A stretch of 64,000 nucleotides of DNA. Origin: Desulfobacteraceae bacterium. GTDB taxonomy: Bacteria; Desulfobacterota; Desulfobacteria; Desulfobacterales; Desulfosalsimonadaceae. Positions 1 to 64,000 of the stretch are shown piece by piece; the first letter of the stretch is position 1; every line of letters starts with the position of its first letter. Location of the stretch: contig QZKW01000077.1 in assembly GCA_003599885.1 (NCBI GenBank), positions 1 through 64,000 of the forward strand, read 5' to 3'. The position numbers were made by a program, and so were the translations under genes. The notes below the pieces were generated by a model that was given only the letters and a program-made list of their open reading frames with translations, had not been told where the DNA came from and made no database searches.

Positions 1-114
1 GGATGAAACGCCCAGATTTTTCGCAAACGCTGATTGCGAAACGCCGGTTTCTTGTAATATCTCTTTGATATATTCCCCAGGGTGAATCGGGGGCAGTCCG
101 TTTATTGAATACAT
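1..114 (-). CDS. higA: HigA-family antitoxin, N-terminal part (cut by window edge)
   Basis: Thirty-eight codons are visible, read leftward and running off the window edge. The start ATG (complement of 112-114) follows an AGGTGAG ribosome site. The peptide begins MYSINGLPPIHPGEYIKE, and the HPGE motif followed by a helix-turn-helix start (GVSQSAFAKNLGVS) is typical of HigA antitoxins. HigA neutralises HigB and represses the operon by binding its promoter. It lies 11 bases downstream of higB, the usual toxin-first order. The C-terminal half is outside the window, so completeness is unknown. Confidence 0.85.
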   Translation of the reverse strand, partial: MYSINGLPPIHPGEYIKEILQETGVSQSAFAKNLGVSS

Positions 115-125
115 ACACTCACCTT

Positions 126-407
126 TTAATGGTAATCGGTTATTTCCACATCAAAGGCATTTCCGTTTTCAAAGCGGAAACATATCCGCCATTGATCATT
201 AACCCGGATGCTCCATTGCCCGGCCCGGTCGCCTTTTAACGCCTCAAGATGGTTTGACAGCGGAAGCTTCAGGTCGTTCAGCACTGTTGCCGCATTAACT
301 TGAATTAAACGCATAGCGGTTCTTGAAAAAATATCCCTCGGAAACCGCTTTGACTTGCCGGTATAAAAAAACCGCTCTGTTTCCTTGCAGGCAAAAGATT
401 GAATCAT
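126..407 (-). CDS. higB: HigB-family mRNA interferase toxin
   Basis: A 93-residue protein starting MIQSFACKETERFFYTGKS, the usual HigB length and opening. The core GQWSIRVNDQWRICFRF near residues 64-80 matches the RelE/HigB fold, in which such toxins cleave translated mRNA on the ribosome. The frame stays open upstream of 407, but the upstream residues look non-coding, and the MIQSF start fits the family and lies directly behind a promoter. It is followed by higA. A toxin with a direct-binding antitoxin is inferred from family and gene order. Confidence 0.88.
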   Translation of the reverse strand: MIQSFACKETERFFYTGKSKRFPRDIFSRTAMRLIQVNAATVLNDLKLPLSNHLEALKGDRAGQWSIRVNDQWRICFRFENGNAFDVEITDYH

Positions 408-413
408 GGAATT

Positions 414-443
414 AATATAAACATTTTGTTTATTGACAGTCAA
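414..443 (-). promoter_or_regulatory. higBA promoter with operator-like dyad
   Basis: On the minus strand TTGACT (438-443) and TATATT (414-419) are separated by 18 bases. The -35 box lies in the dyad TTGACTGTCAA (433-443), a plausible HigA operator. The -10 box ends only six bases before the HigB start codon, so transcription would begin at or next to the ATG, giving a leaderless or nearly leaderless toxin message. Confidence 0.5.
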
Positions 444-830
444 TAAAAAAACCAAGTCGACTTTCCAGTCAACCCGGTTTAAAGCTCCATACCGAACTTT
501 GCGCTCCCCGAATTCGAAGAAGCACACTTTCAATAATTTCGCCGCCCGGTCTGGTTCCGCCCGGTCCACTCCGTAGAAGTTCATATCCTTTCCCTGGCAG
601 TCTTGGCGCACGACATTGCCCCGCCGAATTGAACGCCTTAAATCGCCTCTGGCTTCGCCGTCTTTCTACCCAAACCGCCTTAATCTTATCGAAATTTCGA
701 AAATTGTTATCTTGTTTACTATTTTTTGCGGCAAAAACCTGAACGAACAATCCTTGCTCTGAAACGTTAATATTCGCTCTTGTGCTTCACCAATACCTAT
801 TGTATATCTTATTTTAACAGTTGATTATTG
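444..830. other. Intergenic region without a supported gene
   Basis: Open frames cross this stretch on the minus strand, but their residue composition (rich in R, G, P, S) and lack of a ribosome site argue against coding. The sequence may be degenerate or repeat-derived. Only the two flanking promoters are recognisable. Confidence 0.4.
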
Positions 831-836
831 TATAAT
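831..836 (+). promoter_or_regulatory. -10 box upstream of the sppA-like gene
   Basis: A perfect TATAAT lies 20 bases before the GTG start, in an AT-rich stretch. No convincing -35 box is placed at 16-18 bases, so this is a partial promoter call. Confidence 0.4.
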
Positions 837-850
837 TTCAGGAGGGATTT

Positions 851-1846
851 GTGAATTTGATAATACGTCGTTTGGCTGTTTTTTTATTGATGACTGGCGG
901 ACTGCTCGTCAACGGGTGCATGTTCCCCACCGTTAAGTTGTTCACAGATGCGTCTGATCCCTTGCAGGAATTTACGATTGAAGGCGATGCGCCGGGAAAG
1001 GTGTTAATGATCTCCGTCAACGGAATTATCACGGATATTTCCCCAAAAGGAATGCTCCGGACGGATCCGAGCATGGTTCAGGACATTGTCTCTCAACTGC
1101 GTCTGGCTGAAAAGGATCCCGAAGTTCAGGCGGTGATGTTTAAAATCGATTCACCTGGCGGTTCAGTGACGGCCAGCGATATCCTTTATCATGAAATTCT
1201 GTCATTCAAGCAGCGGACAGGTAAAAAGGTAACGGCTGTAGTTATGAATGTCGCTGCGTCCGGGGGGTATTACATGGCGCTTCCGGCGGATTTGATCATC
1301 GCGCACCCCACATCCGTCACCGGATCTATTGGCGTGCTGTTCATGAGACCGAAAGTGTATGGGTTGATGGATAAAATCGGCGTCGACGTATCTGCGAATA
1401 CTTCCGGAGAAAATAAGGATATGGGGTCTCCGTTTCGCAAGGCGACAGAAGCCGAAGATAAAATGTTTCAAAGCCTGACGGATTCTCTGGGGAAACGCTT
1501 TGTTGATCTGGTGATTGAACACAGAAATATCGAACCAGACGCTGTCAAAGATATCTCCACCGCCCGAATCTACCTGGCACAGGACGCCTTAAATCTTGGT
1601 TTGATTGATGAAATCGGTTATATCGGTGATGCGATTGTCCGCACAAAAGAACTGGCCGGATTGGATGAAAACAGCCGGATCATAGTGTACCGTCGCGAAG
1701 AATTCGCCAACGATAATCTGTATAATTCGCAATCCAGGTATGGCGACGCGCATTCCTCGCTGATTGATATGGGGCCTCTGGATTCTGCTTTTTTAAATCT
1801 CTCTGGATTCTATTATCTCTGGCCGGCTGGCATGGATGGGAACTGA
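851..1846 (+). CDS. sppA: SppA-like signal peptide peptidase (S49), lipoprotein
   Basis: A 331-residue serine protease of the SppA/S49 family, which degrades cleaved signal peptides and other membrane-embedded peptides. It starts at GTG 851 behind GGAGGG. Residues 1-23 form a lipoprotein signal ending in the lipobox LVNGC, so the enzyme is probably lipid-anchored outside the cytoplasmic membrane. The catalytic pair is visible: Ser137 in AASGGYY and Lys189 in SGENKDMGS. Their 52-residue spacing equals that of Bacillus SppA (Ser147/Lys199). DSPGGSV near residue 100 is the conserved oxyanion-side motif. It is a short, single-domain form compared with the E. coli tandem enzyme. A plain TM anchor is the alternative to lipidation. 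Confidence 0.88.
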   Translation: MNLIIRRLAVFLLMTGGLLVNGCMFPTVKLFTDASDPLQEFTIEGDAPGKVLMISVNGIITDISPKGMLRTDPSMVQDIVSQLRLAEKDPEVQAVMFKIDSPGGSVTASDILYHEILSFKQRTGKKVTAVVMNVAASGGYYMALPADLIIAHPTSVTGSIGVLFMRPKVYGLMDKIGVDVSANTSGENKDMGSPFRKATEAEDKMFQSLTDSLGKRFVDLVIEHRNIEPDAVKDISTARIYLAQDALNLGLIDEIGYIGDAIVRTKELAGLDENSRIIVYRREEFANDNLYNSQSRYGDAHSSLIDMGPLDSAFLNLSGFYYLWPAGMDGN

Positions 1847-1917
1847 TGTTCAATTCCCGTCTCAATATTTACATGATTATCGCCGTGCGTGGTTGATTCC
1901 AAGAGTTGGTTTTTTTG

Positions 1918-2700
1918 ATGGAGCAAAAAATTAAAGATAAAGTAACCGTAATAAGGGAATCCTTGCAGGCCGAAGGCCTTGCGGTGTCTGAGCGTAGAGG
2001 CGGTGTACGCGTAAAGCTGGATTGCGGCTGCAATGTGGATATATTTTCCTTAACCAGCAGTCCGGATCATGTACGGGCGAGAGTCAAAATTATCGAGAGT
2101 GATGCTCTGAAGCGAAAGGAATTGATCGAATCAGCGCAAAAATCCCTGTCTCAGTCTTTAGTCGGTGTTGCGCGGATTGAGCCCTTTCGGCTATCACGGG
2201 AAACCGGTGCCGAATGTATTTATAATGCCGTTATTGAAGTGGAGACCCCATGCAATACGGATGAGCCCATAGAGATCGGCGCGGACGCCATCGAGTTGAT
2301 CGCTGATGGGGATGATGTTCTCGCAGCAGTTTCCCCGGAGGATCCGGATGTATTTCAATTTGATTTTGATATCGAAGATAGCAGTCAGTTAAAAACCACC
2401 AGTTCGCTGGCTGAAAAGGCAATGTCTCAACTGGAATCCGTGGATGCGAAAATGTTGCGCCAAAGCCTTGATATGATGGGGTTGAAACGATCCAGCACTG
2501 TCCGGCTGGCGTTAACCCGAATTTTCCGAAGTACGCTGGAAATTAAAGAGCTGGAATCTGCTATTCAAAGTGAAGCTTTGAAAATCGTCACACCGGAAGA
2601 CCGTATGGAACTTCAAACGGTCAAATCATTATGCGGTAACGGATTTCTGGATTCGGTGGTTGATCTGTTGTGGCAGGAAGTGTTTAATCGTCAATATTGA
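1918..2700 (+). CDS. Hypothetical protein, first of two tandem paralogues
   Basis: A 260-residue soluble protein that I do not recognise. ATG 1918 is preferred; an in-frame TTG at 1906 is possible. The N-terminal half (residues 1-110) is mixed alpha/beta with a CGC pair (LDCGCNVDIF). The middle is acidic (about 120-165), and the C-terminal 95 residues are a helical domain around VDAKMLRQSLDMMGLKRSST. That C-terminal domain is closely repeated in the next gene (VDAK/IDAK, LDMM, LKRSSTVR, ALTRIFRS), so the pair arose by duplication. No signal peptide or membrane segment is seen. It lies 71 bases after the sppA-like gene on the same strand and may share its transcript. Confidence 0.7.
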   Translation: MEQKIKDKVTVIRESLQAEGLAVSERRGGVRVKLDCGCNVDIFSLTSSPDHVRARVKIIESDALKRKELIESAQKSLSQSLVGVARIEPFRLSRETGAECIYNAVIEVETPCNTDEPIEIGADAIELIADGDDVLAAVSPEDPDVFQFDFDIEDSSQLKTTSSLAEKAMSQLESVDAKMLRQSLDMMGLKRSSTVRLALTRIFRSTLEIKELESAIQSEALKIVTPEDRMELQTVKSLCGNGFLDSVVDLLWQEVFNRQY

Positions 2701-2737
2701 TTTGGGTAAAGCAAAAAAATATTAATTCAAGGCAGTT

Positions 2738-3505
2738 ATGGTGAATCAGACGTTAGAGGACAGGGTTTCTATTCTTAGGGAAAGTTTCGGCGCAGGCCCG
2801 GCGCCGGTTCTAGAAGTTTCCGGTGCGTTTCAAGTCGATTTCGATCCAGAGCAACGCGTGTACGCTTATGTTGAAACTTATGATGGTGCCATCACTGCCC
2901 GTTATGAAACAAAAGAAGCGGATCCTGAAAAGCGTCGGCATGCGGTAGAAAAGGTTCAGAGCCGTTTGCAAAATGAAATCCGGGTGGCGCAAATCTCCGG
3001 TTTTACCCAGGTGCAATTATTGAAAGACCTGTTTGTATATACGGCCCGGATCGATATGGATCCGGCAGTTTTTTATCACCAGACAATTTTCATTGGAGAG
3101 GCAGAGATGGAGGTGCCTGTTTCTATCCCTGCTTCTGATGAAAAATTCGATGGCACGTTCGCCGCAACTCCCGATACGAAGCTTGAAAATCTAACCAATG
3201 AGTCGCCCATTGCGGAAGTGATAAAGGAGATGGAAGCCATTGATGCGAAGATATTGCGTCAGGGTCTTGATATGATGAACCTGAAACGATCTAGTACGGT
3301 CCGGATTGCATTGACCCGAATCTTTCGGAGCGTGGGAGATGCGGAGGAGGTGGCCCAGGTCATTCAGCAGGAAGCCGGGAAAATTATTTCAATGGAAGAC
3401 CGGGAAGATCTTCGTATGGTTCAGGTGATTCATGCCGACGGGTTTTTAAAACCGGTTATCAACCTGTTATATGAAGCGGTATTCGATAGAAATAAATTCA
3501 GTTGA
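2738..3505 (+). CDS. Hypothetical protein, second of two tandem paralogues
   Basis: A 255-residue protein of unknown family, paralogous to the gene 37 bases upstream. The C-terminal helical domain (about residues 155-250) carries the same IDAKILRQGLDMMNLKRSST block and ends in a similar LLYEAVF segment. The N-terminal half keeps the length and fold pattern but is more diverged and lacks the CGC pair of its neighbour. It is soluble, with no visible catalytic motif. The gene ends 9 bases before the convergent J-like gene, with no clear terminator between. A paired, possibly heteromeric, role is inferred from duplication only. Confidence 0.7.
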   Translation: MVNQTLEDRVSILRESFGAGPAPVLEVSGAFQVDFDPEQRVYAYVETYDGAITARYETKEADPEKRRHAVEKVQSRLQNEIRVAQISGFTQVQLLKDLFVYTARIDMDPAVFYHQTIFIGEAEMEVPVSIPASDEKFDGTFAATPDTKLENLTNESPIAEVIKEMEAIDAKILRQGLDMMNLKRSSTVRIALTRIFRSVGDAEEVAQVIQQEAGKIISMEDREDLRMVQVIHADGFLKPVINLLYEAVFDRNKFS

Positions 3506-3514
3506 ACGGCGTTT

Positions 3515-5860
3515 TTATGGTTTTCGGACCGCCCGGACCGCTCCGCATTCCAAAGAGTCTTTTTTGACTGTTTCCCAGTGAACCGAATCATCTGAAGATA
3601 CGGTGTCCACCATCACATGCCATCCGTCGGAATATCCGGTGAAATTTACGGACGTCCAGTAGCTTTTTGCCCCAGTTGACGGAAAAACAGGAGCGATCAT
3701 ATAAATGCCGGTCAGTTCGTCCGGCGTGGGAAGCCGCCAGTCAGTGAAGCCGCCGGCTCTCAAGTCTTTGATATATTTTTTACCTTCATCATAAGTCAGG
3801 CATTGGCTGGTTTGGGTGATCGATGAATCCATCATCTCCCACATTAATCCGGTTCTGGTGTCAACAACCACGCCATTGGCCCGTTCCACAAAACGTCCCC
3901 CGGTTTTCGCCAGATGAATCCTCATGTCCTGTGCTGCCTTTTCGAGGGATTGGGCAGACAGCAGAGTATTCAGCCGAGCGATCTCTTTTTGAATTTTTTC
4001 ATTAACGGTTGTATCCGGATAGGCCATCAGGAAGTCTTTAAAAACCTGTAAAGCGCTGGCATAATCAGTTCCCAGAGCGTCCGCCTTTTGAATCAGGCCG
4101 GTCAAAATCTTTTCATCCCGGATTCTTTCCTCATAGTGCGGCATCAGTTGTTTTAAACGGTCGGCGTTGCTGTTGTCGTAAATGCCGATGTATGCCCGGC
4201 ATAAATTATAACTTTCCTCCCACTTTTCCGACTGGTCAAATGCTTCCATCTGTTTGTTTACAAAAATGAAATATTCGCCGCTAATCTCGTTAATCAGGCC
4301 TTTCACCTTGTCTATGTTTTTTCCGTTGGGGTGGTCCACAAGGTATTGCTGAAACAGGTTCATTTTCTGATCGGGTTCGCCGTTTAATGAGACAGCGGTG
4401 ACTTGTTCAAAGTCCTTTTGTTCGCTTAAAGCGAGAGTTTTTTGAATTAAATCCTTGATCGTTTTTTGGTCCCCGGCATCGGTTGTGGATGCCAATTCTT
4501 TGTTATACAGGACAAGGGCGCTTCGATAGTCCGTTGCCTTGAGAAGTGCGTCCGCCTCTTTTAACATTCGATTAAAGCGATCCTCGCTTATGTCGCGTTG
4601 AAGTCCGCTGACCCGTTTTCCGGCATCCGTCACCAGTTCTCCCGGCGCATGGGTTTTGATGTATTTTTCAAGAATCTGAATTTTTTTCTCCAGGTCGGTC
4701 TGGGTATCGACGGTTTTGATCAATAGGTCATATTCGGCGATCAGAGAATTTTTTTTATGAATTGACGAAAACATGACAACCCCGAAGATAAGGACGACGG
4801 CAACAACAACCGCTGTTGCCGCGCCAATCAAAACCATTCTTTTTTTTTCGGGTTTGATTTCGATCCGGTATTTTTTTTTCAGGCAGTAGTCACGAAGATA
4901 GTCTGTGGCCTCCTGCCGGTCCATCCCGAAACTCATGGCTTTGCGTATGAGGAGATCCACATACTCATGGCGTATTTTTTTGTTGGCGGCGGCAACATTG
5001 ATATCAGAATCAAGCGCCGCGAGCTTGGCCATGGCAAGGCTGACGTCATAAGCGATGCGGGTGTCGTTGTTTTTAAATATGGTCAGGCAATGACCTGCTA
5101 GGGTGTTGCTTGCTGTCACCACGGCATCTTTTTTTGCTGAGGCGGCCAGGTCTTTCTTTTTTTTGCCGGCCTTTTCCTGTAGAATGTCCAGTCCGGAATT
5201 TTCAGCCGTCCCGAGAAAGTCGTATAGAGATAGTTTGCCGATAATTTTCAGGTTGTCATTGATGGCTTTTTCAATGGACTTATCAAGCGGCCGGATTTTG
5301 AGGTCGCCGACATCTTTTTCGTCTTTCACAATAGGACAACGGACCCGATTTCTGATTTCTTCCGGTTCCATGCTGTTTTGCCGGGCGATTTTAGATAGTT
5401 CAGCTTCTGTGAGGTATCCTTTACCCATCCGAAGATTGATCTGTTGATCAATCCGGTTGAATTGGCCGCTTTTTTTTGCATCAATCCGTGCCTGGATGTC
5501 GCTCTGCTCAAGCCCGTGGATTTCGGCAAGTCTGATGATATCGTCTTTGGCGATATAGCCTTTGCCCATCAGGATGTCGATATGACTGTCGATTTCTGAA
5601 ATTTTGGATTCTTTCCCCTCTTCAAGCACCTCCACTGCTGCTGCGGCTTCCTGTTTTCTAAGGGCTTCGTCATGCATGACCTGCTGAATGTCGGGAATCA
5701 TGTTGATAAATTTTTGAACCTGGAGGCCTTTGGAAGGATGATTGCGCAGTCGGCTCCATTCGGCCTTTTTTTGTAAAATGGCTGTTTCGATCACATCCGG
5801 ATCGTTTTCCGGCGGGTCTATGCTCAGGTCAAGAAGTATGTAATAATTTTCTCGTTGCAT
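3515..5860 (-). CDS. Membrane-spanning J-like protein with periplasmic DUF1566 domain
   Basis: 781 residues, third gene of an Hsp70-type operon. Residues 1-75 (NYYILLDLS...) resemble a degenerate J-domain, with NHP where HPD would be expected. Residues 89-126 and 136-173 are two helical repeats sharing MGKGY. Residues 205-280 (SLYDFLG...NNDTRIAYD) look like a second degenerate J-like region. One membrane helix lies at 342-364 after a basic stretch. Residues 370-645 are helical, coiled-coil or TPR-like. Residues 655-781 match DUF1566 (Lcl C-terminal): GLMWE, FTDWRLPTPDEL, YWTS. By the positive-inside rule the J-like part is cytoplasmic and DUF1566 periplasmic. I infer that it tethers the neighbouring DnaK-like protein to the membrane. 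Without an intact HPD, ATPase stimulation is uncertain. Confidence 0.75.
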   Translation of the reverse strand: MQRENYYILLDLSIDPPENDPDVIETAILQKKAEWSRLRNHPSKGLQVQKFINMIPDIQQVMHDEALRKQEAAAAVEVLEEGKESKISEIDSHIDILMGKGYIAKDDIIRLAEIHGLEQSDIQARIDAKKSGQFNRIDQQINLRMGKGYLTEAELSKIARQNSMEPEEIRNRVRCPIVKDEKDVGDLKIRPLDKSIEKAINDNLKIIGKLSLYDFLGTAENSGLDILQEKAGKKKKDLAASAKKDAVVTASNTLAGHCLTIFKNNDTRIAYDVSLAMAKLAALDSDINVAAANKKIRHEYVDLLIRKAMSFGMDRQEATDYLRDYCLKKKYRIEIKPEKKRMVLIGAATAVVVAVVLIFGVVMFSSIHKKNSLIAEYDLLIKTVDTQTDLEKKIQILEKYIKTHAPGELVTDAGKRVSGLQRDISEDRFNRMLKEADALLKATDYRSALVLYNKELASTTDAGDQKTIKDLIQKTLALSEQKDFEQVTAVSLNGEPDQKMNLFQQYLVDHPNGKNIDKVKGLINEISGEYFIFVNKQMEAFDQSEKWEESYNLCRAYIGIYDNSNADRLKQLMPHYEERIRDEKILTGLIQKADALGTDYASALQVFKDFLMAYPDTTVNEKIQKEIARLNTLLSAQSLEKAAQDMRIHLAKTGGRFVERANGVVVDTRTGLMWEMMDSSITQTSQCLTYDEGKKYIKDLRAGGFTDWRLPTPDELTGIYMIAPVFPSTGAKSYWTSVNFTGYSDGWHVMVDTVSSDDSVHWETVKKDSLECGAVRAVRKP

Positions 5861-5948
5861 GGGTGCTTGCTCAAGTATTTGTTATATCAATTAAAATATT
5901 AAATAATGAAGGGGTGTGCGGCTGGACTTGTTAACCGCTGCGGGATGA

Positions 5949-7628
5949 CTAATGCACTACCAGATTCTGGGATCTCTCCTTGGCTTTTTCCAGCGCTTCG
6001 CCCTGGATGACTGAGGCGGTATCCACCATCACATCGATTTGCCGGGATTCGGTTTTTTCTAAAGCGGTAATATGGAGTCTACCCTCTTCATTCAGCACAA
6101 ATGTGATTTCAATGGGCAGATCGACCGGAAGGTTCGGGGGAAGATTGAGTACGGCGGTTTTTATCTCAACAGCTTGAGCCAGCTGGATTTCCACCTGGCT
6201 GGTCTCACTTTCCATGATGCGGATTAAAACGGTTTTCTGATCCACCACAGCTGTGTAAAATGTTTTTTTCCGGATGATGGGAACTGTGGTATTGCGCAAC
6301 ACAATATTAAACACAATTTCCTGATCTTTGGCGGTGTGTGCGACAATGCCGAAACTTTTACTCGTGACGTTTTTTACCTTGAGCATGGACCGTTCAATGC
6401 TTGGCAGGGTATAACCCGTTTCATCAGCGACTTCCTGGGCTGCGTCTTTAAAATCTTTAGAGCTGAGTTCTCTGCTTTCGATCATTTCCGAGATTTCGTC
6501 AATCTGCTGGATCGGCTTATTGGTCTTTCGGGAGAGGCGTTCAATGAGGCCGTCATTCAGGCTCAGTTTCCAGCCAAATATGGCGGCTCCTTTGGCCACT
6601 GCCTCATCCGGATCAAATATTTTAGGGGTGACAGAAAACTCTTCTTGAATTCGTGCAGTGACATGGGGCATGCGGGTGGCGCCGCCAACCAGGATTATTT
6701 CATCAAACGTTTTATATCCTTTGCTTTTGGCTTCCTCAAGCATTTCCTTGGTGAATTCAATGGTTCTTTCCAGCAGGTCCTCTGTGATCTCTTGAAATTT
6801 TTCCAGATCCAGTGTCATCTTGATTCGTTCGCCGCCATGTGTGACGGATATGGGGGTTTTTGGCCGCTGGCTTAATATTTTTTTGGCTTTTTCAGCGGAA
6901 AGCTGGAGATCCTGCCATGTGTCCGGATCATCCAAAATATCTTCATCGGTTCCGGTTTCATTTTGAAAGACTTCGACCATATAGGCAACGATCCGGTCAT
7001 CCCAGTCTTTGCCTCCCAGATTATGATCACCGCCGGTACAGATGACCTCCACGGAATCTTTACGGATGTCGATCATCGTGATGTCAAAAGTTCCGCCGCC
7101 CAGGTCATAGACGAGTACCACCCGTTCGTTCTGAGTGTCCATGGCGCCGTAGGCGATGGCCGCCGCTGTTGGCTCATTGATGATATGACGAACATTAAAC
7201 CCGGCGATTTCTCCGGCTTTTCGGGTGGCTTCCCGTTCATTGATACCGAAATAAGCCGGGCAGGTGATGACCACATCCGAGACTTTTTCTCCCAGATACT
7301 GCTCTGCATCCTGGGCGAGTTTTTTTAAAATATACGCCGATATTTCCTCGGCCCGATATTCTTCCGAATTATGCAGGAAAATAAAATTGGGTTCACCCAT
7401 AGAGCGTTTGACAAAACTGACAACTTCATTGGGATAGAGTTTAGAACTTTCTTTGGCCACGTCTCCCACAACAATGCTGTCCTCGTCAAAAAAAACAACA
7501 GATGGCATCACCCGCTCGTTTTCAGCATTCGGAATGATAACCGCCTTTCCAAATTCATCCACATAAGCGATTGATGAATAGGTGGTGCCCAGGTCGATGC
7601 CGAAAATGCGTTTAGATTGATCGGTCAT
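5949..7628 (-). CDS. Non-canonical DnaK-like Hsp70 with interdomain insert and no lid
   Basis: 559 residues from the ATG at 7628, chosen because MTDQSKRIFGIDLGTTYSS begins the ATPase domain; the frame is open further upstream. The nucleotide-binding domain (1-355) is intact: GIDLGTT, NEPTAAAIAYG, YDLGGGTFD, ILVGGATRMP. Housekeeping DnaK then has a hydrophobic DVLLLDV linker, but here residues 357-415 are a helical insert without it. The substrate-binding beta domain follows (about 417-525). The protein stops after a short helix, so the C-terminal lid is missing. It lies 8 bases after the GrpE-like gene and 88 bases before the J-like gene. A dedicated chaperone or signalling Hsp70 is inferred; housekeeping DnaK is unlikely. 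Confidence 0.88.
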   Translation of the reverse strand: MTDQSKRIFGIDLGTTYSSIAYVDEFGKAVIIPNAENERVMPSVVFFDEDSIVVGDVAKESSKLYPNEVVSFVKRSMGEPNFIFLHNSEEYRAEEISAYILKKLAQDAEQYLGEKVSDVVITCPAYFGINEREATRKAGEIAGFNVRHIINEPTAAAIAYGAMDTQNERVVLVYDLGGGTFDITMIDIRKDSVEVICTGGDHNLGGKDWDDRIVAYMVEVFQNETGTDEDILDDPDTWQDLQLSAEKAKKILSQRPKTPISVTHGGERIKMTLDLEKFQEITEDLLERTIEFTKEMLEEAKSKGYKTFDEIILVGGATRMPHVTARIQEEFSVTPKIFDPDEAVAKGAAIFGWKLSLNDGLIERLSRKTNKPIQQIDEISEMIESRELSSKDFKDAAQEVADETGYTLPSIERSMLKVKNVTSKSFGIVAHTAKDQEIVFNIVLRNTTVPIIRKKTFYTAVVDQKTVLIRIMESETSQVEIQLAQAVEIKTAVLNLPPNLPVDLPIEITFVLNEEGRLHITALEKTESRQIDVMVDTASVIQGEALEKAKERSQNLVVH

Positions 7629-7636
7629 GAGTGATT

Positions 7637-8506
7637 TTAATCCCCTGAAGGTGAATTCGTTTGAAAAATATAGACAGATACCATTTCGGGCCGAATGATT
7701 TTGCCATCCCATTCATATCCGGGTCTCAGCCGCTCTGCAATGGTTTTGTCTTTTTCCGGATCATCGGTTGCGATTCTGTTTAACACGCGCTGGCGGGCCG
7801 GGTCAATGATGTCCCCGCCGCAGGTAAACGGCACAACACCTTCCCATGAAAAAACATCTTCGAGATCTGTGGCAATGTTTTCAATATATTTTAATAACTT
7901 CACGGATGTGTCTTCGGAATGGGACAGCTGATTATAATGAGCGGTGAGTTTTCGCATATCATCCACAATTTTAATCACATCCATGACGATCCGGTGCAAA
8001 TATTTTTTTAACAGGCCTTCCCGATGCTGCTGAAGGCCCTGGTGCAGGTCATCGATGATTTTATTCTTATGCTCGTCATACTTCAGCTTGCTGTTAAAAG
8101 CCTGGGCCAGATCGTCAATCTGAAGTTTGATCGCTTCAAGAACGTCGTTCCCCAAAGCCCTGGTCGAATCGTCATCAGGAAGCGGCTGAGAATCGTCAAG
8201 GCCGGATAAATCATCTGAAATTTGAGGAGGCGCATTGACTGATTCGAGGTGACCCTCTTCTGAATTCGTATTGCCCTCCATCCGAAGGGCGGAATCTCCG
8301 CTTGGCGATTCAACAACTTCCGCCGGCCCTGACGTTTCATTGGACAGGGACAGATTATTCAGCGTTTCATTAATGGGTATGCCGATTTCGAGGATATTAT
8401 CAAATGAAGGTTGCGCCTCAATTTCACGGCTATCGCCCGTTTCATCCTCACTATCATCAGGAATCAAATTATCATCAGGATCGGAGTTCGTATTTTTACT
8501 ATTCAT
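7637..8506 (-). CDS. GrpE-like nucleotide exchange factor with acidic N-terminal extension
   Basis: 289 residues. The C-terminal part is GrpE-like: a long helix around 140-185 (KNKIIDDLHQGLQQHREGLL) and a beta domain with the family signature GYEWDGKIIRPEMVSVYIF near 262-280. GrpE proteins exchange ADP on DnaK partners. Residues 1-130 are very acidic, low-complexity and probably disordered, much longer than the usual GrpE tail. It is the first gene of the operon, directly behind a strong promoter and upstream of the DnaK-like gene. The canonical factor for housekeeping DnaK normally lacks this extension, so pairing with the neighbour is the simplest reading. Confidence 0.82.
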   Translation of the reverse strand: MNSKNTNSDPDDNLIPDDSEDETGDSREIEAQPSFDNILEIGIPINETLNNLSLSNETSGPAEVVESPSGDSALRMEGNTNSEEGHLESVNAPPQISDDLSGLDDSQPLPDDDSTRALGNDVLEAIKLQIDDLAQAFNSKLKYDEHKNKIIDDLHQGLQQHREGLLKKYLHRIVMDVIKIVDDMRKLTAHYNQLSHSEDTSVKLLKYIENIATDLEDVFSWEGVVPFTCGGDIIDPARQRVLNRIATDDPEKDKTIAERLRPGYEWDGKIIRPEMVSVYIFQTNSPSGD

Positions 8507-8601
8507 AATAAGCCTGTTTTTTGATGAGAATAAATTTGTTTTTAAAAACTGGAGCGTCCTGTCGCGCTGAGAAGGTTTTGAATTCTTTATTATTTCTTAA
8601 T

Positions 8602-8630
8602 ATTAAATGGAAGTCGGCGCTTTATGTCAA
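8602..8630 (-). promoter_or_regulatory. Sigma70-type promoter of the Hsp70-like operon
   Basis: Minus strand TTGACA (8625-8630), a 17-base spacer, then TTTAAT (8602-8607), with AT-rich flanks. It lies about 95 bases upstream of the GrpE-like start. No CIRCE inverted repeat and no sigma32-type boxes are visible, so the operon looks constitutive or differently regulated rather than heat-shock controlled. Confidence 0.65.
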
Positions 8631-8697
8631 GTAAAATTTTATAATGTATTAAAATATTAGTTGATGACATCGGCTTAAATACAAAGTCCATGGGACG

Positions 8698-9366
8698 TTA
8701 TTGAATATGTGATTGAACTGCCTCCAGCAGCCAGTTCGCCCAGAGATCGATCCCTTCACCTGTTTTGCAAGACACCGTAAAAATTTTGATATCCGGATTC
8801 AGCCGTCGGACGCGCTCTTCCATCAGCTCCATTTTAAAATCCGAAAGGGACAAGTAGTCCACCTTGTTGACAATCAGTGCGTGACACTTGGAGAACATCA
8901 AAGGGTATTTGAGGGGTTTGTCATCTCCTTCAGGAACGCTTAAAATCATAATGTCAATGGTCGCCCCGGTGTCAAATTCCGCCGGACAGACCAGATTCCC
9001 GATATTTTCGATAAAAATCAAATCCAGAGCCCCGGTATCCAGGGCAGCCAGCCCTTTTTTTACCATGGATACATCCAGATGGCAAAATCCGCCGGTCCGG
9101 AGTTGAATGCTTTGGATGCCGGTTTCGGCGATTTTTTCAGCATCCACAACCGAATCGATATCCGCTTCGATAACCGCTATGTTCACATCATTCCTCAGGG
9201 CCTGGATCGTCTGAAGCAGCAGGCTGGTTTTGCCTGCGCCAGGAGATGCCATCAGATTCACCATGAATGTTTTTTCTTTTTTTAAGGAATCTCGCAACTC
9301 TTTTGCCGCAGCGTCATTGTCTGCAAGAATATCTTCTTTTACTTCAATAAGTTGAATGTTGCTCAT
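8698..9366 (-). CDS. hypB: Hydrogenase nickel incorporation GTPase HypB
   Basis: 222 residues. HypB is the GTPase that delivers nickel to [NiFe]-hydrogenase with HypA. The P-loop is SPGAGKTS (about residue 41), the metal site GGFCHLD (Cys-His), the switch ENIGNLVCP with its Cys, and the base-specificity motif NKVD. The His-rich N-terminal nickel-storage tail of some HypB proteins is absent. No other hyp or hydrogenase structural genes are nearby, so the gene is separated from the rest of its pathway. The start is supported by an ATG behind a GGAGACAG stretch. Confidence 0.95.
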   Translation of the reverse strand: MSNIQLIEVKEDILADNDAAAKELRDSLKKEKTFMVNLMASPGAGKTSLLLQTIQALRNDVNIAVIEADIDSVVDAEKIAETGIQSIQLRTGGFCHLDVSMVKKGLAALDTGALDLIFIENIGNLVCPAEFDTGATIDIMILSVPEGDDKPLKYPLMFSKCHALIVNKVDYLSLSDFKMELMEERVRRLNPDIKIFTVSCKTGEGIDLWANWLLEAVQSHIQ

Positions 9367-9586
9367 GAATCTGTCTCCATTGGTTTGGAATGTATTTTAA
9401 ATTTTTTAAACATAGCCCCTTTACTGGCAAATGGCAAACAGATCTTTGAACCGGCCGGCCTGTTATGGGGACGGTCCGCATAGCTTTGATTCCTGTTGAC
9501 AATCATTGGCAGGCCGGTAAGGTAAAAAAGTAAGCATGTTTTTATAAAGCCGTGATGGATGAATGATTGAAAACAGGGGGAAGGAA

Positions 9587-10711
9587 ATGATTTCAAAACA
9601 GGCGATTATTCAAAAGGCAAGGGAATTCGGGTTTGAGGATACGGGGTTTACTACGGCGGAGCCCTTTGAGACCCATCGGCAGTTTTTAAAGGACCGGCAG
9701 GCGGAATACGGCTGGGCCGAGGCCGTGGGGCTCGATTTGATGAAAGGGACGGATCCAAAGGCCATTATGCCTGACGCCCAAACGGTGATTGTGCTGATGG
9801 AAGTGTATTTTCGGGAGTCTTACCCCAGAGCCATGGAAGGCCACTTCGGCCGGTGCTATCTGGATGATGACCGGGTGACCAAAGATGGTTTGACCCAAAG
9901 GATCAAAGCGTTTAGAAGTTTCTTGCGTGAAAACGGCATGGATTCCAAGGTGCCGTTTAATCTTCCCCACCGGGTGGCTGCCGCCAGATCAGGCATGGGC
10001 ACATTCGGGAAAAACTGCCTGTTTTATTCCAACAAAGTGGCCCGGCAAAGTTCGTGGGTGCTGCCCATTGCGGTGGTGGTCAACCAGGCGTTTGAGCCGG
10101 ACGATTCCACTCTTGAGATGGGATGTCCCGACTGGTGCCGGAATGCCTGTATCGCCGCCTGTCCGACCAAAGCGCTTAAGGGGAATGGCACCATTGATCC
10201 GCAAAAATGCATTTCGTTTTTGACTTATTTTGGGCAGGGACTGACGCCAAAAGAACTGCGGGAACCCATGGGCATTTATGTTTACGGTTGTGACCGGTGC
10301 CAGAATGTCTGCCCCCGGAATTCGGCATGGCTGGCTGCTGATCTGCCGATGAATGCCAAAGTCGCGGCCAAAGCGGAACATTTTCAATTGCCGGCGTTGC
10401 TGCACATGAACAAACCCGGTTTTGAGGCAAACGTGTGGCCCCATATGTTTTACATGTCCGGGGAAGATCTCTGGCGGTGGCGAATGAATGTGGCCCGGGT
10501 TATGGGCAATACGCGTGATGCCCTGTTTTCGGATGATTTGATCCGGGCATTTGAGGAAAACACGGATGACCGGGTTCGGTGTATGGCCGCGTGGGCGTTG
10601 GGTCGTATCGGGCGGGAAAAAGACCGGCAGGCCCTGGAGAGGTTTTTATCCGCAAGTTCGGGGAATGTGAAGGACGAAGTAGCAGATGCCTTGAAAGGCT
10701 GCGGGTGCTGA
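9587..10711 (+). CDS. QueG-like iron-sulfur reductase family protein
   Basis: About 374 residues from ATG 9587 behind GGGGGAAGG; an in-frame ATG at 9563 lacks a ribosome site. The protein has the QueG architecture: a corrinoid-type N-terminal domain, two [4Fe-4S] sites (CPDWCRNACIAACP and YGCDRCQNVCPRN) and a HEAT-like tail (about residues 310-370). QueG reduces epoxyqueuosine in tRNA. However, the usual DTGP segment carrying the catalytic Asp is replaced by PFNLPHRVAAARSG, and the first cluster motif has an unusual spacing. It is therefore probably a QueG paralogue with another substrate. It ends in CGC. Neighbouring genes give no pathway clue. Confidence 0.75.
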   Translation: MISKQAIIQKAREFGFEDTGFTTAEPFETHRQFLKDRQAEYGWAEAVGLDLMKGTDPKAIMPDAQTVIVLMEVYFRESYPRAMEGHFGRCYLDDDRVTKDGLTQRIKAFRSFLRENGMDSKVPFNLPHRVAAARSGMGTFGKNCLFYSNKVARQSSWVLPIAVVVNQAFEPDDSTLEMGCPDWCRNACIAACPTKALKGNGTIDPQKCISFLTYFGQGLTPKELREPMGIYVYGCDRCQNVCPRNSAWLAADLPMNAKVAAKAEHFQLPALLHMNKPGFEANVWPHMFYMSGEDLWRWRMNVARVMGNTRDALFSDDLIRAFEENTDDRVRCMAAWALGRIGREKDRQALERFLSASSGNVKDEVADALKGCGC

Positions 10712-10774
10712 AGATTGGATGCTACGGCTCTCATGGACTAATTGTGTATTATTTTTCAATTAGGGTTGAAATAA

Positions 10775-13174
10775 ATGGACAAATACCTGGATGATAAAAG
10801 ACCGGATCAACAAGTCCGGATTCAGGAGCGGGAGATCGCCAGCCTGAGGGAAACTGTTGAAGCCCTGATGGAAAGCGGGAATAAATACCGGTCCATCATC
10901 GAAAATATCGAAGATGGGTATTATGAAGTGGATTTGACCGGGAATTTTATTTTTTTTAACGAATCCATGGCCCGCATGCTGGGATATTCCGGCGCCGAAT
11001 TAATGGGCATGAACAACCGGGAATTTATGGATCCCGAAAATGCCAAAAAAGTTTTTCAAACCTTTCACCAGGTGTATGCATCCGGGAAACCTTCAAAGGC
11101 CGTGGATTGGGCCCTCATTAAAAAAGATGGTGAAAAATGCCACATTGACACTTCCGTGTCGCTGGTTCGGGACGCGAATCAACAGCCCATCGGTTTTCAT
11201 GGCATTGCACGGGATATCACCGCGCGGATGCGATTTGAAGAAGTCATGCAAAGAGAGCGGTTTTTTTCGGAATCCCTGATCAACAGCATGCCCGGAATCT
11301 TTTATCTGTTTGATGCTACCGGAAAATTTATCCGATGGAACCGGAATTTTGAAAGCGTTTCCGAATATACCGGCGATGAGATAGCGAGCATGTCGCCGGC
11401 AGATCTGTTTGAGGGCAGGGACAGAGAGCATATTATCCGCCGGATTCAACAGGTGTTCAGAGAGGGGCAGGCAGATGCGGAAGCGGATTTTCTTTCAAAA
11501 AGCGGGCGAAGAATTCCCCATTATTTTACCGGTAAGCTGATTCATATTGAAAACAGACCCTTTTTGATCGGCATGGGAATTGATATCACCGATCGCAAAA
11601 AAGCGGAAGAGTCCCTGAAAATATCTCAGGAACTCTACCGCCAGGTCGTTGAGAACGCCAATGACGCCATCATTATTCTTCAGGACGGGATGATCGTGTT
11701 TCACAATAGCCGTACGGAAACCCTGACCGGATATTCCAAAGAAGAACTCGTCCGCATCCCGTTCATCAGTTTTGTTATCCCTGAAGATAAGGACGCAGTT
11801 TCGAAACGATATTTCAAAAAATTAAACGGAGAGAACTTCGGCGGCGCTTTTTCGTTTGGGATCTTAAATAAAAACGGTGAGGAATTATGGGTCGAAGTCA
11901 ATACGGTGGTGGTTTCATGGAAGGGGAAACCCGCCATCCAATGTTTCATCCGGGATGTCAGCCGACAGAGGAAACTTGAAACACAGCTTCGCCAGGCCCA
12001 TAAAATGGAGGCCATCGGCACCCTGGCCGGCGGAATCGCCCATGATTTCAACAATGTGATCAGCATTCTTCTCGGTAATATTGAGATGGCGATGATTGAT
12101 GTGCCGGAAACAAACTCAGCCCGGCAGAACCTGGAGGCATCCCGCAAAGTTTGTCTGCGGGCAAGAGACATGGTGAACCAGATCCTGAGTTTTTCCCGCC
12201 AGACGAAGAACGAACCCCGGTCCGTCAATCTGGCTGAGATTATCAACGAATCCCTCACTCTGTTGCGGTTTTCCATTCCTGCGACCATTGCGGTGCACTC
12301 TGACATCCCGGAAACCCCCCCGGCCATTCTGGCGGATCCTTCCCAGATTCACCAGGTGATTATCAATCTATGCGCCAACGCGGCCCATGTCATGCGCGAA
12401 AAAGGCGGGGTCATTGATGTGCGTCTGGAGGAGATGTCCCTGGAAAGAACCCATGATAAATCCTCTGTTGGTGAAGGCGTTGCATCCCCGGCTGAGGGGC
12501 TATCGACGGGCCGGTATATGGTATTGTCCGTCGGTGATACGGGCGGCGGCATCCCTTCGGGTATCAGAGGGCGAATTTTTGACCCCTATTTTACAACCAA
12601 AAAGATCGGTGAAGGATCCGGCATGGGGCTGGCAGTGGTGCACGGCATCGTCAAGGCCCATGGAGGCGCGGTTCATGTGGACAGCGAACCCGGCCGAGGG
12701 AGCGTTTTCAGGGTTTTTTTTCCGGTTATTGAGGGGGATGCAGCGGCTGAGAAAAAAAATTTAAAGCCGGTTACCGGCGGCAGTGAGCGCATCCTTTATG
12801 TTGATGATGACCCGCTGCTGGTGGAAATCGGAGAACAGATGCTGGAATATTTAGGGTATCAGGTGACCTCATCGACCAGCTCAGTGGAAGCCCTGGCATT
12901 GTTCAGATCTGATCCCGGCCGGTTTGATCTCGTGATCACGGACATGACCATGCCCCGGATGAACGGCGGGACGCTCGCCCGGGAATTGATCGCGGTAAAA
13001 TCCGATATCCCGATTATCCTGAATACCGGTTACAGTGATCAAATCGATGAAGAAACGGCAGGGGAAATCGGCATTAAAGCCTATCTCCTCAAGCCTTTGA
13101 CCATGTCGGACCTGGCGGAAGCCATCCGGAAAGCGCTGGGGGAAAATCAAAACGCGGATAAAACGGAAACGTGA
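10775..13174 (+). CDS. Hybrid PAS-domain sensor histidine kinase with receiver
   Basis: 799 residues without membrane segments, so a cytoplasmic sensor. A short coiled coil is followed by three PAS domains (about 36-150, 155-280, 285-405), each ending in a DITAR/DITDR/DVSRQ type motif. Next come HisKA with the phospho-acceptor His in GGIAHDFNN (about 423), HATPase_c with GDTGGGIP and GMGLAVVHG (about 520-645), and a C-terminal receiver (about 665-785) with DDDP, the acceptor Asp in VITDMTMP, and KPL. The signal and output partner are not evident, since no response-regulator gene is adjacent. The frame starts 64 bases after the QueG-like gene with a weak ribosome site. Confidence 0.92.
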   Translation: MDKYLDDKRPDQQVRIQEREIASLRETVEALMESGNKYRSIIENIEDGYYEVDLTGNFIFFNESMARMLGYSGAELMGMNNREFMDPENAKKVFQTFHQVYASGKPSKAVDWALIKKDGEKCHIDTSVSLVRDANQQPIGFHGIARDITARMRFEEVMQRERFFSESLINSMPGIFYLFDATGKFIRWNRNFESVSEYTGDEIASMSPADLFEGRDREHIIRRIQQVFREGQADAEADFLSKSGRRIPHYFTGKLIHIENRPFLIGMGIDITDRKKAEESLKISQELYRQVVENANDAIIILQDGMIVFHNSRTETLTGYSKEELVRIPFISFVIPEDKDAVSKRYFKKLNGENFGGAFSFGILNKNGEELWVEVNTVVVSWKGKPAIQCFIRDVSRQRKLETQLRQAHKMEAIGTLAGGIAHDFNNVISILLGNIEMAMIDVPETNSARQNLEASRKVCLRARDMVNQILSFSRQTKNEPRSVNLAEIINESLTLLRFSIPATIAVHSDIPETPPAILADPSQIHQVIINLCANAAHVMREKGGVIDVRLEEMSLERTHDKSSVGEGVASPAEGLSTGRYMVLSVGDTGGGIPSGIRGRIFDPYFTTKKIGEGSGMGLAVVHGIVKAHGGAVHVDSEPGRGSVFRVFFPVIEGDAAAEKKNLKPVTGGSERILYVDDDPLLVEIGEQMLEYLGYQVTSSTSSVEALALFRSDPGRFDLVITDMTMPRMNGGTLARELIAVKSDIPIILNTGYSDQIDEETAGEIGIKAYLLKPLTMSDLAEAIRKALGENQNADKTET

Positions 13175-13201
13175 TCGTTCTCCTTATCGGCCTGAGTTCA
13201 T

Positions 13202-14842
<1,641 letters not shown>

Positions 14843-14871
14843 TGCGCATCCATGTATCAATTCGTCTGAAA

Positions 14872-15528
14872 TTATAAAAGGGAAGACCGCTTCTTTTTAG
14901 TCCGGGCTCCCATCATGTATCCGACCAGAAGAATCCCTGCGCCGACCAGTGACCATTTGATGGCAACAGCCGTATATTGATCGATCAGTTTTTTTTCAAT
15001 AGCGGCAATCCGGTTGTTTTTTTCTTTTAATTCGGTTTCTTTCTGAACCAGGGTGTCTTTCAGTTGATGATAGGCGTCAGCATCTTTTTTTAAAGCCTGA
15101 AAAGAGTCTTCCATAGCGCCCATCTGAATGGTCTGTTCATTCAACCGGGTGGTCAGGCCGATGTTTTCTTCTTTTAAGGACTGATTTTCAATGGTTACAG
15201 CCTGGAATTTTTCCCGAAGGGTTGTCGGTTGTGCCGCTGCAGGCTCATCTTTTATTTCAGAAGGAGGGTCAGTTGATAGATACCGGATGCTGACCCATCC
15301 TTCCAGGCCGTCAGCCGTTTCGATGAGGGTCCATCCACCGGCGGAAGAAAGGGCCAGGACTTTTTGTCCCGCCTTAACGATTCCCACCACATTCGCTTTT
15401 TCATTGCTGTCGGCCCTGACGTTCAGGGCCGGGATGTCCACGACGTACATGTCGGTTCCCAGACAGCGTGCCGCTGGGGGACAGGACAACATGATGAGTA
15501 TAAATATTACTGCCACATTTTTTTTCAT
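14872..15528 (-). CDS. SH3-domain membrane protein (TIGR04211-like)
   Basis: About 218 residues from ATG 15528, which follows GGAG; the frame is open 12 codons further. A signal peptide (1-25, with a CPPAARC end) is followed by a bacterial SH3 domain (about 28-88, with LNVRADSNEKANVVG and GWVSIRYL), a long coiled coil (about 105-180), a membrane helix near the C-terminus (VAIKWSLVGAGILLVGYMMG) and a basic tail. This layout matches the SH3-domain protein family TIGR04211 (YgiM-like), thought to act at the cell envelope. The function is unknown. It lies 29 bases upstream of nadB on the same strand and may be co-transcribed. Confidence 0.82.
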   Translation of the reverse strand: MKKNVAVIFILIMLSCPPAARCLGTDMYVVDIPALNVRADSNEKANVVGIVKAGQKVLALSSAGGWTLIETADGLEGWVSIRYLSTDPPSEIKDEPAAAQPTTLREKFQAVTIENQSLKEENIGLTTRLNEQTIQMGAMEDSFQALKKDADAYHQLKDTLVQKETELKEKNNRIAAIEKKLIDQYTAVAIKWSLVGAGILLVGYMMGARTKKKRSSLL

Positions 15529-15951
15529 GGTATGAAAATCTCCGGTCGTGACGCTTATTTGCATAAAGAAAACTAAGATTATTGTTCTTGTATTGATTCC
15601 AAATAGTTAAAATTATTTAAAGAGTTCCGGCTAAGCCAAAAAACATATCTGAAAGATGGGGTATATTCAAGGTTAAAGTGGCTGGTTTCTATATTTCTTT
15701 CTTGACAATAGGCGGATTTCTTTTGTTACTTTTTTAATGATGAACGGTTCCATGTCCGGCGGGGTAAGCGCTGATTCCCGATAATTATGAAACATATCTC
15801 ATAAAAAATCAGGGGTAAAACTGCATTTTTCTGACGCGGCTCGACTCAAATATTTATTTAAAATTTAATATGTTATTTGCATGTTATCCGGCATTGAAAG
15901 CCGTAACCACCCCTTCCGTTTTCAAGTTGCCGTGCGCACGGCAACTTGCCG
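15529..15951. other. Intergenic region with a perfect palindrome
   Basis: No gene is supported. At 15702-15707 TTGACA occurs without a good -10 box. The segment near 15716-15731 resembles the TTCTTTTGTTACTTTT end of the structured repeats at 17.1 and 19.5 kb, perhaps a decayed fragment. The main feature is the palindrome described at 15923-15948. Confidence 0.4.
15923..15948 (-). terminator. Perfect palindromic hairpin after the 15952-16722 gene
   Basis: CAAGTTGCCGTGC is followed at once by its exact reverse complement, giving an 11-bp stem with a GCGC loop. It begins four bases after the stop codon of the minus-strand gene and is a likely transcription stop, although the following T-run is weak. 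Confidence 0.55.
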
Positions 15952-16722
15952 TCAAGAGTTTGGATGCGCGATGACATCCTCAAGACGGATGATCAGATCA
16001 GCACATGCCGCTCTCCTGGCTTCCATCTCTTCTATCCATTCAATGGCCTGCTGCCGGAGCCGCTCCTGGGTTTCCCGTTCAAGCTGATACAGGTTGGTTT
16101 TATCCGCCAGAAATTCCGGCATCACGGTTTTTCCCAGAAATTGATCCACGGCTTTGGCATATTGCCCGACAATGCTTTCCGATGTGATGGCCGGGGGCGG
16201 GTTGCTGATTCGGATTAACTCATTGATCCGTAAATTCAGTTTTCTTGAGGGCAAATTTTCCCGGATGCAGTCAAACACCAGCTCCGATTTCGCACCGTCG
16301 TTGGGAAGCCGGGTCAATGACAATTTATGGGTATAATGGAGCTTGCCGGCATCCAGGCCGATGCTCTGAAAATACCGTTCCTGGGCGGCAACGCTCACCA
16401 TACCGCCCAACACGCGGCGCGTCAGGGAAATGTGCGGCCGCCGGCACAGGCGGTTAAAAGAAATTGACTTGTTGGGGGCATGGGACATGGCCAGCTCAAT
16501 GTCGCCCGCAAAATAACGGGTCAGCAGATGCTCGCCGATGATGATGGACGCCCCGAACATCATCTGCGCCACCGTCCGGTTGATAAACTGCACGGACTCC
16601 TCGATCATGGCGTCTTCATCCTGCGCGGGAACCGGCGCTGACGCATCGGGTTCCGCCATCTTTTCCGGGACAAAAGCATCTGATTCATTGGGGGATTCAT
16701 TCAGGCCTGGCTGGTCATCCAT
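15952..16722 (-). CDS. Hypothetical protein with acidic N-terminus and helical body
   Basis: About 256 residues from ATG 16722, chosen for the AAAGGAG ribosome site; an in-frame ATG at 16758 has none. Residues 1-40 are acidic and Pro/Ser-rich. The body is mostly helical (IEESVQFINRTVAQMMFGASIIIGEHLL), with a conserved-looking SLTRRVLGGMVSVAAQERYFQ and a C-terminal coiled coil (YQLERETQERLRQQAIEWIEE). I recognise no family or catalytic motif. It has no signal peptide. It stands alone between the palindromic terminator and structured repeat copy A. Confidence 0.6.
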   Translation of the reverse strand: MDDQPGLNESPNESDAFVPEKMAEPDASAPVPAQDEDAMIEESVQFINRTVAQMMFGASIIIGEHLLTRYFAGDIELAMSHAPNKSISFNRLCRRPHISLTRRVLGGMVSVAAQERYFQSIGLDAGKLHYTHKLSLTRLPNDGAKSELVFDCIRENLPSRKLNLRINELIRISNPPPAITSESIVGQYAKAVDQFLGKTVMPEFLADKTNLYQLERETQERLRQQAIEWIEEMEARRAACADLIIRLEDVIAHPNS

Positions 16723-16891
16723 TGCAGGCTCCTTTATGTGCGGCGGTTGGTGGTTCATGACGGGTGACAGGTGATAAATCGGTTTGTTATTGGCAGGTTA
16801 TATACGAAAACGGGAAGGGAATCCAGAAATAATAACGGTGAAATGTGTTACGGAAAGATTGCACGTATGTTCGGCGGGGGTTTTTGCCCAT

Positions 16892-17123
16892 CGCGATGCG
16901 GCCCTGATCCGATGGTTTTCGTGGATCACGGGGGCAAACTGTTTGAGCGGATAAATGCCAATGAACCTGCCGGTTGCGACAAGCGAAGTCGGCATAACGC
17001 TCCCTGGCAAGCCACAATTGTAGCGAGTTTTTGCCCACGCCACGGAAACCATTGGGTCAGGGAGCTTTCCGCATCGCGGGGCTGGGTTCTTTTGTTACTT
17101 TTCTTGCCCACCAAGAAAAGTAA
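16892..17123 (+). repeat. Structured repeat copy A (candidate structured RNA)
   Basis: No convincing gene lies here. The sequence folds into a long hairpin: outer arms CGCGATGCGG (from 16892) and CCGCATCGCG (to 17078), and middle arms 16902-16940 and 17026-17064 enclosing a variable loop of about 85 bases. A 12-bp hairpin TTACTTTTCTTG/CAAGAAAAGTAA (17095-17123) follows. In the middle stem, the three differences from perfect pairing over 16902-16924 are all G-U type when read as plus-strand RNA, which points to RNA transcribed in this direction. An inverted second copy lies at 19551-19784. Confidence 0.7.
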
Positions 17124-17265
17124 AAATGACAGGGGGTTGCCGGGGATATCGGTTAAAAAATCAATTTAACCACCGTTGAATCAGTCAAGAGTGTAGGTAT
17201 GACCCTGTGATTTTTCGCAACGTGCTCTTCAGCGGGCGATAGGAATGATCGTCGGATGGAAACGA

Positions 17266-18006
17266 TCAGTTCGCTTTTTTGAGTTTCTCACTGTCTTTAT
17301 CTATCCGAGCATGGAATACACAGTAGCGGGGGAATGTCCAATCCGTACCATAAAGTGATTGTATCTCTGGTTTCGGAAACGTTTCTTCAAAGTCAACAAT
17401 ATGGAAGCCGTACTTTTTGAGTACGAAAAAGTATCGAGAAAGTGGCCGGTGGCTGTATGGGACACCAGAAATTTTTGTATTCGGATCCTTTGTCACAGCA
17501 AAAGAGACGGACTTTGTAAGCTCTTTCATATAATGATACTCAGATGGAGCAAAGAATTTCTTATATTCATTGTAAAAACAAGGATGAGGGATAGCGAACA
17601 CAAAGTGAGATTGATTCCCCATAAACTGGGCCACACTTGCAATAAACAACTCTAAATTATCAACAAGCTGTAAGACCATATGGGAAATAATCAAATCAAA
17701 AGTGCGCTCACTTCGATAGTCTTCGGCTCTCAAACGAAATAATTGAACACAACTTCCTTCAATTACCTGCTCTGCTACGGAATACATGCCTTCTGAAGGC
17801 TCGATTGCGACAGATGTATTCACATGATTGCTTAGATTTGTTGAAAGATGCCCCGTCCCACATCCTACTTCTATTAATGATTCTGGGCGAAGCTCTTTAA
17901 CCAAATCCACATAATAAGGAAGGAAAACCTTGGAGAAGGTTAGGTCATTTCCTGATTCAATCTGAACCCGTCGAATGGATGCGAAGTCATCCCATCTGTT
18001 CGGCAT
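17266..18006 (-). CDS. Class I SAM-dependent methyltransferase
   Basis: About 246 residues from ATG 18006, behind AAAGGA; the frame is open further upstream but inside the preceding gene. Motif I of Rossmann-fold methyltransferases is clear (SLIEVGCGTGHLS), followed by an acidic strand end (AIEPSEGM) and a motif IV-like FDLIISHMVLQLVDN. The C-terminal half has the beta strands of a small-molecule or lipid methyltransferase (HPCFYNEYKKFF, YSHRPLSRYF). The substrate is unknown. It overlaps the stop of the membrane protein by 20 bases, so translation is probably coupled. It belongs to the cassette bounded by structured repeats A and B. Confidence 0.85.
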   Translation of the reverse strand: MPNRWDDFASIRRVQIESGNDLTFSKVFLPYYVDLVKELRPESLIEVGCGTGHLSTNLSNHVNTSVAIEPSEGMYSVAEQVIEGSCVQLFRLRAEDYRSERTFDLIISHMVLQLVDNLELFIASVAQFMGNQSHFVFAIPHPCFYNEYKKFFAPSEYHYMKELTKSVSFAVTKDPNTKISGVPYSHRPLSRYFFVLKKYGFHIVDFEETFPKPEIQSLYGTDWTFPRYCVFHARIDKDSEKLKKAN

Positions 18007-18649
18007 TAGCCTGTTCCTTTGATTTGCGAATAATGTCTTTCGCCATTCCAATAATCTGTGGGCCAGAGTGATTGTCGAATATCGTTACCTCATGTTCAGG
18101 ATGTGACCCCCGAGCTATGGCAAGGCGCTCTGCACCGCTTCGATTCCCATTAACTAATGTGAATCGAGCCTCAGGGGCAGTACCTTCATTAGTGACGAAG
18201 AAGCGAATCCCCGCCTGTTCTAAATCATTTCGAATATCATCTTCCACAGGTTTGGGAGTGATCACTTCAACAAAAGCACCTTCGCTTGCCTTTTTCTTTA
18301 CCGCATCCATAAGTTCTTGAGAGTTTCGAATCCAGGATAAGCGACTAGTGACAATCTGAACGGTACTGCCACTTGTTACGAAATCTTTCATAAACGAGAG
18401 GGTAATGGCTTCCGTTTTGTGATTTTCAACGTGGGGGAGATACCTGAATCCTTTTTTTGCCAACATAATTACCACAGTAATGACTTCAAGAATTGCAGCA
18501 GTGACAAGGCTTCCGAGATATGGCAAGTCAGAACGCGTATTCGCTTCTGGACTAAACCAAAGATATCCAAGCCCAATCAGGGCAAGTAACGTCGTTAAAA
18601 GAAAGATGACAATGAATGCGTAAAGCGCTATTTTGACAATTTTAAGCAT
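17987..18649 (-). CDS. Two-TM membrane protein with PLD-like cytoplasmic domain
   Basis: 220 residues. Two membrane helices (about 7-30 and 46-64) precede a soluble domain (about 80-215). TVQIVTSRLSWIRNSQELMDAVKKKASEGAFVEVITPKP has the strand-helix pattern of PLD-like domains, and EARFTLVNGNRSGAERLAI sits where the HKD motif would be, but no clean HxKxxxxD is present. It may therefore be a non-catalytic or diverged member. The gene is translationally coupled to the methyltransferase downstream. Membrane-anchored PLD-like proteins occur in defence contexts, but nothing here proves that role. Confidence 0.6.
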   Translation of the reverse strand: MLKIVKIALYAFIVIFLLTTLLALIGLGYLWFSPEANTRSDLPYLGSLVTAAILEVITVVIMLAKKGFRYLPHVENHKTEAITLSFMKDFVTSGSTVQIVTSRLSWIRNSQELMDAVKKKASEGAFVEVITPKPVEDDIRNDLEQAGIRFFVTNEGTAPEARFTLVNGNRSGAERLAIARGSHPEHEVTIFDNHSGPQIIGMAKDIIRKSKEQANAEQMG

Positions 18650-18756
18650 ATATATTATCCTCCAATCTTCAAATTAAGCGAATGCTAAAACGCATAGGCT
18701 CCTGCTTTTTGGTGTCCTGTGCAGTTTTCTGTTAGCTTCGGTTTTATTTATAATGC

Positions 18757-19242
18757 TTATCTTTTAACTTGACCCGCCGCCCACGACCACTCTTTAGCAA
18801 TAACAACCAAATAGTTATACGCATCGATTTTGCCCCATCTAAAATTCTGATCAAGAATATCCCGTAAAGCTTTTTCAACCGTATCTCTAAGCTTGTTCAA
18901 ATTTTTAAAATTTTCTTGACTGGCAATCGCAATATAAGTGTTCTTGGGAGTTTCTATGTGTTCATAAGAATATTCTTCGCCGCTGCCACTAATCTTTGCC
19001 TGAATATGCTTTTTAAATTTTGATTTAATTAGGTAATCATCTATTTCTTTATACACTGATGAGGCAGCATTCGATAAATCAAAAGTTAAAACAACATAGT
19101 GGTAACTTTCACCCTCACCGTATTTCGAGTTTTTGAAACTATCATGAAGGAAATCCTTTTGCATTTGTGTCCTCAATCGAAAAGCTAACAAGTTATTCAA
19201 AAGTTCCTGGATATCTCCGATAGCCGGAAAGACGCATTTCAC
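18757..19242 (-). CDS. Hypothetical protein of the repeat-flanked cassette
   Basis: 161 residues, unrecognised. It has a helical N-terminus (IGDIQELLNNLLAFRLRTQMQKDFL), a central alternating strand-helix part (YHYVVLTFDLSNAASSVYKEID) and a conserved-looking end (FRWGKIDAYNYLVVIAKEWSWAAG). It has no signal peptide, membrane segment or catalytic motif that I can name. It is first in the minus-strand order of the cassette, 107 bases upstream of the membrane protein. The region is more AT-rich than its neighbours, consistent with acquisition. Confidence 0.55.
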   Translation of the reverse strand: MKCVFPAIGDIQELLNNLLAFRLRTQMQKDFLHDSFKNSKYGEGESYHYVVLTFDLSNAASSVYKEIDDYLIKSKFKKHIQAKISGSGEEYSYEHIETPKNTYIAIASQENFKNLNKLRDTVEKALRDILDQNFRWGKIDAYNYLVVIAKEWSWAAGQVKR

Positions 19243-19490
19243 TTAAAGCGGTCGTCCGAATGCGTTACAACCAACAACAAACATTTCAAAATTTATATCC
19301 ATCTGTTTACACAATATATTTATGATTAACAAGCGTTTCATTTTACCATTCTGATTTTTATAAAAAGGGGCTTGATCATCGTTTCGACCAAAATTCCAAT
19401 CCGAGCCGTAAGCGTAAGCGACCGGAACCGCTCCCTGACAGTCGCGGCTCTGAGTGGCCGAAAGGTTCTTATTCGTCCGGCAACGATATA

Positions 19491-19517
19491 CCGGAATTCA
19501 CCTTTCTGGAATTCCGG
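19491..19517. repeat. Hairpin with 9-bp perfect stem
   Basis: CCGGAATTC (19491-19499) pairs with GAATTCCGG (19509-19517). It lies in the gene-free stretch 19243-20019, just outside structured repeat B. The preceding 19395-19490 segment also looks like dispersed repeat rather than coding sequence. Confidence 0.45.
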
Positions 19518-19550
19518 AAACACCTCACTTTATTACTCGACTTTTCCCTT

Positions 19551-19784
19551 TTACTTTTCTTGATGGGCAAGAAAAGTAACAAAAGAACCCAGCCCGGCGA
19601 TGCGGAAAACTCCCTGCCCCTTCCGGTTTCCGTGGCGTGGGCAAAAACTCGCTGGATGCAGAGGTTCGCCTGGGTGCGTTGTCCCTATATGGTTTATTCC
19701 AGCCGCTGGTGTATTGTCCAAAGGTCCGCTCAAACAGTTTGCCCCCGTGATCCACGGAAACCGGAAGGGGCAGGGCCGCATCGC
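19551..19784 (-). repeat. Structured repeat copy B (inverted relative to copy A)
   Basis: The same layout as copy A on the opposite strand. Outer arms GCGATGCGG (19597-19605) and CCGCATCGC (19776-19784) and middle arms 19612-19649 and 19736-19775 are visible, including a perfect 24-bp stem (19612-19635 with 19752-19775). The terminal 12-bp hairpin is at 19551-19579. Part of the middle stem differs in sequence from copy A but still pairs, which is covariation. Open frames across it are short, overlapping and probably spurious. Confidence 0.7.
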
Positions 19785-19830
19785 AATGGGCTCCCCAACC
19801 CCGGCCGGATGGGTTGCTTGCAGACCGGTT

Positions 19831-19966
19831 GCCGGGAAAAAATCCCGGCCTGCTGTCAAAAATGAAACGCCGCAATTCCAATTCTGACATAATAATGAAG
19901 TATGTAATTTTTTTTGGAGTGCGAGGGCATGTCCTCGCAACAGGCGGCGGCAAGCCGCAGCACTCC
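19831..19966. repeat. Hairpin and three-way-junction repeat
   Basis: GCCGGGA/TCCCGGC form a hairpin at 19831-19849. At 19916-19966 an outer stem GGAGTGC/GCACTCC encloses two smaller hairpins, GCGAGG/CCTCGC (19921-19938) and GCGGC/GCCGC (19944-19958), a cloverleaf-like fold. It lies in the gene-free gap between repeat B and recD2. It looks like a dispersed palindromic intergenic repeat. Confidence 0.5.
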
Positions 19967-20019
19967 ATATATGTATCCTGCGGGGATTTTGGAATTCAGC
20001 CCAGGGTTACTGGGAAAAG

Positions 20020-22197
20020 CTACCGGGACAAAGATTTGAGCCGGTCGGCCAGCCCGGAACACCGCATTTGAGGGGTGTTGTTTTTTAGGGCAATGGACAG
20101 CGCTTTTTTAGACCCGACGATTACCACATGCCTCTGCGCCCGGGTAATGGCGGTATACAGCAGATTCCGCTGGAGCATGATGTAATGCTGGGTAATGAGC
20201 GGCAGGATGACTGCCGGGTATTCCGAACCCTGGGATTTATGCACGGATATGGCATACCCCAGCGCCAGCTCATCGGTCTCATCCATCGTGTATTCGACGT
20301 TTCTGCCGTAATAATTCACGTTCAGCACCTCGCCGGCTTTATCAATGGAAGAAATGATGCCGATATCGCCGTTGAATACTTCTTTTTGATAATTGTTTTT
20401 GAGGTGCATGACCTTATCACCGATTTTAAACCGGTTGTCATTGTGGGACAGGCTGCCTGTTTCGGCGTTCAACTCGGATTGAATCAGCCGGTTCAGGTTG
20501 ATGGTGCCCGCCAACCCCTTGTGCATGGGCGTCAATACCTGGATGTCTTCAATGGGGTGCAGGCCGAAGACATCCGGAAGCTTGCGGGCGCAGAGATCGA
20601 CAATCGTATTGACTACGGTTTCCGGTGTGAGCTCTTCAATAAAATAAAATTCCGCGGTGGCGTCAAAGGCGTCGTTCATGCCGTTTAATTGAGGGAGTTC
20701 TCCCTGCCGCACCCGATGCGCGTTCACAATGATGGGGCTGCTCTGGGCCTGTCTGAAAATGGTATTTAAATAGAAAACAGGGATGTTGCCGGAATTGATC
20801 ATATCCTCCAGCAGGGTTCCCGGTCCCACGGGAGGCAGCTGGTGCGCGTCACCAACCATGATGATCGTCGCTCTCAGCGGAATCGCGCAAAGCAGATGGT
20901 GCATCAGGAGCGTATCCACCATCGATACTTCATCAACAATGACAACGTCTGCGTCAATGGGGTCATCCTGATCTTTTCCAAAGCTCTGTTCTTCAAAATT
21001 GTATTCGAGCAGCTTGTGGATGGTGTGGGCTTTGTGCCCGGTGACTTCTGCCAGTCTTCGGGCAGCCCTGCCGGTGGGAGCCGCCAGACAGACCTGTCTG
21101 CCAAGGATGCGGTTCATCCGGGTGATGGACTTGATGAGCGTGGTTTTCCCGGTTCCCGGTCCCCCGGTAATGACGCTGATCCGGCACGTTATACTTGTTT
21201 CAAGGACGCTGCGCTGCTCTTCGGAAAGACAGAGAATCAGTCTGGATTCCACTTCAGACAGCAGTTCCTCGATGGGCAGGGTGACCGGGTCCGCCGGGAT
21301 GGAAAGCATGGTACGCAGGCGGACGGCAATGGAATTTTCCGCCTGATACATGGTTTTCAGATAAATGGCGACCGAATCCGGTTCATTACGCCGGGAAGAT
21401 GCAACAATTTCCCCGGTCTGACCTAAAAATTCGATGGCCTGCCGGGTGGTTTCAGCGTCGATATCGAATATGCGGTTGACCTTCTCCAGCAGATCGGTTT
21501 CCGGCAAAAATGTGTGGCCATCGTTCAAGGCCTCCCTCAGGAGATTGATGATGCAGGCCTGGGTTCTCTCCCCAAGATTCATTTCAATGCCGGAATTGAC
21601 GGCAATCCGGTCTGCGATGACAAACCCGATACCCGGAATGTCGTTTGCCAGGCAGTAAGGGGATTGTCGGATGATATCAACCGCCTCGCTGCCGTATGCT
21701 TTGAATATCTTGCCCGCGAATGAAGTGTTGACCTTGTTTTCCTGAAGAAATTTCATGAGGGATGTCATGGCGTGATGGGTTTGCCACTGGGCATGAATGG
21801 CAGCTGCTTTTTTGGCGCCGATGCCGCTCACCAGGGCCAGCCGGTCCGGGCCTTCGGCGATGACGGAAAAAGTGTCTTCGCCGAAGGCATCAATGATTCG
21901 AGCGGCTGTTGATGGGCCGATGCCCTTTAAAATGCCGGAAGTCAGATAGGCCCGGATGCCGGAAAGGGTGGACGGCAGAAGGATCTCTGCGGTTTCAAAT
22001 TTGAATTGCTGGCCATATCGGGGGTGAGTTGTCCAGTCGCCGGTGATTTTGATGCTTTCACCCACGCCGGCTTCCGGAAGACAGCCGGTGATAGTGACGG
22101 TCGTTTTGGGGGAATCGGTTTTCAGACGGGCAATGGTAAAGTGGTTTTGGGGGTTATGAAAGGTGATATGCGATAAAATGCCCTGGAGTGAAATCAT
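20020..22197 (-). CDS. recD2: ATP-dependent RecD-like DNA helicase RecD2
   Basis: 725 residues. RecD2 is a 5'-3' superfamily 1B helicase that acts outside RecBCD. An N-terminal OB-like domain (about 1-75) and helix-hairpin-helix repeats (LTSGILKGIGPSTAARII, LVSGIGAKKAAAI) precede the motor: Walker A GGPGTGKTT, QVCLAAPTGRAARRL, Walker B VIVDEVSMVD, GDAHQLPPVG, and the C-terminal VHKSQGSEYPAVILP and LLYTAITRAQRHVVIVG. The length matches full-size RecD2. It is followed at a 71-base gap by rlpA upstream on the same strand. A role in repair or fork restart follows from the family. Confidence 0.95.
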   Translation of the reverse strand: MISLQGILSHITFHNPQNHFTIARLKTDSPKTTVTITGCLPEAGVGESIKITGDWTTHPRYGQQFKFETAEILLPSTLSGIRAYLTSGILKGIGPSTAARIIDAFGEDTFSVIAEGPDRLALVSGIGAKKAAAIHAQWQTHHAMTSLMKFLQENKVNTSFAGKIFKAYGSEAVDIIRQSPYCLANDIPGIGFVIADRIAVNSGIEMNLGERTQACIINLLREALNDGHTFLPETDLLEKVNRIFDIDAETTRQAIEFLGQTGEIVASSRRNEPDSVAIYLKTMYQAENSIAVRLRTMLSIPADPVTLPIEELLSEVESRLILCLSEEQRSVLETSITCRISVITGGPGTGKTTLIKSITRMNRILGRQVCLAAPTGRAARRLAEVTGHKAHTIHKLLEYNFEEQSFGKDQDDPIDADVVIVDEVSMVDTLLMHHLLCAIPLRATIIMVGDAHQLPPVGPGTLLEDMINSGNIPVFYLNTIFRQAQSSPIIVNAHRVRQGELPQLNGMNDAFDATAEFYFIEELTPETVVNTIVDLCARKLPDVFGLHPIEDIQVLTPMHKGLAGTINLNRLIQSELNAETGSLSHNDNRFKIGDKVMHLKNNYQKEVFNGDIGIISSIDKAGEVLNVNYYGRNVEYTMDETDELALGYAISVHKSQGSEYPAVILPLITQHYIMLQRNLLYTAITRAQRHVVIVGSKKALSIALKNNTPQMRCSGLADRLKSLSR

Positions 22198-22268
22198 GGC
22201 CGGTTGTCGCTTTTGTTGTTATTCCGGATTCCGGAAAAAACCGGCGCAGGTTTCATCATCGCCTTATC

Positions 22269-23006
22269 TTATAAATCCCATGCCACAGTGTAAACATTTT
22301 TAAAACCACTGTCTATCAGTTGCTGCTCCACGCGCTGGGCCTGCTGGAGGGAGGTGAACCGTCCCACCCGGACTCTGTAGAGGGTCTGGCCGTCTTTTGT
22401 AAGGGGAGCGATCTGGACGTCTTTCACAACGGATTCAAGGGAAGCCTTAACGCGCTCGGCATTGCCCTTATCGCCAAAAGAGCCTGCCTGTACGGTGAAG
22501 TCGCCGGTAAAATATACACTCCCCCTGGCTTTCCCTTCTAATTTATCAATCACGTCTTCATCTTTTCCAAGGGCGATGATTTCCACCGGCGCGGTTCCCT
22601 TCGGAACCATATCGATCTCCTGGGCGGCACTGTAAGACAAATCGATAATCCGGTCACGGCAATACGGGCCCCGGTCATTGACACGGACAATGGTGGTTTT
22701 GTTGTTTTCCCTATTGGTTACGGACAGCATCGTGCCAAACGGCAATGTTTTGTGAGCCGCAGTCATGGCATACATGCTGTATACTTCACAATTGGCGGTT
22801 TTTTCGCCGTGAAACGGATCTCCATACCAGGAGGCCACGCCCTGCTCCCGGAATCCATCGGCGCTGTCTATGGGGTGGTAGACCTGCCCATCAATTTCAT
22901 AGGCGGTTTTGTCCGTCACGGGTGTGGGGGGCGGCAATGGTTTTTTCGCTCCACAGCCGGAAATCAGTGTTGCGGTCAAAATGATTAAAACTATGGATTT
23001 CATCAT
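22269..23006 (-). CDS. rlpA: RlpA septal lytic transglycosylase, lipoprotein with SPOR domain
   Basis: 245 residues. A lipoprotein signal (LISGC, Cys about 18) anchors the protein, probably in the outer membrane. The double-psi beta-barrel (about 55-145) carries GVASWYGDPFHG and the catalytic VNDRGPYCRDRIIDLS. A C-terminal SPOR domain (about 165-243, with FTVQAGSFGDKGNAERVKASL) binds denuded septal glycan. RlpA cleaves naked glycan strands during daughter-cell separation. Gene order with recD2 and lon gives no functional link. Confidence 0.93.
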   Translation of the reverse strand: MMKSIVLIILTATLISGCGAKKPLPPPTPVTDKTAYEIDGQVYHPIDSADGFREQGVASWYGDPFHGEKTANCEVYSMYAMTAAHKTLPFGTMLSVTNRENNKTTIVRVNDRGPYCRDRIIDLSYSAAQEIDMVPKGTAPVEIIALGKDEDVIDKLEGKARGSVYFTGDFTVQAGSFGDKGNAERVKASLESVVKDVQIAPLTKDGQTLYRVRVGRFTSLQQAQRVEQQLIDSGFKNVYTVAWDL

Positions 23007-23039
23007 GGCGAAGACCGTTTCCTTTTTGGTAAAGCCAGT

Positions 23040-23116
23040 ATTCAGGAGACAGGAGTCAGAAGTCAGAATAGAAATGATATTTATCCTTTTTTAATTCTGG
23101 ATGCTGACTCCTGAAT
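23040..23116. repeat. Inverted degenerate CAGGAGTCAG repeats
   Basis: ATTCAGGAGACAGGAGTCAG on the plus strand (from 23039) faces a minus-strand copy ATTCAGGAGTCAG (ending about 23116) in the rlpA-lon gap. The arms could form a hairpin and act as a terminator for lon transcription. Short GTCAGGA-type repeats of this kind are low-complexity intergenic sequence. Confidence 0.4.
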
Positions 23117-23130
23117 TCCGGATTCCGCAT

Positions 23131-25494
23131 TTATTTATTCAGCGCGATTTTTAAGACGTCTTTCATGTTGTCCACAAAATGAAATTTAATGGCGGTTTTG
23201 ACATTTTTAGGAACATCCAGCAAGTCTTTTTCGCATAATTTCGGCATGATAATGGTTTTAATGCCGGACCGGTGAGCGGCCAGCACTTTTTCCTTGATCC
23301 CGCCCACCGGCAGAACCTGGCCCCGCAGGGTGATTTCCCCGGTCATGGCAAGATCCTTATGCGTGGTGGTGCCGGTCAATACGGAGGCGATGGCGGTCAG
23401 CATGGTCACGCCCGCAGACGGGCCATCCTTGGGAGTGGCGCCCGCCGGCACATGAATGTGGATATCATGCTTTTGGAAAAAATCTTCCGCTACACCGATG
23501 GATTTGGCGTTGGAACGCAGATAACTCAAGGCTGCTGTCGCCGACTCCTTCATCACATCACCCAGCTGGCCGGTTAATGTTAATTTCCCGTTTCCCTGCA
23601 TGGCCGTGGCCTCAATAAACAGGATATCTCCGCCGGCTTCCGTCCATGCAAGCCCCATAACCACACCGGGTGTGGCCACCCGTCTTTTCATATCATTGGT
23701 GATGCGCACCGGCCCGAGGTATTTGGTCAGGTTTTTGGTGGTAATCTCCACGGATTCTTTTTCTTCTTTGGCGATACTGGCGGCAACCCCCCGGCAGGTA
23801 TTGCCGATTTCCCGCTCCAAATTTCTCAGGCCCGCCTCCAGGGTATACCCGGTGATGATTTGTCTGGTCGCGCCTTTGGTAAAGGAAATCTGGTCTTTCT
23901 TCAGGCCATTGGCCTCCCGCTGCCTGGGTATCAGATACCGCGAGGCGATTTTTAATTTTTCATCCAGGGTGTAGCCGGCCAGGCGCAGAACTTCCATCCG
24001 GTCCCGGAGGGGGGGCGGAATGGTATCCAGAACGTTGGCGGTTGTGATAAAGAGAACTTTGGAAAGATCAAACGGCACATCCAGGTAATGGTCTTCAAAG
24101 GAAAAATTCTGTTCCGGGTCCAGCACTTCCAATAGTGCGGAAGAGGGGTCTCCGCGAAAATCGCTGCCCACCTTGTCGATTTCATCCAGCATAAATACCG
24201 GGTTATTGGTCCCGGCCCGGCGGATACTCTGAATGATGCGGCCGGGCAGGGCCCCCACATAAGTTCGCCGATGCCCCCGGATTTCCGCCTCATCCCGGAT
24301 GCCGCCCAGGGCGACCCGAATAAAGTTTCTCCCCAGTGCGTTTGCAATGGAGTGGCCCAGTGATGTTTTTCCGACTCCGGGCGGGCCGACCAGGCACAGG
24401 ATGGGGCCCTTGATATTCGGGTTCAGTTTTCTGACGGCCAGGTATTCGAGAATCCTTTTTTTTGCTTTTTCCAGACCAAAATGGTCGGCGTCTAACATTT
24501 TCTGCGCCTTATTCAGATCCAGGTTGTCCGTTGACGCTTCATTCCAGGGAAGCTGGGTGATCCAATCCAGATAAGTGAGCGCCACCGAGTATTCGGCGGA
24601 TGATGGATGCATGCGGGACAATCGGTTCAGTTCGCGTTCCGCTTCTTTTGCTGCGACTTCCGGCAGGTTTTTTTCCGCTATTTTGGTCCGGTATTCATCC
24701 ACTTCCACCCGGCTTTCGTCCGTATCCCCCAGTTCTTCCCGGATTGCCTTGAGCTGCTGACGCAGATAATAATCGCGCTGCTGTTTGTCCATGTCGCCCT
24801 TGACCTGGTTCTGGATTTTATGACCCATTTCCAGGATTTCGAGCTGGTAGTTGACCATGCGGGTGACTTTGTTCAGGCGTTCACGAATATCGAGTGTTTC
24901 CAGTATTTCCTGCTTTTCCTGGGTGGTGGTATTGATCGTGGACGTGATCAGGTCTGCCAGGGTATCGGGTTCATCCAGGGTTTTGGCCATTGCCGCAATT
25001 TCCGGCGGCAGGCCTGTGGACAGTTCCACGACGCGCTGATACTGATTGATCAGGTTTGCCATCAGCGCTTCGATTTCCTTGTCTTTTTTCCATGGGAGCT
25101 CCAGATTCTCTATTCGGGCCCGCAAATACGGATTGTCGGCTGTATATTCGGCAATTTTAAAGCGCCCTATTCCCTGAAGGAGAAGCTGGGCTTTATCTTC
25201 ATCCACCTTAGCCATTTTCAGGATAACCGCACTCGACCCCATTGTATAAAGATCGTCGGGTGAATACTGGTTCTTGGGGTCATTGCTTTTTGAAGTCACG
25301 GTGCCGATAAGCCGGTTTTTTGACATGGCTTCATCGATCAGCTGAATGGATTCTTTTTGCAGAACAATCAGCGGCAGAACCATTTTCGGGAACATCACCA
25401 CATCGACCAATGGAAGAATCGGCAGATTGTCCGGTATTTTTTTTTCATTTGCTTTTTCACTGGCGTCAGATTCAGACGGTTTTTTTTTGCTCAT
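23131..25494 (-). CDS. lon: ATP-dependent protease Lon
   Basis: 787 residues, normal LonA length. The N-terminal substrate-binding domain (about 22-220) starts [19 protein letters not shown]. The AAA+ domain has Walker [10 protein letters not shown] and Walker [10 protein letters not shown]. The C-terminal protease domain carries the catalytic Ser in [11 protein letters not shown] and Lys in [12 protein letters not shown]. Lon degrades misfolded and regulatory proteins. A good GGAGG site precedes the ATG. It lies downstream of hsp20 on the same strand, so two classical stress genes are neighbours. No sigma32 boxes are certain. Confidence 0.97.
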
Positions 25495-25673
25495 GGAGAA
25501 CCTCCGGATCAGGGCATAAAAAACTGCATTGCTGCAGTAATGTTATAATTAAAGAGATGATGACGGTTGCCGATAAATATACTTATGATTGACAGCTTTT
25601 CAACAGGCCGATCTCCGGCGGGCAGAAAGGTCGTCATTCTGCGTGACTTTCGATGCCGGCAGAGAACCTTGCT

Positions 25674-26123
25674 CTATTCATCGGTAATCCGGACCCGGTA
25701 GGTGGTTTCAAGTGAAGATAATTTTTTCAGGTGAATATGCAGCATCCCTTTTTTATAGCTGGCTGTAACATTTTCCGTGTCAATGGGCACGTTCAGCCTC
25801 AGAATTCTTTCAAATGACCCATATTGAATCTCAGCCAGCCGGTACCTGCCATTCTCGGTTACTGGCGCGGCTTCCCGTATGCCGGCGATGCGGATAGCCC
25901 GGCTGTTGATCTCCAGCTCCAGATGCTCCTTGTCAACGCCGGGGATTTCAGCGGTGATAAGGATTTCCTCGGACATTTCATAGATATCGAGTTGGGGCTT
26001 CCAGGAATTTTTTGCAAATGAAAACATGGGGTTCATGGTCTGGAACATTTCTGCGATGGTCTTTTCAAATTTGGACCCCACCCCATCAAAATCATTGGCA
26101 AAGCGAATTTTGATAAACTCCAT
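25674..26123 (-). CDS. Small heat shock protein Hsp20 family
   Basis: 149 residues from the ATG at 26123, which follows GCAGGAGCC; the open frame continues upstream but has no better start. The alpha-crystallin domain (about 45-149) shows PQLDIYEMSEEILITAEIPG, KEHLELEINSRAIRIAG, YRLAEIQYGSFERILRLNVP and KKGMLHIHLKK. Such proteins hold unfolding proteins without ATP. The short N-terminal arm is typical of small family members. It is upstream of lon with a 179-base gap and may have its own transcript. Confidence 0.93.
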   Translation of the reverse strand: MEFIKIRFANDFDGVGSKFEKTIAEMFQTMNPMFSFAKNSWKPQLDIYEMSEEILITAEIPGVDKEHLELEINSRAIRIAGIREAAPVTENGRYRLAEIQYGSFERILRLNVPIDTENVTASYKKGMLHIHLKKLSSLETTYRVRITDE

Positions 26124-26332
26124 GTGTGGCTCCTGCTTATTAATTAATCTGGTGGATAAAAAAAGCGATGGTTTCTTATTTAAAGACATAAAAATATCAC
26201 GCAACGGTGGGTTTGTAAAGTAAAGTTCCGGAAGAGAAGCTTGGAAAACCCTTGTATGGAATCAGCAGAACGGTTGCGCCGTTCAATTTTTGATAAATTC
26301 ATAATAGTTTACTTAAAATTAAAAAAAATGAA

Positions 26333-26361
26333 TTTACTTTTACGAAAAATATATTTATATT
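26333..26361 (+). promoter_or_regulatory. Promoter of the wHTH-GHKL-STAS-like gene
   Basis: TTTACT (26333-26338), a 17-base spacer, then TATATT (26356-26361) in an AT-rich stretch, 24 bases before the start codon, which has an AAAGGAA ribosome site. Confidence 0.5.
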
Positions 26362-26384
26362 AACTTTAAAAAAGGAATTTTGCA

Positions 26385-27410
26385 ATGAAGTTAACGAAAG
26401 AAGTCGTAGCGGCTATCAAAAGCTATATAATTGACAACGTTAGGTCATTTCCAAACACCTTAACAAATAATGTCGTTGAATATTTTGAAATTACAAAGCC
26501 AACAGTACTCAAATATATTAATGAGCTTATTGAAGAAGGGGTACTTGTTAAAAAAGGGCAAGGTAGGTCCCCCAAATATGCGTTAAAAGTAAAAGTTAAT
26601 AAATTTCAATATACCATTAATGAGAAAATAGCTGAAGATGTGATTTGGCGAGAGGATATATACCCGATATTAGATCCATTATCGCAAAATGTGCTACTTG
26701 CGTGCAATTATGGCCTAACGGAAATGGTGAACAATGTAATTGATCATTCTGAAGCCAAAAATTTTTATATTGAAATAAAACAAGATTGCTTAACCATTAC
26801 TTTTATAATTTCGGATTCCGGTATCGGTATTTTTAAAAAGATACAAAAAGTTTTGGAACTTGATGACCCAAAACACTCCATATTGGAACTTGCAAAAGGA
26901 AAGTTTACTTCTGATCCCAATAACCACACAGGGGAAGGAGTTTTTTTTACATCAAAAATCTTCAATGAGTTTATAATTATATCGTATAATCTTTCATTTA
27001 TTGGCAATCCAAACCTTGAGGTTTTATTTCAAGATGTGGGTGAGGAAATAGAAGGGACGACCGTCATGATGATGATACAGAAACAGTCCAATATAGCAAT
27101 CGCTGATGTTTTTAATGAATATACAAATCCAGACAAGGAACCTGGGTTTCACAAAACAATTGTTCCCGTAAAATTGATGCAATATGAAGGGGAAGCTTTA
27201 TTATCAAGATCTCAGGCGAAAAGACTGATACAAAGATTTGATAAATTTTTGGAGGTGGTTTTGGATTTTGAGGGGGTCAATATTATTGGTCAGGCATTTG
27301 CTGACGAGGTTTTCAGAGTATTTCAAAATGAACATCCTAATGTTCATTTAACGCCCGCTAATACAACAACCGAAATAAAGAATATGATAATCCGAGCCTC
27401 TAAACATTAA
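26385..27410 (+). CDS. wHTH + GHKL ATPase + STAS-like (DUF4325) regulator
   Basis: 341 residues. A winged helix (about 1-68, with TLTNNVVEYFEITKPTVLKYINEL) is followed by a GHKL ATPase like anti-sigma kinases (about 95-240): N-box LTEMVNNVIDHSEA, G1 IISDSGIGIF and G2-like NNHTGEGVFFTSKIF. A C-terminal STAS-like DUF4325 domain (about 262-335) has the Ser in LLSRSQAKRLIQRF and VLDFEGVNIIGQAFADEVF. It thus joins a DNA-binding head, a kinase-like module and its usual type of partner in one chain. It is far more AT-rich than its neighbours and lies next to an integration hotspot, which suggests transfer. The output is unknown. Confidence 0.82.
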   Translation: MKLTKEVVAAIKSYIIDNVRSFPNTLTNNVVEYFEITKPTVLKYINELIEEGVLVKKGQGRSPKYALKVKVNKFQYTINEKIAEDVIWREDIYPILDPLSQNVLLACNYGLTEMVNNVIDHSEAKNFYIEIKQDCLTITFIISDSGIGIFKKIQKVLELDDPKHSILELAKGKFTSDPNNHTGEGVFFTSKIFNEFIIISYNLSFIGNPNLEVLFQDVGEEIEGTTVMMMIQKQSNIAIADVFNEYTNPDKEPGFHKTIVPVKLMQYEGEALLSRSQAKRLIQRFDKFLEVVLDFEGVNIIGQAFADEVFRVFQNEHPNVHLTPANTTTEIKNMIIRASKH

Positions 27411-27454
27411 TTACTTTTTCTGCTTATCCGCATAATCTCGACAAGGGGGCAAAA

Positions 27455-27490
27455 TTTACACTGGTCACAAAGTGGTCACAAGAGTGTAAA
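27455..27490 (+). repeat. Arm-type-like direct repeat within an inverted repeat
   Basis: TGGTCACAA occurs twice, 11 bases apart (27462-27470 and 27473-27481), inside the inverted repeat TTTACACT/AGTGTAAA (27455-27462 and 27483-27490). The doubled 9-mer and its spacing copy the layout of the integrase arm repeats at 27774 and 41680. Its distance to the att sequence at 27611 equals that of the right-end arm repeat to the tRNA. It may be an end of an older integrative element. Confidence 0.5.
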
Positions 27491-27570
27491 TAATGAAACT
27501 CCCGGTTTCTTTAAATCCCTGTCAATAAACAGTTCAAGCAATATCGTTCTTCTGCTTTACAAATAAAAAA

Positions 27571-27600
27571 GGGTTTATAAGAATTCGTTCTTATAAACCC
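27571..27600 (-). terminator. Original tRNA-Val terminator, displaced
   Basis: A 13-bp perfect stem GGGTTTATAAGAA/TTCTTATAAACCC with a TTCG loop, followed on the minus strand by a T-run (complement of AAAAAA before 27571). It sits 10 bases beyond the displaced tRNA 3' copy, where the tRNA transcript would once have ended. Confidence 0.75.
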
Positions 27601-27610
27601 TTGAATTTTA

Positions 27611-27655
27611 TGGTAGGCGGTAATGGATTTGAACCATCGACTTCTACCGTGTGAA
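27611..27655 (-). repeat. attL: displaced 3' part of tRNA-Val
   Basis: 45 bases matching the tRNA-Val 3' end (41829-41873) with only two differences. The match runs from the CCA end through the T-arm into the anticodon loop and then stops. The two differences lie opposite each other in the T-stem, so pairing is kept. This is the far end of the integrated element. Confidence 0.88.
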
Positions 27656-27773
27656 TCTGATTGAATTTATTATCAATATCTATAAAAAATAAACAAGATG
27701 CAATAAAATCAAACACTATTATTGATCATATTGTTTCTTGTTTTTTGGAATTTTCTGCATTTTTTTAATGTGA

Positions 27774-27793
27774 TGGTAGCAATTTGGTAGCAG
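27774..27793 (+). promoter_or_regulatory. Left integrase arm-type site
   Basis: TGGTAGCAATTTGGTAGCAG consists of two 9-mers spaced 11 bases apart. The same sequence with two central changes (AA for TT) occurs at 41680-41699 in the same orientation. Matching doubled sites just inside each end fit arm-type binding sites of the element's tyrosine integrase. Confidence 0.6.
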
Positions 27794-27799
27794 TTTTTT

Positions 27800-28099
27800 T
27801 CCGTCAAAATTATTTTGATTTTCTTTTCAAGCATGGTAAGGTCTTTCCAGGTGATGAAAGTTGGCCCCGGAGCCCATAGCTTTCATTGTCTGTCCGCTCC
27901 ATCCGGGGGAGTGAGACCCCACTTTCCGACCTATTTTCCCTGTCAATCAGACAAAAACCAACTTCCCCCCAAAATGGCCCAGCCGTGCCGGCAACTGGGC
28001 CAGCGGGCCGCCTCCTATCCCCCGGCAGGGTCCGGCCACAACCCGCTTAAAAAACGTATCACAATGAAACGCCTTGTCACGCGCCCGCCAAACTCCCGG
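27800..28099. other. Gene-free GC-skewed stretch inside the element
   Basis: C-rich on the plus strand, with a GGCCCAG/CTGGGCC hairpin (27976-28001). An open frame on the plus strand is Pro/Arg/Ser-rich and lacks a ribosome site, so I do not call it. A terminator for the toxin-antitoxin pair or a transfer or packaging site is possible but unsupported. Confidence 0.35.
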
Positions 28100-28396
28100 T
28101 CATGCCGCCTTTTCTTTGATGCCGATATTTAAGGACAGCCCTAGAGTATCCAGTAATTTATTCAAGCTTGAAAGATTCGGATTTCCATTTTCAGAAAGCA
28201 TCCGGTACATGGTTTCCCGGTTAAGATTCGATTCCCGGGCAGCCCGTGTCATGCCTTTGGCTTTCGCCACGTCCCTAAGCGCCAACATGAACATTTCCTG
28301 AGATCCTTCCCTTAATGCCTCGTTCAGATATTCAGAGGCATATTCAGGGTTCTGCAACCGTTTCAACAGTCCTTTTTCGTAATTCACGATAGCCAT
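28100..28396 (-). CDS. HTH antitoxin of a toxin-antitoxin pair
   Basis: 98 residues starting MAIVNYEKGLLKRLQNPEYA. The pattern YASEYLNEALREG followed by a helix-turn-helix (KGMTRAARESNLNRETMYRMLSENGNPNLSSLNKLLDTLGL) is typical of HigA-2-like putative addiction-module antidotes. It starts one base after the toxin stop codon, so translation is coupled. Expected roles are toxin neutralisation and operon repression. It is the leftmost gene of the integrated element and may stabilise it. Confidence 0.85.
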   Translation of the reverse strand: MAIVNYEKGLLKRLQNPEYASEYLNEALREGSQEMFMLALRDVAKAKGMTRAARESNLNRETMYRMLSENGNPNLSSLNKLLDTLGLSLNIGIKEKAA

Positions 28397-28397
28397 T

Positions 28398-28730
28398 TTA
28401 CACCCCCTCTTGATATTCATTCCACAGGGCCACGGCTTTTTTGATGTCCTTTTTCTGGCTCCCTTTGTCGCCGCCGCACAGCAAAAGAATGACGGTATTT
28501 CCTTCCAGGCCGTAATACACCCGGTATCCCGGCCCAAAATGAATTCTCAACTCATATACGCCCTGGCCAACGCCTTTTGTATCGCCAAAATTGCCAAGAC
28601 GAAGCCGGCTGATCCGGATATCAACTTTCACCTGGGCTTTGATATCTTTCAGGCCGTCAAACCATTCACTGAAATGATTTTTCCCATCCCCGCCAACATA
28701 TTCCTGTATGATTCTGGGCGCTGTTTCCAT
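28398..28730 (-). CDS. RelE/HigB-type toxin (phage Gp49-like)
   Basis: 110 residues. IIQEYVGGDGKNHFSEWFDGL near the start, the ELRIHFGPGYRVYYG core (about 59-73) and GGDKGSQKKDIKKAVALW at the end are hallmarks of the Gp49/HigB toxin family, ribosome-dependent or free mRNA interferases. The order is toxin first, antitoxin second. It is distinct from the higBA pair at the left window edge. Confidence 0.87.
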   Translation of the reverse strand: METAPRIIQEYVGGDGKNHFSEWFDGLKDIKAQVKVDIRISRLRLGNFGDTKGVGQGVYELRIHFGPGYRVYYGLEGNTVILLLCGGDKGSQKKDIKKAVALWNEYQEGV

Positions 28731-29052
28731 GATGTTTCAATGTAGCCTATAAGCGACGGAGTGTCAATCTTGTTTTTATCGCTACAAGGCCATTTTAATT
28801 TTTCCAGGCCACTCCTTTTCAAAAACATTTTACGGTTAAAAAAATCATTTCCTTGAATTTTCCGATTTTTGGCGATTTGAGGCGATTTAACGGAATTTGC
28901 TTCCTAAAAAAATAGCCTTTAAAATGCTTCGATTTTCGTCAATTTTCTTTGATTTTTGGTTTCTATATGACCCCAAAAAAATATTTGCTTTGATATATTT
29001 CCGGACCCTGTCACCCTTTCTATATTAACTATCTGAAAATTGCGAAAAAAGA

Positions 29053-29293
29053 GGGTGATAGCCTAGGGTGACTTGTGGGTGATAGGTGGGTGATAGCCTA
29101 TTTTGGGAATCACCCTGGGGTGATAGCCTCCGGCGATTCCCGGAACAAATCACCCTGGGCGGATGGCATAATAACCATTTGATTTTAATTGTAAAAAAAA
29201 CAACAGGGTGACAGCCTGGGTGATTGAAAAAAGGGGGCTATCACCCTCTTTTCCGGCCATAATCAATGAGTTATCAAGATAGGGTGATAGCCT
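29053..29293. repeat. Iteron-like array of GGGTGATAGCCT
   Basis: Full or nearly full copies start at 29053, 29077 (partial), 29088, 29118, 29206 (one change) and 29282, with an inverted copy at 29236-29246. Half-sites GGGTGA(T) occur at 29066 and 29218, and inverted ATCACCC at 29109 and 29149. The array sits in a gene-free stretch (28731-29576) with AT-rich flanks. The length, density and mixed orientation fit replication-initiator or regulator sites, an origin candidate for the element. Confidence 0.65.
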
Positions 29294-29576
29294 CCAACAT
29301 ATTGCCCCCCATATTTTTTTTAAAAAAATCCCTGTTTGAGGATCATTTTCGGCGATTTTTGAGCCGCAACATTTTTTGATGATCATGCATGATCCACAAA
29401 GCCCGCCGGATGGTATCCGGGGTAAACGGATTGAATCAGAAGGGGAGGGGCAGCCGATACACCCCCTGGGCTCATGCGGGAAAGTGTGCAAAAGCTACTT
29501 TTATGATGATTTTTAGGCTGTTATATTTCCCAAAGATGAAAAAAATTAACCTGTCATTTTACGGGGGAAGCATGGC

Positions 29577-29882
29577 ATGACTGAAAGGAATCACGGAGAG
29601 GCTGACAAGAAAAGCATTGAACTTACAAAAGAAACGATCCAGGCGGCGGGGTTTCCGGTCCAGGGGAGCTACAGGCCCGGCGAAGTCTGCAAAATACTTG
29701 GGATCAGTGAGCGGACCTTTTCCAAAATGACAAACAGCTATGAACCGGACCCGGAAACAGGCGGGCCGGTGAATCCCGGAACTCTGGACAGCTTCCGGAC
29801 CCTGGGGCAAAAGCGGGTGCGTTTCAATGAGCTGGCGTCCTATCTGGCCCGAAATAACACCTATGAAACCCTTTATTCCTAA
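29577..29882 (+). CDS. Small HTH DNA-binding protein, first of a tandem pair
   Basis: 101 residues. After a charged N-terminal tail, SYRPGEVCKILGISERTFSK is a MerR/excisionase-like helix-turn-helix, ending with RVRFNELASYLARNNTYE. The next gene has the same architecture (SY, VC, ILGIS, RTF, ELA.Y, RNNT), so the two are diverged duplicates. A helix-turn-helix start with a wing-like RVRF is common in element-encoded excision or regulatory factors. They lie next to the iteron array and may bind it. Confidence 0.72.
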   Translation: MTERNHGEADKKSIELTKETIQAAGFPVQGSYRPGEVCKILGISERTFSKMTNSYEPDPETGGPVNPGTLDSFRTLGQKRVRFNELASYLARNNTYETLYS

Positions 29883-29897
29883 TTTAATCGGAATTTT

Positions 29898-30179
29898 ATG
29901 CCTGTTGAAAACATGAACAACGCGGATAATCAGCTTCATAACCTGTTAAAAAGCATCGGCCAGCCGATCCGGAAAAGCTACAGTATCCTTGATGTCTGTT
30001 TTATTCTGGGGATCAGCCGGCGAACATTTCACTATTTGCGAGTCAAAGCGGAACGGGCCGGGACCGGAGGCCAAGGGCTTGAAAGCGTTATCAGGAACAA
30101 TGAAAGGCGGGTGTCGTTTTCCGAACTGGCGGCATACATGGAGCGGAATAACACGTTTTTGAACCGGAGCGGGGTTTAA
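29898..30179 (+). CDS. Small HTH DNA-binding protein, second of a tandem pair
   Basis: 93 residues, 15 bases after its paralogue. The HTH is SYSILDVCFILGISRRTFHYL and the end RRVSFSELAAYMERNNTF. The linker between helix and wing differs from the first copy (RAGTGGQGLES versus PDPETGGPVNP). The duplication suggests divided targets or heterodimer formation, but no evidence decides. Confidence 0.72.
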   Translation: MPVENMNNADNQLHNLLKSIGQPIRKSYSILDVCFILGISRRTFHYLRVKAERAGTGGQGLESVIRNNERRVSFSELAAYMERNNTFLNRSGV

Positions 30180-30357
30180 GCGGCTTTGGTTTGGAAAGAT
30201 TCAGGATGGAATAAAGGCGACCCCGCCTACCAGGATAGACAGGGCTGAACGAAATGGTTTAGCGGTCCTGGCCGAACCATTCCGCCCGGTAAGGAATATA
30301 TTCAGAATGAAATTTTTTGGCAAGAAATTATGGAAGCCGCCACTTTTGGTCTGGGGG

Positions 30358-30591
30358 CTATTTCTCGGCGGGGTCCGGAAGAATGGTCATGAGCTGATCA
30401 GGGGTACAGTTAAAAAAAACGCATAGTTTTTCGATGTTTTCAGTGTTTGTCTTATATCCTCTGACACCCGCAATCTTTGAAAGCGTTTGTCTTGAAATTC
30501 CAGTTGCTTCCGAAATTTCTTCATATTTTATTTTCCGGTCTTCCCTGAATTCTTTATCTGCAAGCAATGATTTGAAATTATATTTAATCAT
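30358..30591 (-). CDS. Cro/C1-type (XRE) repressor
   Basis: 77 residues with a complete XRE helix-turn-helix: KIKYEEISEATGISRQTLSKIAG, then NTENIEKLCVFFNCTPDQLM, the standard end of the fold. It is encoded opposite to the ORF6N gene, with AT-rich operator-like repeats between the two. This divergent arrangement is like a phage or satellite lysogeny switch. A repressor role for the replication genes is inferred. Confidence 0.82.
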   Translation of the reverse strand: MIKYNFKSLLADKEFREDRKIKYEEISEATGISRQTLSKIAGVRGYKTNTENIEKLCVFFNCTPDQLMTILPDPAEK

Positions 30592-30655
30592 AAACCTTCC
30601 TTTCTTGTATTGATTACAGCACTCATTAACACGTTATATTTAAGTGGTCAAATGT

Positions 30656-30730
30656 AAATTTTAGTTTAATAATGTCTTGACAAGTAAAAATTCACAAGTT
30701 AAATTTTAATTTAATTGAGTAAGCTATAAT
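30656..30730. promoter_or_regulatory. Divergent promoter and operator region
   Basis: TTGACA (30677-30682), 17 bases, TAAATT (30700-30705), and a TATAAT at 30725-30730, all toward the ORF6N gene. AAATTTTAGTTTAAT (30656) and AAATTTTAATTTAAT (30701) are near-identical direct repeats flanking the -35 box; the second lies in the dyad TTAAATTTTAATTTAA (30700-30715). This is a likely operator for the XRE repressor. Confidence 0.55.
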
Positions 30731-30762
30731 TTACATATTTTTTTTAAAAAAAGGGTGGGCAT

Positions 30763-31722
30763 ATGGAACAAACAAACCCTATTGAAATCGAAGGCCACAG
30801 CATTGAACGCATTGACTACCGGGGGCAGCCGGTTGTCACGTTCCGGATGGTGGATGAACTCCACGAAAGGCCGGAAGGCACTGCCGGAAGGGCGTTCAGG
30901 TACAACAAAGACAGACTTATAGAGGGTGAAGACTTTTTTAATGCTCCATTTGATGAATGGTGCAAAGTTTTGCCCCGGCAAATTTCGTCGATCTCAAAAA
31001 ATCACGCTCCTATGATCTTTCTTACCCAATTTGGCTACCTTCTCCTGGTCAAAACCTTAACTGATGACTTGGCCTGGAAAGTTCAGAGAGCACTTACTAA
31101 TTCATATTTCATGGCCGGGGGCGCTGGGCTTGACGGGCGGGCGGTGGGCCGGGCATGGAATCGGGAATTGCGGCTTTCCATGGAAGAACAGCGAAAATTC
31201 ATAAAGGCTGTCAGGATTGAAGCCGATCGGATCAGAAAGGGCCGGGGCAGTATTGAATCCCTGGCCGGCATGCCGATGATTCAGGCGGCGGTTCGGGATA
31301 TGCTGGAAAACGATCCCAAACCCCGGTTTGACGGTCCGGAGGCCGGCGGCAATGCAAAGGCCCTGATCAACTGGCTTGACCTGCTGGTGACGGAATGCCT
31401 TTCGGATACTGCGACCTTTAACCGGGGATACGGGCTCAGGTTTGAACCGTCCCTGAATGGATCCGGGGAACTGGAAGCCATTACGTTTTTGGCCTCCACA
31501 CGGGAACTTTACGCGGCGCTGATCAGGCTATCCCGGAATTCTGAAATCGATTTCCCCTTTAAAAGTGTGCGGCACCTGGGGGCGAAACAAAATTACCCGG
31601 TTGATGTGTTCCAGGCCGCCGGGTGGGGATTCAAACGAAACCTGAAGCATATCCGGGGAATCGGCCTGCATCGGTTTGCAAAACGGATATCTCAAGGCGT
31701 TTCACGGGAATTAACGGAGTAG
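30763..31722 (+). CDS. ORF6N-domain antirepressor-like protein
   Basis: 319 residues. Residues 12-118 match the ORF6N domain of phage antirepressors: GQPVVTFRMVDELHERPEGTAGRAFRYNKD and IFLTQFGYLLLVKTLTDDLAWKVQ. A charged helical linker follows (about 130-200). Residues 200-307 are a separate domain also found, without gaps, at the C-terminus of the element's primase: 28 of 72 residues identical from residue 236 by hand count, including ST.ELY, VR.LGA and K..RG. It lies behind the divergent operator opposite the XRE repressor. Family knowledge says it counters a repressor; the shared tail suggests it also binds the same DNA as the primase. Confidence 0.8.
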   Translation: MEQTNPIEIEGHSIERIDYRGQPVVTFRMVDELHERPEGTAGRAFRYNKDRLIEGEDFFNAPFDEWCKVLPRQISSISKNHAPMIFLTQFGYLLLVKTLTDDLAWKVQRALTNSYFMAGGAGLDGRAVGRAWNRELRLSMEEQRKFIKAVRIEADRIRKGRGSIESLAGMPMIQAAVRDMLENDPKPRFDGPEAGGNAKALINWLDLLVTECLSDTATFNRGYGLRFEPSLNGSGELEAITFLASTRELYAALIRLSRNSEIDFPFKSVRHLGAKQNYPVDVFQAAGWGFKRNLKHIRGIGLHRFAKRISQGVSRELTE

Positions 31723-31750
31723 TTTTTATCACAGGATTTTCAAACACATG

Positions 31751-31767
31751 TTCCATTGACAATGGAA
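31751..31767. promoter_or_regulatory. Perfect 17-bp dyad, operator-like
   Basis: TTCCATTG and CAATGGAA flank a single A, 28 bases before the next start codon. It is too short and lacks a T-run for a terminator, so an operator is more likely. Confidence 0.4.
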
Positions 31768-31795
31768 TCAACAGCGAAAAAGGAGCGGACCTACC

Positions 31796-32215
31796 ATGAT
31801 GAATCAGGAGAAGTTGAATTTTGATATTATCGTCAGCATTCAAGAGGAATTTGACCACTACAAACACATGATGACAACCCTTTCCATGCTGATCAGAAAC
31901 TTTCCACCGAATTTAGGCTTTACCGATGATGATCTTCTGGGGTTGTCGTTTCTCATGGATTATATCACTGAAGGTCAGGAGCAAATATTTAAAAAAGGAG
32001 AGGAAGAAGTGAAGAAAAACCCCAAATATATCATTGCCCGGGCCGAAGAAATTCTTTCCATTCCCCCCGGCGGAAGGCGGAATATAGGTGACTTTAATGA
32101 AATAATCGAAAATCTCAAAGATGTCATAAAGGTATTTGGGAAAGATTGTTTTCCGAAAGCCCCGGAACTGCTTGAGAAATTAGAACGGATTACGGAAACG
32201 GCTGTTAAAAAATAA
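31796..32215 (+). CDS. Hypothetical helical protein
   Basis: 139 residues behind an AAAGGAG site. It is mostly helical (DIIVSIQEEFDHYKHMMTTLSMLIR; NEIIENLKDVIKVFGKDCFPKAPELLEKLERI), acidic then basic, with no membrane segment or catalytic motif. I do not recognise it. It sits between the antirepressor and a MerR-like regulator in the same transcription direction. Confidence 0.6.
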   Translation: MMNQEKLNFDIIVSIQEEFDHYKHMMTTLSMLIRNFPPNLGFTDDDLLGLSFLMDYITEGQEQIFKKGEEEVKKNPKYIIARAEEILSIPPGGRRNIGDFNEIIENLKDVIKVFGKDCFPKAPELLEKLERITETAVKK

Positions 32216-32271
32216 TGATATTCCAGATTTTTTGTTGACTTGTGGATAGAAGACCTCTTATATAAAAAAAA

Positions 32272-32291
32272 GTTTGACACATGTTTGACAC
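32272..32291 (+). promoter_or_regulatory. Tandem GTTTGACAC repeats, one helical turn apart
   Basis: GTTTGACAC occurs at 32272-32280 and 32283-32291, spaced 11 bases. Each contains TTGACA, so they may be overlapping -35 boxes and a regulator site for the MerR-like gene starting at 32327. An AT-rich imperfect dyad lies just downstream. Confidence 0.4.
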
Positions 32292-32326
32292 CAATTAAAA
32301 CTTAATTTTTAGTTAATTTTAAACCA

Positions 32327-33133
32327 ATGGCCGATAAAAAAACAATTAAGAAGATATCAGAGCGGGAGGATTTGTTAACTGTTGGTGAACTCATTGAATC
32401 ATATGAAGAATTCAGAAAGGAATTCGGATATCCGGATGAAGCAAAAGTGAGTGAGAGAGCTTTTCGTTTTTGGGCGGCAAAAGGTCTTTTCTCTCCACCC
32501 TACAGAGGAAAATTCAACCGTGCTTTGTATCCAAAATCCACCGAATTGGATATTTTGGTGATACGCATTTTTCAAGTCACTTATGGGTTGTCTATTAATC
32601 AAATCAAAGAATTATTTGAAGGGTTTACGGTAAGTTACTATGAGGCTGTTGAAAATATAAAAAAATCAGATAGCTCCTTAACGCGGAAAGAATTTGAAGA
32701 CCTATTATCCGGCAACCAGCCTAATAAAATTTCCCTGGCCCGAAAAATCATAAAGCAACACTTACCGAACTATGCAGGAAAAGAAGAATACAAATCGTTT
32801 TTAAAAGACCTGGCGGATCTTTACAAAAAAATCAGCGAGGCCACTTATTATAGCTATTTGAATAAAACAGGGGATGAGCTTTTTCATATTACGATTGAGT
32901 TAATCGGAAAGAGCGAAGAAGGTTGCCCAACTGACCCTATAGAATGGTCAAGGATTCAGTTTGTCAAAGGAATACTGTCTTTTATCGATGGCGTGAAACA
33001 ACAGCAATATGAACCTGAAAAAGGTTTAGATATGGTGATGGCAATGAAACCGGAGGCTTATAAGATATGCAAAAAAATGTTCAGTTATTCAAGAGAATTG
33101 AGGCTATCCAAACCAACAAAGAACCAAAAATAA
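32327..33133 (+). CDS. MerR-like winged-helix protein
   Basis: 268 residues. Residues 35-100 (KVSERAFRFWAAKGLFSPPYRGKFNRALYPKSTELDILVIRIF, then YGLSINQIKELFEGF) have the MerR winged-helix pattern: recognition helix, wing with basic residues, and a helix that counts binding sites. The rest is helical and unassigned, with several aromatic residues (NYAGKEEYKSFLKDLADLYKKISEATYYSYL). No metal- or drug-binding Cys motif is seen. It is followed by a strong terminator at 33135. A regulatory role in the element is inferred. Confidence 0.68.
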   Translation: MADKKTIKKISEREDLLTVGELIESYEEFRKEFGYPDEAKVSERAFRFWAAKGLFSPPYRGKFNRALYPKSTELDILVIRIFQVTYGLSINQIKELFEGFTVSYYEAVENIKKSDSSLTRKEFEDLLSGNQPNKISLARKIIKQHLPNYAGKEEYKSFLKDLADLYKKISEATYYSYLNKTGDELFHITIELIGKSEEGCPTDPIEWSRIQFVKGILSFIDGVKQQQYEPEKGLDMVMAMKPEAYKICKKMFSYSRELRLSKPTKNQK

Positions 33134-33134
33134 A

Positions 33135-33162
33135 GCCGATCATGCGGGCGGGCATGATCGGC
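33135..33162 (+). terminator. Rho-independent-like terminator
   Basis: An 11-bp stem GCCGATCATGC/GCATGATCGGC with a 6-base loop begins at the stop codon of the MerR-like gene. The downstream side is A-rich rather than T-rich, and a long T-run occurs only near 33206-33216, so it may work best as a terminator on the opposite strand. Confidence 0.5.
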
Positions 33163-33268
33163 CAGAAAAAAAGAACCCCGAGACCAGGCAGGCGGCAGTG
33201 GAGTCTTTTTTTTTGTACATAAAGAATCCATGGCTGTCAATAGGGCAACCACAAAAGGAGAGCGGAAA

Positions 33269-33436
33269 ATGGATAAGATAATCGAAAGGATCGAAGGCGA
33301 TAAAATCATTGTTGATGAAAACGGTAACTTCCCAAAAGAACTTGTTTTTTGCGGAAAGGATGAAAACGGAGCGGTTACGGTTAAGAAAAAACGAATACTC
33401 CGAAAAACACGTAATGGCGGATTCATTCTCAATTAA
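33269..33436 (+). CDS. Small hypothetical protein
   Basis: 55 residues from ATG 33269, behind AAAGGAGAG. MDKIIERIEGDKIIVDENG starts a small mixed strand protein ending in a basic part (VKKKRILRKTRNGGF). An upstream in-frame ATG at 33230 lacks a ribosome site. No function can be given; the basic end could contact nucleic acid. Confidence 0.55.
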   Translation: MDKIIERIEGDKIIVDENGNFPKELVFCGKDENGAVTVKKKRILRKTRNGGFILN

Positions 33437-33484
33437 AGCATAATAACAGCCAGCCAGCCATAAGCCAGCGCGCTTAAAGCCAGC

Positions 33485-33527
33485 CAGCCGGAAAAACAGG
33501 ATAGATTTATGTCCTGTTATCCGGCTG
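33485..33527 (+). terminator. Two-part hairpin with T-rich tail
   Basis: CAGCCGG (33485-33491) pairs with CCGGCTG (33521-33527), and inside it ACAGGA (33496-33501) with TCCTGT (33512-33517). TTTTATTT follows, so a terminator or attenuator before the AlpA-like gene is plausible. Short CAGC-type direct repeats precede it (33451-33490). Confidence 0.5.
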
Positions 33528-33567
33528 TTTTATTTCTGGCCCAAACATGGATGAAAGGAAAAGAGAA

Positions 33568-33780
33568 ATGACGGACATAGCGGAAAACACCGAATATCAG
33601 AAAATCCAGACCGAATCTTTGGGGGAATTTTGCGACCGCTGGGGGGTGCCCAAGTCCTGGGGATACAGCCGGACCCGGTTACAAGGCAAGGAACGAATTC
33701 CGCATATAAAAGCCGGGAAGTACATCAGAATCATTCCCCGGCAGGCGGATGAATGGATGATCAGGAACGGCAAGGCATAA
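33568..33780 (+). CDS. AlpA/excisionase-like HTH protein
   Basis: 70 residues from ATG 33568, behind AAAGGAAAAG; an ATG at 33547 in frame has no ribosome site. LGEFCDRWGVPKSWGYSRTRL followed by IPHIKAGKYIRIIPRQADEWMI is the usual helix-turn-helix plus wing of excisionases and AlpA regulators, which in P4-like elements control integrase or replication genes. It lies directly upstream of the primase gene. Confidence 0.75.
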   Translation: MTDIAENTEYQKIQTESLGEFCDRWGVPKSWGYSRTRLQGKERIPHIKAGKYIRIIPRQADEWMIRNGKA

Positions 33781-33846
33781 TCCGGAAATGAGATTGTCAT
33801 GAAACAGCGGGGCTTGGCGCTGAATGAGCCTGAAACGGAGTGAGTA

Positions 33847-36711
33847 ATGCAACGTGCGGATGATTTTCAACGGATCAAAGAAAACATCGATATAAAACAG
33901 GAAATCGAACGAAGAACCGGCCAGACAACCAAACCAGACGGCAAGGGTCATGCCCTGCCCGAATGCCCGTTTTGCGGCGGCCACAATTGTTTCAAGATCA
34001 GCCCCACAGAGCATTTGTTTAACTGTTTCCAGTGTTCCGCGGGGGGAAGCGTCATCGATTTTGTTATGAAATTTGCGCCATGTTCAGAGCGGGAGGCCAT
34101 TTTGGACTTGGCCGGAGTCCATGGGATTGAAATTAACGCCGGGGGCCCGGGCGGCGGCGATGCCCGGCGGGACCATGGGAGAGATGCGATATTCGAGACA
34201 GCGGCGGAATATTACCACCGGGTTTTAATGGCTACCAGAACGGCGCTTTCATATCAAAACAAGGCCCGGCAACATGATAGCCTGACCCTGGCAAAATTCC
34301 ATGTTGGCTACGCGGACGGCAACCTTCACGGCCATTTAATCAAACAGGGTTTCACTGAGGATCAGATTATTGCATCCGGGCTTGTCAAGAGTTATGCAGC
34401 CGCGGTTAAAGACGTTTTTTGGCCTGGGCAATACATTTACCCGCATGTCGGAAAATCCGGCAAGATCGGAGATTTCACCACAAAAGAACCGAATAGCAAA
34501 AACAATCCCAGACTTCGCAGTGAATACAAAGACCCGGATTGCCTTTTTTTTAATATGCCCGCCTTCAATTCGGATACGGTCATTCTTGTGGAAGGGCAAA
34601 ACGACCTTCTTTCCGTTTTTGGCCGTGGGGAATGCCAGAATGTGGCGGCATGCTGCGGGCAGCTTTCAAAGGGCCAGATCGATTTCATCAAACAGTGGGC
34701 TTCCAGACGCCCGGGCAAAACAATTTTTTTGTGTTTTGACAATGACAAGCAAGGGAACGGTTACCGGGAAAAAATCGAGAATGAGCTTTCCGAGCAATGC
34801 CTTTCCGATAAAATCATTTCCATTAACCGGAAATTTGCAAACCAGGAGCGGGACACTATCGAGGCCGATCAGCGGGAAGAAGAATCGGAACCGTCGGTAT
34901 CCATACCACTGGCTAAAACCGTAAGATTGAAAGCGATTCGGTTTGATGAAAAATATAAAGATATTGATGAATTCCTAAAGCAGACGGACAAACCGGCGGA
35001 AGCCATGCGGTCTTTGATGGAAAACGCCGATGTTTTTCTGGCCCCCCTTAAGCGCCTGCTTTCGATGTATCGGGGCTGGTGTCACATGCTGGATATAAAG
35101 GCCGGATCGAATGAAATCGGGGAAATCATCTTCGATTATTTCCAGACCAAAGGCCAGTATTTTGTTGATGGGGATAAAAGCTTCCTGTTTTTCAGAAGCA
35201 AAATCTATGAAATCGGCAATAACATGCCTTTTAAATCAATGCTTTATGAGCTTGCCGGGATTAATTACGCCAATTCGTCAACCAGGCAGATTTTTGAGGT
35301 TTTGCAGGCCAAAGCGTATGAATATGGGCGTCATACACAGGTGCCCGGCTGGATCCATACGGACCTGGAAAACAAGACCATATATTTCAACCTGAACAAC
35401 GATAAAAACGAGATATTAAGGATTTCCCCGGGGAATATCGAGATCATTCTGAACGGCACTAACACCGAAAAAATCTTGCTGAACAGCTCCCCCAAAATGC
35501 GGCCCCTGCAATATCTTCAGGACGTGGATATTCAGGAGGCCATGAACGAATTTAACCGGCTTTTTATGAAAAATCTGGCCTGCAATGCTTCCGACAAGTT
35601 TTTTATCGCCGTCGTGGTGATGAATACCATTCTTATTCAATACACCAAGGCACGCGGGATCACCAAATTTTCGGGAACGCATGCCAGCGGCAAAACCGGC
35701 GGGGCGGCGCTTATCACTACATTGGTATATGGTCAGGATTATGTGACCATCGGCAGCCCGGCGGCGGATTTTTCCGAAGCAACCCGGAGCCCTATAACGA
35801 TCCAGGATAACCTTGAATCCGATACCATGAGCAAGACGCAGCGTGATTTTTTGCTTGTGGCGGCAACCGGAATCACAAAGCAGAAACGGAAATCCGGCAC
35901 CGACAGCGAAAACGTTTATGAACGAGTTCAAACACAGGTCATTGTCACAGCCATAGAGCCTTTTTCAGAAGGTGAACTGATTTCCAGGACCAATGATATC
36001 TTTTTTGGCGAAAAATATTTTGATTCGGATTTTGTGGAGGCCACGGAAATAGAATCGAAACTCGTTTCGGCAAGGGACCGGATATGGTCCGCAATTTTCA
36101 AGCTTATCGCCTATGACGTGTTGCCTGGGTTTGCCGAAAAACGAAAATCCGCTTTAAATCTGCTCAAGGATAAATACGCGGGCCATTCCAAATCCAGACT
36201 TAACGAACTGTATTCATGCCTGTTTATTCTATGCGGCGAGCTATTGAAATATGTCCCCCATCCTGAACATTCCGCCGGCAGATTACCTGACTTAACAGCC
36301 CCCCATCTTGTCCTGAATGACTGGATAGAACAACAGGATCGGATAGACCGGGCCACGGCCGGCGAGACAAACCCGATATTGTACCGGCTGGAACTTCTTT
36401 TGAGGGAATATATCAGAAACCCTGAAGCATTCCGCCAAACCTACCTGTTTGAATGCACGCATAACTTGGGCGGGGTGGATGAAATCATTGAAGTCAGGTT
36501 CATCTTATCCACCAGCGAGCTTTATTCGGCTTTTGAAATTCTTGCCAAGAACCGGGGCGGGCAATGCCCATATAGGAACGTCCGGCAGCTTGGGGCACGG
36601 TTAAACGACAGCATGAAGGTATTGGAGGCCGCAAGATGGCGATTCCAGCCCAGAATAAAAACCGTGCGGGGAGAGCCCAAACACGTGTTTATGAAAACCT
36701 TTGATGATTGA
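33847..36711 (+). CDS. Primase-helicase-like replication protein
   Basis: 954 residues. A CHC2 zinc finger (about 38-70: CPFCGGHNCFKI, NCFQCSAGG) is followed by a TOPRIM domain (about 240-330) with VILVEGQND and the acidic CFDNDKQG. A P-loop domain (about 570-790) has FSGTHASGKTGG as Walker A. Residues 843-950 are the domain shared with the ORF6N protein. The layout recalls P4 alpha (primase, helicase, C-terminal origin-binding domain), though the P-loop part is diverged and I cannot name its family. It probably starts replication of the element, with the iterons at 29.1-29.3 kb as candidate target. It lies 66 bases after the AlpA-like gene. Confidence 0.82.
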   Translation: MQRADDFQRIKENIDIKQEIERRTGQTTKPDGKGHALPECPFCGGHNCFKISPTEHLFNCFQCSAGGSVIDFVMKFAPCSEREAILDLAGVHGIEINAGGPGGGDARRDHGRDAIFETAAEYYHRVLMATRTALSYQNKARQHDSLTLAKFHVGYADGNLHGHLIKQGFTEDQIIASGLVKSYAAAVKDVFWPGQYIYPHVGKSGKIGDFTTKEPNSKNNPRLRSEYKDPDCLFFNMPAFNSDTVILVEGQNDLLSVFGRGECQNVAACCGQLSKGQIDFIKQWASRRPGKTIFLCFDNDKQGNGYREKIENELSEQCLSDKIISINRKFANQERDTIEADQREEESEPSVSIPLAKTVRLKAIRFDEKYKDIDEFLKQTDKPAEAMRSLMENADVFLAPLKRLLSMYRGWCHMLDIKAGSNEIGEIIFDYFQTKGQYFVDGDKSFLFFRSKIYEIGNNMPFKSMLYELAGINYANSSTRQIFEVLQAKAYEYGRHTQVPGWIHTDLENKTIYFNLNNDKNEILRISPGNIEIILNGTNTEKILLNSSPKMRPLQYLQDVDIQEAMNEFNRLFMKNLACNASDKFFIAVVVMNTILIQYTKARGITKFSGTHASGKTGGAALITTLVYGQDYVTIGSPAADFSEATRSPITIQDNLESDTMSKTQRDFLLVAATGITKQKRKSGTDSENVYERVQTQVIVTAIEPFSEGELISRTNDIFFGEKYFDSDFVEATEIESKLVSARDRIWSAIFKLIAYDVLPGFAEKRKSALNLLKDKYAGHSKSRLNELYSCLFILCGELLKYVPHPEHSAGRLPDLTAPHLVLNDWIEQQDRIDRATAGETNPILYRLELLLREYIRNPEAFRQTYLFECTHNLGGVDEIIEVRFILSTSELYSAFEILAKNRGGQCPYRNVRQLGARLNDSMKVLEAARWRFQPRIKTVRGEPKHVFMKTFDD

Positions 36712-36744
36712 TCGAACAATTCATAAACCCAAGAGGGAAGCATT

Positions 36745-37182
36745 ATGAAAAAACCGATTCTGATATTTGAGCCGATAACGGGAAACCAAATATGGAAAAT
36801 TCGAGAGGCTGCACGGTCTCAAAACATGACGGATGAAAAGAAAATGGAAATGGTTTCCGGGTTAATCGGGATTCCGGACATAACGGCATTAAGCAAGCAG
36901 GAAGCATCATTCATCATTGACCGAATTCAAGGCACGGCAACAAGCGACAGGCCCTATCTACCAAAAACAAGCAATCAAATGAATGATGAGGCGTCGACAC
37001 TTCCGACTTCCGGGCAAATCTATCTTATCCGTAATACCGTCAAAGACCTTGGATGGAGCGTTGAACGCTTCAAAACGTGGTTGTTTGATCACACCGGCCA
37101 GCCGTCCATTTGCGACATAAACCGGGCCGATGCGAAAAAGCTTTGCTATCTGGCGATAGAGTTATTGAAACAGCGAAATTAA
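36745..37182 (+). CDS. Hypothetical protein with two GemA-like helical repeats
   Basis: 145 residues. The module ITGNQIWKIREAARSQNMTD...ITALSKQEASFIIDRIQ (about 11-62) recurs as TSGQIYLIRNTVKDLGWSVE...ICDINRADAKKLCYLAIELL (about 89-142). The pattern of a Q-rich start, two helices, a Gly and an A..L end resembles the small domain seen in GemA-like phage proteins and at the end of some recombination proteins. The function is unknown. It lies between the primase and a tyrosine recombinase, with short gaps, so co-transcription is likely. Confidence 0.62.
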   Translation: MKKPILIFEPITGNQIWKIREAARSQNMTDEKKMEMVSGLIGIPDITALSKQEASFIIDRIQGTATSDRPYLPKTSNQMNDEASTLPTSGQIYLIRNTVKDLGWSVERFKTWLFDHTGQPSICDINRADAKKLCYLAIELLKQRN

Positions 37183-37199
37183 AGATTAAGGAATAAGTC

Positions 37200-38492
37200 A
37201 TGTCATTTCTCGAAACCGATCAGGGCCGAAAGCTTTTTGAACTTTACCTGAAAAAATTCAAGGGCAAATCCAGTCAAAAAGTTTACCGTTCGGAAATCAC
37301 GCAATTCTTTGATTTTTACCGGGGAGACCTGGCCGGCATTCATGACAAAGCATTCATCCAATATCGAAACCACCTGGGGCAGAACGTGAAAGCCGCCACG
37401 ATGAAGCGGAAATTTTCCATCCTGAACCAGTTTTTCAAATTCTTGGAGACAGGAATCAAGGGTTTCAGGTCTCCGATAGGGCAGACGTACGGGGATATGA
37501 AGACATTCCAGGCGGCGGATTATTTGGATTCAGACGCATTCCGGCGGCAAATGGGCGGGTGGATCGATACGCTTGTATGCGATTCAACAAAAAAGACATA
37601 CGCCGGCCACGTCCGGCTTTTTTTTAAATGGGCCGGGAAAGAGCCCAAAGACTTGGCCCATGATGATTTCGTCCGGTATCGGGATCACCTGTTGATTGAA
37701 AACAGGCGGAAGCCTTCCACCGTTTGGAACAAGTTCGTTGCGGTCAACGGTTTCCTTAAGTACCTGGCAGGAAAAAGCCGAAAATTTAAAAACCCCATGG
37801 TATTCCGCGCCATGTCTTTGGTCCCCCCGAAAAAGGATAAGGGATATTACACGGTCATGACATTGAAAGAGGCCCAAAAATTATTACGGCAGCCGGATCA
37901 GCGGACCCTGATCGGAAAACGGGATCATGCCGTTCTTCGTATGATGCTTACTTATGGACTGAGGGTAAACGAAGTTTGCAAGCTTCGCTTTCAGGATCTT
38001 GAGCGAGAACGGGTGAAAGGGCAACAAAAGCTATGGGTGCGTGACAGAAAGGGCCATATCGGGCGGCGGGCTGATACGGATATCATCTTAAGCGGGAAAG
38101 CCCTTGAGGCGTTCGATGGCTGGGTGAATGCCTGCGGCATACGGTTTGAACCGGACACACCATTATTTGTGGGGTTTATCTGGGATGTTTCCGCCGGCGG
38201 CCTGGAAATCAATTACAGCCGGTTAAGGGATAAAAAACCGTTGACCGTGAAAACCATAGAAAACATGGTTGGCAAGTATGTCGCCGCCGCCGGGATTGAT
38301 AACGGGGACCGGGTTATCAGCCCCCATGCCCTGAGACACACGGCACTTACCCTGTTGGCAAAAGAAGGGATAGAACTCATTGACCTGAAGTTTATTGCCG
38401 GGCACCAGGATGTCAGCACCACCATGATTTATTTGCACAGCGTTCAGAGTTATAATGATCACGTAGGGCTCCACAGTCCAATAAATATTTGA
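37200..38492 (+). CDS. Tyrosine recombinase with duplicated core-binding domain
   Basis: 430 residues. Two SAM-like core-binding domains in tandem (about 15-85 and 110-200) share FF.F/W, F..YR.HL and a final F.K.L pattern. The catalytic domain follows: Arg in TYGLRVNEV, HALRHT, GHQD and the nucleophile Tyr in TTMIYLHS. All main catalytic residues are present. It lies in the middle of the element rather than at an end, so it may resolve multimers or move another segment. It starts 18 bases after the preceding gene. Confidence 0.85.
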   Translation: MSFLETDQGRKLFELYLKKFKGKSSQKVYRSEITQFFDFYRGDLAGIHDKAFIQYRNHLGQNVKAATMKRKFSILNQFFKFLETGIKGFRSPIGQTYGDMKTFQAADYLDSDAFRRQMGGWIDTLVCDSTKKTYAGHVRLFFKWAGKEPKDLAHDDFVRYRDHLLIENRRKPSTVWNKFVAVNGFLKYLAGKSRKFKNPMVFRAMSLVPPKKDKGYYTVMTLKEAQKLLRQPDQRTLIGKRDHAVLRMMLTYGLRVNEVCKLRFQDLERERVKGQQKLWVRDRKGHIGRRADTDIILSGKALEAFDGWVNACGIRFEPDTPLFVGFIWDVSAGGLEINYSRLRDKKPLTVKTIENMVGKYVAAAGIDNGDRVISPHALRHTALTLLAKEGIELIDLKFIAGHQDVSTTMIYLHSVQSYNDHVGLHSPINI

Positions 38493-39076
38493 TTTTAATC
38501 AATAAAATCTTAAAAGTTTTAAAAAGCGGCTAATAAGTTTTTACCTTTTCCTTAAACCCTTTACCGGCGCGAGTTCACGATGACTTACGCCCCGGACTTT
38601 GCAAAATATAGAATTATCCGAACACAGACAGATGAAAAATTGATATAACATATTGAATTTATAATATATATTGTCAAATTTGCCGTAAAAACGAATTTGA
38701 GTTTTCAAGTAAAAAACCGCGCTCAAAGCCGCTTCATTTTAAGATAAAAATATAATATTTACAGATACTTATAATGGCAATCGGTAAAATAAGAAGTAAA
38801 AACATCCCAAAGTTTTTACATGCAATATTTTCTCATGCAGGGCCGGACATGTTTTTTTCATACATGCGGCTTAAAAATCGGCTTGCAGATCATGATTATT
38901 TCATAGGGGGGTGAAACAATTAACATGCTGAAATTATAAAACGTAAGATTAACAATGCCTTACAATTGCTTGTCAAAACAATCTTGACAGCCTCAAAATT
39001 GTAGAGGGAATTTCAACATACCCGTATCCGGTTAAAGAATGATTCAAAGCGGGTTTAAAACAAACAGGAGGCAAAA
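38493..39076. other. AT-rich gene-free region with operator-like repeats
   Basis: About 580 bases without a supported gene. TTGTCA and TTGACA at 38970-38989 form a small inverted repeat (TGTCAA...TTGACA) and may include a promoter for the 39077 gene, which has a strong AGGAGG site. GGCGCGAGTTCACG near 38567 and ACATGC-type repeats near 38850 are unassigned. A recombination site for the upstream recombinase could lie here. Confidence 0.4.
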
Positions 39077-39556
39077 ATGGCACGAACCACAACATTGAAA
39101 CGGACCCAGATTCAGGGGAAAAAATACGACCTACCAGGCGAAGACGTAGAACTTGAAAAGCTTATCCAGAAAGGCATTATCCTGGATGCCAAAATCAGGC
39201 AGCTCAACAAACAATTGGAAAAAATCAATGATCAGGTCATAACGATTGCAAAAAGCCGGAGAGATGGCAGCACAACTGTTAATTTAAAGGCTGTTTCCGG
39301 TGCGTTTGTGGTGACATTCAGGGAAACCTACGAAGCCTCACAAAACGTTGAAGAAATCCGGCAAGACTTGGGCTCCCTCTTTGAGCGGTTTTTTCAGAAA
39401 AAAATCAGTTTCAAAACCACAAAAGATTTAAAAATATTTCTGGAAGGTGAACATGCCCATGGCCTGAATGATCCTGAACCGATCAAAACACTGATAAGCG
39501 CTTATATCCAGAAGAAAGAAACAAAACCCAACGTCAAGTTGGTGCCGGCGGAATAA
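39077..39556 (+). CDS. Hypothetical basic protein with N-terminal coiled coil
   Basis: 159 residues behind AGGAGGCAAAA. Residues 20-60 form a coiled coil (ELEKLIQKGIILDAKIRQLNKQLEKI). Residues 68-95 look like strands (TTVNLKAVSGAFVVTFRETYEAS), followed by a helical FERFFQKKISFKTTKDLKIFLEG. It is basic overall. The size and layout recall Gam-like nuclease inhibitors of phages, but I see no clear signature and leave it unassigned. Confidence 0.6.
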   Translation: MARTTTLKRTQIQGKKYDLPGEDVELEKLIQKGIILDAKIRQLNKQLEKINDQVITIAKSRRDGSTTVNLKAVSGAFVVTFRETYEASQNVEEIRQDLGSLFERFFQKKISFKTTKDLKIFLEGEHAHGLNDPEPIKTLISAYIQKKETKPNVKLVPAE

Positions 39557-39604
39557 CCCCATTAATTTATAAAATTAAAACGATCATTAAAACAAAATGA
39601 TAAT

Positions 39605-39678
39605 ATAAAATGAATACGGTTGACTTTCTTTTTATATTTTCATAAATTATAGGCCATAATTTGACCTATTCATTTTAT
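39605..39678. repeat. 12-bp inverted repeats upstream of the serine recombinase
   Basis: ATAAAATGAATA (39605-39616) and TATTCATTTTAT (39667-39678) are exact inverted copies 50 bases apart, and a similar AAAATGATAATA lies at 39594. They are just upstream of the serine recombinase start and could form its res site or autoregulatory operator. Confidence 0.45.
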
Positions 39679-39700
39679 GATCTTAAAAAAAGGGGGAAAG

Positions 39701-40360
39701 ATGAAAAAAATTGACACCAGAACACAGCCTAAAACAGTTGCCTATCTTCGAGTATCCACCATTGATCAGAATACGGAAAAAAATAAGGCTGAAATCCTTT
39801 CACTTGCAAATGAAAAAGATTTTGGAAAAGTTGAATTTGTTGAAGAAAAAATATCCGGATCCAAATCATGGAAGGAACGGAAGATAAAATCGATCATTGA
39901 TGACCTTTCCACCGGGGACCGTTTGATAATTCCGGAAATGTCCCGGCTGGGCCGCTCCATGCTTGAAATTATGGAAATCCTTGCCGTAGCCAAAGAAAAA
40001 GAAATTTCAGTTTATGCAGTTAAAGGAAACTGGGAGCTTAACGGATCAATCCAATCAAAAGTAATGGCAATGGCCTTTTCCATTGCAGCGGAAATTGAGC
40101 GGGATTTAATTTCATCCAGGACAAAGGAAGCATTGACGGCCCGGAAAGCCGCCGGCGTGAAGCTTGGACGCCCAAAAGGGGCGGGCCGATCAAAACTTGA
40201 CAAATTCAGGCTGGAAATTGAGGCACTTTTAAAAAGCGGATCATCAAAAACGTTTATTGCCAAACGGTATGGAACCACTCTTCCGAATTTCTACAATTGG
40301 ATGGAAAAAAATGAAATCCATATAGAACCGGACATAACCCGACCGGACACCACAGCATAA
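39701..40360 (+). CDS. Serine recombinase (resolvase/invertase family)
   Basis: 219 residues from ATG 39701, behind AGGGGGAAAG; the frame is open earlier. The catalytic domain begins VAYLRVSTIDQNTEKN, with the nucleophile Ser in RVST, and has LIIPEMSRLGRSM and AEIERDLISSRTKEAL, the usual E-helix region. A short C-terminal HTH (GSSKTFIAKRYGTTLPNFYNWM) completes a small resolvase. Together with two tyrosine recombinases it gives three recombinases in this 14-kb element. Likely roles are dimer resolution or DNA inversion. Confidence 0.88.
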   Translation: MKKIDTRTQPKTVAYLRVSTIDQNTEKNKAEILSLANEKDFGKVEFVEEKISGSKSWKERKIKSIIDDLSTGDRLIIPEMSRLGRSMLEIMEILAVAKEKEISVYAVKGNWELNGSIQSKVMAMAFSIAAEIERDLISSRTKEALTARKAAGVKLGRPKGAGRSKLDKFRLEIEALLKSGSSKTFIAKRYGTTLPNFYNWMEKNEIHIEPDITRPDTTA

Positions 40361-40601
40361 AGGCGAAAAATGGACAAATCCGCCCGCCTGGACAGCCGTT
40401 TTTCCGCCTCCATATATTTTGTATCATCTTTGCGGCAAAATCATAAAAAGCACCCTTCTATGATCAAATAATGGCTTCATGAGAGGCCCAGAATCAAGAG
40501 ATTTCAATAAGGGCAATGCAAAACCATGCCTCAAATTATAACGAAGTGGCGGTTCTTATGGGATCAAGAGCCCTGGAAAGAATAAAATTGAGGGGTATGT
40601 C

Positions 40602-41675
40602 ATGGCGAAGGTAGCAAAACGACGGGGCCGGTATGTTCTGGATTATTATGACCATCAGAATAAGCGTAAATGGGAAACCCTACCGGCGGGAACCACCTTA
40701 AAAAAGGCAAAGGACCGGCTGCGAGAAATCGAAGACCAGCTTTCACGGGGTAATTATATCCCATCAAAGAAGATGCCAACGTTTAAAGAAGTGGCCACGG
40801 AATGGCTTGAACACAAAAAAACGAATTTACGGGCGTCAACGTGGTCAGTTTATGAAGGGCATACCCGCAATCATTTTGATGAATTTTTGGATTTAAAAAT
40901 CAATCGGATTGATACGGCGATGATTGAAAAATATATTCGGGGTAAGCAAGGCGGGGGAGTCCATCTTCTGACATTGAGAAAGATTTTGGTTTCTCTGGGG
41001 CAGATCATGGCTTATGCCGTCCGGCACCGGTACATTGATCATAATCCGTTAAGAGATGCGGAACGGCCAAGAAACCAGGGCGATGAGAAAAAAGAGATTA
41101 TCAATATTCTCTCCCCGGATGAAATCAAGGCTTTCCTGGATGCCGTCAAGGGCCAGAAATACCGGACGTTTTTTAAGCTGGCAATCATGAGCGGGGCAAG
41201 GGAAGGGGAGCTGATAGGGTTGAAATGGTCAGACGTGGACTGGCAAAACAATCAGATTCATATTCAGCGGACATTCAACAATCAAACAATGTACGATGTA
41301 AAAACCAGGAGTTCAAACAGGCGGATTGATTTTGGTCCGTCCATGATGGCGGACTTGAAGCGATGGAAAATAGCCTGCCCTCCGAATACTCTGAATTTGA
41401 TTTTTCCGAATGCCGCCGGGCAGCCAATGAACCACAGCAACATGACGGCAAGACACTTTTTCCCGGCGCTGAAACGGGCCGGGGTGAAAAGAATCCGGTT
41501 TCATGACCTCCGACACACAAAAGTAAGTCTGATGCTGGATCAGGGGGAAAATATCAAATATATCCAATCACAGATGGGGCATTCATCCCCTACCGTAACC
41601 TTAAATGTTTACTCACACCTTATGAAACCGGTCAATTCTGAAGCTGCGGAACGCTTTGAAAAAATCATTTTCTAA
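40602..41675 (+). CDS. int: Tyrosine integrase of the element
   Basis: 357 residues. An N-terminal arm-binding-type domain (about 1-55, KRRGRYVLDYYDHQNKRKWETLPAGT) is followed by a SAM-like core-binding domain (about 60-160) and a catalytic domain with Arg in SGAREGEL, Lys in VKTRSSNRR, HDLRHT, GHSS and the nucleophile Tyr in NVYSHL. It ends 154 bases from the intact tRNA-Val, the usual position for a tRNA-targeting integrase. Its arm sites probably are the doubled TGGTAGCA repeats at each end. This enzyme should integrate and, with an excisionase, excise the element. Confidence 0.93.
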   Translation: MAKVAKRRGRYVLDYYDHQNKRKWETLPAGTTLKKAKDRLREIEDQLSRGNYIPSKKMPTFKEVATEWLEHKKTNLRASTWSVYEGHTRNHFDEFLDLKINRIDTAMIEKYIRGKQGGGVHLLTLRKILVSLGQIMAYAVRHRYIDHNPLRDAERPRNQGDEKKEIINILSPDEIKAFLDAVKGQKYRTFFKLAIMSGAREGELIGLKWSDVDWQNNQIHIQRTFNNQTMYDVKTRSSNRRIDFGPSMMADLKRWKIACPPNTLNLIFPNAAGQPMNHSNMTARHFFPALKRAGVKRIRFHDLRHTKVSLMLDQGENIKYIQSQMGHSSPTVTLNVYSHLMKPVNSEAAERFEKIIF

Positions 41676-41679
41676 GGGT

Positions 41680-41699
41680 TGGTAGCAAAATGGTAGCAG
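41680..41699 (+). promoter_or_regulatory. Right integrase arm-type site
   Basis: TGGTAGCAAAATGGTAGCAG starts 5 bases after the integrase stop codon. It is the partner of the left site at 27774-27793 in the same orientation, with two central differences. Confidence 0.6.
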
Positions 41700-41788
41700 G
41701 TGACAAAAAAATGAATTTCTATATCGATGTTAAGTCTTTAAAATAAAGATATCAGATCGGCATATGCAGATAAAATACCATAAAAAAA

Positions 41789-41818
41789 GGGCTTGCAAGT
41801 TTGATTCACTGCAAGCCC
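41789..41818 (-). terminator. Element-supplied tRNA-Val terminator
   Basis: A 10-bp stem GGGCTTGCA(G)/(C)TGCAAGCCC with a variable loop, followed on the minus strand by seven T. It is 10 bases beyond the tRNA 3' end, inside the element, and replaces the original terminator displaced to 27571. Confidence 0.7.
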
Positions 41819-41828
41819 CTGTCATTTC

Positions 41829-41873
41829 TGGTAGGCGGTATTGGATTTGAACCAACGACTTCTACCGTGTGAA
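41829..41873 (-). repeat. attR: tRNA 3' part at the integrase end
   Basis: The 45 bases shared with 27611-27655, with two differences. It covers the tRNA CCA end, T-arm and part of the anticodon loop, the usual crossover region of tRNA-targeting integrases. Confidence 0.88.
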
Positions 41874-41903
41874 GGTAGCACTCTCCCGCTGAGTTAACCG
41901 CCC
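41829..41903 (-). tRNA. tRNA-Val (anticodon CAC)
   Basis: A complete 75-base cloverleaf read leftward from 41903. The acceptor stem GGGCGGT pairs with ACCGCCT; the anticodon stem CTACC/GGTAG has loop TTCACAC, giving anticodon CAC for GTG codons. The T-stem is GTTGG/CCAAT and CCA is encoded. The 3' half comes from the integrated element, so the gene is a hybrid that still folds fully. Confidence 0.95.
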
Positions 41904-41949
41904 GTTGATTTGGCAATATTTATTTTTTATGGCCCGTATGTCAAGCATT

Positions 41950-42543
41950 TTATCTGTTGTTTTCATCCTCACTATCCGCATCATCACCAAAAACAAGTTC
42001 CTGCTGCCGGGGCCGGCCGGTAGCATTTTCCAGGTCCGCGATTTCTTTAAGGGTCGGCAGATCCTTCAGATCCCGCAAGTCAAATGTTTCTAAAAATTTT
42101 GTAGTAGTGGCGTATACCAGCGGACGTCCCGGTATTTCGCGGCGGCCAAGCACCCGAATCAGTTTGCGCTCAAGCAACATGCGCAGGGAATTGGCAGAGT
42201 CAACCCCCCGGACGTGTTCGATCTCACTGCGCAGAATCGGCTGGCGGTAGGCGATAATGGCCAGGGTTTCCATGGCCGGTTTGCTCAGTTTCGGAGGTTT
42301 GGGCTGAAGCAGCCGTCGAATCCATTCTTTGAACTCCGGTCGGGTTCTGAACTGGTATCCGCCCGCCACCTCGTGGATCAAAAATCCTCCATTTCGGGCC
42401 GTATATGAATCTTTTAAGTCCTGAAGCGCTTGCCGGATCTCGTCTGTCGATACTTCGGGAACGGTCGCCTGCAACTGGTCGATGGACAAAGGATTTTCCG
42501 CGACGAACAACAGACTTTCCACAATGCTTTTGAGGTTTTCCAT
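41950..42543 (-). CDS. scpB: Segregation and condensation protein ScpB
   Basis: 197 residues. ScpB forms winged-helix dimers that bind ScpA and SMC in chromosome condensation. MENLKSIVESLLFVAENPLSIDQL starts the first winged helix, and LLQPKPPKLSKPAMETLAIIAYRQPILRSEIEHVRGVDS is the family signature, followed by GRPLVYATTTKFLETFDL. The acidic C-terminus (DDADSEDENNR) is typical. It lies 19 bases downstream of scpA on the same strand. Confidence 0.96.
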   Translation of the reverse strand: MENLKSIVESLLFVAENPLSIDQLQATVPEVSTDEIRQALQDLKDSYTARNGGFLIHEVAGGYQFRTRPEFKEWIRRLLQPKPPKLSKPAMETLAIIAYRQPILRSEIEHVRGVDSANSLRMLLERKLIRVLGRREIPGRPLVYATTTKFLETFDLRDLKDLPTLKEIADLENATGRPRQQELVFGDDADSEDENNR

Positions 42544-42562
42544 GGTCCGGAAATGCCCTTAT

Positions 42563-43285
42563 TCAGGAGTAATAAAGCCGTAAACTCGCATTCTGCCCGT
42601 TCTGCGCCAGTCGGGCCAGGCCCAGTTTAACGAGTTCAAGGATGGCCAGAAACGTCACCACGACGTCTAAACGTTGAGGCCACCGGGGAACCAGTTCCAG
42701 CAGAGTAACGGTGCCTTTGGTTTCCAGAATGGTGATAACTTCTGTCATCCGGTCCTTGACGGAGATCACCTCGGCGATAATCCGCAGTCCTTCAGCACCG
42801 GAGGCCCGGTTGAATAACTGGTGGTAAGCGGTGATCAGTTCAAACAGGTCGGTCTTCACCACTTCTGCGCCGGGATCGATCAGAAAAGCACTTTTGTCCG
42901 GTCGACGCGTAAATACGTCGTCTTCGAGAAGAGGGCGGTCGGACAGTTCCCCGGCAGCTGTTTTCATCTGAAGATATTCCATCAGCTGACCGGCGATTTC
43001 CAGGCGAAGGTCTTCTTCGTCCTCTTCCAGCGAATCTTCCTTCAGGCGGGGCAGCAGCATTCTGGATTTGATGTGGGCCAGGGTGGCGGCCATGACCAGA
43101 AAATCACTGGCCACTTCCACGTTGAGGGATTTCATCCACTCCAGATAGGCCAGAAACTGGTCCGTGATCAGGGCAATGGGGATATCATAAATATCCACCT
43201 CGTGCTTTTTGATCAAATGAACCAGCAGGTCCATTGGCCCTTCAAACACATTGTCGAGTTTTATTTCATAGGTCTGGCTGGGCAT
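42563..43285 (-). CDS. scpA: Segregation and condensation protein ScpA
   Basis: 240 residues, the kleisin that bridges SMC heads. The start YEIKLDNVFEGPMDLLVHLIKKHEVDIYDIPIALITDQ is the family hallmark. Then VASDFLVMAATLAHIKSRMLLP and the C-terminal winged helix VTLLELVPRWPQRLDVVVTFLAILELVKLGLA are visible. It is placed between trpS and scpB with gaps of about 20 bases, so it is probably in one transcript. Confidence 0.96.
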   Translation of the reverse strand: MPSQTYEIKLDNVFEGPMDLLVHLIKKHEVDIYDIPIALITDQFLAYLEWMKSLNVEVASDFLVMAATLAHIKSRMLLPRLKEDSLEEDEEDLRLEIAGQLMEYLQMKTAAGELSDRPLLEDDVFTRRPDKSAFLIDPGAEVVKTDLFELITAYHQLFNRASGAEGLRIIAEVISVKDRMTEVITILETKGTVTLLELVPRWPQRLDVVVTFLAILELVKLGLARLAQNGQNASLRLYYS

Positions 43286-43305
43286 CGGAGCTTGAGATCG
43301 GCTCT

Positions 43306-44292
43306 TTAGATTTTAATGGCTGCCCGGACTTCCGCAAGCGTGGCTCCGGCCACCTGTGCGGCTTTTTTTTCGCCGGATGCGAGCATGTCGTCAACGAGAT
43401 CGGGACGGGCGGTGTAATAGGCGTTTTTTTCCCGGATGGGTGCGAGTGCATCGGAGAGGTTTTTCGCCATCATTTTTTTACATTCAACACACCCGATTTT
43501 TGCGGACCGGCAATCATCATTGATGGCGGCGACCAGAGACGAATCTGAATAAATACGATGAAATTCAAACACATTGCACACATCTGGATTGCCGGGATCG
43601 GATTTCCGGGCCCGTTGGGGGTCGGTGATCATTTGCGACACCGTCTTCATAATGGCGTCCGGCGTATCCGACAGATAGATGGCGTTATGATAACTTTTGC
43701 TCATTTTACGGCGGTCCGTGCCGAGAATTTTGGCCATTTTGGTTAAAATCGTCTGGGGTTCCGGGAATACCGGGCCGTAAAGGTAGTTGAAGCGCCGGAC
43801 AATTTCACGGGTCAGTTCGATATGCGGCACCTGATCAATGCCCACCGGTACGCCTTCGGCTTTATAAATAATGATGTCCGCCGCCTGGAGTACGGGATAG
43901 CCTAAAAACCCGAACGTGGACAGATCTTTGTTGTTCAGCTGATCGATCTGGTCTTTATAGGTGGGGTTGCGTTCCAGCCAGGGGGTCGGTGTGATCATGG
44001 ACAGCAGGAGGAACAGTTCCGCATGTTCCTTAATGTGAGATTGCACAAACAAGGTGCTTTGTTCCGGAGACAGTCCGGCGGAGAGCCAGTCCACCATCAT
44101 CTGCCGGGTGAATTCCCTGGTCCGGCCCGTATCCTCATAGTCGCTGGTAAGGGCATGCCAGTCCGCTATAAAGAAGAAACAGTCGTAATCATTCTGCATG
44201 GATATCCAGTTTTCCAGAGCGCCGTGATAGTTGCCCAAATGAAGGGGGCCGGTGGGCCGCATGCCGCTGACAATTCGTTTTTTTTCAGTCAT
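43306..44292 (-). CDS. trpS: Tryptophanyl-tRNA synthetase
   Basis: About 328 residues from ATG 44292 (MTEKKRIVSGMRPTGPLHLGNYHGA); 11 more in-frame codons exist upstream, but this start fits the family. The class I HIGH-type motif is HLGNYHG and the KMSKS motif KMSKSYHN, with VGIDQVPHIELTREI between. It charges tRNA-Trp. It is the usual companion of scpA/scpB in related bacteria. Confidence 0.96.
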   Translation of the reverse strand: MTEKKRIVSGMRPTGPLHLGNYHGALENWISMQNDYDCFFFIADWHALTSDYEDTGRTREFTRQMMVDWLSAGLSPEQSTLFVQSHIKEHAELFLLLSMITPTPWLERNPTYKDQIDQLNNKDLSTFGFLGYPVLQAADIIIYKAEGVPVGIDQVPHIELTREIVRRFNYLYGPVFPEPQTILTKMAKILGTDRRKMSKSYHNAIYLSDTPDAIMKTVSQMITDPQRARKSDPGNPDVCNVFEFHRIYSDSSLVAAINDDCRSAKIGCVECKKMMAKNLSDALAPIREKNAYYTARPDLVDDMLASGEKKAAQVAGATLAEVRAAIKI

Positions 44293-44330
44293 TCGTGTAT
44301 TCCGTTTAATGTAATTTGAGTTCATCCAGC

Positions 44331-45008
44331 TTAATAAGGCTGGTTATATGCAAGAAGAAGCCAGTTGGTAAGGGGGGTTATAAAAAATGTCATCAAAAAA
44401 TCAAGCGAATTTGTTAAAAGCAGGAGAATTAATATCACAAAACCGAACCGTTCCAGGGGGATCAGTTTGATCTGGAGGCGAACCGGCAGCAGGGCGGTGA
44501 CAATCCGTCCGCCGTCAAGGGGCAGGATGGGGATCAGATTGAACACGGCCAGCACAATATTGATCGTGACGCTGTAAACCAGGAGTTTGAGAACGAGCAT
44601 CATCGCGGTCTCTGAAAGTGCTGTTTGTAAGGCAGGCATGAAATAAATGAGCGCTCGGAAAAGAACGGCTGAAATAAGCGCCAGACCGAAATTGACGATG
44701 ACTCCGGCAGAAGCCACGATGAGGGTGCCGGCTTTAAAGGGCCGCAGGTTGGCGAAATTGACCGGTACGGGTTTGGCATATCCGAACAATATGGGGGCTC
44801 CGGATAATTGTAAACCCAGCGGCAGCAGAAATGACCCAAAAACATCCAGATGCCGGATGGGGTTCAGGCTGAGTCGTCCCGCCCTTAAAGCCGTTGGGTC
44901 TCCCAGCCGGAGCGCCGCATACCCGTGGGCCACCTCATGGGCGATAACCGCCACCATCAGCGGGAGGATAATAAGAAAAAAATTTATAAAATTAAAGTCC
45001 ATTGACAT
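44331..45008 (-). CDS. Site-2 protease family (M50) membrane metalloprotease
   Basis: 225 residues with about five membrane helices. The zinc motif HEVAHGYAAL is in the first helix region, and the second metal ligand is in NLIPILPLDGGRIV, the M50 NPxPLDGGR-type motif. Such rhomboid-like intramembrane proteases cut regulators or remnant peptides. No PDZ domain is present, so it is the short FtsH-less S2P type. Its start overlaps the end of the CCA/poly(A) gene by 17 bases, so translation is coupled. Confidence 0.92.
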   Translation of the reverse strand: MSMDFNFINFFLIILPLMVAVIAHEVAHGYAALRLGDPTALRAGRLSLNPIRHLDVFGSFLLPLGLQLSGAPILFGYAKPVPVNFANLRPFKAGTLIVASAGVIVNFGLALISAVLFRALIYFMPALQTALSETAMMLVLKLLVYSVTINIVLAVFNLIPILPLDGGRIVTALLPVRLQIKLIPLERFGFVILILLLLTNSLDFLMTFFITPLTNWLLLAYNQPY

Positions 45009-47667
45009 AATCTTTTAAAAATTCCATTTCCTGCTCGGGAGTTTGAATGTGCCCGTTTAGTTTCGCGTCCAGAACGGCTGACAGTATTTTTCCGAACAGA
45101 GTCGACGGGGTCATGCCCATGGCCTGAAGGTCTTTGCCGCTGACTATCAGCCGGATCGTTCGAAGGTCGGTCACAAAAAAGGACATGGCTTTGATCAGTT
45201 TGCGGCTGGTAGTTATAGCCATGATATAAAGAATAAGTTCGATTCGCAGCTCTTTGAGCTCCTGGTAAAGTTCGCTGTTGGAGAGCGCCGGGTTGCGGTG
45301 GAGGCGGTTCAGGCATTCTTCGGCGGACAGGCGTTCTTTGACGAAGCGTTTTTGCAGCTTCGGGGGGATTTCAAACCGCTTACAGATGCTTTCGGACCGG
45401 GCTTTGTCCGCATGGTGGAGCATGATCAGAAAATAGACCGTCCATTTTTCGTAATTTTCTTCCGTAAACAGCAGATCAAACCAGTCAATCACCTTTTTGG
45501 CGGCATTTAAATATTCCATTAATTTCTGGTCTATAACCATCGATGGATCCACTACCTTGAGCAGATGGTATTCGTTGAGACGAACGATTGCAGGAATGGG
45601 GTTGTCTTCTTTCAGGATATGGGAGAACTCGGAGAACACGCGCCGACCGGACAATTGTTTGAAGAAATCCATTTTAACGGCGTTTCCGATCAGTCCGGAG
45701 GTGAGTTTCCCGATCTTGAAGCCGAAGCGCTGCTCAAAACGGATGGCGCGAAACGCCCGGGTGGGATCCTCGACAAAGCTTAAGTTATGGAGAATGCGGA
45801 TGGTTTTTTCCTTGATGTCGCGCTGGGCTCCGAAGAAATCGATCAATCGCCCGAAAGCCTCAGGGTTCAGGGATACGGCCAGGGTGTTGACCGTAAAATC
45901 GCGGCGGTAAAGGTCGAGTTTGATGGAACTCATCTCAACGGTAGGCAGGGCCGCCGGCGAGTTGTAATATTCCATGCGCGCGGAAGCCACGTCGATTTTA
46001 AATCCGTCCGGAAAAATAATGATGGCCGTGCCGAATTTGTCATAGGCGTTTACGCGCGCACCGTACAATTTTGCAAATTGTTTGGCGAATGCGATGCCGT
46101 TGCCCTCCACCACAATATCGACATCTTCATTATGACGGAATAAAAACATGTCCCGGACAAATCCGCCCACCACATAGGCCGGATATCCGAATTCGTCGGC
46201 AACTGTCCCGATGTGGGTCAGAAGTTTAAGAATGCGTTTTGGCAATCGCTCTTTCATGTAAGACACGATATTCTTGGTGCGCGGATGCGAAGGCCCTTGT
46301 TTCTCCTGTGTCGAGCGGGTTTTTTGATCCTGTGATTCCTGGACGAGCAAATTAAGGAGATCGGTGCGGGTAATGGCTCCGATGATTCTTTCATCTTCCA
46401 TAACCGGAAGGACGCGTTGCTTATTTTTAATAATTTTTTCCTGAATTTCGCTTATATCCGCGTCCGGCCCGACAATAGCGAATTCAGAGGTCATGTATTC
46501 CTTGATGGGAACATCGTCGAGGGAATGATACAGGGCTTTTTCGATGACCTGCCGGGAAATAAACCCCACCAGCCGGTCTTTATTGCCGGTACGTATAACT
46601 ACCAGGAGGGCGTTGATATTGTAACGGGTCAGCATTTGCCGGGCCTGCTGGCAGGTAGTGTTTTCATCGGCGAAAATCGCCGGAGATGACATGATATCGA
46701 TCGCCCTGTTTTTATTGATAATATGCTGGTGAAGGATGCCAAGCAGATCCGTTTCCGTCTGAGCCAGGGTTTTTTCTTTGATGGTGGCGGCTGCGGCGAA
46801 TTTATGACCCCCGCCCCCCATATCGGCCAGAACCTCCCCCACATCCACCTCAGAAACCCGGCTCCGGGCAGAAACATAGATTTTGTTTTTCATCAGGGCG
46901 ATGCCGAAAAGTGTACTCAGGGATTCAATTTTCATCATTTTCTGGACCAGAAACGCCAGGTCATGGATATACTCATTGCAGGATACCGTGGTAATTGTCA
47001 CGTCAACGCCGTTAATTTTATGGTGTTCGGCGGAATTGATCATATCGTTTAACAGGCTGATCTGGCGGGTATCCATTTCTTTAGCGATCAAACTGGCAAT
47101 GGTGGTCAGGTCTGCGCCTTTAGAGACCAGAAATGCCGCTGCCATAAAATCTCTGGCCGTGGTGGAAGAAAATGTAAATGATCCCGTGTCCTCATATATT
47201 CCCAGACACATAATCGTCGCCTCTTCCGGGGAAATAGAAATCTTTTTTTCCTGAATAAGTTCCACCAGAAGAGTGACGTTGGCGCCGGTCGGGCTGTTAA
47301 TTTCATAATGCGCCTGAATATCATTTTTTGTCGGCGGGTGATGGTCGAAGATATGGATTTCAAGGTCGGATCGGTGGAGGATGCCAGCAAGCGTCCCGAT
47401 CCGGCCGGCCTGCCGGGTATCCACAATCACCAGTTTATTCACCTGTGACAGGTCGATCTCTTTAATATCGATCATGTCAAAGAGGTAGGCCATGGAACTG
47501 ACAAAGAAATTTTTGGAATTTTTTTCATTGAAGGCCGGGGACACAACAAGGGAACCGGGATATAATTTATGGGCAGCCAGCATGGAACCGATGGCGTCGA
47601 AATCAGCATTCGCATGTGTGGTGATGACTGTAAGCAGTCCGGAGGTCGATGATTCTGGCTGATTCAC
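44992..47667 (-). CDS. tRNA nucleotidyltransferase/poly(A) polymerase with DHH and CBS domains
   Basis: 891 residues. A DHH phosphoesterase domain (about 10-300; HANADFDAIGSM, VIVDTRQ, IFDHHPPT, GGGGHKFAAAATI) is followed by two CBS domains (about 315-435) and a class II nucleotidyltransferase head (about 478 on, YVVGGFVRDMFLFRHNEDVDIVV with the metal DVD), then an RNA-binding tail. This fusion is typical of CCA- or A-adding enzymes in Desulfobacterota and some thermophiles. The DHH part may act as a nanoRNase-like phosphoesterase. CBS domains may sense adenylates. Whether it adds CC, A or both cannot be decided by eye. It is first in its operon. Confidence 0.93.
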   Translation of the reverse strand: MNQPESSTSGLLTVITTHANADFDAIGSMLAAHKLYPGSLVVSPAFNEKNSKNFFVSSMAYLFDMIDIKEIDLSQVNKLVIVDTRQAGRIGTLAGILHRSDLEIHIFDHHPPTKNDIQAHYEINSPTGANVTLLVELIQEKKISISPEEATIMCLGIYEDTGSFTFSSTTARDFMAAAFLVSKGADLTTIASLIAKEMDTRQISLLNDMINSAEHHKINGVDVTITTVSCNEYIHDLAFLVQKMMKIESLSTLFGIALMKNKIYVSARSRVSEVDVGEVLADMGGGGHKFAAAATIKEKTLAQTETDLLGILHQHIINKNRAIDIMSSPAIFADENTTCQQARQMLTRYNINALLVVIRTGNKDRLVGFISRQVIEKALYHSLDDVPIKEYMTSEFAIVGPDADISEIQEKIIKNKQRVLPVMEDERIIGAITRTDLLNLLVQESQDQKTRSTQEKQGPSHPRTKNIVSYMKERLPKRILKLLTHIGTVADEFGYPAYVVGGFVRDMFLFRHNEDVDIVVEGNGIAFAKQFAKLYGARVNAYDKFGTAIIIFPDGFKIDVASARMEYYNSPAALPTVEMSSIKLDLYRRDFTVNTLAVSLNPEAFGRLIDFFGAQRDIKEKTIRILHNLSFVEDPTRAFRAIRFEQRFGFKIGKLTSGLIGNAVKMDFFKQLSGRRVFSEFSHILKEDNPIPAIVRLNEYHLLKVVDPSMVIDQKLMEYLNAAKKVIDWFDLLFTEENYEKWTVYFLIMLHHADKARSESICKRFEIPPKLQKRFVKERLSAEECLNRLHRNPALSNSELYQELKELRIELILYIMAITTSRKLIKAMSFFVTDLRTIRLIVSGKDLQAMGMTPSTLFGKILSAVLDAKLNGHIQTPEQEMEFLKDYVNGL

Positions 47668-47864
47668 GGTGCGATCCTGAAAAAAGAAGCTCTTGTCAAT
47701 TTTTTGATGCCGATAGGGTGTTGGTGTCTATTTTGTAATGTTTTACAGTTGGTAGCAAAAAAAAGGAAATAGCGCAAACAAGTTCCGGTTGTTTTTCAAA
47801 CAATCAGTTAAATCTGTCCTGTTTCGGATCATCTGAAAATTGAATAGAACCCGTCCCGATAAAT

Positions 47865-47909
47865 TTGACAAATGTCTAAAAAAATTTGTTTTATACCATA
47901 TGATATGGT
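47865..47909 (+). promoter_or_regulatory. Possible pilC promoter with dyad
   Basis: TTGACA (47865-47870) is followed by a weak TTTTAT or TTATAC at 18-20 bases. ACCATATGATATGGT (47895-47909) has perfect 7-base arms and overlaps the expected transcription start. The rest of 47668-48042 holds no gene. Confidence 0.4.
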
Positions 47910-48042
47910 AAGAGCTAACTGGATGAGTGAAACGATGTTGTTTTGGTGTCCGATAATACTTCTATTCGGCCTTTACGACTAACCATCAATCATCTTGGAT
48001 TTTATGCTGATCATGCAGAAATTGTAATTATAAGGAGGAAGT

Positions 48043-49248
48043 ATGCCGGTTTATGTGTGGGAAGGCAAGGGTAGAGGCGGTCAGGTCCGGAAAGGGGAAA
48101 TTGAGGCGGCAAATGACCAGGATGTTCGCAATAGTCTTTCCAGGCAGGGCATCACGCCGGATAAAATAAAGAAAAAACCCCAGGATGTTTTTGCGAATGT
48201 CGCCTTCATGCAGCCCAAGGTAGTGATGCATGACGTCATTATTTTCTGCCGGCAGTTTTCCACCATGATTGATGCCGGTCTGCCCATTATTCAGTGCCTG
48301 GATATTCTTCATGCCCAGCAGGACAATGTCACGTTTAAAAAGATGCTTAAAGGCATCAAGGACTCTGTGGAAAGCGGGCAAACCCTTGCGGAAGCCCTGA
48401 AAAAATATCCGGATCAGTTTGACAACCTGTTTGTGAATATGGTGGCGGCTGGTGAAGCCGGCGGTATCCTGGATGTGATTTTGCGGAGACTTTCCGCTTA
48501 CATGGAAAAGGCGGCCAAATTAAAGGCCCAGGTCAAGGGCGCCATGACCTATCCCATCGTCACTTTAGTCATTGCTGTCGGGGTTATTGCCGTGATTCTG
48601 GTTTTCGTTATTCCGGTGTTTGAGGAAATGTTTGCCACCATGGGGGGGGCTTTGCCAGTGCCAACTCAGGTCGTGGTGGCAGCTAGCCGGTTTGTGCAGA
48701 CCCGGATACTTTATATTATCGGTTTTATCGTGATCTTTAAAATGGCATTCAGCCGTCTTCTGAAAACGGAAAAAGGCCGGGAAGGATTTGACGCGCTCAT
48801 GTTGAAATTGCCGGTGGTTGGCATTATGATACGTAAAGTGGCGGTGGCCAAGTTTACCCGAACCATGGGAACCATGCTTTCCTCTGGTGTGGCGATTCTG
48901 GAAGCCCTCGACATTGTCGCAAAGACCGCCGGCAATAAAACCATAGAAAAAGCCTTGTATAAGGTGCGGTCGGCCATCGCCGAAGGCCAGACCATTGCGG
49001 AACCGCTTTCTGAAACCGGTGTTTTCCCGCCCATGGTCTGTTCGATGATTGCGGTAGGGGAATCCACTGGCGCCATTGATGCCATGATGGAGAAAATTGC
49101 TGATTTTTATGATGAAGAAGTGGACCAGGCAGTGGAAAACATGACTGCCATGATCGAACCGTTTATGCTCGTATTTATGGGGATTACCATCGGCGGCCTG
49201 GTTATTGCTATGTATCTCCCCATTTTCCAGATGGCAGGAAATCTATAG
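48043..49248 (+). CDS. pilC: Type IV pilus inner-membrane platform PilC/GspF
   Basis: 401 residues. The family is a dimer of two T2SSF cytoplasmic domains (about 70-190 and 270-395) around three membrane helices, and forms the platform on which the pilus motor ATPases work. VYVWEGKGRGGQVRKGEIEA starts it; CRQFSTMIDAGLPIIQCL, VAAGEAGGILDVIL, FTRTMGTMLSSGVAILEAL and VGESTGAIDAMMEKIADFY are the hallmarks. A strong AAGGAGGAAG site precedes the ATG. No other pil assembly genes are in view except the sensor kinase that follows. Confidence 0.95.
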   Translation: MPVYVWEGKGRGGQVRKGEIEAANDQDVRNSLSRQGITPDKIKKKPQDVFANVAFMQPKVVMHDVIIFCRQFSTMIDAGLPIIQCLDILHAQQDNVTFKKMLKGIKDSVESGQTLAEALKKYPDQFDNLFVNMVAAGEAGGILDVILRRLSAYMEKAAKLKAQVKGAMTYPIVTLVIAVGVIAVILVFVIPVFEEMFATMGGALPVPTQVVVAASRFVQTRILYIIGFIVIFKMAFSRLLKTEKGREGFDALMLKLPVVGIMIRKVAVAKFTRTMGTMLSSGVAILEALDIVAKTAGNKTIEKALYKVRSAIAEGQTIAEPLSETGVFPPMVCSMIAVGESTGAIDAMMEKIADFYDEEVDQAVENMTAMIEPFMLVFMGITIGGLVIAMYLPIFQMAGNL

Positions 49249-49294
49249 CCGCTGAATAACGTTTCCGGTTTATCCGGGTGAGGATAATCTTAAG

Positions 49295-50602
49295 TTGAAG
49301 GTTGAAAGCAGGAATAAGCCCGAAAAAGCCCTGTTCCGCAAGCTTCAATGGCTGATATTTTTTCGGGCCCTGTTTGCTGCGGTATTACTGGGGTCCGGTG
49401 TCTTTGTCGGTATTCATGAACACCTTACCTTTGCCGATCAGCCCCTGGTCGCTGTGAACGGGATTGCGTTGCTGTTAGTGTGCCTTTCCGTTTTATACAG
49501 TGTTATTCTTGCCCGGACGTCGCACCTGTCCATTCTCGGGTATCTCCAAATCAGCATTGATAGTCTTCTTGTCACGGGTATTGTTTTTGTGACCGGCGGC
49601 TTTTCAAGCATTTTTTCTTTTTTATATCTGGTCGTCATTATTTATGCCAGCATGGTGCTGTTCAGAAAAGGCGGCATGTTTATTGCTTTTTTCTGCAGTA
49701 TTCAATACGGCGTTCTGGTTTCCCTTGAATACCAGGGGGTGATTTATCCCATCGGGCTTGCGTCTGATTTTGTGCTGAAAAACAATAACTGGGAATATGT
49801 GCCGTATAAACTGTTGATGACCATTGCCGCCTGTTTTTGCGTCGCATTTCTCAGCGGGCTTCTTGCGGAGCAGGAACGGCGGGCGAAACAGGATCTGTGG
49901 GCCATGGAAGCCCAGGTCAAACGGGTGGAAAAGCTGGCGGCAATCGGTGAAATGGCCTCCGGATTGGCCCATGAAATTAAAAATCCCCTGGCGTCCTTAT
50001 CCGGCTCTATTCAGTTTTTAAGGGAGGAAATCCCCTATGATCCGGACCGGGACCGGCTGATGGATATTATTTTAAGGGAGGCGGACCGTCTCAGCGCACT
50101 GGTGAATGATTTTTTAATGTTCGCCAAACCCCAGCCCGGTCAAATCAAGCTGGTTGAGCTGGATGTTGCCATTGATGAAGTCATCAAAGTGTTTACCGCT
50201 GACAACCGTCGAAACCGTCGCATCGCGGTATCCAGGCATTTGGATGAAGGCGTGTTTATTGAAATCGATCCGGAACATTTGCGCCAGGTATTGTGGAATT
50301 TGCTGCTTAATGCGGATGAGGCGATTGAGGGTGAGGGCGGCATTGACATAAAAATGTATCCTTTGGATAAAGATTATGTGTGCATCTCCATTGCAGACGA
50401 TGGGTGTGGTATGACGGAAGAGACGCTGTCGCTCATTTTTGATCCGTTTTTTACGGTCAAGGCCAAGGGAACCGGTCTGGGGTTATCCATTGTACAGCGT
50501 ATTATCACTTCCTATAACGGCCTGATTGATGTACGCAGCGAATTAGGCAAAGGAACCACCTTTACTGTTAAATTGCGGCGGATTCCCAAATCATCGGTGT
50601 AG
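49295..50602 (+). CDS. pilS: PilS-like membrane sensor histidine kinase
   Basis: 435 residues, read from TTG 49295 after GGTGAGG. Six membrane helices in the N-terminal 190 residues precede a HisKA domain with GLAHEIKNPLASLSGS (His about 228) and an HATPase_c domain (NLLLNADEAI, IADDGCGM, KGTGLGLSIVQRI). PilS kinases phosphorylate PilR to activate pilin transcription at sigma54 promoters. Unusually no pilR follows; a terminator and lysS come next. Its link to pili is inferred from pilC next to it. Confidence 0.85.
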   Translation: MKVESRNKPEKALFRKLQWLIFFRALFAAVLLGSGVFVGIHEHLTFADQPLVAVNGIALLLVCLSVLYSVILARTSHLSILGYLQISIDSLLVTGIVFVTGGFSSIFSFLYLVVIIYASMVLFRKGGMFIAFFCSIQYGVLVSLEYQGVIYPIGLASDFVLKNNNWEYVPYKLLMTIAACFCVAFLSGLLAEQERRAKQDLWAMEAQVKRVEKLAAIGEMASGLAHEIKNPLASLSGSIQFLREEIPYDPDRDRLMDIILREADRLSALVNDFLMFAKPQPGQIKLVELDVAIDEVIKVFTADNRRNRRIAVSRHLDEGVFIEIDPEHLRQVLWNLLLNADEAIEGEGGIDIKMYPLDKDYVCISIADDGCGMTEETLSLIFDPFFTVKAKGTGLGLSIVQRIITSYNGLIDVRSELGKGTTFTVKLRRIPKSSV

Positions 50603-50751
50603 GCGGTCAATTGAATTAAAAAATACCCGTAACCACCGCTCGGGTTGCAGCCTGGGATGTGCCTTTCTTCGATAGAGAGGGCATAAGTTAGTCTTGACAC
50701 CCAAGGCCAAATGGGGTAGCAACCCCCAATGAATCAACATTAACCGGAATG

Positions 50752-50783
50752 AATCATGTGCCTGTTTTGGCACATGATTTTTC
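50752..50783 (+). terminator. Terminator between pilS and lysS
   Basis: AATCATGTGCC pairs with GGCACATGATT (11 bp) around a TGTTTT loop and is followed by TTTT. It ends about 26 bases before the lysS start. Confidence 0.75.
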
Positions 50784-50808
50784 ATATTGAAAATGGATAA
50801 ACACCAGC

Positions 50809-52311
50809 ATGATCCAGACCAAAGACGTGCCCAAAGATGTGATTGAAAAGCGAAAAGAGAAAATTTTAGCGTTGCAGGAATCCGGTGTCGAACTGTTCCC
50901 CAATGATTATCGGGCTTCCCATACAGTGCAGGATATTCAGCCGCTCGTTGAAGGAAAAACCGGCGACATTTCCCAGGATTTTTCAGTTTCCGTGGCTGGC
51001 CGTATGATGGCTGTCAATCTGTTCGGAAAATCAGCATTCATCCGTTTTAAAGACCGAACCGGCCAGCTTCAGGCCTATATCCGTGCCGATAAAGTGGGGG
51101 CGTCAGCGTATGCGGTGTTTAAAAAACTGGATATCGGTGATTTTGTCGGCATGACCGGCGGTTTGTTTCAGACAAAAACCGGGGAATGGACCCTCCTGGC
51201 TGATTCCATCCAGTTGCTCTCCAAGTCCATGAGACCCCTGCCGGAAAAGTTCCACGGCCTGAAAGATCCGGAAAAAAGATACCGGCAGCGCTATCTGGAT
51301 TTGATCATGAATGGGGATGTCCGTGAACTGTTTGTCAACCGGTCTAAAATGATCCAGGCGATCCGGACGTTTCTTCTCAATCGCGACTTTCTTGAAGTGG
51401 AAACCCCGATGATGCAGCCGCTTCCGGGCGGGGCGGACGCCAGACCCTTTAAAACCTATCATAATTCCCTGAATATGGATCTTTTTTTACGCATTGCACC
51501 GGAGCTGTATTTAAAGCGGCTGATCACCGGCGGGTTTGAACGCGTGTTTGAAATCAACCGGAATTTCAGGAATGAAGGCATTTCCACACGGCATAACCCG
51601 GAATTCACCATGCTGGAGTTTTATCAGGCATATGCCACCTATGAAGATCTCATGATGATGACGGAAGAGATGTTTCGGGCGGTGGCGTTTCAGGTCACCG
51701 GGTCCGCGCAGATTGTGTATCAGGGGGAAACCATTGATTTCGGCGAGACATGGCGGCGTATGCCCATGCTGGAGTCGCTGGAAAAAATTGCAGGCGTTGA
51801 TCCCGCCCTGTTTGACAGCCGGGAAAAGCTCTTGAATTTTGCCGAAACCAAAGGCGTCTCCTTCGGCAGTCAGAGTGGCGAAATTGGAATCGGGAAGATC
51901 ATGACCAAGCTTTTTGACGTGTTGGTGGAGCCTAATTTGATTCAGCCGACATTTATCACAACGTATCCCATTGAGGTGTCCCCCCTTTCCCGCCGGAACA
52001 GCCGGCAGCCCGAGTTTGCCGACCGTTTCGAACTGTTTATCGCCGGCCGGGAGATTGCCAACGGGTTTTCCGAACTGAATGATCCGGAAGACCAGAAAAA
52101 CAGATTTGTGGAGCAATTAAACCACAAGGAACCTGGAGACGAAACGCCTCACATGATTGATGAAGATTATATCACGGCATTGGAATACGGTATGCCGCCC
52201 ACAGCCGGTGAAGGCATCGGCATTGACCGGCTTGCCATGCTGCTGACGGATTCACCATCCATTCGTGATGTGATTTTATTCCCGCATATGAAACCTACTG
52301 AAAAATCATAA
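50809..52311 (+). CDS. lysS: Lysyl-tRNA synthetase, class II
   Basis: 500 residues. The N-terminal OB-fold anticodon domain (about 55-160, FSVSVAGRMMAVNLFGKSAFIRFKD) is followed by the class II core: motif 1 around FLEVETPMMQPLPGGADARPF, motif 2 FEINRNFRNEGISTRHNPEFTMLE and motif 3 GEGIGIDRLAML. It charges tRNA-Lys. It starts the long plus-strand block that continues with lolC and the lipid A genes; a 19-base gap to lolC suggests a shared transcript. Confidence 0.97.
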   Translation: MIQTKDVPKDVIEKRKEKILALQESGVELFPNDYRASHTVQDIQPLVEGKTGDISQDFSVSVAGRMMAVNLFGKSAFIRFKDRTGQLQAYIRADKVGASAYAVFKKLDIGDFVGMTGGLFQTKTGEWTLLADSIQLLSKSMRPLPEKFHGLKDPEKRYRQRYLDLIMNGDVRELFVNRSKMIQAIRTFLLNRDFLEVETPMMQPLPGGADARPFKTYHNSLNMDLFLRIAPELYLKRLITGGFERVFEINRNFRNEGISTRHNPEFTMLEFYQAYATYEDLMMMTEEMFRAVAFQVTGSAQIVYQGETIDFGETWRRMPMLESLEKIAGVDPALFDSREKLLNFAETKGVSFGSQSGEIGIGKIMTKLFDVLVEPNLIQPTFITTYPIEVSPLSRRNSRQPEFADRFELFIAGREIANGFSELNDPEDQKNRFVEQLNHKEPGDETPHMIDEDYITALEYGMPPTAGEGIGIDRLAMLLTDSPSIRDVILFPHMKPTEKS

Positions 52312-52330
52312 TCCAGATACGGACTGGCCC

Positions 52331-53566
52331 ATGTCTTTTGAATATTTTATCGGTGGCCGTTATCTCAGGTCCAAACACAAGCAGGCTTTCATCTCTTTTA
52401 TTACATTTCTGTCCATGGCCGGCGTCACTGTCGGTGTGATGGCCCTGATTATTGTGATTGCGGTGATGTCGGGAGCGGAGTCTTATTTCACCACCCAGAT
52501 TTTAGGGGTTGAATCCCATGTGATAGTGCGGCGCCACGGCAGCACCATTTCGAATTATCAGGATGTGATAAAGAAAGTGAAATCGCAGGAACGGGTGGTG
52601 TCTGCCGCCCCCTTCGTGTACACTCAGGTCATGCTGCGGTCCGCGTCCGGGATTTCAGGGGCCGTATTGCGGGGAATTGATCCGGAAGCGGGCGATGAGC
52701 CGATCAAAGGCTTCAGCAAGTCGTCTTTGATGGAAAAAATCAGGCCCCAGTCTATAACGGGTGATAACACACGGTCGCCGGGAATTGTTCTGGGCAAAGA
52801 ACTGGCTGTGTCTTTAGGCGTTTCGGAAGGTGAAACCCTTTACCTGATATCCCCCAAAGGCATGATGTCGCCGATTGGCCATATGCCGACCATGAAACGG
52901 TTCGAGGTGACCGGGATTTTTGAATCCGGATTTTATGAATATGACGCATCCCTCGTGTTTATCCATTTAAAAACCGCTCAGCAGCTCATCAAGATCGGGG
53001 ATTCGATTTCCGGCGTCGGCGTCCGGATTGATGATATCTACCAGGCCAGGCAAGTATCTGAAAAAATAACCAACGAACTTGGTTTTCCATTCTGGACCAC
53101 CGATTGGATGGAAATGAACCGGAATTTTTTTTCAGCGCTGAAACTCGAAAAAAAAGCCATGTTTATTATTCTGACCCTGATCATTATGGTGGCGGCGTTT
53201 AATATCGCAAGCACCCTCATTATGATGGTGATGGGAAAGACTCAGGATATCGCTATATTAAAAGCCATGGGCGCCACGGACCGGAGCATCTGGAAAATTT
53301 TTGTGTTTAACGGAACCATCATCGGTCTGATCGGAACCGGCATGGGCGTTATTCTGGGCATCCTGGTTTGTTTTGTGTTAAAGCATTATAAATTTATAGA
53401 GCTTCCGGGAGATGTCTATTATTTCACCAGCCTTCCGGTTCAACTGGAGTTCCTGGATGTGTTCGTGATTATTATCGCCGCCATGGGAATCTGTTTTTTA
53501 TCAACACTGTATCCGGCGTATAAAGCGTCAAAGCTGAATCCGGTTGAGGCGCTTAGGTATGGCTAA
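52331..53566 (+). CDS. lolC: Lipoprotein-releasing ABC transporter permease LolC/E
   Basis: 411 residues. The start FEYFIGGRYLRSKHKQAFISFITFLSMAGVTVGVMALIIVIAVMSG is the family signature, with one N-terminal and three C-terminal membrane helices of FtsX type and a large periplasmic domain between. Only one permease gene is present, so it probably serves as both LolC and LolE. With LolD it extracts lipoproteins from the inner membrane for transport to the outer membrane. The stop overlaps the lolD start. Confidence 0.94.
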   Translation: MSFEYFIGGRYLRSKHKQAFISFITFLSMAGVTVGVMALIIVIAVMSGAESYFTTQILGVESHVIVRRHGSTISNYQDVIKKVKSQERVVSAAPFVYTQVMLRSASGISGAVLRGIDPEAGDEPIKGFSKSSLMEKIRPQSITGDNTRSPGIVLGKELAVSLGVSEGETLYLISPKGMMSPIGHMPTMKRFEVTGIFESGFYEYDASLVFIHLKTAQQLIKIGDSISGVGVRIDDIYQARQVSEKITNELGFPFWTTDWMEMNRNFFSALKLEKKAMFIILTLIIMVAAFNIASTLIMMVMGKTQDIAILKAMGATDRSIWKIFVFNGTIIGLIGTGMGVILGILVCFVLKHYKFIELPGDVYYFTSLPVQLEFLDVFVIIIAAMGICFLSTLYPAYKASKLNPVEALRYG

Positions 53567-54305
53567 CGCACGAGATGGACTTTCCCCAAAAGCGGCAGAG
53601 ATATCGGCAAATCCAGTGAATCTTTCCGATCCGTTGATCTCTTTACGGGACATTCAAAAGAGTTACCGCAATAACGGAACCCAAATCAACGTGCTGGATC
53701 ATTTGTCCGTGGATATTTTCTCCGGAGACACCATCGCGATTGTCGGGGAATCCGGGATCGGAAAATCCACATTTCTTCATGTTCTGGGAACCCTGGATCA
53801 GCCGGATGCGGGTATTTTTTTATACAACCAGAAGGACGTTTTCCGGTTTGATAAAAAAAAACTGGCGAATTTCCGGAACGCTACTCTGGGCTTTGTGTTC
53901 CAGTTCCATTACTTGCTCCCGGAATTTACCGCTTTTGAAAATGTGGTGATGCCGGGACTGATACAGGGCTTGAGTAAGGCGGATATGCGGGAACCTGCGG
54001 AATCCCTTCTCGTCCGGGTGGGGCTCAAAAACAGGATGCGTCACCGGGTCCGGGAACTTTCCGGAGGGGAACAGCAGCGGGTGGCTCTTGCGAGGGCTCT
54101 TGTCATGAAACCGAAGCTGCTGCTGGCTGACGAACCCACCGGGAACCTGGATCAGAAAAACAGTCATCAGGTTCATGAACTCCTGTTTGAGTTGAATAAC
54201 GAGCATCATATGACCATTATTACCGTGACGCATAATATGAAACTGGCTGGATATATGAAAAGGCAGATGACGCTCGTTGAAGGGAAATTGGTTGAAATTG
54301 CATGA
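53559..54305 (+). CDS. lolD: Lipoprotein-releasing ABC ATPase LolD
   Basis: 248 residues from ATG 53559, which overlaps the lolC stop (ATGGCTAA); five in-frame codons exist upstream. Walker A GESGIGKST, Q-loop LGFVFQFHYLLPEFTAFENV with the LolD-type F.YLLPE segment, signature LSGGEQQRVALARAL and Walker B LLLADEPTGNLD are all present. It powers the LolC/E permease. It is translationally coupled to both neighbours: its stop overlaps the bamA start by four bases. Confidence 0.95.
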   Translation: MANARDGLSPKAAEISANPVNLSDPLISLRDIQKSYRNNGTQINVLDHLSVDIFSGDTIAIVGESGIGKSTFLHVLGTLDQPDAGIFLYNQKDVFRFDKKKLANFRNATLGFVFQFHYLLPEFTAFENVVMPGLIQGLSKADMREPAESLLVRVGLKNRMRHRVRELSGGEQQRVALARALVMKPKLLLADEPTGNLDQKNSHQVHELLFELNNEHHMTIITVTHNMKLAGYMKRQMTLVEGKLVEIA

Positions 54306-56551
54306 AAATTAATAAGTATGCCAATAAGGTGATCAGTGTGGCGGTCTTTTGTTGCGTCCTCTTTGCCGCTGGTTTCACCGATGCCGAAGAAACTGTTGTC
54401 ATAAAGAAACTGGTGGTCCAGGGCAATCATCGCATTGAATCGGATGCCATTTTGCGGGTGGTTAAAACAAAAGCCGGCGACCCATACAATGCGGCTCTGC
54501 TCTCGGACGATCTCCAGTCCATCTATGCCATGGGGTGGTTTGATGACATCCGGGTGGAAGTTGAAAAAGAGGCGATTGGCAATACGGTGTTTTTTGTTGT
54601 TAAGGAAAAAGCCACCATTCGGGAAATAACGTTTTCCGGCAACGATGAATTCGATGATGAAAAAATTACGGAAAATATAGATATCAGCAGCGGCTCCATC
54701 CTGAATATATTTAAAATCCGCCGGAATATTCTGGCCATTGAGTCCTTATACAAAGCGGATAATTATCATAACGTCAAGGTGACATATAAGATTGAGCCCA
54801 TCGATGAAAATCTGGCCAATCTGGAGTTTGTCATCGATGAAGGGGAAAAAGTCCGTATTAAGACCATCTCTTTTGACGGCAACACCGCCTATACCAAAGA
54901 AGAACTGCTGAAAAAGATGGAAACATCGGAAAAGGGCTTTTTTTCATGGCTTACGTCCTCCGGTGACTACGACAAGGAAAAGCTCCAGCAGGATTTATAC
55001 ATTATCACCGATTTATATCAGAATAACGGGTATGCAGAGGCCAGGGTCGGTGATCCGGAGCTTGAATACAAGGATGAATGGATATATGTGTTAATTAAGA
55101 TTAATGAAGGCCCTCGTTTTAAAATGGGGAAGGTGGATCTGACCGGGGAATTTATTTTACAAAAGCAAGAGATGCTGGCCAAAGTCACTTCAAGCGGTCA
55201 GGAATATTTCAACCGGGAAGCCATTCGGCAGGATATGCTGACCCTGACCGATATGTATGCGGACCAGGGATTTGCCCATGCGGAAGTTGTTCCCCAAATC
55301 AACACGGATCATGAAACATTGATGGTTGATCTCACCTTTCATCTGAAGAAGAATGAGCCCGTGTATTTTGAAAAAATCAATATTCACGGCAATACCAAAA
55401 CCAGGGATAAAGTCATTCGCCGGGAGTTTAAGGTCGCTGAGCAGGAACTCTACAGCAGCAGCAAGTTAAAGCGAAGCATCGCCGATTTGCACCGGCTGGA
55501 CTATTTTGAAGACATTAAGGTGAATCCCCAGCCAGGCACCGCCAAAGACCAGATGGTGATGGACATTGAAGTGGTGGAAAAAGCCACAGGAACTTTTACC
55601 GTGGGGGGGGGATACAGCGGGATCGATAAACTCTACGCCATGGCTTCCGTATCAGAGCGGAATTTTCTGGGACGGGGGCAGATTCTCGAATTCTCTGTTC
55701 AGGCCGGCGGCACCTCACGGCAATATAATTTAGGCTTCACCGAACCGTGGCTGTTTGATATCCCCTTGTCCGCCGGAGTGGATCTCTATAAAATGGAGCG
55801 GGATTATGATGACTATGACCGGGACAGCACCGGCGGCGGCCTCCGGCTGGGATATCCGCTGTTTGATTTTACCCGAGGGTATGTCCGGTATGGATATGAT
55901 TCAAGCACCATTGACAATATTTCAGTGTCCGCGTCTCCTTATATTTTGCCCGGAACCAGTGTGGAAAGCAGCATCACCGTCAGCATGGTCTATGACTCCA
56001 GAAACCGGAGGTTTAATGCTTCCGAAGGCTCTACTCATACGGTCGCCGCTAAATATGCGGGGATTGGCGGGGACATCGGATATACTGAACTGACGGCTGG
56101 GACAGGCTGGTATTTCCCGCTGTTTTGGAGCACAGTAGGATTTCTGCATTCAAAAGGTGGTTATATTATTGAAAATTCAAAATATCTTCCCGACTATGAC
56201 CGGTATTATCTGGGCGGCATCAACTCCGTGAGGGGGTATGACTATCAGGATATCAGCCCGATCAATTCAGATGGCATTAAAATCGGGGGTACGGAATTTG
56301 TCCAGTTTAATGCGGAATACCAGGTTCCCATTATTAAGGACAGCGGCCTGGTGGGCCTGGTGTTTTTTGACGCTGGAAACGCATGGGCGGATGAGGGAGA
56401 TTCTTACGACGGTCTGCGTAAAAGCGCAGGGTTTGGCATCCGCTGGTTTTCCCCGATGGGCCCTCTGCGTCTGGAGAAGGGATATATCATTGATAGCCAG
56501 CCGGGCGAGGGTTCCGGCCGCTGGGAGTTTTCCATGGGCGGGTCTTTTTAA
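54302..56551 (+). CDS. bamA: Outer membrane protein assembly factor BamA
   Basis: 749 residues. A signal peptide (about 1-29) is followed by five POTRA domains (about 30-100, 100-178, 178-266, 266-347, 347-425) and a 16-strand barrel (about 430-749) ending in MGPLRLEKGY...FSMGGSF with a terminal Phe. The conserved VRGYDYQDISP segment corresponds to the VRGF/Y lid motif, and FFDAGN is typical. BamA inserts barrel proteins in the outer membrane. It is placed before ompH/skp and the lpx genes, a widely conserved order. Confidence 0.96.
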   Translation: MKINKYANKVISVAVFCCVLFAAGFTDAEETVVIKKLVVQGNHRIESDAILRVVKTKAGDPYNAALLSDDLQSIYAMGWFDDIRVEVEKEAIGNTVFFVVKEKATIREITFSGNDEFDDEKITENIDISSGSILNIFKIRRNILAIESLYKADNYHNVKVTYKIEPIDENLANLEFVIDEGEKVRIKTISFDGNTAYTKEELLKKMETSEKGFFSWLTSSGDYDKEKLQQDLYIITDLYQNNGYAEARVGDPELEYKDEWIYVLIKINEGPRFKMGKVDLTGEFILQKQEMLAKVTSSGQEYFNREAIRQDMLTLTDMYADQGFAHAEVVPQINTDHETLMVDLTFHLKKNEPVYFEKINIHGNTKTRDKVIRREFKVAEQELYSSSKLKRSIADLHRLDYFEDIKVNPQPGTAKDQMVMDIEVVEKATGTFTVGGGYSGIDKLYAMASVSERNFLGRGQILEFSVQAGGTSRQYNLGFTEPWLFDIPLSAGVDLYKMERDYDDYDRDSTGGGLRLGYPLFDFTRGYVRYGYDSSTIDNISVSASPYILPGTSVESSITVSMVYDSRNRRFNASEGSTHTVAAKYAGIGGDIGYTELTAGTGWYFPLFWSTVGFLHSKGGYIIENSKYLPDYDRYYLGGINSVRGYDYQDISPINSDGIKIGGTEFVQFNAEYQVPIIKDSGLVGLVFFDAGNAWADEGDSYDGLRKSAGFGIRWFSPMGPLRLEKGYIIDSQPGEGSGRWEFSMGGSF

Positions 56552-56601
56552 GCCGCGTGAAAAAGGGCGTTTATATTGATTGAAGACATAGGAGGTTTTG
56601 A

Positions 56602-57123
56602 ATGAGAATCGGAAGGTGGGGGGGGATGTTCGGAGCGGTTGCCGTGATGATGCTGATTGCAGTATCGGCCGGTGCTGCGGATGGGGCTAAGATCGGCATT
56701 GTGGATTTTCAGAAAGTTCTGACGGACTCTGAAACCGGCAAAAAAATCCAGGCACAGATGCAGGAAAAGGGAAAAGGAATGGAAGCCAAGCTCATCGCTG
56801 CCGGCAAGGAGATTGAAACTCTTGCGGAACAGATGAGCCGTGAAGCCATGGTGATGAGCAAGGAAAAGCGTGAAGAAAAACAGCGGGAACTGGAAATCAA
56901 AAAATATGATTTTCAATCTCTGCAGAAAAAATTTCAGATGGAATTCAGAGAAGAGGAAGGTAAACAGATCGAAAAAATCAAAAAAGAGATTTTTGACATG
57001 GCTGCCAAAATTGGTGAAAAAGACGGATATATGCTGATTATTGAAAAAAGCGCTGTTATTTATTCTCCGAAATCCGTAGATATTACCGGCGAATTGATTA
57101 AAGAATACGATTCCGGAAACTAA
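56602..57123 (+). CDS. OmpH/Skp-family periplasmic chaperone
   Basis: 173 residues. A signal peptide ending about residue 24 (SAGAADG) is followed by KIGIVDFQKVLTDSETGKKIQ and a long coiled coil (about 45-130, rich in E and K), then a C-terminal strand-helix part. This is the Skp layout: two helical arms that hold unfolded outer-membrane proteins on the way to BamA. An AGGAGG site precedes the ATG. Confidence 0.92.
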   Translation: MRIGRWGGMFGAVAVMMLIAVSAGAADGAKIGIVDFQKVLTDSETGKKIQAQMQEKGKGMEAKLIAAGKEIETLAEQMSREAMVMSKEKREEKQRELEIKKYDFQSLQKKFQMEFREEEGKQIEKIKKEIFDMAAKIGEKDGYMLIIEKSAVIYSPKSVDITGELIKEYDSGN

Positions 57124-57186
57124 GAAAGCAACTCGCCTTTAAAAAGATTTTCAATCAAATAAAGAACTCTGGCAGAGGAGAGGGGC

Positions 57187-58212
57187 ATGGAAATTTCTTT
57201 AGCTGGCTTGAACCAACTGGTGAAGGGTGAAATCATCGGCGATCCGGAAAAGATGATTCATGGGATCGCCCCGTTTGACGCAGCCACCCCCCATGAAATC
57301 ACCTTTGCCGACTCTCCGAAGATGCTGAATCGCTTCAGCGACACCCGTGCCGGCGCCGTAATTGTCCCCCTTCATTTTAACCAGGGCGTTTCTACCCATC
57401 TCATCAAATCAGCAAATCCCCGCCTGGCATTCGCCAGGATTATGCGTCTATGTTTTCCGCCCGCCCGTTCTTTTCACGGCATCAGCCTTCATGCAATGAT
57501 TGGCCGGAACGTGTCTTTGGGAGCGGATGTCGCGGTGGGGCCGGCCGCTGTTCTTCAAAATAATGTGACCATCGGCAGCCGGGTGACCATCCATCCCCAT
57601 GTGGTTATCGGCGACGGGGTGCGCATCGGGGATGATGTGGAAATTTTCCCCCATGTGACGATCCTGGAGCGCTGTGAGATCGGCAGCCGGGTGATCATTC
57701 AGCCCGGAACGGTGATCGGGAGCGACGGGTTCGGGTTTGTCCATGACGGGGAAAAACATTATAAAATTCCCCAGACAGGCATTGTTCAGATTGATGATGA
57801 TGTGGAAATAGGTGCATGTTGCACCATTGACCGGGCCACATTCGGAAAAACCTGGATCAAACAGGGGGTGAAAACAGATAGTCATGTGCATATCGCCCAC
57901 AATGTGGTGGTGGGCGAAAACACGCTGATTGTCGGCCAGGTCGGCATCGCGGGCAGCGCAACGATTGGAAAAAATGTTATTCTGGCAGGACAGGCGGGCG
58001 TTGCCGGGCATATTACCATTGGTGACGGGGTGACGGTCGGCCCTCAGGCAGGGGTCACCCGGTCGGTGGCAAGTGGCTCAGTGGTGTCCGGAACCCCTGA
58101 AATGCCCCATCGCTTGTGGCTGCGGATCAGCCAGATAATTCCAAAACTGCCGGAACTCAAAAAGAGAATCGCAGATCTGGAAAAACGGCTGGATGCATTG
58201 CTGAAGACATAG
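57187..58212 (+). CDS. lpxD: UDP-3-O-acyl-glucosamine N-acyltransferase LpxD
   Basis: 341 residues. The N-terminal uridine-binding domain (1-100) is followed by a left-handed beta helix of hexapeptide repeats (about 101-300: IGRNVSLGADVAVGPAAVL, IGSRVTIHPHVVIGDG) with the catalytic-His region HIAHNVVVGENT, and a C-terminal helix (LKKRIADLEKRLDAL). LpxD adds the N-linked acyl chain in lipid A synthesis. A GAGGAGAGG site precedes the start. Confidence 0.96.
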   Translation: MEISLAGLNQLVKGEIIGDPEKMIHGIAPFDAATPHEITFADSPKMLNRFSDTRAGAVIVPLHFNQGVSTHLIKSANPRLAFARIMRLCFPPARSFHGISLHAMIGRNVSLGADVAVGPAAVLQNNVTIGSRVTIHPHVVIGDGVRIGDDVEIFPHVTILERCEIGSRVIIQPGTVIGSDGFGFVHDGEKHYKIPQTGIVQIDDDVEIGACCTIDRATFGKTWIKQGVKTDSHVHIAHNVVVGENTLIVGQVGIAGSATIGKNVILAGQAGVAGHITIGDGVTVGPQAGVTRSVASGSVVSGTPEMPHRLWLRISQIIPKLPELKKRIADLEKRLDALLKT

Positions 58213-58263
58213 GCCAGCCGGATGGAACTGTTCCACTCATTTGCTGAACCTTTGGGAGATGGC

Positions 58264-58707
58264 ATGAAGCAGGTTTTTGATATTAAAGAAATTTTGGATC
58301 TATTGCCCCATCGCTACCCGTTTGTCCTGGTGGACCGGGTCCTGTCCGTGGAACCGGGTGTAACGATTCGCGCCCTAAAAAACGTAACCATTAATGAACC
58401 TTTTTTTCAGGGACACTTTCCGGACCGGCCGATTATGCCGGGCGTTTTAATCCTTGAAGGAATGGTCCAGACTGCCGGGCTGTTAATGGCCCAGGAATTA
58501 TCCATGGACGCCCGCAGGCGGCTTCGTTTTACCGGAATTGATGGCGCACGTTTTAGAAAACCGGTCGTTCCGGGGGATCAGCTCATATTTGAAGTGGGGA
58601 TTGTTAAACAGCGGTCCAGGGTTGTAAAAATGAACGCAACGGCGTTTGTGGACAATCTGCGTGTGGCGGAAGCGAAAATAATGGTTTTGACCGGAGGAGA
58701 ATTATGA
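58264..58707 (+). CDS. fabZ: 3-hydroxyacyl-ACP dehydratase FabZ
   Basis: 147 residues from ATG 58264, behind GGGAGATGG; 14 in-frame codons upstream would give an unusual extension. The active-site His is in [14 protein letters not shown] and the Glu in [12 protein letters not shown], with [14 protein letters not shown] between. The hot-dog-fold enzyme dehydrates 3-hydroxyacyl-ACP in fatty-acid synthesis and so balances the substrate that LpxA and LpxD use. It overlaps lpxA by four bases. Confidence 0.96.
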
Positions 58708-59474
58708 TTCATCCAACAGCAATCGTAGACCCCAGAGCGGAGGTCGATTCCAGCGTGGAAATCGGCCCGTATTCCATTGTCAATGCAAATGTGTCCATCG
58801 GTCCCGGCACGTTTATCGGACCCCATGTGACCATTGACCCGTATGTGAAAATCGGCCCTGATTGCCAGATCTATCAGTATGCCTCCATCGGGGCGGTTCC
58901 CCAGGCAATCAAATTCAAGGGAGAGGTCACCTGGCTCAAGATCGGGAAGGGTACGATCATCAGGGAATTTGCAACCTTAAACCGGGGCACGGAGTTCGGC
59001 GGCGGCGTGACGGAAGTGGGTGAGGGCAATTTTTTAATGGCCTATACCCATGTGGCCCATGATTGCATCACCGGCAAAGGCGTGATCCTGGCCAATAACG
59101 CGACGCTGGCCGGGCATATTGTCATCGGGAACCATGCCATTGTCGGCGGCCTGGTGGCCATTCACCAGTTTGTCCGGATCGGCGACCATGCCTATATCGG
59201 CGGAAAATCGGCCATCACCAAGGATATCCCGCCCTATGTCATCGCCGCGGGAGACCGGGCGACCCTTCATGGATTGAATAAAGTCGGACTTGGCCGGCAT
59301 GGGTTTTCCGAGAACGCCATCGCCCAGCTCAAAAAATCCTACCGCATCATTTTTCGCATCGGTCTCACCGTCAATGAGGCGGTAGAACGGGTGCTGGCGG
59401 AAGTGGAAAATATCCCCGAAGTGTTAAATCTCGTGAATTTTATCAAGACAACCCAGCGAGGGATCACGCGGTAA
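58704..59474 (+). CDS. lpxA: UDP-N-acetylglucosamine acyltransferase LpxA
   Basis: 256 residues, normal length. The hexapeptide beta helix starts [25 protein letters not shown]. The catalytic His lies in [12 protein letters not shown], and [19 protein letters not shown] plus the C-terminal helices are typical. It makes the first acyl transfer of lipid A synthesis. It is translationally coupled to fabZ (ATGA overlap). Acyl length and O- or N-acceptor choice cannot be read by eye. Confidence 0.97.
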
Positions 59475-59492
59475 GTCTGAAGACGATGGCAG

Positions 59493-60341
59493 ATGGCAAC
59501 TATGAATAAACGCATTGGCCTGATCGCCGGCAGCGGCTCATTTCCGGTCATTTTTTCCCGAAAAGCGGCTTCCAGGGGATTTGCCGTTTGTGCTGTCGGG
59601 TTTCATGGCAACACATCCCCGGATTTATCCGATTATGTGGAATCTTTTGAGGTTATCCATATCGGCCAGATCAAGCGGCTCATCAGTTTTTTTAAAAATC
59701 ATCGCATCACGGAAGCGGTGATGATCGGGGCCATCAAAAAACCGGGCGCGCTCCGCGATATCCGGCCGGATATGAAAGCCATTGCCATGATTGCCAATAT
59801 GCGGCATGACACCCATGATGACCGGGTTTTAAGGGCATTCGCAAACGTCCTTGAAAATGAGGGTATCCAAATCCGTTCTTCCACGTTTCTGCTTCCGGAG
59901 CTTCTGGCTGAATCCGGTTGCTGGACGCGGCGTAAGCCTAACCGGGCCGAGCAGGCGGATATGACGTTAGGCTGGCATATGGCGAAAGAAATCGGACGCC
60001 TGGATATCGGCCAGTGCGTGGTGGTCTCAAACGGGACGGTGATAGCGGTGGAAGCCATTGACGGCACGGACAGCACCATCCGTCGCGGTGGTGAACTGAG
60101 CAGGGGCCATGCGGTGGTCGCCAAAGTATGCAAGCCGATGCAGGATTTTCGTTTTGATGTTCCGGCAGTGGGTGCTCAGACCATTCAGACCATGCATGAA
60201 TCCGGAGCGACGGTTCTGGTGATTGAAGCCAGCCGTTCTCTTGTGTTTGACAGAGAGGAAATGATCCGATTGGCTGACCAGTGGGGAATTGCCATTGTGG
60301 CAATGGCTCAGGCCAATGATGCACAAGGGAACAGCAATTGA
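59493..60341 (+). CDS. lpxI: UDP-2,3-diacylglucosamine pyrophosphatase LpxI
   Basis: 282 residues. LpxI (DUF1009) replaces LpxH in many alpha- and deltaproteobacterial groups. KRIGLIAGSGSFPVIFSRKAASRGF starts the N-terminal domain, and the C-terminal catalytic domain shows VVSNGTVIAVEAIDGTDSTIRRGGEL and VCKPMQDFRFDVPAVGAQTI. It forms lipid X from UDP-diacylglucosamine, the step between LpxD and LpxB. It overlaps the next gene by four bases. Confidence 0.95.
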   Translation: MATMNKRIGLIAGSGSFPVIFSRKAASRGFAVCAVGFHGNTSPDLSDYVESFEVIHIGQIKRLISFFKNHRITEAVMIGAIKKPGALRDIRPDMKAIAMIANMRHDTHDDRVLRAFANVLENEGIQIRSSTFLLPELLAESGCWTRRKPNRAEQADMTLGWHMAKEIGRLDIGQCVVVSNGTVIAVEAIDGTDSTIRRGGELSRGHAVVAKVCKPMQDFRFDVPAVGAQTIQTMHESGATVLVIEASRSLVFDREEMIRLADQWGIAIVAMAQANDAQGNSN

Positions 60342-61294
60342 AAAAAATTCGGGCGGCAGTCATCGGTGTGGGATATCTAGGGAAGTTTCATGCGGAAAAG
60401 TATGCTGGAATGGAAGCCGTCGAACTGGCTGGCGTGGTGGACACGAAGGCGGCCCGGGCGGAAGAAATCGCATCTCATGTCGGTGTGAAGGCTTTTTATG
60501 ATTACCGGGACTTGTTCGGCCGGGTGGACGCTGTCAGCATCGCCGCTCCCACGCCTCTTCATTTTGAAATCGGCAAAGGGTTTTTAGAGCAGGGCATTGA
60601 TGTGCTGATGGAAAAGCCCATCACCGAAACCATCGAACAGGCGGACGTTTTGATTGACCTTGCGGAAAAGAAGGGGCTGGTCCTGCAGATCGGGCATCTG
60701 GAACGGTTTAATCCCGCAGTTAAGGCCGTCAAAGAGTTGGTAAACCATCCTGTGTTCATTGAATCCAGCCGGATGAGTGTCTATAATGAGCGAGGCACGG
60801 ATGTGAGCGTGGTGCTGGATCTCATGATCCACGATATTGATATTATATTAAATTTTGTACAGTCCGGCATTAAATACTGTCATGCCATGGGCGCGTCGGT
60901 GGTGTCGGATACAGTGGATATTGCCAATGCCCACATCGAGTTTGACAATGGAACCGTCGCCAAGGTAACCGCCAGCCGGATCGCGAATAAAAATGAGCGG
61001 AAAATCCGCCTGTTTCAGAAAGACGGATACATTTCACTGGATTTTGCCAACCGGTCCATTGTTCATGTCCGGCCTAATGGGGGCAAAAACAATTGTCTCA
61101 TTCCGGGAATGCACATGGAAGAGCAGTGCTTTACGGAAGGGGATGCGCTGGAAGAAGAAATCAAGTCGTTTGTCCGGGCCGTGATTCACCGGGAGCAACC
61201 GGAAGTGTCCGGACCCATGGGAAGGGATGCGCTAAAAATCGCCCTGAACATCGGCCGGCAGATCCGGGAATCCCATCTTCGCATTAAACAATAA
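60338..61294 (+). CDS. Gfo/Idh/MocA-family oxidoreductase in the lpx operon
   Basis: 318 residues. The Rossmann fold AAVIGVGYLGKFHAEKYAGM and EKPITETIEQADVLIDLA are typical of the family, followed by the catalytic LMIHDIDIILNFV (His of the H.x.x.D motif) and the C-terminal beta sheet domain. Gfo/Idh enzymes oxidise sugar carbons with NAD(P). Placement between lpxI and lpxB implies a lipid A sugar substrate. GnnA, which with the aminotransferase GnnB makes UDP-GlcNAc3N for amide-linked lipid A, belongs to this family, but no GnnB is in view. Coupled to lpxI and 14 bases before lpxB. Confidence 0.88.
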   Translation: MKKIRAAVIGVGYLGKFHAEKYAGMEAVELAGVVDTKAARAEEIASHVGVKAFYDYRDLFGRVDAVSIAAPTPLHFEIGKGFLEQGIDVLMEKPITETIEQADVLIDLAEKKGLVLQIGHLERFNPAVKAVKELVNHPVFIESSRMSVYNERGTDVSVVLDLMIHDIDIILNFVQSGIKYCHAMGASVVSDTVDIANAHIEFDNGTVAKVTASRIANKNERKIRLFQKDGYISLDFANRSIVHVRPNGGKNNCLIPGMHMEEQCFTEGDALEEEIKSFVRAVIHREQPEVSGPMGRDALKIALNIGRQIRESHLRIKQ

Positions 61295-61307
61295 GGGAAT
61301 CAGCAAG

Positions 61308-62483
61308 ATGCCGTCAATTCCGAAGTCTTCAGGCCAGAAACGCGTGATGATTATTGCCGGAGAGGCTTCCGGAGATGCTCACGGTGCGCATGTGGTTTCC
61401 GCCATGAAACGAAAAGACAGCGCGATTCTTTTCTGTGGTATCGGCGGCCCGGCCTTAAAATCCGCAGGCGTTGAAATCCTGATCGACGCCAATGAACTGT
61501 CCGTGGTGGGTATCACGGAAGCGCTGGTCAAAATGCCCCAGGTGCTTAAAAGCATTTCCTTGATCAAAGCGGCGTTGAAGAATTTACGTCCGGATTTGCT
61601 GATTCTGGTGGATTTTCCGGATTTTAATCTGCACATTGCCAGCATTGCCAGAAAATTCGGTGTGCCCGTGTTGTATTACATAAGCCCCACCGTATGGGCG
61701 TGGCGCGCCGGCCGGATTCATAAGATCAAGAAAAACGTGGATCATATGGCCTTTATCCTGCCTTTTGAGGGGGAATATTACACCCGGCACAATATCCCGG
61801 CCACTTTTGTCGGCCATCCCATCTTGGATTATTATGCGTCAGTGGGTGAATCGTTGATTGATCGTTTAGCAGACCATTCGCTGACGGTTGGCCTGCTGCC
61901 TGGTTCCCGGCATGGTGAAATTGAAAAAAATCTCCCGGCAATGCTGGCGGCGGCGCGTCAATTGCAGGACCGGTTCCCGGGTATACGGTTTCTTCTGTCT
62001 GTGGCGCCTACCATCAGTCGTGACTTGCTGGAAACCTATGTTGGTCCATACAAAAATAACTGCCATATCACACTGGTGGAAAATAATGTGGTGGATATTT
62101 TTCAAAACAGCGCGCTCGTGATTGCGGTTTCCGGCACGGTCACGTTGGAAACAGCCATTCACTGCGTTCCCATGGTGATCGTATACAAGGTTTCTCCCAT
62201 CAGTTATTCGGTGGGCCAAGCCTTGATAAAAGTGGATCATATTGGTATTGTCAATATCATTGCCGGTGAAGGCATTGTCCCGGAACTGATTCAAAAGGCC
62301 GTAACCCCCGGAAATATCGCAAGAACAGCCGGGGATTTGCTGGATGACCCGAACCAGCTGGCGCGTATCCGGGAGAAACTGGCATCCGTCAGGGCCCTGC
62401 TGGGGGAACCGGGGGCGGCAGAACGGACTGCGGATATCGGATTGTCCCTTTTATATAAGGGCCTATCATTCCCCCAGGCTTAG
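61308..62483 (+). CDS. lpxB: Lipid A disaccharide synthase LpxB
   Basis: 391 residues, a GT19 glycosyltransferase joining lipid X and UDP-diacylglucosamine. MIIAGEASGDAHGAHVVSAM starts the protein; VDFPDFNLHIA, YYISPTVWAWRAGRIHKIKKNVDHM and AVSGTVTLETAIHCVPMVIVYK are its marks. The length is normal. It is the last lipid A gene before an inserted toxin-antitoxin pair and msbA. Confidence 0.96.
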   Translation: MPSIPKSSGQKRVMIIAGEASGDAHGAHVVSAMKRKDSAILFCGIGGPALKSAGVEILIDANELSVVGITEALVKMPQVLKSISLIKAALKNLRPDLLILVDFPDFNLHIASIARKFGVPVLYYISPTVWAWRAGRIHKIKKNVDHMAFILPFEGEYYTRHNIPATFVGHPILDYYASVGESLIDRLADHSLTVGLLPGSRHGEIEKNLPAMLAAARQLQDRFPGIRFLLSVAPTISRDLLETYVGPYKNNCHITLVENNVVDIFQNSALVIAVSGTVTLETAIHCVPMVIVYKVSPISYSVGQALIKVDHIGIVNIIAGEGIVPELIQKAVTPGNIARTAGDLLDDPNQLARIREKLASVRALLGEPGAAERTADIGLSLLYKGLSFPQA

Positions 62484-62608
62484 TAAGCTTCCTTTTATGC
62501 CTTTCGTAAATCAGCTCATCGCATAATTACCGGCATCAGTCGCCAGTAGGTCCGCAAATATCCGTTCTTGAATAATATATTATCAGCCGGTATATGAAAG
62601 GATAATTA

Positions 62609-63040
62609 ATGGTAATGATGGAAAATCAGGATATCCGGTGGATCCAGCGTTTTGCCAATTTCAGGAAAGCCGTATCTCAGCTTTCCAGATTTATTGAAAA
62701 TTCGCCTTTGAACGAACTTGAAGAGCAAGGACTTATTCAGTGCTTTGAATATACCTTTGAGCTGGCATGGAATACAATGAAAGATTTTTATGAAAGTCAG
62801 GGTGAGACGGAAATACAGGGAAGCCGCGATGCGATCCGGCTGGCATTTAAAAGGGGGCTCATTGAAAACGGCGAGACGTGGATGAAAATGATAAAAAGCC
62901 GAACACTCACTTCCCATACATATAATGAAGATATCGCCGCTGAAATTTCAAAAGCTGTGTTTGATATGTATTATCCGGAATTTATCCGGTTGATGGATAA
63001 ATTTAACGATCTGAAAAAGAAAGAAAAAATCAGGCTATGA
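62609..63040 (+). CDS. hepT: HepT-like HEPN toxin (HI0074 family)
   Basis: 143 residues behind AAGGAT. A HEPN four-helix protein of the HI0074 family, with the RX4HXY active motif RTLTSHTY at about 99-106, as in HepT toxins of the HepT/MntA type. It overlaps the MntA-like gene by four bases. In this system MntA adds AMP units to the Tyr of that motif and so silences the RNase. The 125-base gap to lpxB holds nothing else visible. Confidence 0.88.
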   Translation: MVMMENQDIRWIQRFANFRKAVSQLSRFIENSPLNELEEQGLIQCFEYTFELAWNTMKDFYESQGETEIQGSRDAIRLAFKRGLIENGETWMKMIKSRTLTSHTYNEDIAAEISKAVFDMYYPEFIRLMDKFNDLKKKEKIRL

Positions 63041-63351
63041 AATTCGGTCTGACAGATGAAACCATCGAACAGATCAATGGTGTTTTTTCCAGACATCCGC
63101 AAATAGAAGAAGCGATCATTTACGGATCACGGGCAAAAGGCAACTATAGAAATGGTTCGGATATTGACTTGACACTCTCTGGAATCGGCTTAAATCTGGA
63201 TGTTATAACTCAATTAAGCCTTGAACTTGATGATCTGCTGCTGCCGTATAGCTTTGATATTTCTATTTATCAGCAGATCAGCAATCCCGATCTTCTAAAG
63301 CACATTCAGCGCGTTGGGATTGTTTTCTATAAAAAACAGTTAATTCAGTAA
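63037..63351 (+). CDS. mntA: MntA-like minimal nucleotidyltransferase antitoxin
   Basis: 104 residues. The catalytic motif GSRAKGNYRNGSDIDL (GS...DxD, about 31-46) and the second acidic strand SFDISIY are present. Coupled with the HEPN gene by a 4-base overlap. Expected role: adenylylation of the HEPN toxin. The pair splits the lpxB-msbA junction of an otherwise continuous envelope operon. Confidence 0.9.
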   Translation: MKFGLTDETIEQINGVFSRHPQIEEAIIYGSRAKGNYRNGSDIDLTLSGIGLNLDVITQLSLELDDLLLPYSFDISIYQQISNPDLLKHIQRVGIVFYKKQLIQ

Positions 63352-63369
63352 ACAAATGGTGAAAATACA

Positions 63370-64000
63370 TTGAAAATTAAAGAGCGCCACAAGCAGTTGC
63401 TGGAATACATCAAAGGTAGCTGGGTCAAATTGTTTTTTTCCATGGTCTGCATGCTGGCAGTGGCGGGTACGAGTTCCATAACCGCGTTTATCGTCAAGCC
63501 GGTGCTGGATGATATTTTTTTAAAGCAGAACGTCGCCATGCTCAAGCTCATGCCGATTATGGTGGTCGTCATCTTTATTTTGCGCGGCGCGGCCATGTAC
63601 GGCGAGGAATATCTGATGAATTATGTGGGTGAGCATATTATCAGACGGCTGCGAGACGCCCTTTTTGACCGGATTATCGATTTGCCGCTTGCTTTTTTTC
63701 ACAAGGAGCGCACCGGGGTGCTGATGTCACGGATTACCAATGATGTCAACGTGATTAAAAATATGGTGTCCACCGCAGTGACCGGATCGCTGAGAGATGT
63801 GTTCACCATTCTCGGATTGGCGGGGGTTATTATTTACCGGGACTGGAAACTGGCCCTGATCGCCATTTTCGTACTACCCCTGGCCTTTTATCCCATACTG
63901 GAATTTGGCCGCAGGGTCCGGCGGTTTTCCACCAGCAGCCAGATAAGTATGGCCGAACTCAATGCCTTTCTTCATGAAACCTTTACCGGCAATAAAATTG
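63370..64000 (+). CDS. msbA: MsbA-like lipid A ABC exporter, N-terminal part
   Basis: 210 codons are visible before the right edge. The frame starts at TTG 63370, with GGTGA seven bases before it; an upstream in-frame stop lies at 63349. Membrane helices of a type I ABC exporter are clear (MVCMLAVAGTSSITAFIVKPVLDDIF; LMPIMVVVIFILRGAAMYGEEYL), and FDRIIDLPLAFFHKERTGVLMSRITNDVNVI is the classical coupling-helix region. The ATPase domain lies outside the window. It flips lipid A-core across the inner membrane. Position after lpxB supports MsbA over a generic exporter. Confidence 0.9.
   Translation, partial: MKIKERHKQLLEYIKGSWVKLFFSMVCMLAVAGTSSITAFIVKPVLDDIFLKQNVAMLKLMPIMVVVIFILRGAAMYGEEYLMNYVGEHIIRRLRDALFDRIIDLPLAFFHKERTGVLMSRITNDVNVIKNMVSTAVTGSLRDVFTILGLAGVIIYRDWKLALIAIFVLPLAFYPILEFGRRVRRFSTSSQISMAELNAFLHETFTGNKI

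Follow-up and report, generated by a model that had tools for sequence, protein, structure and literature searches.

A dispersed, directionally folded repeat in a Desulfobacteraceae genome as a candidate structured RNA with a predicted triple-helix 3′ cap

H-type pseudoknots containing a major-groove U·A-U triple helix are found in telomerase RNA and the SAM-II riboswitch, and known triple-helix pseudoknots and ENE elements stabilize RNA. Among the dispersed repeats of bacteria, GGAG is counted as one of the REP/RAYT tags, and GTAG and CGTC are given as REP tag tetranucleotides. REP, BIME and REPIN repeats are 20–40 nt long, whereas the element described here extends over ~245 nt; it resembles them in being dispersed and intergenic, in its many copies, some of them in inverted pairs, and in its absence from the one orthologous locus checked. 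The TwoAYGGAY family (RF01731) has been proposed as CsrA-binding (PMC4333381), and the term 'triple helix' was not found in the main text of PMC2864571. For the present element we favor, at somewhat better than even confidence, a gene or module for a structured non-coding RNA, chromosomal and present in dispersed copies, with a predicted triple-helix 3′ cap.

The window is a 64,000-nt stretch of contig QZKW01000077.1 from a Desulfobacteraceae bacterium, in which the first-pass annotation had recognized two inverted copies of a long structured repeat. Both were recovered, copy A on the forward and copy B on the reverse strand, with 80% identity across ~240 nt (Table 1). A search of the own genome at E ≤ 1e-3 returned further copies, with 54 matches as a minimum because scoring covered 40 of the 78 first-look candidates, so the repeat pair is not due to chance. 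The matches within the fetched own-genome stretches merge into 51 element places, 42 of them near full length. The comparisons among main copies below use 32 of 36, with L021, L022, L029 and L037 omitted for their altered 3′ ends. The pseudoknot, the third strand, the total of ~50 copies and the relatives in other phyla go beyond the first reading.

Table 1. Positions of the two element copies and their parts within the window.
Feature	Position	Strand	Basis or remark
Copy A, core	16886..17125	+	own-genome matches, pairwise comparison
Copy B, core	19549..19791	-	pairwise comparison
Outer arm, 5′ side, copy A (GCCCATCGCGATGCGG)	16886..16901	+	pairs with ~17069-17082; fold, covariation
Middle arm, 5′ side, copy A	16902..16924	+	three imperfect pairs, each G-U in + direction
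Inner stem, 5′ side, copy A (GGGCAAA)	16932..16938	+	partner TTTGCCC 17030-17036; covariation
Conserved TGTTTGAG of shared core, copy A	16940..16947	+	comparison with foreign loci
Variable arm, copy A	16948..17023	+	poor conservation among copies
Conserved CGAGTT of shared core, copy A	17024..17029	+	comparison with foreign loci
Middle arm, 3′ side, copy A	17040..17062	+	fold
Pseudoknot strand a (TGGG), copy A	17083..17086	+	pairs with loop strand a′
Third strand TTCTTTT, copy A	17087..17093	+	parallel to AAGAAAA; predicted U·A-U and C+·G-C triples
Hairpin 5′ arm TTACTTTTCTT, copy A	17095..17105	+	covariation
Loop strand a′ (CCCA), copy A	17107..17110	+	pairs with strand a
Hairpin 3′ arm AAGAAAAGTAA, copy A	17113..17123	+	purine strand of predicted triple helix
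Hairpin 3′ arm AAGAAAAGTAA, copy B	19551..19561	-	sequence comparison
Loop strand a′ (CCCA), copy B	19564..19567	-	sequence comparison
Hairpin 5′ arm TTACTTTTCTT, copy B	19569..19579	-	sequence comparison
Third strand TTCTTTT, copy B	19581..19587	-	sequence comparison
Pseudoknot strand a (TGGG), copy B	19588..19591	-	sequence comparison

The long helix had been described as perfectly paired over 24 bp in copy B, which is the case (19612-19635 with 19752-19775), and as departing from perfect pairing at three positions between the middle arms of copy A, all of which are indeed G-U in the forward direction. The two-sided changes of the middle stem between copies A and B are likewise as claimed, and the predicted RNA folds of the two copies surpass 200 of 200 shuffles (z -6.3 and -8.4). 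Compensatory changes, for which the annotation had pointed to further copies, do occur there, with 8 of 53 pairs altered on both sides. Across the 32 copies, 97.8% of 1693 cells are paired, and on none of five measures was the observed covariation reached by any of 500 shuffles; the covariation score is 0.111 against 0.065 for the shuffled control, which ignores the kinship of copies, and at most 0.037 for slid versions, which keep it. One-sided changes in the long helix, read towards the terminal hairpin, favor G-U over A-C (32 vs 5 inferred events, p = 7e-6), which means that one strand folds and extends to the family the direction first proposed from copy A. The terminal hairpin has the opposite asymmetry (1 G-U vs 5 A-C). 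Selection on an RNA fold with a direction is supported by the compensatory changes together with the G-U excess, and comparison of the copies establishes the long helix and its direction at the level of sequence.

Open frames over the repeat had been dismissed as probably spurious, and no conserved frame was found: in any of the six frames, the core is stop-free in at most 10 of the 32 copies. The spacing between anchors takes all three residues modulo 3 among the own copies, and a coding reading was rejected for the lack of a frame conserved among the 32 copies. The body of the element consists of TGTYTGAG, a variable arm and CGAGTT within a covarying stem, an arrangement common to 16 foreign loci. 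In the core stem test, drawn from 80 of 120 foreign stretches, four G130 loci and the window, the stem run reaches 6.8 for 17 loci, the window among them, and permutations gave at most 5.5. The core is present in 13 of 83 upstream regions from the same 80 stretches and in none over 100 shuffling rounds.

The terminal TTACTTTTCTTG hairpin of the first-pass annotation is present, but it does not stand alone, since the adjoining 5′ TGGG-TTCTTTT is also engaged; the sequences favor an H-type pseudoknot that contains a predicted triple helix. The bases 5′ of TTCTTTT are predicted to pair with the hairpin loop, leaving TTCTTTT parallel to AAGAAAA. As in the telomerase RNA and SAM-II pseudoknots, the strands follow the order a, b, a′, b′, loop 1 is U-rich and follows the stem 2 purine strand in parallel orientation, and sequence and length covary as triples require. 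Unlike them, this pseudoknot forms the 3′ end of a bacterial element that is dispersed and ~245 nt long, has a predicted C+·G-C triple at a conserved position, and has no link to a reverse transcriptase or ligand that we could see.

Flank and loop of the own copies pair as TGGG/CCCA, CGGG/CCCG, TGGC/GCCA or ACG/CGT, with a run of at least three in 27 of 32 copies and of two or fewer in the other five; three of the 32 have loops too short for a pseudoknot, and L024 carries a T-to-A change in the third strand. Foreign matches were excluded when fewer than 14 nt preceded them or when flank and loop were duplicates, which left 80 of 88 and later 113 of 128. A run of at least three in the fixed register was found in 36 of 113 distinct foreign matches (permuted mean 11.1, maximum 23 in 1000) and was absent from the other 77. 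One selenomonad assembly contributed 13 of the 120 foreign loci, which was corrected for by drawing one random match per assembly; such a run then occurred in 35 of 87 assemblies (permuted maximum 23 in 2000) and was absent from 52. The foot of the stem is paired in 109 of 113 foreign matches and 86 of 87 assemblies.

Because TTCTTTTG was fixed in the pattern used to select the foreign set, the corresponding portion of the third strand carries no independent weight; the third-strand tests draw on the letters left variable and on other hairpins. The length of the third strand tracks that of the stem, additional upstream T's accompanying additional T-A pairs at the tip of the stem (rho 0.74 over 113 matches and 0.77 over 87 assemblies; 0 of 10,000 permutations each); this test and that of the register, over the 113 matches, drew on all 120 foreign stretches. 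In a second comparison, covering the 80 foreign stretches and four G130 loci, the C of the third strand moves with the G of the hairpin: nTTTCTTTG precedes CTTTCTTTn/nAAAGAAAG hairpins in 14 of 15 fetched loci from five genomes (15 of 35 sites fetched), the exception being L207, and in one genome TTTTTT hairpins are preceded by TTTTT. Comparative analysis thus demonstrates the pseudoknot pairing and the co-variation of the third strand in sequence and length, from which the triple helix itself is predicted.

Relatives are scattered in patches across several bacterial phyla and reach ten to dozens of copies in some genomes. The strict motif occurs in 1 of 98 genomes of the phylum, and two alternative hairpins occur in 5 of 395 and 1 of 297 genomes; 12 of 88 foreign motif places fall within a mechanical ORF of at least 150 codons. 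The annotation's suggestion of an unnamed family agrees with the Rfam 15 results, in which neither the window nor, across the motif region, any of 18 foreign loci gave a match reaching the curated threshold. Seven own-genome sources gave only sub-threshold overlaps (mir-46 in L032 and L20_leader touching the L038 copy). Membership in a known Rfam family was therefore rejected, nothing lying over the element at gathering and the permissive overlaps being sub-threshold. The motif is present in several phyla, and none of the loci searched has an Rfam match over it that reaches threshold. Among the matches listed from the open literature, no paper apparently describes the element, and the family appears to be undescribed.

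Some relatives carry, like TwoAYGGAY RF01731, two AYGGAY-type hairpins upstream of the pseudoknot (PMC2864571, PMC4333381). The resemblance is limited to sub-threshold partial matches in one relative (29.6 bits against a cut-off of 43 over the L094 body; a 32-bit match lies outside the L094 element on the opposite strand), and twin AYGGAY hairpins were not seen in the window copies. In 83 regions of relatives, from 80 of 120 foreign stretches, 78 GGA hairpins were counted on the sense strand, against 23.7 ± 4.7 after shuffling and 25 antisense. Because the gammaproteobacterial and selenomonad relatives carry paired AYGGAY-type hairpins ~28–32 nt apart, their partner is probably CsrA/RsmA. These pairs, the sub-threshold TwoAYGGAY match, a sub-threshold RsmW match in the L120 body (33.4 bits, cut-off 52) and the 31 GGA hairpins on the sense strand of the main own copies, which are not independent and for which the antisense strand has 6 and ten shuffles gave 7–19, would fit a multi-copy family of CsrA/RsmA-sequestering small RNAs akin to CsrB/RsmZ, with the window copies degenerate or repurposed. 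GGA hairpins in presumed non-coding RNA are shared by some relatives with the CsrB, RsmY and RsmZ sponges. We consider this explanation improbable, the twin hairpins not being seen in the window copies: unlike those sponges, the element exists in tens of dispersed copies in a genome without detected CsrA, the PF02599 profile having no match in the own genome (98.8% complete) and being found in 3 of 14 control genomes.

Under the favored reading of a structured RNA gene or module, the sense strand would fold into one long helix, with TGTYTGAG, the variable arm and CGAGTT inside it, and end in the H-type pseudoknot, whose U-rich first loop would occupy the major groove of that last stem as third strand. 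Transcription would run in the sense direction, the triple helix may cap and stabilize the RNA 3′ end by analogy with the known stabilizing elements, and the body may present hairpins to a protein. Counting against this reading, neither copy A nor copy B has a promoter-like or terminator-like site. Most copies are intergenic, and the cap frequently faces the 3′ end of an adjacent gene; the copies would have spread by some process. Such placement could also suggest a 3′-end signal of neighboring mRNAs, a terminator or 3′ stabilizer rather than an independent RNA: in 25 of the 38 own copies with an ORF on the capped side, that gene is antisense with its 3′ end facing the cap, and some foreign copies abut a convergent stop codon or tRNA 3′ end. 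This is very unlikely, as only 23 of the 40 own copies with an ORF on the 5′ side run in the same direction as that gene, foreign loci are without orientation preference (15, 12, 12 and 11 of 50, from 80 of 120 foreign stretches), and there is no U-tract after the terminal hairpin and no terminator-like site at copy A or B. An intrinsic terminator was rejected for want of a GC-rich hairpin with a U-tract at either copy.

The main rival is a mobile DNA element, non-autonomous, that an enzyme acting in trans would recognize as a folded single strand, in the way that Y1 transposases recognize REP/REPIN; pseudoknot and triple helix would then be shapes of single-stranded DNA for protein recognition. 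A folded DNA strand would yield most of the same signs, and G-U tolerance is also expected in single-stranded DNA. The ~50 dispersed copies accord with it, as does the copy after mutL (L010): the stretch directly 3′ of mutL lacks it in all 7 relatives examined there, two of them over only ~90–180 nt; the downstream genes differ there, so neither a clean boundary nor a target duplication is readable. Eight copies form divergently oriented pairs, each of one main and one variant form, an arrangement that recalls BIMEs, and the own genome encodes three Y1 transposases. We nevertheless hold this alternative unlikely, though less so than the others. None of the copies lies within ~1.5 kb of the three Y1 loci, for which a Y1/RAYT carrier was rejected, and in all 32 main copies the 15 nt preceding the third strand on its 5′ side contain no GTAG, GGAG or CGTC. 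Lacking such a tag 5′ of the hairpin and an adjoining Y1 gene, the element differs from REP, BIME and REPIN also in its directional, covarying long fold. The sense-strand GGA hairpins of relatives point to an RNA-binding protein. By one 54-base query, the motif is absent from 50,697 phage records and found in few plasmids (23 of 72,556, of which 22 exceed 200 kb, and where 'no annotated feature' at a match is uninformative, the plasmid gene tables omitting RNA genes); against plasmids, copy A had no match and a Xanthomonas copy had one 45-base match. C+·G triples are harder to form at neutral pH in DNA and RNA alike and do not separate the two readings.

Should the triple helix prove real, bacteria would possess a natural RNA triple helix that is frequent and comes in many natural variants useful to biophysics; their dispersed repeats would then be connected with the stability of RNA and, for certain lineages, with the Csr system. 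A bolder and rather improbable extension regards the family as multi-phylum chromosomal RNA elements that propagate themselves, much as if bacteria had their own SINEs, in which the triple-helix-capped 3′ end would protect against exonucleases and also be the site recognized by a trans-acting copying enzyme; the body would be swappable, with CsrA-binding hairpins in some lineages and the TGTYTGAG/CGAGTT module in others. Reverse transcriptase loci were rejected as carriers, none in the own genome holding a copy. At the element boundaries, no target-site duplication was seen by eye; flank conservation fades out, and two distinct types of 3′ flank occur. Separately, intron-like ends interrupt two of the element copies.

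Copies A and B do form the inverted pair described in the first-pass annotation, sharing ~80% identity, and a genome-wide search recovered at least 54 matches in the source genome, which is 98.8% complete at 4.51 Mb in 90 contigs, a lower bound with 40 of 78 first-look candidates scored. Once merged on the fetched stretches of this genome, the matches fall into 51 places, 42 of them nearly full length and divided between a main form (36) and a variant form (6). All six full-length variants, together with two partial ones, are each paired divergently with a main copy 106-212 nt away, the hairpins pointing outward; the search query was copy A, which a solo variant, if distant, could escape. Similar divergent pairs are found in congeners at L058, L068, L069, and L060. 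Matches occur in 12 of 60 genomes, namely the source genome, all ten congeners in the set and, weakly, one order-mate.

A 53-pair structure fitted to the alignment of 32 main copies is paired in 97.8% of 1693 cells, and eight of its pairs are altered on both sides, extending to further copies the compensatory change first noticed between A and B. The covariation score of this alignment is 0.111, compared with 0.065 after shuffling and at most 0.037 with the pairing partner slid. Non-Watson-Crick departures in the long helix, mapped on a tree and read in the sense direction, comprise 32 G-U and 5 A-C (p = 7e-6), which argues that one strand of the helix is under selection, as had been guessed from copy A alone. 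The terminal hairpin departs in the opposite direction (1 G-U, 5 A-C), though in small numbers. No reading frame is kept across the copies.

When one genome per species was scanned for the strict pattern TTCTTTTG-N-TTACTTTTCTT-loop-AAGAAAAGTAA of the capped 3' end, at least 120 stretches matched. Carriers among the matches listed include Xanthomonadaceae, Burkholderiales, Gallionellales, Pasteurellaceae, Psychromonas, Desulfobacterota, Lentisphaerae, Selenomonadales, Oscillospiraceae, Nitrospirae, and others. The pattern's N is absent in the genus studied here, which shortens the stem by one pair and leaves the source genome outside the strict pattern. In the listed foreign stretches, the loop is often complementary to the bases directly 5' of TTCTTTT. 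A fixed-register run of at least three pairs is present in 36 of 113 distinct listed matches (permuted mean 11.1, maximum 23); because a single selenomonad assembly accounts for 13 of the 120 listed loci, the count was repeated with one match per assembly, giving 35 of 87 (permuted maximum 23). The pair at the foot of the stem is kept in 109 of the 113 matches and 86 of the 87 assemblies. A flank/loop run of at least three is likewise seen in 27 of 32 copies from the source genome and missing from five. The order of pairing, a-b-a'-b', is that of a predicted H-type pseudoknot, in which TTCTTTT would therefore constitute loop 1, running parallel along the AAGAAAA strand of the stem.

Features of the element and its surroundings
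Feature	Position or locus	Details
Copy A	16886-17125 (+)	
Copy B	19549-19791 (-)	
Lower-GC segment	17150-19540	bounded by copies A and B, which converge
Class I methyltransferase-fold gene	17266-18051	within the lower-GC segment
3' end in the window		a TGGG; third strand TTCTTTT; hairpin arm TTACTTTTCTT; a' CCCA; purine strand AAGAAAAGTAA
Foreign flank/loop pairs		GTGGTC/GACCAC, GTTGCC/GGCAAC, CGACC/GGTCG, TGTCC/GGACA
Main and variant divergent pairs, hairpins outward	L012, L019, L023, L025, L027, L032, L038, L040	
Interrupted hairpins, first sequence	L021:1-76, L029:1-76	at contig ends
Interrupted hairpins, second sequence	L022:2945-2978, L025 near 3700	one main, one variant copy
Separated element ends	L042:1542-1614 and 3131-3182	5' end and 3' end, one strand

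This parallel orientation fits the requirement of the predicted U.A-U and C+.G-C triples, and a triple helix would make two predictions. The first is that more U-A pairs at the stem tip should be accompanied by more U's in the third strand; the two gains are correlated across the 113 listed matches (rho 0.74) and with one match per assembly (rho 0.77, n = 87), a strength reached by 0 of 10,000 permutations in either case. The second is that a shift of the purine-strand G should shift the third-strand C, for which hairpins of other order were searched. The tract nTTTCTTTG precedes CTTTCTTTn/nAAAGAAAG hairpins in 14 of 15 loci fetched from 35 sites in five genomes (the exception being L207), and TTTTT precedes TTTTTT/AAAAAA hairpins in one genome.

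Upstream of the motif, TGTYTGAG, a variable arm and CGAGTT follow one another in 13 of 83 foreign regions, compared with 2 of 83 on the opposite strand and none in 100 shuffling rounds. Bases outside this core pair over a mean of 6.8 bp (permuted maximum 5.5) in 17 loci that include the window and in some cases share a genus or genome; the window's version of this stem is GGGCAAA/TTTGCCC. From the end of the core to the third strand there are 57 nt in the window and 29-74 nt elsewhere. Since this body is common to foreign loci, the window copies belong to a wider class and are not a local repeat. The TGAG/CGAG internal loop presumably resembles tandem G.A motifs such as those of kink-turns.

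Hairpins with GGA loops number 78 on the sense strand of the 83 foreign regions, related ones included; the other strand has 25, and 30 shuffles gave 23.7 +/- 4.7. The main copies of the source genome carry 31 in sense and 6 in antisense. The foreign hairpins are often arranged as a pair of AYGGAY type, placed around -110 and -80 in gammaproteobacteria and around -55 and -23 in selenomonads. In TwoAYGGAY RNA, such pairs have been proposed as CsrA sites (PMC4333381). CsrA binding cannot account for the window copies, because no CsrA is detectable in their 98.8% complete genome.

Of 98 genomes of the phylum, one carries the strict motif, in ten copies; the two alternative hairpins were found in 5 of 395 genomes and 1 of 297, respectively. 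One stretch of viral contigs carries the strict motif. A single 54-base query matched none of 50,697 phage records, none of 20,395 E. coli records and 23 of 72,556 plasmid records, 22 of these exceeding 200 kb; copy A searched directly against plasmids gave no match. This rarity on phages and plasmids, together with the strand-specific GGA hairpins of the relatives and the fold's direction, favours an RNA over single-stranded DNA. The structure itself, comprising long helix, pseudoknot and predicted third strand, is well supported by sequence comparison. The proposed function is that of a 3'-end cap and protein platform, a reading whose functional steps carry moderate to low confidence.

The one orthologous locus compared shows no conservation of position: all seven relatives read there lack the element, two of them being readable for only ~90-180 nt. 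Among 36 copies of the source genome with both neighbours called, gene neighbours are convergent at 14 and divergent at 4, as judged from mechanical ORFs with paired copies counted singly; no such bias was found at foreign loci, also using mechanical ORFs, and 12 of 88 foreign motif places lie within a long ORF. At L204 and L210 (both in G376) the hairpin starts two bases beyond the end of a tRNA gene, and at L081, L085, L086, L125, and L144 one or two bases separate the capped end from the stop of a convergent ORF, hinting at a placement rule. TTTTTT-hairpin relatives in another genome of the phylum form tandem arrays with a ~505-bp period (L215-L222, G280:C7).

The segment between copies A and B has a GC content of 0.41-0.45, its neighbours standing at 0.52-0.55 except at 15-16 kb (0.44), and also holds two genes without clear family. 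In two further convergent pairs the enclosed cargo is short, 0.9 kb with no large ORF (L016) and 1.3 kb with an HNH/type IV restriction-like gene (L028). The terminal hairpin seems to be a recurrent insertion target. Two copies are interrupted there by the same sequence, which resembles the 3' end of a group II intron on the opposite strand, and two others by a second sequence, almost identical between the two and adjoined in L022 by a DDE transposase gene. On the 5' side of some copies (L017, L039), tens of nt away, there is a REP-like palindrome (GTAGGTCGGGTTTCTTACCCGAC or similar). In L042 the two element ends form a rearranged pair, in the wrong order and with 1.5 kb between them.
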